This document shows, in pieces, positions 1 to 23,565 of a stretch of DNA of 23,565 nt. The stretch covers positions 1 to 23,565 of IMG/VR virus record IMGVR_UViG_3300044858_001566; one strand, written 5' to 3'. Position 1 is the first letter of the stretch. The number at the start of each line of letters is the position of its first letter. The DNA comes from a virus. Position numbers and translations under genes: made by a program. The notes beneath the pieces are model-generated. The model saw only the letters and a program-made list of their open reading frames with translations, ran no database searches and was not told the origin of the DNA.

Positions 1-3000
1 TTTCTGGAGATAATGCTGAAAGAATCAAGTGCTTTTTCCAAAGCTCCTCCGCTTACAGATCCACGCCTTGCTCTGGAAGCCCGCAATCTATTTAGTCGAT
101 CCACAAAGAAGTCACGATTGGCTTTGTCGCCAAAGAACTCCACCGATTCTGGGGTCTTCATAAAGGCGAAGATCTGCTGCCAAGCAGGGTTGGTATAAGC
201 CTTGTTAATCTGATCGGACAAGCTATTGAATGCGGCGCGCCGAAGATTGAATTCAATTTCTTTAGGGTTGCCGTCCTTGTCTTTAGGAAGCTTTGTATAG
301 TCTTGACGCTTGATAGTGTAGACAGATTGCTTTGGTTGCAGCGAAATAGAATTGGCAATGCTCACATCTTCTGGGCCAAGAGCCAAAGCTGGGCCAGCCG
401 AAGTGAAGGCAATCGGAAGATAGTTGGGGCTATCGTAGTTGTTAGCCTGATCGTTGAAGTTCTCATCAAACTGTTTGAGGAAGTCTTTGTATTTCGGGAA
501 CAGAACATCCTTATACCACATGAGAGAATCATAGTTCGGGCGGTATTCGCGCTTCATGTTGTTCAAGATCTCTTGAACAGAAGCCCCATCAACTTTGTTT
601 AGGATTGCCTCAACGCGATCTGCCATAGCCACACGGTCTTTCTGGCGCGACTCACGGGCATTGGCGATATATTCATTGATCAGGTTTCGGCGTTGCTGAA
701 TTGAAGTTGCTTCATCCTTGAACGGAAATTCTTGGATCAAGAATCCAGCCACACCTTCAGAAAGAATGCCGTCTTGATTGCGGGCTGCGTCACCGTATGT
801 CTTTTCGTTGCCTTGGTGGAACTCTGCCATCAGATCTTGTATTTCATCAATGGTGTTATTGGCCTTGGTGAATCCCTCGTTCAAATCCAACATGCCCATC
901 ATCTCGTAAGCCTTGGCCATGAAGTCTTTTCCGAAGACGTTGCGGAAGGTGTCGGCTACCGATTGCAATTCCAAAGAGAAGTTGCGAAGGGTTTCCTGAA
1001 GTTTCAAAGATCCGAATGAAGGAATAAGAGGAATCCAAGCCTTGTTGCGTTGGATCATTTTTGAATCCTGTGCCGCCTTGCGAGCGTTCTGCTGACCCTT
1101 GGCTGTAGCCACAAAGTATTCCGCGCCATTGGTCTGATTGTTGTAAATCATATTGTTGGCAATACGAATAAACATTTGCTTCTCTTGGTTATTGATGGAT
1201 TTGAGATCCACACCAAGCATTGACTCGACCAATTTCTTTTGAGTGTTGGTAAGCGCGGTTGTGTCGTAGCCGCGCAACCCGTCTTGGGTTTCGATTGCTT
1301 TGTCTGTAAGGATGGACTCCAAGGCTTCGCGATTCTCCCTGCCTTCAATTTCTTCAATGATGTTGATAAGGCTCATCAACTCTGGAATAGTATTTGGATC
1401 AAGGTCGTATTTGCGGGCAAGCCTTTCATTGGTCTCGCGCTCCACCTCGGCCCGATCCTTAACAGACTCTGTTTCCAGTTGAGAAATGTAGCCCGTGATT
1501 TCTTCATCAGGAACAACCACATAGTCAGGAGAACGCACATCCTTGAATCCGCGCAAGTAGTAGTTGATCATCTCGGCAAACATGCGCGGATCATCCAGCT
1601 TGTTAACTGCGACATTTCCGATCTGCTGGAGAATTAGACGCTGCGGACTCATGGCGACTTTCTTCTGTTTGGAAAGTTCCTTGGCGCGTTTCTGTGCTGC
1701 CTTGGCCTCGCGAAGATCGGCATCATAGTTGGCGTTCTCTACCACCTTGGCAGCGTATTCGACAAAGCTCTCCATGGACTTCTCGCTCGTCCAGATTACT
1801 TTGGCTGCACGTTTGGCTAGGGCTTGGGCTTGTTTCGGGCGCACGGGGCCGCGAAGTTCCATGGATTTGATAATCTCAACCACCTCATCTGCGGTGCGTT
1901 GCTGCTCCTGCTTTGCCGCACGATTGGCTGCTGCCTTTAGACGAATTTGACTTTTAAGCAATGCCTTTTCATCACCAGTAATCTTAACTGGTTTAACGCG
2001 CACACCCATAAATACATCAAAAAGGCGTTGCATGACGGGGCGCGGACGATCAGGATCAACTTCTTTTGGAAGTGTTACACCTTCGGGCAAGGCTTCCACC
2101 GAAACACCAGCAGGAGTTTCAAGGAATGCTGTCTTAATAGATTGTTGGATATCGTATTGCTTGGCAATGGCATTGGCCACCTTCTTGGCATTGGCTGGGG
2201 TTAGGTTGGTATACTCCACTACCATGTCTTGGAGTTGGCGGGTATCTCCACCTTGATCCATCCAGACAGAGGCTATCTCGCTGATCTTGTAGGTGGGTTT
2301 GTTTTCGGGGTTTGGCTTGGCCTCGGACGCCGCATCCACCTTGGCCATAGATGCTGCCATGTTAGATAGGGTTGCAGCTTCTGGACTTGTGGTTTCAAAT
2401 GTTGGGAACCGTCCAGCTTCTTCTCCACCAAGGGCCATGAAGCGATAGTCATCGCGCTTTCCGTATACGGGATTCTTGGCAAGAACCATGCCGCCAACTT
2501 GGACAACCTCTTCCGCCGAAACCACAGGACTCTGCGTGTCCTTGTCGTAGAAGTATGAGTGGCGAATCGGGTTCATTCCAATCTCTACCCATCCCTCAGA
2601 TCTTCCGCGATTAGCTAGATCGTAGGCTTGTTGCGCGGTCATGGGCACATACGAACCCTTCATTGTGGCTATTGTTGACTTGGGTTTTCCTGTTGCAATG
2701 TTAATTGCCGCTGGCTCGGTCACCCCAAATTCCACATTTCTCAATACCGCTGTTGGCGTGTAGGCAATAACCTCGCCTGCCGCTCCCTTCTGGAGGTTTG
2801 GTCTCGGCTTATGCATAGAGACCACCCAGACGTTCTCATTCTCGTATGCTGGAATATCTAACCTCGACTCAACAATTGTTCCCTCGCTAATTGATTCTGG
2901 GTTTTGAGCCAAATCTCTCTTGAGTATCTGTGTCTCTGTGCCAGCGGCATCTTTTCTAGTAATTGTTCTGTTTCCTAATCCGCGATCAATGTCAGACCTT

Positions 3001-6000
3001 GACGCTGGAACTGGAATGTTCTCAAACTTCGTAAGCGGCATCCGAAGATCGACAATCCTTTGATATTCGTCGCGGTCAATCTTACCTTCCTTCAAGTCCA
3101 TGGCGGCTTGGGTTATGATCGGATCACGCTCTGTTCTGGTATACCGAATGCGATCCAGCACATCCTCCGCATAGTTGAAGTTTTGCGGTTGATAGATTTG
3201 GAATGGCTCCGCAACCGAAGACATCCGATATAGGTTTAGCTTTTGCTTGGGATCGGTGATGGTCTGATAGAAAGATTCGTAGGAATCCTTGCCCAGCTTC
3301 GCCTTGATGAGATCTAAGAAATCCCGAATCACCTTGGCGATCTTGCCCATGAAGGTGTTGGGAACTGCCTGCTTGCTTCTTACCAAGTCGGTCATCTTCT
3401 CGGCAATCCACTCATCCAACATGATGTAGCGGTAGTTGTCCGCATCATATTTGATTTGGTATTTGACGATCTTGCCATCGCGATCCTTTACTGGCTGAAG
3501 TTTGGTTTCGGCCTCCTTGGGGTTGAAGAGTTTGTATTCCTCAAACTGTTCTGGGGTTAGGCTGTAGCGTCCGACAAAGGCGAGGAACCAAGGATTCTTC
3601 TTAAGGTATTCGGCAAGGTTCTTGGTGTAGTCTTGGCGCATCTGCTCGACTTCGGAGTCTGGCAAGAAGCGGGAAAGCCCGTGGAAGAACTCATGGATGC
3701 CGACTCTGGCTCCAGTGGCGGGTTGGTCTTGGTTGAGGAAGAAGCTGACTAGAGTTTCACCAAAGTTAAAGTTACTCACCCCGCCCTTGCGGATGGATAG
3801 CGCGGTGTCTCCGATAGCGTCTTCGCGGATGCGGTTGACAAAGTCTGTTAGTGCTTGCGCGGTTTCTTCGGAGATTCGGCCAGCCGCCCTCTCCCTAGAA
3901 AGACGATCCAAGATTGCCGCCTTGCCCCTAGCGCGGGGTTCCTGACGCCTTGCTGCTTCACGTTGAATGCGATCCCGCAACTCCTGAGATTGCTTGATAA
4001 CCTTGTTGACCGCCCGTAATGGCCCATCCGTTCTGCCAGCCTTGATGTCCTCGACTACTGTGGTGATATCGTATCCCAACGGATTAAGTCTTACGTCCTC
4101 CTTGCGGGATTCTCTTGCTTCGGGGGCTGCTGGCGGCACATAGATATCTCCATCTAGCGTCCATCCCGTTGGTAGCGTGACGTTCGGCCCCACCTGATCG
4201 ACCCCGATACGAAGACCCTTCGCGATGGCTTCGGCTACTACTTCGTTTGATCCTGTGTCGATTTGGATCTTTCGGGCTTCGGGGTTCAACCTTGGGCGCT
4301 CGGCCTCTGGCAACGTCTCTAGACCCGCTTGCGTGATCACTGGTTGCCCATTGTATAGCTCGACTAGTCCTTGACCGACCAACCCCGAAACATCGTCTTC
4401 TGTTTGTTCTGCTCTTGCTACTCGGCGTAGAGGTTCAAGATTCGGGGTTTCGGGGGTCGGGCTTACTCCCTCTGGAGTCGGGGCTACCTCGACGGGAGGA
4501 GTCACTGCGGGCGTGGGAGTAAGCGTAGGAGCAATGTCGGTAGGAGAGATTTCTTCTGGCGGGGTTTTCCTCCCAAGAATTTCGGTCATTGCATCCACAG
4601 AGTCATTCCAGTCTTGGTTTTCTCTGTTTATGGTATCGATCTCTTCTTGAGTTAGTGTTTCATCAGTAGCCTTGAACCATCCCTCAATAGTGTTATTTGT
4701 TTTGCGCTTTCCAGACTGTATCGACTTTAATACGGATTCGGCCTTTTGCGTCTCTCCGCGCTCGTTGAATGCCAAATAAAGTTTTCCAAGATCGGTCAAT
4801 TCTTGATCGGAAACTGGTTTTGTTGTGAGTTTAATTTTTTCCCACCGACCAAAATCCGCATCATCCAGTTTCGCCGCATCCCGCCATCCAAGTTCAACGA
4901 CTTGTTTGTTATATTCTCCATATTGATTTAAAAGATTGCGCTGCTCTTCTGTAAGGTTCTCCCTCGTCGCATACATTGAGTTGAACGAAGAGATGTTATC
5001 AGCACCAAGTCTTTTTGCTTCTGCATCCAATTCGGACTTTCTTGTAAGCAGGGATGAGGCGGGAGTCGGGGCAGCGGCTGGTTCCGTAGGTGTGACAATG
5101 GTGGGCTCTACATCTGTCCTTACCTGATAGCCGTAGCGTTCCGCGATTTGTTCGGGTGTTGGGTTGCTCTGGAGGAAGGTATACTCCTCGGTCTCTTGGG
5201 TAGTGAAATCCTCCACTCCCGCCTCATCTTTGTCTTGCAGTTCCTTTAGACGGTTCCTCGACGCCGACTCAAACCACCTAGCAGACTTGATTCTTTCAGG
5301 GGGGAACCCCGAAACAGAAGGCTCTTCTTCTAGTTCTATTCCTGCTGCTGCGGTAGCTTCTTCTTGGAGACGGGCTACTCGCTGTTCGGGGGTTTCCTGA
5401 ACAGTCTCAGCAATGATGGCATCGGCTTGTCTGGCTACTGTTTCGGCGCTCGCGGGAGCAATATCCTTATTAGCCTCAGAAGACACCTTGGCTTTGGCTG
5501 CGGCATTTTCCTTGGGATTGCCAGAGATAAATCCACCAACCCCGCCAATAGCCCCGCCGCCCAGACCCCCCAAGGCGGAAGCATTGATGTATTCATTGAT
5601 AGCCTCATCACTAAGGATATCTTTTCCTGCACCAAAACGCTCTCCAACGGTTTGAACGGCTTCGGTTGCCGCCTCACCAACAGTTCCGATACCGCCAGCC
5701 ACCGCCGCGCCAGCCAGCCTTCCAGCAGGAAGCTTGTCTGAAAGTTTACCCTTCAAAAGATCCAATCCAAATTTATCAACAACACCTTCCAATCCGCCAG
5801 TGGCAACACCCGTTCCCCAGATACGGGCCAAATCAACTCCAGTAAGCTCGCGCCCCTCTGCTCTCGCCTGTTCCTCGGCAGATCCGTAAATAGAACCAAG
5901 TTGCATACCGACAGCATTGGCAAAAATGGCGGCATTTGATCCAATCTCTTTTCCAGCCTGACGCTTGACAGCTTCTTGAGATGCGCGTTTGGCTAATTGC

Positions 6001-6701
6001 TCGGCAGTTAGTTCAACGCCTTCTTTTTGGGCCTGTTTGGTGACAATCTTGGTTGCCTGATTAGCAATGGCCTTCTCAACAAGATTTTGGGCAAGAGCCT
6101 TGAATCCTTGTTTTCCAGCCGCCGCTGCTACTGCGCCACCCGCCGCCGCTGGAACGGCTGTTGGGCCACCAGCCGCACCCGCCGCACCACCAGCTATACC
6201 GCCTAATACAGCAACCGCCGCCGTCTCTCCAAGCTGTCCAAGAGCGTAGCCAATTCCATATTGTGCCCAATCCACCAAAGCCCCAACATCTCCTTCTTTT
6301 GCGCGTTGCCAAGCCACCGTAACATCGTCAGTTTCCTTGGAGATTGGCTCCATGCTTTGCGCCCAATCTTGGTATCCCTTGAATCCAAAATCCCGAAGAC
6401 TTTCTCCGTAACCTGTAAGCTGTTCTGCGGTTTCACCGACCAACCCCGCAACCCCGTAAGCCAACTGCGGAACTTGCCGCATCGAAACCTCAAAACCTCG
6501 GAGTGTGTCCCAGCTATTATCTCTTGGAGGCTCTATTTCTAGAGGCTCTTCTTCGATGTATTCAATCCTTCCGCCAAACTCTCCAGAGGGTTCTGGTGCG
6601 ACTGGCTCAGAAATGCCAGCCACGGGCGGTTGCTCTACAGGAGTAGTGTCCGCCGCTTCTGTAATATCCTCTTCGATATCATCTAGATATTCTATCGGCA
6701 T
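1..6701 (-). CDS. Giant polyvalent-type virion protein with metalloprotease motif (3' end outside window)
   Basis: I read one open frame from the ATG at 6701 down to base 1 without a stop, at least 2233 residues; the C-terminus is off the left edge. The start overlaps the upstream stop as TAATG. The N-terminus (1-60) is acidic and Pro-rich. Gly/Ala-rich hydrophobic stretches lie near residues 160-196 and 335-390 and could insert in a membrane. A Pro/Thr-rich linker lies near 720-745. Residues 1003-1007 read HEFFH, a zinc-protease HEXXH motif, and DEWIAE at 1096-1101 could supply the third zinc ligand. Segments near 1370-1410 (GMNPIRHSYFYD, EEVVQVGGMVLAK) and the Tyr/Pro-rich C-terminal part resemble polyvalent proteins of tailed phages, which are thought to be packaged and injected with the DNA. 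A charged, probably coiled-coil stretch lies near 1570-1700. Inferred role: an ejected internal virion protein acting in the host envelope or cytoplasm. The frame and HEXXH are certain; family assignment is from memory. Confidence 0.88.
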   Translation of the reverse strand, partial: MPIEYLDDIEEDITEAADTTPVEQPPVAGISEPVAPEPSGEFGGRIEYIEEEPLEIEPPRDNSWDTLRGFEVSMRQVPQLAYGVAGLVGETAEQLTGYGESLRDFGFKGYQDWAQSMEPISKETDDVTVAWQRAKEGDVGALVDWAQYGIGYALGQLGETAAVAVLGGIAGGAAGAAGGPTAVPAAAGGAVAAAAGKQGFKALAQNLVEKAIANQATKIVTKQAQKEGVELTAEQLAKRASQEAVKRQAGKEIGSNAAIFANAVGMQLGSIYGSAEEQARAEGRELTGVDLARIWGTGVATGGLEGVVDKFGLDLLKGKLSDKLPAGRLAGAAVAGGIGTVGEAATEAVQTVGERFGAGKDILSDEAINEYINASALGGLGGGAIGGVGGFISGNPKENAAAKAKVSSEANKDIAPASAETVARQADAIIAETVQETPEQRVARLQEEATAAAGIELEEEPSVSGFPPERIKSARWFESASRNRLKELQDKDEAGVEDFTTQETEEYTFLQSNPTPEQIAERYGYQVRTDVEPTIVTPTEPAAAPTPASSLLTRKSELDAEAKRLGADNISSFNSMYATRENLTEEQRNLLNQYGEYNKQVVELGWRDAAKLDDADFGRWEKIKLTTKPVSDQELTDLGKLYLAFNERGETQKAESVLKSIQSGKRKTNNTIEGWFKATDETLTQEEIDTINRENQDWNDSVDAMTEILGRKTPPEEISPTDIAPTLTPTPAVTPPVEVAPTPEGVSPTPETPNLEPLRRVARAEQTEDDVSGLVGQGLVELYNGQPVITQAGLETLPEAERPRLNPEARKIQIDTGSNEVVAEAIAKGLRIGVDQVGPNVTLPTGWTLDGDIYVPPAAPEARESRKEDVRLNPLGYDITTVVEDIKAGRTDGPLRAVNKVIKQSQELRDRIQREAARRQEPRARGKAAILDRLSRERAAGRISEETAQALTDFVNRIREDAIGDTALSIRKGGVSNFNFGETLVSFFLNQDQPATGARVGIHEFFHGLSRFLPDSEVEQMRQDYTKNLAEYLKKNPWFLAFVGRYSLTPEQFEEYKLFNPKEAETKLQPVKDRDGKIVKYQIKYDADNYRYIMLDEWIAEKMTDLVRSKQAVPNTFMGKIAKVIRDFLDLIKAKLGKDSYESFYQTITDPKQKLNLYRMSSVAEPFQIYQPQNFNYAEDVLDRIRYTRTERDPIITQAAMDLKEGKIDRDEYQRIVDLRMPLTKFENIPVPASRSDIDRGLGNRTITRKDAAGTETQILKRDLAQNPESISEGTIVESRLDIPAYENENVWVVSMHKPRPNLQKGAAGEVIAYTPTAVLRNVEFGVTEPAAINIATGKPKSTIATMKGSYVPMTAQQAYDLANRGRSEGWVEIGMNPIRHSYFYDKDTQSPVVSAEEVVQVGGMVLAKNPVYGKRDDYRFMALGGEEAGRFPTFETTSPEAATLSNMAASMAKVDAASEAKPNPENKPTYKISEIASVWMDQGGDTRQLQDMVVEYTNLTPANAKKVANAIAKQYDIQQSIKTAFLETPAGVSVEALPEGVTLPKEVDPDRPRPVMQRLFDVFMGVRVKPVKITGDEKALLKSQIRLKAAANRAAKQEQQRTADEVVEIIKSMELRGPVRPKQAQALAKRAAKVIWTSEKSMESFVEYAAKVVENANYDADLREAKAAQKRAKELSKQKKVAMSPQRLILQQIGNVAVNKLDDPRMFAEMINYYLRGFKDVRSPDYVVVPDEEITGYISQLETESVKDRAEVERETNERLARKYDLDPNTIPELMSLINIIEEIEGRENREALESILTDKAIETQDGLRGYDTTALTNTQKKLVESMLGVDLKSINNQEKQMFIRIANNMIYNNQTNGAEYFVATAKGQQNARKAAQDSKMIQRNKAWIPLIPSFGSLKLQETLRNFSLELQSVADTFRNVFGKDFMAKAYEMMGMLDLNEGFTKANNTIDEIQDLMAEFHQGNEKTYGDAARNQDGILSEGVAGFLIQEFPFKDEATSIQQRRNLINEYIANARESRQKDRVAMADRVEAILNKVDGASVQEILNNMKREYRPNYDSLMWYKDVLFPKYKDFLKQFDENFNDQANNYDSPNYLPIAFTSAGPALALGPEDVSIANSISLQPKQSVYTIKRQDYTKLPKDKDGNPKEIEFNLRRAAFNSLSDQINKAYTNPAWQQIFAFMKTPESVEFFGDKANRDFFVDRLNRLRASRARRGSVSGGALEKALDSFSIISR

Positions 6702-7669
6702 TATCGGTTGATAGCTTTTTTGCCATTAATAAATATAATAGCTCCCTTGGGAACTGTTTTGGCCTCAATTGCCGCTTGGGCATCTGCCTCTGTATCAAAC
6801 ATAAATCCCTGCAATTGTGCCCTGTCTTGCTCCAAAAGTCTAACGCGATTCTCAGCCGCCCTAAATGTTTTTTTCTGAGTATCAGAAAGCCCGCCAATAT
6901 TAAATCTTCCAGACTGATCTCGTTGTAATCCAAGATTTGCCGCAACATCTTCCAATGCAAGCTCTTCTCTGCGAATATCCTTATCTATTCCAATTATTTG
7001 TGACTCTTCCGCTTTTTTTTCTGCGCGTGTTTGCGCCCTCTCTTCTGCTTCAATTTGTCTGCCCTTGGCCCTTTCTTCTGCTGCCAATTGGCGACCAAGC
7101 ATCCTCTCTTCACGCAGAAGTGCGGCTTCTTCTCTTTGCTTGGTTTGCTGGGCGTCCAAATAGGTTTTGTTGGCACCCATATACTGATCTACAATTCCCT
7201 TATTCAATTCTGCACCAAGGGGATTTTCAGAAAGTCTGCGAAGAAATTCAGTTTGAAATTCTGGAGTCTTGGGGTCTGGTTTGGCAATGAGATTTCCTTG
7301 ATTGTCAACAGCGCGACCTCCTAGCCAATCAAGGATGTTGTTTGATTCCACTTCTGCCTGTCCCCTGATATCTTGTTCCGCTTCGTATTCTTTTAGTTTG
7401 CGATTAAATTCGGAATCTTGAATAAACTGATCACGTTCTTGTAGCGCGATTTGTCTTTGTTGCATGGACATTTGTTGCGCCATTTGCACCTCTTGAAGTT
7501 GCTGTTCGCGCCGTTTATCCCATTCTTCCTGCATACGAATGGCCCTGCGGGAAGATCCGCTAGGGCGACCACCAAACTCCGCTGGCAAATCTGGAGAGAC
7601 CAAGGTAGATTGAGTTAATATCGCTCCTTGGGACTGATTGGATTGTGGAAATTGAATTGCTTCGGCCAT
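6701..7669 (-). CDS. Coiled-coil virion-type protein, function unknown
   Basis: A 322-residue protein rich in Glu, Gln, Arg and Ala. Residues about 45-110 and 165-230 look like long charged helices (for example EERAKGRQIEAEERAQTRAE), so coiled coils are likely. The C-terminus (about 285-322) forms a compact segment, GFMFDTEADAQAAIEAK followed by a VPKGAIIFINGKK-like strand, that resembles the ends of other phage proteins where a small beta domain follows a coiled coil. It lies directly upstream of the giant gene with a one-base TAATG overlap, so the two are probably translated together. This position and composition suggest an internal core or ejection protein, but no named family is recognised. 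There is no signal peptide or transmembrane segment. Confidence 0.8.
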   Translation of the reverse strand: MAEAIQFPQSNQSQGAILTQSTLVSPDLPAEFGGRPSGSSRRAIRMQEEWDKRREQQLQEVQMAQQMSMQQRQIALQERDQFIQDSEFNRKLKEYEAEQDIRGQAEVESNNILDWLGGRAVDNQGNLIAKPDPKTPEFQTEFLRRLSENPLGAELNKGIVDQYMGANKTYLDAQQTKQREEAALLREERMLGRQLAAEERAKGRQIEAEERAQTRAEKKAEESQIIGIDKDIRREELALEDVAANLGLQRDQSGRFNIGGLSDTQKKTFRAAENRVRLLEQDRAQLQGFMFDTEADAQAAIEAKTVPKGAIIFINGKKAINR

Positions 7670-7672
7670 TAG

Positions 7673-8518
7673 TTAAGCCCTCAAATAAGGAAATCTTGGA
7701 ATACCAAAAGGAGATGTTATTGATGATGCAATATTTGTAGGAAGCGGAGATCTTACAGCTGGAGGAATTTCTGGAGTCCTAAACGCCGACTCACCGATAG
7801 TTCTTCCAAACGGAGTAAATGCAAGCGGGCTTTCAGCCGTCAATCCCAATGATCTTTCGGGAATTATTGGAGCAAGGCTTGCGGTTGGAGTAGGCGGTGT
7901 GGTTGGTGCCGTTGCCATGCTCTGCTGTGGCTGTGGCCCGCCACCAATTCCGCGAACAGGAGAATATTGACCCATAGATCCACGTTGCCACTGAAGTCCC
8001 ATAGAAGAAATTGGCTCTTGGTTCATGGGACTGCGACCACCTTGTGCTAGTCTCCAACGCTCTGCTTCTGCTGTTGCTTGTGTGCCACGCGATTTCATTC
8101 CCTCGGTAATTTCAGCGCCAAATGAAGGCGTAAGCGCCCGTTGCGCGGCAGATTCGGCCAGCCCCTGACGGAATGCGTATCCCCGTTGAACAGATTCTTG
8201 ATCAAGCCTGCCGCGAATACCAGCACCAGTTTCTCTCATTTGCGCTAACAAGTCTTGCTGTTGTTCTGGTGTTCTTTGCTGCAATGCTGGTGTTGGATTT
8301 AGCGGAACCTGTTTTGCGCCCTGTGCCCATGCACCTCCAGCGCGAAACGCATCCCTTGCAGCCATTGTCGCTTTTTCAATTTCAGCAACATTTCCAGTCT
8401 TCATTGCTGCTGCCACTGCGGGATTTTGAGACCAATCCCGAACAGATGCGGTTGGCTGTCCTTCTGGAAATTTAGGAACGGCACTAGAGGCCATTCTCCT
8501 GCGTTCTTCTTCAGTCAT
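7673..8518 (-). CDS. Proline/glutamine-rich protein of unknown function in the virion gene block
   Basis: A 281-residue protein. The N-terminal half (about 20-150) is predicted helical with many Ala, Gln and Arg. The middle (about 155-225) is low in complexity and rich in Gly, Gln, Pro and Thr, and the C-terminus is rich in Pro, Ser and Phe and looks disordered. No catalytic motif, membrane segment or known domain is recognised. The ATG lies one base after the stop of the upstream structural gene and four bases separate its stop from the next start, so it belongs to the same leftward operon. A second ATG eight codons in (MASSAVP) is preceded by AGGAGA but too closely to be a good ribosome-binding site. 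Position suggests a minor virion or assembly protein; this is inference. Confidence 0.72.
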   Translation of the reverse strand: MTEEERRRMASSAVPKFPEGQPTASVRDWSQNPAVAAAMKTGNVAEIEKATMAARDAFRAGGAWAQGAKQVPLNPTPALQQRTPEQQQDLLAQMRETGAGIRGRLDQESVQRGYAFRQGLAESAAQRALTPSFGAEITEGMKSRGTQATAEAERWRLAQGGRSPMNQEPISSMGLQWQRGSMGQYSPVRGIGGGPQPQQSMATAPTTPPTPTASLAPIIPERSLGLTAESPLAFTPFGRTIGESAFRTPEIPPAVRSPLPTNIASSITSPFGIPRFPYLRA

Positions 8519-8519
8519 A

Positions 8520-9494
8520 TTAAGTCATGTTTACGAGTCGGCGGGTAAGCCAAGGAGCTATTTGCATAACCCCTTCTTGCCCTGCGTTATACTCTTTTAG
8601 TTCTGCATTGAGAAGCAAAATTGCTCTGTCCATGTAATATTGTCCGCGCTCGACATCGGATTTTTCTTCGGCGTTCAGAGCCATGAGACCAAGCTTAATA
8701 GCTTCCAAAGAGTCGGGATAAAGCGGATCGTTGTCGCTAATCGCCCAGCAATGCTTGCGTTTGAAGATGCCTTGTACGGCGTCCCAATTGCGGTCAACCA
8801 GATATCGGCGGTAGCTTATAACCCGCTCACCCGCCTCATACTTCGCCAAGGTGGTTGCCCCAGCCGATAGAGAGACAACGCCCGTGGTGGGGGTCTTCTC
8901 GACAGAATAGATCTCCGCAAATGTCTGGGTTGTGGTTTGGGTTCCATCTCCAAGGTCAAGACGAATTCCCTCCACTCGCTCTCCATCCACCGTAGAATAA
9001 ATTTTATTCCCATTTGAGTCCTTTCCGCGAATCCAGATGTAGCTTCCTGCACACTCTGTTTCGCTGCTAGATAGGGTAAGTTGGGACGGCGTCTCTATAT
9101 CCCGAAAGGTTACAAACCCCTCACCCATATCCTGAATCGGGCCATAGTATTTCTCGTCAGCCTTACGGATGCCGCGCCCTTGGGGAAGATACTGATACCA
9201 CTCGCTCTGAACGGAGGTGGTTTTGTAGCCCGCTTTACCCGCCCGAATACAGGTCTCTAGATGACGGGGTAATGTAATAAACTTGTTGTCGTTGGCGTCC
9301 TCGTAGGCTGTGATCATGGCCTGAACCAAGGTGCCGACCCATTTCCCTTCCGAATGAACCCGCTCACAAAAGCGATTGATGTTGTTACGAAGCTCTGCTT
9401 GCCCGTCAAAGCCCTCCAGATCAGGAGGATCGGGCTGGGGCACAACGGATGCGGGAAGTCGTTCTACGGCAAGGCCAAGGGTAAGAGATGACAT
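8520..9494 (-). CDS. Putative virion structural protein (head-tail or tail-tube region)
   Basis: A 324-residue protein. An N-terminal helical part (about 30-70) is followed by the segment FITLPRHLETCIRAGKAG and SEWYQYLPQGRG, which I recall from structural proteins of many uncultured tailed phages in which this strand leads into a beta-rich domain. The centre (about 120-230) is predicted mostly beta strand, with an IWIRGKDSNGNKI motif. The C-terminus (about 255-324) is helical. It starts the run of virion-type genes that leads to the giant protein and ends one base before the next start. It could be a neck, head-tail connector or tail-tube component, but I cannot choose between these. The 46-base gap upstream has only a weak promoter-like sequence. 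Confidence 0.72.
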   Translation of the reverse strand: MSSLTLGLAVERLPASVVPQPDPPDLEGFDGQAELRNNINRFCERVHSEGKWVGTLVQAMITAYEDANDNKFITLPRHLETCIRAGKAGYKTTSVQSEWYQYLPQGRGIRKADEKYYGPIQDMGEGFVTFRDIETPSQLTLSSSETECAGSYIWIRGKDSNGNKIYSTVDGERVEGIRLDLGDGTQTTTQTFAEIYSVEKTPTTGVVSLSAGATTLAKYEAGERVISYRRYLVDRNWDAVQGIFKRKHCWAISDNDPLYPDSLEAIKLGLMALNAEEKSDVERGQYYMDRAILLLNAELKEYNAGQEGVMQIAPWLTRRLVNMT

Positions 9495-9540
9495 TTTGCC
9501 CGCGAAGTTACCACGCCCTCTCTAGAAGGTCAATAGCAGA

Positions 9541-10326
9541 TTATTGCTTGAAAAGTAAATCCGCCGAAGCCCCGCTTCCAACCCATGGCAAAAACTGTTT
9601 AAGATCTTTTACGGGCCACTCCGTATTGTTTTGTAGTCTCTCCCAATCCTCGCAGGCATTCTCGTATCCACCTTTGTATATACGTTGTTTCTGGGCTACT
9701 TGTTGCGGGGTCACCCATGCCATGTGCAGGATCTTGCCGACAGTCATTAAGGTCTTGCTGCGATCCAGTAGTTGTCCGCGATTACCATTGAATACGGGTG
9801 GTTCATGGCGCTCCATCCAAAGCCCGACATTATAGCGCCAAGCCCGAACCCACTCATTTTTTCTATTGCCGTAACCATCTGTGGATGTGGATTTTACGTT
9901 AGGGCCAAGCATATAATCCATTTCAAACTGAGCGGTATTTGTTTCGGGGTTTGCGGCGAATAGCTCGACCAATCTCCGCATTTGTTCCTCAGTCCACAAT
10001 TCATCGCTATCCATTTGGAGTAAGACGCCGTCTTTCTTGAAGGCGGTCAACGCCGCATTGATCATTTCTGTCTTACCACCCCATTCGGATTTGGAATTGA
10101 CCGTGATTCTGGGATGGGGCGCTAGGGCTTGCAGAAACTGATGGGTGCCATCATGGGAGACTTTCCCTGTCTGGTTACCCATCCAAGCCGTGTCCTTCTG
10201 AGGCATCGCCGCCCCCTCGACAATCGACCAATGCCAGTCGGCATCCCTTAATCGGCACAACTCCGCAAACTGAGCCCCGATCCACGGAGAGCCATCAAGG
10301 ACAATTGTGAAGATGTTGAGGGTCAC
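9541..10326 (-). CDS. Family 2-like glycosyltransferase (GT-A fold)
   Basis: A protein of about 261 residues. The start LNIFTIVLDG is a typical first beta strand of a GT-A fold, followed by SIVEGAA and, near residues 106-108 (counting from the GTG), the metal-binding D-S-D within GVLLQMDSDELW. The likely role is transfer of a sugar from a nucleotide-sugar donor onto a phage or host acceptor. I chose the GTG at 10326 because it overlaps the upstream TGA as GTGA. A TTG four codons earlier (10338) has a better Shine-Dalgarno (GGGAG), so the start is uncertain. No membrane segment is seen. The acceptor is unknown; the Ser/Thr-rich protein at 13085 is one candidate, with no direct evidence. Confidence 0.82.
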   Translation of the reverse strand: MTLNIFTIVLDGSPWIGAQFAELCRLRDADWHWSIVEGAAMPQKDTAWMGNQTGKVSHDGTHQFLQALAPHPRITVNSKSEWGGKTEMINAALTAFKKDGVLLQMDSDELWTEEQMRRLVELFAANPETNTAQFEMDYMLGPNVKSTSTDGYGNRKNEWVRAWRYNVGLWMERHEPPVFNGNRGQLLDRSKTLMTVGKILHMAWVTPQQVAQKQRIYKGGYENACEDWERLQNNTEWPVKDLKQFLPWVGSGASADLLFKQ

Positions 10327-10547
10327 AGCCCGTCCCAAAGATCTCCCTGACCAAGCTCGTCTAGATATTCTCCAAATGTCACCATCTTCTGGTCGTTGTA
10401 AACGTAATCAAACAGATGATCTTTAAGCTCTCCATCACCCAATTCAAGCTCAAAGCACAATGACTCAAAGTAGGCGTCCTGAACCCTTGAAAGTTCATTA
10501 ACAAAGTCTTTGACTTTGAAGATGCCATCTTCTGGATGTGGCTTCAT
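10323..10547 (-). CDS. Small acidic protein of unknown function
   Basis: A 74-residue acidic protein with many Asp, Glu, Leu and Phe/Tyr residues, probably mostly helical. No family is recognised. Its ATG overlaps the stop of the preceding small basic gene as ATGA (10544-10547) and its TGA overlaps the GTG of the glycosyltransferase as GTGA (10323-10326). This double overlap supports it being a real gene within a translationally coupled operon. No motif indicates a function. Confidence 0.7.
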   Translation of the reverse strand: MKPHPEDGIFKVKDFVNELSRVQDAYFESLCFELELGDGELKDHLFDYVYNDQKMVTFGEYLDELGQGDLWDGL

Positions 10548-10681
10548 TTCTCTTTAAACCCACCCTTTTTGCTCTTCATCTTCTTATAGACCTTGGGGTC
10601 GATAGTAGATTTGGATTTCGGACGGCTAGTGCCAGACTTCTTCCTTGCGTTGATATTGTCGTATAGTCCTCGTTTTTTCAT
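10544..10681 (-). CDS. Small Lys/Arg-rich phage protein (45 residues)
   Basis: A 45-residue, strongly basic protein beginning MKKRGLYDNINARKKSGT. The pattern (short basic protein beginning with Lys and a GLY-x-NI motif) is common in environmental phages, where its function is unknown. I chose the internal ATG at 10681, not the longer frame beginning at 10837, because the longer version would lie across the upstream gene and its extra N-terminus (Pro/Ala-rich) looks like a shadow of that gene. A purine-rich AGAAGG sits about 11 bases upstream, and the stop overlaps the next ATG. Nucleic-acid binding is possible from charge alone. Confidence 0.72.
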   Translation of the reverse strand: MKKRGLYDNINARKKSGTSRPKSKSTIDPKVYKKMKSKKGGFKEK

Positions 10682-10685
10682 AGTA

Positions 10686-10922
10686 TTATTTTCCCTTCTT
10701 AACTGATTTACTTCCGCTGCAACCCCACTTCTTGCGGGAAAGTTTGTTCGGTGAGTTTGGGTCGCTTCGCCAATCCCCCTTGATTTTATTGCTGCGGGCA
10801 CAGTAGGCATCGGCGCGGGGGCTACCAATGGGGCCAATCTTGCTGCCCTTCTCTCCGTATTTCACGGTTTTCTTGCGCCCCGTTTCGGGGTTGGTTACAG
10901 TTTTGCTGAATTTCTTTTTCAT
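10686..10922 (-). CDS. Small basic Cys-containing phage protein (DUF6321-like)
   Basis: A 78-residue basic protein. It contains NPETGRKKTVKYGEKG, then DAYCARSNKIKGDW and the C-terminal SPNKLSRKKWGCSGSKS. This order matches a widespread small phage family in which DxYCARS and LSRKKWKC are conserved; I recall it as DUF6321-like, and its function is not established. The two cysteines and high charge would fit a small nucleic-acid-binding protein. The start at 10922 overlaps the nuclease stop as ATGA, with GGAG about 11 bases upstream. A longer frame from 10949 would overlap the nuclease gene further and was not chosen. Confidence 0.78.
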   Translation of the reverse strand: MKKKFSKTVTNPETGRKKTVKYGEKGSKIGPIGSPRADAYCARSNKIKGDWRSDPNSPNKLSRKKWGCSGSKSVKKGK

Positions 10923-11785
10923 TTTTTTAGGTTTCTCCAGTAGTTGCAATGGCCTCTAACACGGCAGTAGTCCGCGCAACGTTTATCTTCCCCAAGCCGT
11001 TCCTCAACAACACCTCCGATACTCTTGGCGTGAGACTCAGCCTGTAGTCGGTCTTCGTAAGTCCCATTGTTAACCGCTCGCTTTGCTCCCCTTTTTGGGA
11101 GGACGGCATAGAGGTCTGGGACGCGCCAGCGTTCGGATTCGGTGCAGATCGGTATCTGGTCATCGGGAAGGTCTTTTGCTTGTTGGTGGAGATTAATCCG
11201 ACTTTTGATATATGCAAATGTTTCTTCGGGCTTCCATGGATCTAACTTAATTTCCACAATAGCGCACTTTGGATAGTCGGCCTTGATCTTGGAGTCGCGC
11301 AACTTCCAGTCTTTCATTACAAGAATGATGGCCGCACGTTTTACTGGATATCCATTGTGCCCAAGCAGGAGTGTGTTGATGGCGGCTTGCGCCGTCCAGT
11401 CGAACTTGTCATCGGATAAGGCCTTATAGACGCTACTGACCTTGTAGTCATAGAGGACTTGCTCTTGCCTGTCATAGAGGTCGATCTGTCCACCAAGCTT
11501 CACACCATCTACATCCATATAGAACCTCTCCTCGCAGACGTAGCGTTCGGGGTTTCGCTTGGCGATCTGTTCCAGAACGTAGTGGTTGGCCGTGCCAAGC
11601 ATTGTCCACACACGATCCGAAGCGTCCTCGGTAATCTTATCTCCGTGGCGCTTCATCAACTCCCGAATCTTCGGAGGTTGAAAAAGACTTGTAGTAGTAA
11701 TATCGGCCTCCCCCGCCGAATACGAAGACTCGCTAACGAGATCAACGAACGGCTGGGGGAGATTGAATGTATTAGTGACAGTCAC
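10919..11785 (-). CDS. PD-(D/E)XK nuclease of Cas4/RecB type with probable Fe-S cysteines
   Basis: A 288-residue protein. LGTANHYVLE (His at 68) matches the His motif of RecB/Cas4-type nucleases. GGQID (Asp at 102) and YDYK (Asp 113, Lys 115) fit the PD-(D/E)XK metal site, and TAQAAIN (Gln at 133) resembles the following QxxxY-type motif. Cys 84 lies before the core, and Cys 270, 274 and 280 lie near the end in the spacing C-x3-C-x5-C, as in iron-sulphur stapled Cas4 and AddB nucleases. Probable role: a DNA exonuclease in phage recombination or replication. The start is a GTG overlapping the TAG of the small upstream gene. It lies in a cluster with a possible ssDNA-binding protein and a SWIM protein, which fits a recombination role. 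Confidence 0.86.
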   Translation of the reverse strand: MTVTNTFNLPQPFVDLVSESSYSAGEADITTTSLFQPPKIRELMKRHGDKITEDASDRVWTMLGTANHYVLEQIAKRNPERYVCEERFYMDVDGVKLGGQIDLYDRQEQVLYDYKVSSVYKALSDDKFDWTAQAAINTLLLGHNGYPVKRAAIILVMKDWKLRDSKIKADYPKCAIVEIKLDPWKPEETFAYIKSRINLHQQAKDLPDDQIPICTESERWRVPDLYAVLPKRGAKRAVNNGTYEDRLQAESHAKSIGGVVEERLGEDKRCADYCRVRGHCNYWRNLKK

Positions 11786-11946
11786 TAGCGTTTCTTTTTC
11801 TTCTTGCTCATGCCAGCCTCGCTGAGTGCGATGGCTACAGCCTGTTTCTGGCTGGTAACTTTCTTGCCAGAACTGCTTTTGAGTTTCCCGCTGCCATACT
11901 CGCGCATGACCTTACTGATCTTTTTCTCTCCTTTGGATTTCTTCAT
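11785..11946 (-). CDS. DUF6496-like small basic protein (53 residues)
   Basis: A short reading frame encodes 53 residues beginning MKKSKGEKKISKVMREYGSG and continuing with SGKKVTSQKQAVAIALSEAG and a poly-Lys end. The pattern VM-x-E-x-GxLxSxSGKKVTSxKQAxAIALSEA is characteristic of the DUF6496 family, which occurs in bacteria and phages and has no proven function; its charge suggests nucleic-acid binding. The ATG lies four bases after the SWIM gene stop, and its TAG overlaps the GTG of the nuclease by one base. The good family match and tight coupling make this a real gene. Confidence 0.85.
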   Translation of the reverse strand: MKKSKGEKKISKVMREYGSGKLKSSSGKKVTSQKQAVAIALSEAGMSKKKKKR

Positions 11947-11949
11947 ATA

Positions 11950-12228
11950 CTATGCTGCTATTAGTTGGTTGTTGTTGCTTGACTTCGGCGTTTGGACGCC
12001 CAAGATTTTACAGATGTATCGGATGTGGAAGCACTCTTTACGGAATTGATAGCCTGAACAAGTGCAGGAACACCCTGTGATATCCCCGACCTCATCGGTA
12101 GCGAATTCCACCATGTAGTAGTCTTCGCGATTTGTCCGACTTTGAACGAGGAATGATCCCTTATCATGCGACAGAATTTCGATGCCATGGTTTTGGCTGG
12201 AATCTCCGCGCTCTCGCTCATTAGTCAT
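11950..12228 (-). CDS. SWIM zinc-finger protein
   Basis: A 92-residue protein. Residues 53-68 read CSCTCSGYQFRKECFH, which fits the SWIM zinc-binding pattern CxC...CxH (Cys 55, Cys 57, Cys 66, His 68). The N-terminus (about 15-50) is predicted beta strand. SWIM fingers bind DNA or proteins and occur in helicases, transposases and Rad51-regulating Shu-type proteins; in phages stand-alone copies are usually of unknown role. The ATG at 12228 overlaps the end of the preceding gene by eight bases. Its place between an SSB-like gene and a Cas4-type nuclease suggests a recombination or replication accessory, but this is inference. Confidence 0.85.
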   Translation of the reverse strand: MTNERERGDSSQNHGIEILSHDKGSFLVQSRTNREDYYMVEFATDEVGDITGCSCTCSGYQFRKECFHIRYICKILGVQTPKSSNNNQLIAA

Positions 12229-12877
12229 TCGCTTGTGGACTGTTCAGGGATTCGGCCTTGCTTGCCCCAAAGCCCAGTTGTTCGGGGGTGTATGCCGTGA
12301 TTGGCATGGCTTGAATGAAGCCCTGTCTATCCGCTTGGATAAACATCGTCGTTGCTATTCCCTGACGATGCTGTTCTGGAAGGTTTAGCTCTACCGCAAT
12401 GTCGTTGGCCTTCTTGACGCACAGACGCATCAGATTTGCCGCCTGACATAGGAATTGCTTGGCATCCTTATCTGGGTGGGGCGGAGCCGTAACAACCTTT
12501 TCTGCGGGCTTCTGGGGCGATTGAGAGGTGTTAATGGTGTTCCATGTAACGGGCTTCGATTGAGTGGGGGCCGCAGGCAGACTGGAAGCGGGAACCCCAG
12601 CAGGCTGGATCTCCATGGAATCGGTCTTCTGCTTGGAGTTACCAGAGGCAATGAGTACTACGGACTTGCCAACATATTGCTGGAACTTCGACGCAATGTC
12701 CTTATTCTCAGTGAAATACACATGGGCCACACCATCAACAATCAACTCAATGACACACAATGAGTTGTTCTTCACCCACTTAGGGGGCGATTTAACGGCT
12801 ACGAGTTTGGGCCCATTCTTGGCCAAGGTGAAGTGTGAGAGGACTGGAGCTTTGGGTTGGTTTGATTGATATGCCAT
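12221..12877 (-). CDS. Possible ssDNA-binding or annealing protein (uncertain)
   Basis: A 218-residue protein in three parts. Residues about 1-95 are predicted beta-rich (NNSLCVIELIVDGVAHVYF, GKSVVLIASGNS), compatible with an OB fold. Residues about 96-140 form a Pro/Ser/Thr/Gln-rich linker. Residues about 140-205 form a helical tail (KQFLCQAANLMRLCVKKA, then TTMFIQADRQGFIQAMP) of a type seen in phage proteins near replication genes. No family is matched with certainty. It is the first gene of the leftward operon, about 15 bases from a promoter-like sequence and near a terminator. An ssDNA-binding role is inferred from shape and from the nuclease and SWIM neighbours. Confidence 0.7.
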   Translation of the reverse strand: MAYQSNQPKAPVLSHFTLAKNGPKLVAVKSPPKWVKNNSLCVIELIVDGVAHVYFTENKDIASKFQQYVGKSVVLIASGNSKQKTDSMEIQPAGVPASSLPAAPTQSKPVTWNTINTSQSPQKPAEKVVTAPPHPDKDAKQFLCQAANLMRLCVKKANDIAVELNLPEQHRQGIATTMFIQADRQGFIQAMPITAYTPEQLGFGASKAESLNSPQAND

Positions 12878-12891
12878 ATAGGTAGATGTTC

Positions 12892-12918
12892 GTTATATCC
12901 GACACCCCAACTTGTCAA
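12892..12918 (-). promoter_or_regulatory. Sigma-70-like promoter for the leftward operon starting at 12877
   Basis: On the minus strand TTGACA (12918-12913) is followed after 15 bases by TATAAC (12897-12892). The -35 is a perfect consensus and the -10 is close; the spacer is shorter than the usual 17. The predicted start of transcription would be near 12885, leaving only about 8 bases before the ATG at 12877, so the message would be nearly leaderless. It directly follows the terminator at 12925-12960 in the leftward direction, as expected for an insulated new transcription unit. Confidence 0.6.
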
Positions 12919-12924
12919 GCGTTC

Positions 12925-12960
12925 AAAAAAAGCGGGGCCGAGTTTTTGGCCCGACCCCGC
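12925..12960 (-). terminator. Rho-independent terminator, leftward
   Basis: On the minus strand GCGGGGTCG pairs with CGGCCCCGC (one T-G wobble; 9 base pairs, 12960-12952 with 12940-12932), with an 11-base loop and seven T residues immediately after (12931-12925). The plus strand has no T run after the hairpin, so it acts only on leftward transcription. No leftward gene ends here; it lies between divergent genes, so it probably stops transcription that comes leftward across the antisense of the 13085-17604 cassette. Confidence 0.75.
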
Positions 12961-13084
12961 CCCACACACATGAAAACAGGAAGACGAATGCCTTCCGATT
13001 GGCAATCTAGCATGATCATTAACCATTGCAAGCGGAAAATCATCTTGCCGCCCAACCTTTTTTAGAGTAAGTTTTCGGGATTCT
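12961..13084. promoter_or_regulatory. Divergent intergenic region with operator-like dyad (13002-13029)
   Basis: The upstream region of the plus-strand cassette holds no convincing sigma-70 promoter. It contains a dyad centred at 13015.5: an 8-base palindrome ATGATCAT (13012-13019) and, five bases out on each side, GCAAT (13002-13006) and ATTGC (13025-13029). Both layers share exactly the same centre, giving a 28-base operator-like site. GCAAG (13029-13033) and CTTGC (13045-13049) form another short inverted repeat. A repressor or activator could bind; the helix-turn-helix protein at 17601 is a possible candidate, with no direct evidence. A 31-codon frame from 12970 was not accepted as a gene. 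Confidence 0.4.
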
Positions 13085-14971
13085 ATGGCCACTGAATACC
13101 CTCCTTTAGGCAAACCTTTTGTTGCCGAGTATCGCTATGGTGATCGGGGCTTTCCCGTTATCCACATCAAAAAAGACCCAAGGGTTGAAAACTACAGGGC
13201 ACCTGAAGTCGGAGATCCCTGCCCAGACAAAAGATTTCCCGACCATACTTTTATCCAAGCCTTGCCCACCAACTCTGACGAGAGGGTTCTATGGGTTTAT
13301 GAAAAACTAGACGGCCCTCAAATTAGCGGACAAATCATTGATAGAGACGGCAACATAGCCACACTTACTCGCCAGCCCGTTGTCTCAGGAAGCTCTGTTG
13401 ATCAAGGATATAAGGTTCTTTCCAGTTCGATCAATCCCGAAAACAAAGCCTTCGGAGTCAAGGAAACTATTACAGTTGATGAATTTCCCGTTCTTCGTGG
13501 TGTTCAGATTGATCCTCGCTACGGAGTCGCGCTGGAATACACCAAAGAATTGGTAGATGCCGAAACCGCCGAAGGTGGGGTAGACGGGCTTGAGTCTGTA
13601 GAAATCGAACCCAAGGATCAATGGAGATCTTGGAAGCTTACCACAAAGCTCGCGCAACTTCCACAGGATCAGGTTTGGTATGGTTACCGCAAGGAGGCGT
13701 TTCCCGATGTCTTAACTGGTCTAACAATTGTTGGCACTGAGAATTACCAGCCCGTTCCCACTTGGAGGACGGCTCCCGACATGCCATTCAAGGCCCGTTA
13801 TACCCGCAAGTTTAGCCTTGGCCCCCCTCCCGAACCAGCACCAACCTTGTCCCCACGATACTGGGCTGAACCATTTTATTTTGCCGTAGAATATTTGCGA
13901 GAATCTGAAAGCGAATCAGAAAGCGCCTCGTCTTCTAGAAACTCTGGTTCCAGTTCGTCAACCAACTCTTCCACACAATCATCTGCATCTTCTGGCACAA
14001 GTTCCTCAACATCTTCGGGAACTAATAGCTCTACCAACAGTGGAACATCTTCTGGAACAAACTCGTCTACCAACAGTGGATCGGCCTCTGGAACATCGTC
14101 TTCCACAAACTCTGGAACCAATAGCTCTACCAATAGCGGAACACAATCTTCAAGCGGATCTGGGACATCATCTTCAACAAATAGTGGGACAAGCAGTTCT
14201 ACGAATTCTGGAACGGGCTCATCTACATCTAGCGGGACTAATAGTTCTACAAATTCGGGGACAAACTCATCAAATCAAGTAAGTAGCGGTATTGGCGGCA
14301 GTAGCACAACCGAAAGCGAGAACGGCGGGGCGGCATTAGTGGGTGGGCCAACTACCAACAGGGCATCTAGCTATACCTCGACAACTGAGGGTAGTGGCTC
14401 AAGCTCTTCAAGCAACAGCGGAACGCAGTCTGGAACAAACTCTGGAACAAATTCATCCACAAATTCTGGCACAAATTCTTCAACTAATTCTGGCACAAAT
14501 AGTTCCACAAGCAGCGGAACAAGTAGTTCATCAAACAGCGGAACAAGCAGTTCGTCTGGCAGTGGAACAAATAGTTCTACATCAAGCTCACAAAATTCTG
14601 GAACATCAAGTGGAACTCAATCATCCACTTCTAGTGGAACATCTTCTTCAACATCCAGCGGAACTAGCGAATCTACATCAGTTGGAACAAGTGAATCAAC
14701 CTCCGAAGGAACCAGCGAATCTGTCAATCAATCCGAATCTGAAAACGCGACTGTTTCGCGAGGAAAATCAATCTTTAATCTGACCCTTCCAAAGTGCCTT
14801 AGATCCGCCATTAATGTCGCACTGCCTAGCGGAGAAGCTTTTACAATCCCCGCCACTCGCCAAACCGATCTCAATTGGGGCAACTATATAGAAGTGGCTC
14901 GTCAAAGCGAACACTGGAAACAAGGCATTTGGATTACTGAAATTATTGAAGTTTACTTGCCGCAAATTTAA
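13085..14971 (+). CDS. Ser/Thr-rich repeat protein, probable tail or surface structural protein
   Basis: A 628-residue protein in three parts. Residues 1-270 form a mostly beta domain with many Pro and aromatic residues and no recognised family. Residues about 273-555 are low in complexity: an ESESESESAS stretch leads into variants of SGTNSSTN/SGTSSSTS, interrupted around 398-434 by a Gly/Glu-richer insert. Residues about 556-628 form a compact C-terminal domain ending WITEIIEVYLPQI. No signal peptide, LPXTG or membrane anchor is seen, which argues against a bacterial adhesin and for a virion component. It starts the plus-strand cassette; the only ribosome-binding hint is CGGGA. The Ser/Thr region could be a flexible stalk or carry O-linked sugars. 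Function is inferred from composition and neighbours. Confidence 0.82.
   Translation: MATEYPPLGKPFVAEYRYGDRGFPVIHIKKDPRVENYRAPEVGDPCPDKRFPDHTFIQALPTNSDERVLWVYEKLDGPQISGQIIDRDGNIATLTRQPVVSGSSVDQGYKVLSSSINPENKAFGVKETITVDEFPVLRGVQIDPRYGVALEYTKELVDAETAEGGVDGLESVEIEPKDQWRSWKLTTKLAQLPQDQVWYGYRKEAFPDVLTGLTIVGTENYQPVPTWRTAPDMPFKARYTRKFSLGPPPEPAPTLSPRYWAEPFYFAVEYLRESESESESASSSRNSGSSSSTNSSTQSSASSGTSSSTSSGTNSSTNSGTSSGTNSSTNSGSASGTSSSTNSGTNSSTNSGTQSSSGSGTSSSTNSGTSSSTNSGTGSSTSSGTNSSTNSGTNSSNQVSSGIGGSSTTESENGGAALVGGPTTNRASSYTSTTEGSGSSSSSNSGTQSGTNSGTNSSTNSGTNSSTNSGTNSSTSSGTSSSSNSGTSSSSGSGTNSSTSSSQNSGTSSGTQSSTSSGTSSSTSSGTSESTSVGTSESTSEGTSESVNQSESENATVSRGKSIFNLTLPKCLRSAINVALPSGEAFTIPATRQTDLNWGNYIEVARQSEHWKQGIWITEIIEVYLPQI
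13906..14735 (+). repeat. Degenerate Ser/Thr/Gly/Asn-coding repeat array
   Basis: About 830 bases encode short units related to TCT-GGA-ACA-AAT-TCT-TCT-ACA-AAT with many synonymous changes (AGC, AGT, TCA, TCC and TCG for Ser; GGA, GGC and GGG for Gly). The protein pattern is kept while the DNA has diverged, so selection acts on the peptide; the array is coding and is not a CRISPR. It is split near 14276-14400 by a less repetitive insert. Length change by recombination between units is likely. Confidence 0.9.
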
Positions 14972-14973
14972 AC

Positions 14974-15573
14974 ATGAAAAAATACGAAATAGTTCTTGCC
15001 AGATATTCTGAGCAAATGAAATGGTTGAAATATATTCCTAAAAAAGAAGAAAGAGATTATTCAATTTATTTGTCTAATTCTGGGGATGAAACCCAAAATC
15101 CCAATGTTGACAAAGAAGTAATGGTGGAAAATATTGGACGAGAGGCTGGTCATTATCTTCAGTATTTAATATCAAATTATGAAAATCTTCCAGATGTTGT
15201 GGTTTTTCTTCAAGCCGAACCTTGGCCTCATTTTAATCAAAAGGTTGAAGTTCTAATGGAGTTGCTTTGGGGCAATCCAAGATTTAGGTTTCCATTATGC
15301 TACATTGGAGAAAGTTACAACGAAATAGGTCTGCCTATTGAAAAGCACTCATTAAAAGAGGCAATTCTAAAAAAAGGATGGGGCGATCAACAGATACCAA
15401 AATCAACCAGAATGGCAATCGGAGCGCAGTTTTATGTTAAAAAAAACATTATCCTCAAACGTTCAATATTACATTATCAATCAATTTTAGATTGTCACAA
15501 TTGGGACGGAATTTCCTTGGCGCACATTTTAGAACCGCATTGGGCAAGCGTGTTTGACCACGAATCAAAATAA
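14974..15573 (+). CDS. DUF3431-like protein
   Basis: A 199-residue protein. It begins KKYEIVLARYSEQMKWL and continues with IYLSNSG, then VENIGREAGHYLQYLISNYE and LPDVVVFLQAEPWPHF. This order (ARY-x-WL near the start, N-x-GRE-x-YL, then LPD-xxxFLQ-x-P-x-H) is that of DUF3431, a family found in fungi, algae, bacteria and viruses, and its fold is probably related to glycosyltransferases. The gene is AT-rich relative to the neighbouring genes, suggesting separate acquisition. It starts two bases after the repeat protein and its stop abuts the next ATG (TAAATG), so it is part of the cassette. Its biochemical role is not known; modification of a surface glycan or of the neighbouring Ser-rich protein is speculation. 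Confidence 0.78.
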   Translation: MKKYEIVLARYSEQMKWLKYIPKKEERDYSIYLSNSGDETQNPNVDKEVMVENIGREAGHYLQYLISNYENLPDVVVFLQAEPWPHFNQKVEVLMELLWGNPRFRFPLCYIGESYNEIGLPIEKHSLKEAILKKGWGDQQIPKSTRMAIGAQFYVKKNIILKRSILHYQSILDCHNWDGISLAHILEPHWASVFDHESK

Positions 15574-16833
15574 ATGAGCGACATTCTTTCAGGTGGAGTC
15601 ATAGACGAAACAACGTCTGGCCCTATTCCTACATCTCAAGACAATCGGTCTTTGGACATTATTGCCGAAGCGGCAGCGAAACAGGAACGCGAGGCTATTG
15701 GTGGAAGCCAAAATCCACCCACCGTAGAACCTCCGCCGACAGTTCCACAACCGCCTGAAGTAGCGCCTCCTCCACTTCCAGAAATCGACATTCCCCAACT
15801 TGGAATTGATTTTGGTGGCCCTGTATACGAAAAAGCGGCGGAAGCAGCAAGGCAGGCCGCTGTGGATGTTCTTAAAAAAGTTACCATTGACGGGATGGGG
15901 CCAGTAATTGAGGGCTCCTCAATCTCATTCAATACATCAAGATCACCATCGGCCAGCGATTCTTTTAGGGCCGCAGAAAATTCAGATCCATTTCAACCGA
16001 GATATGGAAACCTGTCTGACTATTCTGTTTTTGAAGCGCAAAATATTGCAATTCAAGGAATTAAAAATGAAGCAGTAGAAAATAAGGTTGATATTTCTTT
16101 TACAAAAGCAGCAGAAAATCGCGAACAGGCAAGAAAATCGGGGAGCATTTCTTTTGAAGACGCCTCCAGAAACCGCGAAGAAGCTAGAAACGAAAGCCGC
16201 ACCGAAACATCAGGACAGCCAAGGGTGGCACAACGAGAAAGAGATGGCGATATATCAGAACTTCCTAGCGGGATGATTCCCGTAAGACTTACTAGGGCGG
16301 ATGGACAAAAAAAGATTTTGGCATATCTTGCTTCAGAGTTTGTTGGAGTTGTTGATGGGGCTGGCGGCGGGGAAAGGACAACAAGTTTGCCAGCAAAAAG
16401 CGATTATTATGAAGCTGGCGGAGGAGGCAGTGTCCCTCCTCATCCTTGGCAAATCAGGCTAACCACCAACGATGAAGGTGAAACACTTTATCTTGTTGAA
16501 TATAACAGTAATCTTTATGCGGGGCTTGCATCCTATGCAAATGTAGAGGTTACGGGCCTTGATTCCGCATCTTTCATCAGCGTTGGGTATGTTGTTCTAA
16601 CTGGAACTGTTGTAAACTTAGCGTGTAGCGGAGCCAATGTGTCTATTAACAGTGTCCTTCCAGAAAGAATTAAGTTTAGTGGAGATACTCAGACAGAATT
16701 TTCAGTTATAATTGGCTATCTTTATCAAGATGAAAGCGAAGCTTGGAATGTCAGACAAAATGCATTTCACAATTTCACTTTAACAAATTTTTGTATTAAT
16801 GGAAAACCCGCAATCTATCCAATAGCTACTTAG
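15574..16833 (+). CDS. Probable tail-fibre or virion surface protein
   Basis: A 419-residue protein. Residues about 45-75 are Pro-rich (EPPPTVPQPPEVAPPP). Residues about 80-230 are helical or disordered and include an exact 18-residue tandem repeat unit (174-191 and 192-209: ISFTKAAENREQARKSGS and ISFEDASRNREEARNESR). Residues about 280-419 are beta-rich (WQIRLTTNDEGETLYLVEYN, SVIIGYLYQDESEAW) and end with FTLTNFCINGKPAIYPIAT, a type of end seen in phage tail-associated proteins. No signal peptide is seen. It follows the DUF3431-like gene directly (TAAATG). Position and architecture (Pro-rich hinge, helical stalk, beta tip) suggest a fibre or receptor-binding protein. No family is matched with certainty. 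Confidence 0.75.
   Translation: MSDILSGGVIDETTSGPIPTSQDNRSLDIIAEAAAKQEREAIGGSQNPPTVEPPPTVPQPPEVAPPPLPEIDIPQLGIDFGGPVYEKAAEAARQAAVDVLKKVTIDGMGPVIEGSSISFNTSRSPSASDSFRAAENSDPFQPRYGNLSDYSVFEAQNIAIQGIKNEAVENKVDISFTKAAENREQARKSGSISFEDASRNREEARNESRTETSGQPRVAQRERDGDISELPSGMIPVRLTRADGQKKILAYLASEFVGVVDGAGGGERTTSLPAKSDYYEAGGGGSVPPHPWQIRLTTNDEGETLYLVEYNSNLYAGLASYANVEVTGLDSASFISVGYVVLTGTVVNLACSGANVSINSVLPERIKFSGDTQTEFSVIIGYLYQDESEAWNVRQNAFHNFTLTNFCINGKPAIYPIAT
16093..16200 (+). repeat. 18-codon tandem duplication inside the fibre-like gene
   Basis: Two consecutive 54-base units (16093-16146 and 16147-16200) encode ISF-xx-A-xx-NRE-x-AR-xx-S-x. The peptide is about half identical with the NRE-x-AR core exact, while many bases differ, so the duplication is old. 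Such units commonly lengthen fibre stalks. Confidence 0.75.
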
Positions 16834-16839
16834 AACATC

Positions 16840-17604
16840 ATGGCAAGCGTCACACAATTAGGGCTGTTTAGTGGGTGTCCCGAAAATTTGGCTACTCTAC
16901 TTGCTATCGGGAACCGTCTTTATCCAAACTTTTCCCTTGCGGATACATTGGCATTTTATTGGAGAGTAAAAAGATGGAAGTTTTCATTCAGTGGATCTTG
17001 GATAGAGGATAATAGACCAGACCCTGTAACCTTCAGCTATTCTGGTGAGTGGAGCTTTTCTGTTGGACAGATTGTGTTTAGTGATGAGAACATTCCGCTT
17101 GGGCAAGCTGTTTATGGCGTCATACCTCAATCCGAAACAAAACTTATTTGCGGCGTCGATCCAGTCGATGTGTCATTTCCGAATGAAGACAATCCCAACG
17201 GGCCTCCGTTCGTTGTGACATATCACCACCATGCCTTTCTGGACGCCCGTCAAAGAGTCGAGCCCGATAACGGTATAAGAATTGGGGTTATTATTGATGG
17301 GGGGGCGCTTTACAGAGAACACAATGGCGGGCTATTGTTTGCGCCAAATATCTATCTAAGTATAAATACTACTCGCTGGCTCGCCGTTGCGAACGAATCG
17401 TATGGCGTAATTTACGGAGCATTGTCGATAAATCTGATTGGAAAAAACTTTACCGTTCCTATTAGTGCAATGAATACCCGTAACAGTACAACGGCCTCCT
17501 TCAATGCAACCTTGGAAGCCGAAGAATACTGGCCCTACGACCCACAGGATGGCGGCGGCCCCATCTATGATAGTTCCACTGGCGCTCAATTACGAGATTT
17601 TTAA
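16840..17604 (+). CDS. Beta-rich virion-type protein of unknown function
   Basis: A 254-residue protein, predicted mostly beta strand with many Trp, Tyr and Phe residues (AFYWRVKRWKFSFSGSW, FSYSGEWSFSVGQIVF). It has no signal peptide or membrane segment and matches no family that I recognise. It begins six bases after the fibre-like gene. Its TAA (17602-17604) overlaps the stop of the convergent helix-turn-helix gene on the other strand, with no room for a terminator. Position suggests a tail-associated or receptor-binding protein or a chaperone of the preceding gene; this is inference. Confidence 0.72.
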   Translation: MASVTQLGLFSGCPENLATLLAIGNRLYPNFSLADTLAFYWRVKRWKFSFSGSWIEDNRPDPVTFSYSGEWSFSVGQIVFSDENIPLGQAVYGVIPQSETKLICGVDPVDVSFPNEDNPNGPPFVVTYHHHAFLDARQRVEPDNGIRIGVIIDGGALYREHNGGLLFAPNIYLSINTTRWLAVANESYGVIYGALSINLIGKNFTVPISAMNTRNSTTASFNATLEAEEYWPYDPQDGGGPIYDSSTGAQLRDF

Positions 17605-17891
17605 ATCTTGGGCCTGACAAACTTAATGTCTCTGGTTTTTCCAGCGTAAAACACTTTCTTTTTGACCGTTTCAAACCTTCCCTCGCGAACCATGTTATAA
17701 ATGCGGGGACTTGAAAGACCAGTTTTTTGTATTACCTGATCAACCGTCCTCCACCCATCGGCGTTCATTGCCTCAATGGTGGTTTTCTGGTTGTCTGTAT
17801 CAAATGAATTCCAGACGCTATCCCAAGACTGGATTACAATTTTAGGAGAGGAGCCTTTTGTTCTACGAGTTTTGCTATGTGTTGTTTCCAT
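17601..17891 (-). CDS. Small helix-turn-helix DNA-binding protein
   Basis: A 96-residue protein. The N-terminus is basic (HSKTRRTKGSSPK). Residues about 42-75 (GWRTVDQVIQKTGLSSPRIYNM) form a helix-turn-helix followed by a beta-hairpin-like VREGRFETVKKKVFYAGK, as in winged or excisionase/MerR-type domains. It is probably a transcription regulator or DNA adaptor. The ATG at 17891 lies 58 bases inside the phosphoesterase gene; a later ATG at 17771 would remove the overlap but would cut away the basic N-terminus. No clear ribosome-binding site supports either. It ends exactly at the convergent junction with the plus-strand cassette. Confidence 0.75.
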   Translation of the reverse strand: METTHSKTRRTKGSSPKIVIQSWDSVWNSFDTDNQKTTIEAMNADGWRTVDQVIQKTGLSSPRIYNMVREGRFETVKKKVFYAGKTRDIKFVRPKI

Positions 17892-18631
17892 GAGAATGTG
17901 CCTTTGTCTACGGTGAAAGTGATGAAGCCGAAGTCCACCTTACCAGAACAACGTCTGGCTCCGAATTTACTCCCTGCCCCTTGGAGGGCTGGGGTGGTCA
18001 TGGCGATCCAGTCTGGGCCTCCCGCAAAATTGTGATAGTGGACATGGCTGCGAATCAAAACGTCAGCTTTGGTCTGCTCTCCTTCTGCTGCGAGGATTGA
18101 GTTCCATAGGCGGTCTTTGGCAACTCCCATATGCCGTCCGTGAGGTAAGGACGAGCTTCCTGCTGGGTGGTGTTTAAGATCGAAGACGATTCCTTCGACT
18201 TCAACCCATGCATGGTCGGTCACCGTAGCTCCGACTCGTTCTGCGATAATATTCTCCCAATCCTCCCCATCACTGGAGGACACATGATACGGGGTTCCTC
18301 TAGTGATAACGATCTTGCAATTTTTAGTCTTCGGAACCATACGGATGATCTTAGTAGCCATATCCGACTGATCCTCCATGTCGGGCGCTAGAAGTTCCGT
18401 AGATCCGCTTTTCTTACCCTTGCCATCCACCAGATCCCCATTAACGAAAACAATGTCGTATGGGCCGTTGCGGGCAATCTCACGGGCATACCATGTCCAG
18501 TGGGCTTTGTTGATCTGCGCCCAGAGGGGAATCTCCCCATTTTCATCTTTTTCTGGCAACCAGCCCGTAGGGGTTAATCCGACACGATGGCCGCAGTGGA
18601 AATCCGAGAGGACTGCTATTTTTTTGCTCAT
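17834..18631 (-). CDS. Calcineurin-like metallophosphoesterase
   Basis: A 265-residue protein. Motifs in order are SDFHCGH (Asp 10, His 12), VNGDLVDG (Asp 66), TRGTPYH (111-116, in place of the common GNHD/E), HHPAG (154-155) and SHVHYH (195-200, the GHxH-like end). This is the arrangement of calcineurin-like phosphoesterases, which use two metal ions to cleave phosphodiester or phosphomonoester bonds. In phages they occur as nucleic-acid repair, RNA-end or cyclic-nucleotide enzymes; the substrate cannot be read from the sequence. The start overlaps the previous gene stop as ATGA, so they are translated together. Confidence 0.85.
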   Translation of the reverse strand: MSKKIAVLSDFHCGHRVGLTPTGWLPEKDENGEIPLWAQINKAHWTWYAREIARNGPYDIVFVNGDLVDGKGKKSGSTELLAPDMEDQSDMATKIIRMVPKTKNCKIVITRGTPYHVSSSDGEDWENIIAERVGATVTDHAWVEVEGIVFDLKHHPAGSSSLPHGRHMGVAKDRLWNSILAAEGEQTKADVLIRSHVHYHNFAGGPDWIAMTTPALQGAGSKFGARRCSGKVDFGFITFTVDKGTFSWKQHIAKLVEQKAPLLKL

Positions 18632-19230
18632 AGAGAGGTTGCTTGGTTACAGAGATCTAAACACCGCGCATAGCCGCAGATATCAGCCACACTATCACGA
18701 TGGCGGGGTGAGTTGGTGAGTCTGGAAAGTTTGACCGCAATCATGCACATAGCGATTTGTTGCGGGGTTACATTGACCCCAAGGATGGCTCCCCACATCT
18801 TGGCTTGCTTGGTAAAGTCTTCAATCGGGCTTCCGTAGTCAGTCTGGCGATCATAGGAAGTAAGGCGCTTGGCAATGTCGCACACATCTTCTTTGTCTAA
18901 TCTAACCATAGATGGATAAAGACGCAAGGGTTTTTCCAGCCATTGGGCTACGGCAACCTCCGCTCTGGCTCCTTTAGACTTCTCCCATTTGGGAAGAAGA
19001 ACCAACTCGTCGCACTCAAAGACCGCATCAATGTCCCTTCTGGCGCACTCCTCAATGAACTTGCTATCCATCTGGGAGTTATGCGGATCCAACCCTAGCT
19101 CTTGATCCATCCTTGCGGGGTTAATAGTTTGATATCCCGCTTTAAGAAGAGCGTCTTCGGCCTCAAAGAATGCAGGATGATTAAGGTTTGGATGTGCCCT
19201 CATAGGGCCACAGATGTATACTGTAGTCAT
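18628..19230 (-). CDS. DUF4406-DUF6378-like fusion (nucleoside 2-deoxyribosyltransferase-like)
   Basis: A 200-residue protein. The N-terminal half starts VYICGPMRAHPNLNHPAFF and includes GYQTINPARMD and GARAEVAVAQ, which fit the DUF4406 nucleoside 2-deoxyribosyltransferase-like domain. Residues about 130-200 carry WGAILGVNVTPQQIAMCMIAVKLSRL and DSVADICGYA, which fit DUF6378, a phage domain of unknown function often found fused to such a partner. A role in nucleotide or base metabolism is likely but unproven. It precedes the phosphoesterase with an ATGA overlap. Confidence 0.85.
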   Translation of the reverse strand: MTTVYICGPMRAHPNLNHPAFFEAEDALLKAGYQTINPARMDQELGLDPHNSQMDSKFIEECARRDIDAVFECDELVLLPKWEKSKGARAEVAVAQWLEKPLRLYPSMVRLDKEDVCDIAKRLTSYDRQTDYGSPIEDFTKQAKMWGAILGVNVTPQQIAMCMIAVKLSRLTNSPRHRDSVADICGYARCLDLCNQATSL

Positions 19231-19248
19231 GTGTTGTATTGGCGGTGG

Positions 19249-19470
19249 TTAGTGGATTTGGATGCCGTAGTCGGCAATCAGATCGTAAAGAGTTTTCCTA
19301 ACTTCTTCAATAGTTGCGCTATTCCAATCGGGATGAGAATTATGGCGAAGATGAGAGCGTAGCTCATTATCAAAATTGTCAAGAACAGCGCGAAAATCCC
19401 CTGCTTTGCAAGCATCTTCAAACTCTTGTCGCTCTTCTGGAAGGGAGAAAGATAGGGTTCCATTAGCCAT
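19249..19470 (-). CDS. Small phage protein with SLPEERQEFE motif (73 residues)
   Basis: The protein begins MANGTLSFSLPEERQEFEDA and contains RAVLDNFDNELRSHLRH and a C-terminal EEVRKTLYDLIADYGI. This order resembles a small phage family, with LPEE-x-EFE and LRSxL motifs, that is common next to structural or lysis genes and has no known role. I start at the ATG at 19470, four bases after the upstream stop; the longer version from 19512 reaches into the preceding gene and adds a Leu/Arg tail that looks like a shadow. It is probably helical. Confidence 0.75.
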   Translation of the reverse strand: MANGTLSFSLPEERQEFEDACKAGDFRAVLDNFDNELRSHLRHNSHPDWNSATIEEVRKTLYDLIADYGIQIH

Positions 19471-19474
19471 TGTA

Positions 19475-19846
19475 TTAAGAGTCTTTGATAATCTTCTTAA
19501 GATCCCCGTCATCTAGATCGTCATCCCCCTCGTCCTCTTCCTGCCCGTAGAGGATGTCATGGATATTGGATACAATGCCTTCGATGGCGTAATCATTTCC
19601 GAATTTAAGGAAAGCATTTTTGGTTTCGGCCCCGTCCTGAAAGGTAGCAACGACAAAGCCCGAATCAAAGTATTCAACAAGATCCTTGGCCAATTTGTCC
19701 AAGACTTCTTGCAGTCTTTTGTCATGGGAAGCCATGAGTTTAGTCGATTTGTTCGCGGCAATTTTTGCATAGTCGAATTGTTTTGACGTTGCCAACCCGA
19801 ATATGTTCAAAGTTTTTTCCTCCACAGTAGTAACACTGTGAATCAT
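19475..19846 (-). CDS. Hypothetical protein with acidic tail
   Basis: A 123-residue protein. Residues about 1-95 are mixed helix and strand; residues about 100-118 (GQEEDEGDDDLDDGDL) are very acidic, and the end is basic. No family is recognised and there is no membrane segment or signal peptide. The ATG overlaps the HNH stop as ATGA (19843-19846). Acidic tails of this kind occur in DNA mimics and in ssDNA-binding protein partners, but this protein gives no other hint. Confidence 0.65.
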   Translation of the reverse strand: MIHSVTTVEEKTLNIFGLATSKQFDYAKIAANKSTKLMASHDKRLQEVLDKLAKDLVEYFDSGFVVATFQDGAETKNAFLKFGNDYAIEGIVSNIHDILYGQEEDEGDDDLDDGDLKKIIKDS

Positions 19847-20700
19847 TGGTTGCTTTTTGCTGATTGTGCCGCTTCTTGCTTTTCTGTTGATCTTTCATAT
19901 TTGGCTCCCTTGCGAATATTTTCTGACGCCCAAAGTGGCTGAAGATTGGTATAATGACCAGCCTCTAATTGTTGATTTTCGTCTGAAAGATCAAAGCTGG
20001 TCAAGGGTCTAATGTGGTCTATGTGCCATTTCCCGTAATTCTCCCAACTCATGCCATCTTTGAACTTTGATTCTAAATATTCTTTTGCCTTCTTAAAAGA
20101 GCATCCTAATATTTTTACGGTTGGAAATTTTTTCTTGGCCCCTGAGTAATACGCAATCCTTTTTGTGGTACATCGCAATGAATTAATAAGTTTTGCTTTT
20201 GGGGTGGATGCATAAATTTTGCGAGTTTCCCTAATTTTTTCCTTATTTTTTATCTTGTATCGCTGAATCGTCGCTTTAACTTTTTCTGGATTATTTTTCG
20301 TCCAAATTCTATTTAAGATTTTTAGTCTTTCTTTGTTTTTTTCGCTCCACCTCTTTGAATATTCAGAAATCTTATCTTTGTTTTTTTTATAATATTTTTT
20401 ACTTGATTCAATTTCACGATTTTTATTTTGAAGATATCTGATTCTCCTTTTTTCTTTAATAATATCTTGATTTTTTAAATACCAATTTCTCGCAATTTTG
20501 CGACTTCTTTCTTTTGTCTTAGAATCAACACTTTGGCCACAAACATTTTCCCTACATTTATCGCTACAATATTTAATTTTGTTCCAGCTTTTTTCTAAAA
20601 TGTTATTTTCCCGCTCAAAATTTGAGCCGCAATAGGGGCAAGTTTTGTTTTCGGGCTTGCGGTAGGTCTTTTTCTTTCGGGGACTGGGTTGTTCTTTCAT
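19843..20700 (-). CDS. HNH homing-type endonuclease with zinc ribbon and helical repeats
   Basis: A 285-residue, Lys-rich protein. A zinc ribbon lies near the N-terminus (Cys 21 and 24 in CPYC; Cys 45 and 49 in YCSDKC). Residues about 70-170 contain roughly six related helical units around Y-x-KN-x-x-KI, as in DNA-binding repeats of phage HNH enzymes. The catalytic segment WHIDHIRPLTSF (His 226, Asp 228, His 229) is followed by YTNLQPLWASENIRKG, giving the HNH residues. Such proteins nick or cut DNA and often spread by homing. The gene is strikingly AT-rich compared with both neighbours, a sign of transfer, yet both ends overlap the neighbours by ATGA. Confidence 0.88.
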   Translation of the reverse strand: MKEQPSPRKKKTYRKPENKTCPYCGSNFERENNILEKSWNKIKYCSDKCRENVCGQSVDSKTKERSRKIARNWYLKNQDIIKEKRRIRYLQNKNREIESSKKYYKKNKDKISEYSKRWSEKNKERLKILNRIWTKNNPEKVKATIQRYKIKNKEKIRETRKIYASTPKAKLINSLRCTTKRIAYYSGAKKKFPTVKILGCSFKKAKEYLESKFKDGMSWENYGKWHIDHIRPLTSFDLSDENQQLEAGHYTNLQPLWASENIRKGAKYERSTEKQEAAQSAKSNQ

Positions 20701-21215
20701 TTAACTTTCGACTGATTAATTCTGATGTAACATCTTGCCAAAGAGTGGTTTCTGCTCTTGATCCAAACCCCGTCACCCGAATCACTGTCTCTGGTTCCGC
20801 GCTGGTTTGTATTGCCCTCAACACAATCAAACATTGTTTTGCTTGTAGCCACCACAATTCCCGTATGAGAGAAGTCAAAGACCGCAATGTCCCCAACCTT
20901 TGGAGTTTTGGTATTATAGATGACTTGGGTGGTGTTTGGGCGCTTCTTAGCCCATTCAATCAGCCCGAAAGCAGCGGCAGTCCTTGGACGCCACTTACTA
21001 GTAGTCATGGTCTTTAGGCCAAGCCAAGACACAACTTCCTTGTCATTGAGCCATTGAGCCACACACCAATCAACAAAAGCAGCACACCATGGCCAAGCCG
21101 CTGGTGCTAAGTTAGTTGCAGCTTGGTACTCGCGGATTTTCTTACCGCGATTGTTTCCGCCAACTTCCTTAACTCCGACTTGCGAAAGCGCAATGTCTGC
21201 AAGTTTATTTACCAT
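20697..21215 (-). CDS. CHAP-domain endolysin
   Basis: A protein of about 172 residues. It starts MVNKLADIALSQVGVKEVGG and contains AWPWCAAFVDWCV with the catalytic Cys at about residue 44, GDIAVFDFSHTGIVV with the catalytic His at about 117, and FDCVEGNTN with the third polar residue. These are the features of CHAP amidase/endopeptidase domains, which cut peptidoglycan peptide links. I chose the ATG at 21215, which overlaps the upstream stop by seven bases; the longer TTG at 21242 would extend into the upstream gene. No separate cell-wall-binding domain or signal peptide is seen, so release depends on a holin. It is the hydrolase of the lysis cassette. Confidence 0.88.
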   Translation of the reverse strand: MVNKLADIALSQVGVKEVGGNNRGKKIREYQAATNLAPAAWPWCAAFVDWCVAQWLNDKEVVSWLGLKTMTTSKWRPRTAAAFGLIEWAKKRPNTTQVIYNTKTPKVGDIAVFDFSHTGIVVATSKTMFDCVEGNTNQRGTRDSDSGDGVWIKSRNHSLARCYIRINQSKVK

Positions 21216-21409
21216 TTGCACTGTCTCTGGCCAATGTCCCAATTCCTATAGATCCGTTCCGCCTCGGACTCCGATGGAGACGGAAGCTTTTCCATCATCG
21301 CGCCACTTGATTTTGGAAGTGAATCGGATGGAACCGAGTAAACGGACAAAGAAATTTCTGCGATCTTCTTTGGGCGGGACTTGGACGAGTATTGCTTTAA
21401 GGGTTTCAT
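21209..21409 (-). CDS. Small hypothetical protein in the lysis cassette
   Basis: A 66-residue protein, basic in its first half (KPLKQYSSKSRPKKIAEISL), Ser/Pro-rich in the middle, and ending SESEAERIYRNWDIGQRQCKW. The start at 21409 is preceded by GAGG eight bases upstream, and it ends seven bases into the endolysin start. No family is recognised and no membrane segment is seen. Its place between a holin-like gene and the endolysin suggests a lysis accessory or regulator. The ribosome-binding site and tight linkage support it being a gene. Confidence 0.6.
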   Translation of the reverse strand: MKPLKQYSSKSRPKKIAEISLSVYSVPSDSLPKSSGAMMEKLPSPSESEAERIYRNWDIGQRQCKW

Positions 21410-21418
21410 GGGATAGCC

Positions 21419-21751
21419 TCATTTCTTCTTGCGGCGAACGGGCTTCTTGATAGCGATAGCCCGACGAACTTCAGTATAGGTGATCGGCCCAGCCACACCA
21501 TCCTCGTCAGTATTGACCAAGGCTTGGATCTTCTTGACACCCCTGACATTCACTTCGTTAGTGACGTAGTTAACAACAGAGATGAGCAAGGCCACAATAA
21601 AACCAGTTAGGCTAACCTGATCAACAGACTCCGCCAACTTGGGATCAATCATGGCGAGACGAGAAACAATGGTAGCCACAGCCATGGCAATGAGGGGCGT
21701 GATAATACCGCCCATCTTGGAGACTAGAAACGCGAGAAGTTTGTCTTTCAT
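21419..21751 (-). CDS. Holin-like membrane protein with peptidoglycan-binding-like tail
   Basis: A 110-residue protein with two likely membrane segments (about 13-32 and 47-66), a connecting Asp/Pro region, and a C-terminal part containing VKKIQALVNTDEDGVAGPIT, which resembles the IQ...DGv.Gp.T core of peptidoglycan-binding modules, then a very basic end (KKPVRRKKK). The membrane part fits a small phage holin that makes holes in the inner membrane to release the endolysin. The wall-binding-like tail is unusual for a holin. It overlaps its upstream partner by ATGA. Confidence 0.75.
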   Translation of the reverse strand: MKDKLLAFLVSKMGGIITPLIAMAVATIVSRLAMIDPKLAESVDQVSLTGFIVALLISVVNYVTNEVNVRGVKKIQALVNTDEDGVAGPITYTEVRRAIAIKKPVRRKKK

Positions 21752-22032
21752 AGATCCAATTTATAGCGTTGTACGGCAGATTCAATAGCAAAACGAATCA
21801 AGGATTCAGAGGCGCTAATGCCCTGCTTTTTGGCCGTGAGGGTAAGTTTTTTGACTGCGGCTTCACGCTTTTGCGCCCCAGTTTTATCCGTGTAGGCAAG
21901 AGACTCAACAATCTCCAAGGCAATCGGAAGAAGAGCGGCAACCGAAGAGGATGCCACTTCTTTAAGGATAGGAAGGAAAAAGTTGAAGACATTGGAGGTA
22001 ATCCCCCAGATTTTTGCGAATAGTTGTTTCAT
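21748..22032 (-). CDS. Holin-like protein (LLH-type)
   Basis: A 94-residue protein with one hydrophobic segment (about 14-42) and a C-terminal helical part, KREAAVKKL...KKQGISASESLIRFAIESAVQRY. This order (one membrane segment followed by a helical IESAV end) resembles phage holins of the LLH superfamily. It would act in the inner membrane, with or as antagonist of the second holin-like protein that follows. It lies in the tight lysis cluster, overlapping the next gene by ATGA. Confidence 0.72.
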   Translation of the reverse strand: MKQLFAKIWGITSNVFNFFLPILKEVASSSVAALLPIALEIVESLAYTDKTGAQKREAAVKKLTLTAKKQGISASESLIRFAIESAVQRYKLDL

Positions 22033-22048
22033 AGAGTTAAAAGTTAGA

Positions 22049-22333
22049 TCAGAATCCTTTGGATTTCAAGTAATCTTCGATTCTTTTTGTGCGTTCGTCA
22101 ATTCTGGCCAGTGTCTCGCTACGGATCTGGTTCTCTTGATTCATCAAATCAATCCTCGCATCCTGCTTGGCATCATTAGTTTGGATGTGCCTCATCTGCT
22201 CTGGAAGGACAATCCACCCATTAAGCGCCGAAAACAAAGTAATCATCAAGGCAACCCCCGCAATCAACTCGCTCATTGTAAGCTTTACTCCGCGCTCCAT
22301 ACCCCTGCGTCTTGGTATTTCTTCAATGCTCAT
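22049..22333 (-). CDS. Membrane-anchored coiled-coil protein, possible lysis accessory
   Basis: A 94-residue protein with a basic start, one likely membrane segment at about 21-43 (ELIAGVALMITLFSALNGWIV), and a helical C-terminus (about 45-90) rich in Gln, Asp, Glu and Arg. This arrangement is found in inner-membrane spanin-like proteins and in other small phage membrane proteins. It is the first gene of the lysis cluster. There is no lipobox partner nearby, so a spanin role is only a possibility. Confidence 0.7.
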   Translation of the reverse strand: MSIEEIPRRRGMERGVKLTMSELIAGVALMITLFSALNGWIVLPEQMRHIQTNDAKQDARIDLMNQENQIRSETLARIDERTKRIEDYLKSKGF

Positions 22334-22348
22334 AGTTTATTGATATTT

Positions 22349-22377
22349 ACTATAAAATTAAATTGCAGCCATTGTAA
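22349..22377 (-). promoter_or_regulatory. Weak candidate promoter before the lysis cassette
   Basis: TTACAA (22377-22372) and TATAGT (22354-22349) on the minus strand are separated by 17 bases. The -10 is good (5/6) but the -35 is poor, and the region is AT-rich, so this may be chance. It would give a transcript for the lysis genes starting at 22333. Confidence 0.22.
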
Positions 22378-23044
22378 CATTTCCAGTATAGCCATTAGAT
22401 CCAGAATATAATCCAATAGGATTTATGCTGCCAGATTTAAAAAATAAACCAGATGTGCCGATTGTTCCAATTGGAGCAATAATCCAAGCAGCAGCAATAT
22501 ATGTTAACCAATAAACATTAGTTTCATCATAGTATATCGGTTGCCCGTTTTGAGTTAGTCCACTATCATAAAATCTAAAACCATTTATATTTGGAGATAA
22601 ACCCACTCCACTTGCTATATATAAATAATCAACGAGAGGCTCTTGCTCCGTCAAACTGGTAATAATGGATGCGACCTTGTATCGCCAAGGCCAGTCAATA
22701 TAGGTGGCTAGGTTTGCGGGGTTGCCCGTGTCTCCGCGATAGGCGGCGGCAATATGCCCCAAAGCCTGCTTCTCACTCCAGTCAATAGTCCCAAGGCTCG
22801 ACCCCGAAACCGCATCATAGATAGCCTTCCATACATATTGTTTAGGAAGAGATATGTAATCTGCTTCGCTTCTGGGTGCGCCTGCGGCTACGGCAATCTT
22901 GGCCCAGAGATAATGTTCTGGAAGAGTAACGTAATTGGCTATAGATCCAGATCCCAACTCCCCCACAAGCCATTGGGCAAGCATATACTTTCGGGGCTGA
23001 TCCGCCGCCGAAGCAAAAACCGCATCTAAAGTAGGGAGAGCCAT
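22358..23044 (-). CDS. Repeat-containing virion protein with probable receptor-type C-terminus
   Basis: A 228-residue protein. Residues about 37-131 hold three related units of the form [N/D/T]Y[V/I]-xx-P-xx-Y-xxxx-I (NYVTLPEHYLWAKIAVAA, DYISLPKQYVWKAIYDAV, TYIDWPWRYKVASIITSL), a kind of repeat seen in phage structural proteins. Residues about 140-228 form a beta domain (NGFRFYDSGLTQNGQPIYYD, IYYDETNVYWLTYIAAAWII, IGLYSGSNGYTG) resembling small glycan- or receptor-recognition domains of phage fibres. The C-terminal part is clearly more AT-rich than the repeat part, suggesting domain exchange. It lies between the small acidic gene and the lysis cassette. Function is inferred. Confidence 0.75.
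   Translation of the reverse strand: MALPTLDAVFASAADQPRKYMLAQWLVGELGSGSIANYVTLPEHYLWAKIAVAAGAPRSEADYISLPKQYVWKAIYDAVSGSSLGTIDWSEKQALGHIAAAYRGDTGNPANLATYIDWPWRYKVASIITSLTEQEPLVDYLYIASGVGLSPNINGFRFYDSGLTQNGQPIYYDETNVYWLTYIAAAWIIAPIGTIGTSGLFFKSGSINPIGLYSGSNGYTGNVTMAAI
22652..22936 (-). repeat. Three-unit peptide repeat in the fibre-like gene
   Basis: Three units code for the pattern Y[V/I]-xx-P-xx-Y-xxxx-I (residues about 37-54, 62-79 and 113-131). The DNA similarity is low, so the repeat is ancient and visible mainly in protein. Confidence 0.6.
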
Positions 23045-23063
23045 AGCCTATGGTCTCCGTCCT

Positions 23064-23309
23064 TTAAGCCATGCCCATGATTCGCTCACCCATGCCAGCC
23101 ATAGGGGACACGCCAGCTTCCATTTCGTCAGCAGCCTCGTCCTCCATCTCGTCTTCGTCTTCGGCCTCTTCAGCCGCAATCTCGACGCCAGCCAACATGG
23201 TGGGAACAAGGGAATCTCCGTCAACACGGAAGGTCACAAGCTCTTCAAAGGTGTCGCCATCAGCAACATCTTCAGGCAGGGTATAATCAGTCGGTATAGT
23301 TAGTTTCAT
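23064..23309 (-). CDS. Small acidic protein downstream of the capsid gene
   Basis: An 81-residue protein starting MKLTIPTDYTLPEDVADG, with FRVDGDSLVPTMLAG and then a run of Glu/Asp/Ala (AAEEAEDEDEMEDEAADEME) before a Met/Gly-rich end. Small acidic proteins of this type, with a short beta segment and an acidic tail, commonly follow the major capsid gene in environmental phages; a decoration, scaffold or capsid-accessory role has not been shown. GAGGAGA lies 11 bases before the ATG at 23309. A hairpin is just upstream (23333-23362). Confidence 0.75.
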   Translation of the reverse strand: MKLTIPTDYTLPEDVADGDTFEELVTFRVDGDSLVPTMLAGVEIAAEEAEDEDEMEDEAADEMEAGVSPMAGMGERIMGMA

Positions 23310-23332
23310 AATAGTTATTCTCTCCTCATAGA

Positions 23333-23362
23333 GCTTGCCTTAGATTTTACTCCAAGGCAAGC
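23333..23362. repeat. Perfect inverted repeat between capsid-like and acidic genes
   Basis: GCTTGCCTT (23333-23341) is exactly complementary to AAGGCAAGC (23354-23362) with a 12-base loop. In the leftward message the hairpin lies directly after the capsid-like gene and just before the GAGGAGA ribosome-binding site of the acidic gene. No T run follows on either strand, so it is not a standard terminator. It could be a processing site or stabilise the capsid message. Confidence 0.6.
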
Positions 23363-23385
23363 CTTGATGAATAGAGACTAACTAA

Positions 23386-23565
23386 TTACGCGAGGTAGCC
23401 GTAACCTGACGCGCTAGGACATTCCACCAAATCAGCCGCAAGGTTGCAGCGCAAGTGGAGGATGTAATAGCCGAATTCAGGGAACACCTGTTTTGCGGCA
23501 CACGCCATCTTCGCCCGCCAGTAACCGCTGTTTTTGTCAGGGTTACAATTGCGGTCGAACTCATT
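23386..23565 (-). CDS. C-terminal end of a probable major capsid protein (5' end outside window)
   Basis: Only the last 59 residues are inside the window. The frame is open to the right edge and ends with TAA at 23386. It reads NEFDRNCNPDKNSGYWRAK and QVFPEFGYYILHLRCNLA, matching the general look of phage capsid C-termini (NP-x-x-x-x-G-Y-x-x-A, P-E-x-G-Y-x-I-L). The next gene is a small acidic protein typical of the position after the capsid. A frame one base over also begins with an ATG at 23564 but has Thr/Arg/Trp-rich content unlike the neighbours and was not chosen. This call is moderately sure and depends on sequence beyond the window. Confidence 0.55.
   Translation of the reverse strand, partial: NEFDRNCNPDKNSGYWRAKMACAAKQVFPEFGYYILHLRCNLAADLVECPSASGYGYLA

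Follow-up and report, generated by a model that had tools for sequence, protein, structure and literature searches.

Four rightward genes, C1 to C4, set in a leftward-reading stretch of viral DNA probably form an exchangeable distal-tail module of an uncultured, probably short-tailed, phage lineage, in which the two Ser/Thr-rich arms of one type of the lead protein C1 would pair as a giant β-hairpin. All positions refer to the window, whose 23,565 bases make up an entire IMG/VR virus record. Tail modules that keep one site while their content reassorts are already known. The new element is the symmetric Ser/Thr protein, whose symmetry is a strong sequence finding and whose structure is as yet a proposal.

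Organisation of the cassette

The cassette consists of four plus-strand open reading frames at 13085-17604, separated by gaps of 2, 0 and 6 nt, and all credible genes on either side of it lie on the minus strand. Coordinates, strands and gaps thus bear out the preliminary description of a tight four-gene unit that opposes its surroundings. The lead gene, C1 (13085-14971), encodes a Ser/Thr-rich protein of 628 aa, a putative subunit of a tail tube or fibre; its composition and tandem repeats agree with the earlier label of a Ser-rich repeat protein. C1 begins with a putative virion anchor (residues 1-80; 13085-13324) that is common to C1 of all 46 relatives spanning the site (see below). Arm 1 (residues 271-394; 13895-14266) and arm 2 (residues 439-552; 14399-14740) have Ser or Thr at every other position and match each other in length. 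The non-repetitive tip between them (residues 395-438; 14267-14398) includes GAALVGGPTTNR, and homologues have GAPLVGDPxxNR-like sequences. The C-terminal domain (residues 553-628; 14741-14968), in which PKCL is followed by QSEHWKxGIWITE, is kept in the Ser/Thr-type C1 of several phage groups.

C2 (14974-15573, 199 aa) matches Pfam DUF3431 (PF11913) with E 1.3e-16 and 61.5 bits (gathering cut-off, 25), which confirms the earlier assignment. C3 (15574-16833, 419 aa), a putative partner protein, has a conserved N-terminal motif and a C-terminal domain of β type. C4 (16840-17604, 254 aa) is the variable last gene, the C-terminal ~31 aa of which are conserved in several relatives. Searches of Pfam and PHROG found no family better than E 0.2 for C3 and C4 and none for C1; Pfam likewise found none in all 36 C1 proteins. 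On the right the cassette is bounded by a minus-strand HTH gene (17601-17891; Pfam/PHROG annotation), the stop of which overlaps that of C4, and a calcineurin-like phosphoesterase gene also lies on this side. The left boundary is an SSB-like gene (12221-12877, minus strand), a name that is a guess without library support; the other left flank genes encode a SWIM-like zinc finger (a sub-threshold match) and a PD-(D/E)XK exonuclease.

Between the SSB-like gene and C1 lies a divergent intergenic leader of about 207-208 bp (12878-13084). It was aligned in 36 relatives and the window, was found in all relatives aligned and contains long conserved stretches. Two features on the minus strand stand out: a predicted strong intrinsic terminator of minus-strand transcripts (12925-12963; -23.9 kcal/mol, with a T tract), conserved in the alignment, and a promoter-like TTGACA-15-TATAAC sequence ahead of the SSB-like gene (12892-12918), recognised by eye and with short spacing. 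Read along the minus strand, the terminator comes first, followed by the promoter-like hexamers and the SSB-like gene. The simplest reading is that two minus-strand operons would be driven separately, with antisense transcription across the cassette ending at the predicted terminator. The proposal that the cassette has its own control is consistent with the conserved leader and the strong terminator on its left, as predicted from sequence alone.

A fixed site with exchanged content

A scan with the flanking phosphoesterase gathered 80 relatives, the sequences of which are metagenome assemblies. The HTH and SSB-like genes are both present in 46 of them, which form the spanning set; this set includes near-duplicates, is phylogenetically non-independent and contains 38 distinct C1 sequences. 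In all 46 an opposite-strand block lies exactly between these two flank genes, so its layout is not due to chance. On the SSB side, every block (46/46) opens with a C1 gene whose product has the same N-terminal ~78 residues. Block size ranges from 3.3 to 9.3 kb, and the cassette ORFs sort into 58 protein clusters. C1 itself combines an anchor with a variable distal part, as expected of an exchangeable tail or host-recognition module.

Correlations show that the content of the block reassorts independently of the flanking genome. Similarity in the variable part of C1 correlates with similarity in the phosphoesterase gene at r 0.09 and in the SSB-like gene at r 0.02. Similarities in the two flank genes correlate with each other at r 0.29, and the whole genome is therefore mosaic. 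Individual genomes give the same picture: phosphoesterase genes are 98% alike at the nucleotide level in L022 and L023 and 97% alike in L006 and L007, and in neither pair are the cassettes shared. The cassette nearest to that of the window is found in L051, the genome of which has a 70% identical phosphoesterase gene.

The range of content and the near-zero correlation with the flanks support the exchangeable module that the preliminary description had proposed. A mobile or invertible unit is not supported within the window lineage, where presence, position and orientation are identical in 46 of 46 relatives. Against exchange it had set the case of the same four genes always being fixed in place; site and orientation are indeed fixed, but the content is exchanged. 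We rejected a site-specific invertible cassette for the window lineage, given the single orientation and the lack of inverted repeats at the cassette's two boundaries. A diversity-generating retroelement was also rejected, since nine related records, some of them incomplete, contained no match to RVT_1. From the lack of a reverse transcriptase and of boundary inverted repeats we infer exchange by homologous recombination, which would use the conserved leader together with the C1 N-terminus at one end and the HTH and phosphoesterase genes at the other.

Two builds of C1

C1 occurs in two builds. The canonical form grows in length by tandem domains of ~116 residues (length versus motif count, r 0.977), and the Ser/Thr-type form, which includes the window protein, contains a Ser/Thr-rich stretch of ~300-1180 residues. 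An AlphaFold model of the canonical C1 of L071 has a mean pLDDT of 72, with values mostly of 80-93 for residues 270-700 and part of the protein poorly modelled, and features long hairpins at residues 497-541 and 591-630. The hairpin at 591-630 is short and S/T-rich and lies, as judged by eye, at the place of the Ser/Thr stretch of the window protein. The top fold matches of residues 480-682 are ring-forming β-hairpin pore proteins (MACPF/gasdermin), at a level below confidence (Foldseek E 5e-3; VIA-align Z ≤6.6). The model had no confident match among solved structures in the PDB and one strong match in a viral structure library, to an uncultured phage protein. Levivirus maturation proteins matched at E 0.01 and weaker and were not taken as meaningful.

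Arm symmetry and Ser/Thr periodicity

Side-by-side reading of Ser/Thr-type C1 proteins revealed two Ser/Thr-rich arms flanking a short tip, which is non-repetitive, lies mid-protein and often has the form G-A-P/V-x-x-x-D-P-x-x-x-R; the window C1 and 18 homologues have this build. Three landmarks defined the arms: the final V/I-E-Y ahead of the repeats, the beginning of the tip motif and the P-K-C-L beyond the repeats. Arms are 127-586 residues long, yet in 17 of the 19 proteins the arm difference stays between -10 and -13 residues. The discovery set, with left arms of 127-575 residues, has a difference of -10 to -12 in nine of 11 proteins. In the second, out-of-sample set of eight proteins, which were found by a search with the C-terminal domain alone after the pattern had been defined, the difference is -10 to -13 without exception (r 0.9996). 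The tip motifs had been chosen by eye, and we repeated the analysis with an automated tip call, obtaining r 0.989 and a mean asymmetry of 0.024; no equally symmetric arrangement arose in 100,000 random tip placements. Comparison of L116 with L120 gives +156 residues in both arms.

Only L107 and L125 are asymmetric, and their tandem repeats are nearly perfect. Within the near-identical contigs L106/L107 and L123/L124/L125, arm 2 alone differs, and assembly collapse of the tandem repeats is the likely cause of the asymmetry. In both exceptions arm 1 and arm 2 are made of different repeat units, and simple duplication of a single arm therefore does not explain the symmetry.

In ten of the 11 discovery proteins, including that of the window, both arms show Ser/Thr alternating with other small residues (p ≤0.0004), and in these ten the phase of the Ser/Thr face is constant from both landmarks. 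In the second set the alternation is significant in both arms only in L135, L141 and L153. L110, L136, L137, L139, L154 and L155 have weak or no periodicity in at least one arm. Of 17 proteins, 13 have a left arm whose length is 3 mod 4. When the two arms are compared for identical residues, matches are most frequent at shifts of 0 mod 4, which indicates a four-residue period and no unique register.

The DUF3431 gene

In the first set DUF3431 adjoins 12 of 16 Ser/Thr-rich C1 genes but is missing beside all 37 others (Fisher p 7e-9, uncorrected for relatedness). It is present in all six Ser/Thr-type cassettes found in the window lineage (the window, L012, L051, L055, L105 and L114). The second set (L135, L136, L137, L139, L141, L153, L154 and L155) has no DUF3431 beside C1; thus, the gene is restricted to Ser/Thr-type cassettes, yet not required there. 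The C2 model is too poor to settle its fold (pLDDT 54.8), and its best fold matches are glycosyltransferases at E 0.015 and weaker. C2 is a possible glycosyltransferase, and it may glycosylate exposed Ser/Thr residues of the C1 arms. Of the surface roles suggested in the preliminary description, surface modification is possible through this gene only. A pattern scan for DUF3431 in bacterial genomes gave 20 pattern matches, none of which was confirmed, and the abstracts of open-access papers mentioning DUF3431 give no function for it.

Gene order in other phage lineages

Scanning with C2 and with the two end regions of C1, its N-terminal part and its C-terminal domain, led to further phage groups. 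There, genes of the C1, C3 and C4 types are co-directional with a downstream g324-like gene, the opposite of the window lineage; the block is therefore inverted relative to this gene between the window lineage and the distant ones. In L121 the order is portal, scaffold-like, major capsid, a 222-aa gene and C1-C2-C3-C4. The portal and major capsid proteins of L121 are of the SU10 type (SU10_portal, E 1.3e-24; SU10_MCP, E 3.9e-36). In T7-type phages the position after the capsid is occupied by the adaptor and nozzle genes, with SU10 as an example (PMC9509320). The L121 order fits such a placement of C1, but the 222-aa protein has no family match. Given the co-directional genes elsewhere and their place behind portal, scaffold-like and capsid genes in L121, C1 to C4 are most likely virion tail genes, and an adsorption or tail role is likely, if indirectly supported by this gene order. 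A complete relative has tail-fibre-like genes elsewhere, so adsorption need not rely on the cassette.

Two relatives carry the same sequence at either end of the contig and are therefore complete genomes of ~70-73 kb. In 50,697 phage records there are no close relatives among named phages for the window's DUF3431 gene, the g324 gene, or the C1 N-terminal part and g324 homologue of a relative; the terminase and portal-like protein of one of the two complete genomes have no match there. The exonuclease and a deoxyribosyltransferase-like gene match many phages at <60% identity and identify no clade. A PDB search with C1, DUF3431 and g324 profiles returned nothing credible.

What C1 may build

Alternation and equal arms are what an in-register antiparallel β-hairpin needs, and the two arms of Ser/Thr-type C1 may accordingly pair as one giant hairpin. 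A lone two-stranded ribbon of such length is unlikely to be stable, which argues for an oligomer, either a barrel (tube) or a shaft (fibre). Several copies of C1 would join their hairpins into a hollow β-tube or a fibre, placing the tip at a distance from the capsid, and arm length would set the length of this structure. At 0.33 nm per residue, the window arms of ~115-125 residues would extend at most ~40 nm and the longest homologue arms (~570 residues) at most ~190 nm, with strand tilt shortening both. Canonical C1 alters its length by adding ~116-aa domains instead, and C3 and C4 may be partner tail proteins.

The most serious alternative is that C1 is a fibre or adhesin (for instance a trimer with its hairpins packed as a shaft) in an ordinary receptor-binding module, with no DNA-conducting tube. 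The constant N-terminal part and variable distal part, the large length variation through tandem ~116-aa domains and the reassortment of the cassette would all suit a fibre. The presence of C1 in every site-spanning relative, its adaptor/nozzle position behind the capsid and 222-aa genes in L121 and the separate tail-fibre-like genes elsewhere speak against it, and we give this reading a realistic but less than even chance. More tentatively, and with doubt, we propose a new kind of tail tube, in which every member of a subunit ring would supply one giant Ser/Thr-x hairpin to a β-barrel; the matched arms would encode its length in four-residue steps, unlike a tape measure, with a sugar coat added by a partner enzyme possible in some phages.

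The arms could also be disordered, mucin-like glycosylated spacers that display the tip, their equal length being incidental or under loose selection. The low-complexity Ser/Thr/Asn/Gly composition, the association of DUF3431 with Ser/Thr-rich C1 in the first set and the weak glycosyltransferase-type fold matches of C2 agree with this. Neither arms that stay almost exactly equal while length varies 4.5-fold nor strict alternation of constant phase would be required of a disordered spacer, and the eight second-set proteins are equally symmetric with no adjoining DUF3431; we consider such spacers unlikely. It is very improbable that the cassette consists of non-virion accessory (moron) genes with an action on the host surface, such as superinfection exclusion: the opposite strand, the cassette's own leader and terminator context, the lower G+C of genes 2-4 (~0.38-0.42 across C2-C4, against ~0.5 in most of the record) and possible sugar-modifying genes in nine of the 46 relatives would fit such genes, but the block is never missing in the 46 spanning relatives, which also speaks against a horizontally gained island, and sits within the head-tail gene run of L121.

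Comparison with known systems

The module resembles exchangeable host-recognition modules such as that of Alteromonas phage A5, which is described as common to otherwise different phages (PMC10579305). The window lineage has a conserved anchor and variable distal content; it differs in that the cassette runs against its flanks and is led by a protein of unfamiliar build. With the nozzle proteins (T7 gp12; SU10 gp17) the L121 cassette shares a possible gene position after the capsid and a putative adaptor, besides the SU10-type portal and capsid. The SU10 nozzle, gp17, lengthens the tail by 28 nm after attachment (PMC9509320). In contrast to nozzle proteins, C1 has no sequence match to solved structures and no identified propeller domain, and neither Ser/Thr hairpin arms nor such length variation is described for them.

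In open-access papers we found nothing relevant on Ser/Thr hairpin tail proteins and no description of a C1-type protein with low-complexity arms that are length-matched across a more than fourfold variation. If the hairpin reading is true, the length of a tail part is encoded directly in repeat number, the homologues offer structural studies a naturally occurring set of length variants, and sequence symmetry by itself can reveal structure in 'disordered-looking' Ser-rich repeats. Looking for a tip flanked by two equal arms is a general test, applicable to repeat proteins.

Serine-rich repeat adhesins of Gram-positive bacteria have dedicated glycosyltransferases, and the Ser/Thr repeats of C1 similarly adjoin a possible glycosyltransferase gene. 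Unlike these adhesins, C1 is phage-encoded and has two length-matched arms round a tip, and export and cell-wall anchoring are not expected of it. The link to C1 would give a cellular role to DUF3431, a family without one.

Two additional genes on the flank strand adjoin the HTH gene in nine of the 46 relatives that span both the HTH and SSB-like genes (L023, L028, L034, L039, L040, L041, L063, L064 and L078). In these nine genomes the first encodes a 142-residue cupin of the sugar-epimerase type, and the 344-residue product of the second has no Pfam match; by eye, the latter resembles a glycosyltransferase. The last cassette gene is unusually large in all nine, at 602-702 residues. Last cassette genes that differ elsewhere have in common a C-terminal motif of about 31 residues, similar to EYWPYDPQDGGGPIYDSSTGAQ (C-terminus of C4, 16747-17604).

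At the other end of the cassette, genes for HNH-type endonucleases are inserted into the conserved leader (12878-13084) between the lead gene C1 and the SSB-like gene in L018, L037, L049 and L105. These endonucleases might promote cassette exchange. The phosphoesterase gene (17834-18631, minus strand) occurs as distinct types with a mutual identity of only about 70% in genomes that are otherwise alike, a second sign of mosaicism. The 228-residue gene at 22358-23044 (minus strand) may be a second variable site, given that its start is conserved and the rest varies among relatives, whose matches often span only 40-140 residues.

A family-2 glycosyltransferase gene (9541-10338, minus strand; Pfam PF00535, score barely over the cut-off) is present in many relatives. 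The very large gene at 3-6701 (minus strand) is truncated by the left edge of the window; its product, 2,728 to 3,556 residues long in near-complete relatives, is possibly one of the internal virion proteins that are ejected.
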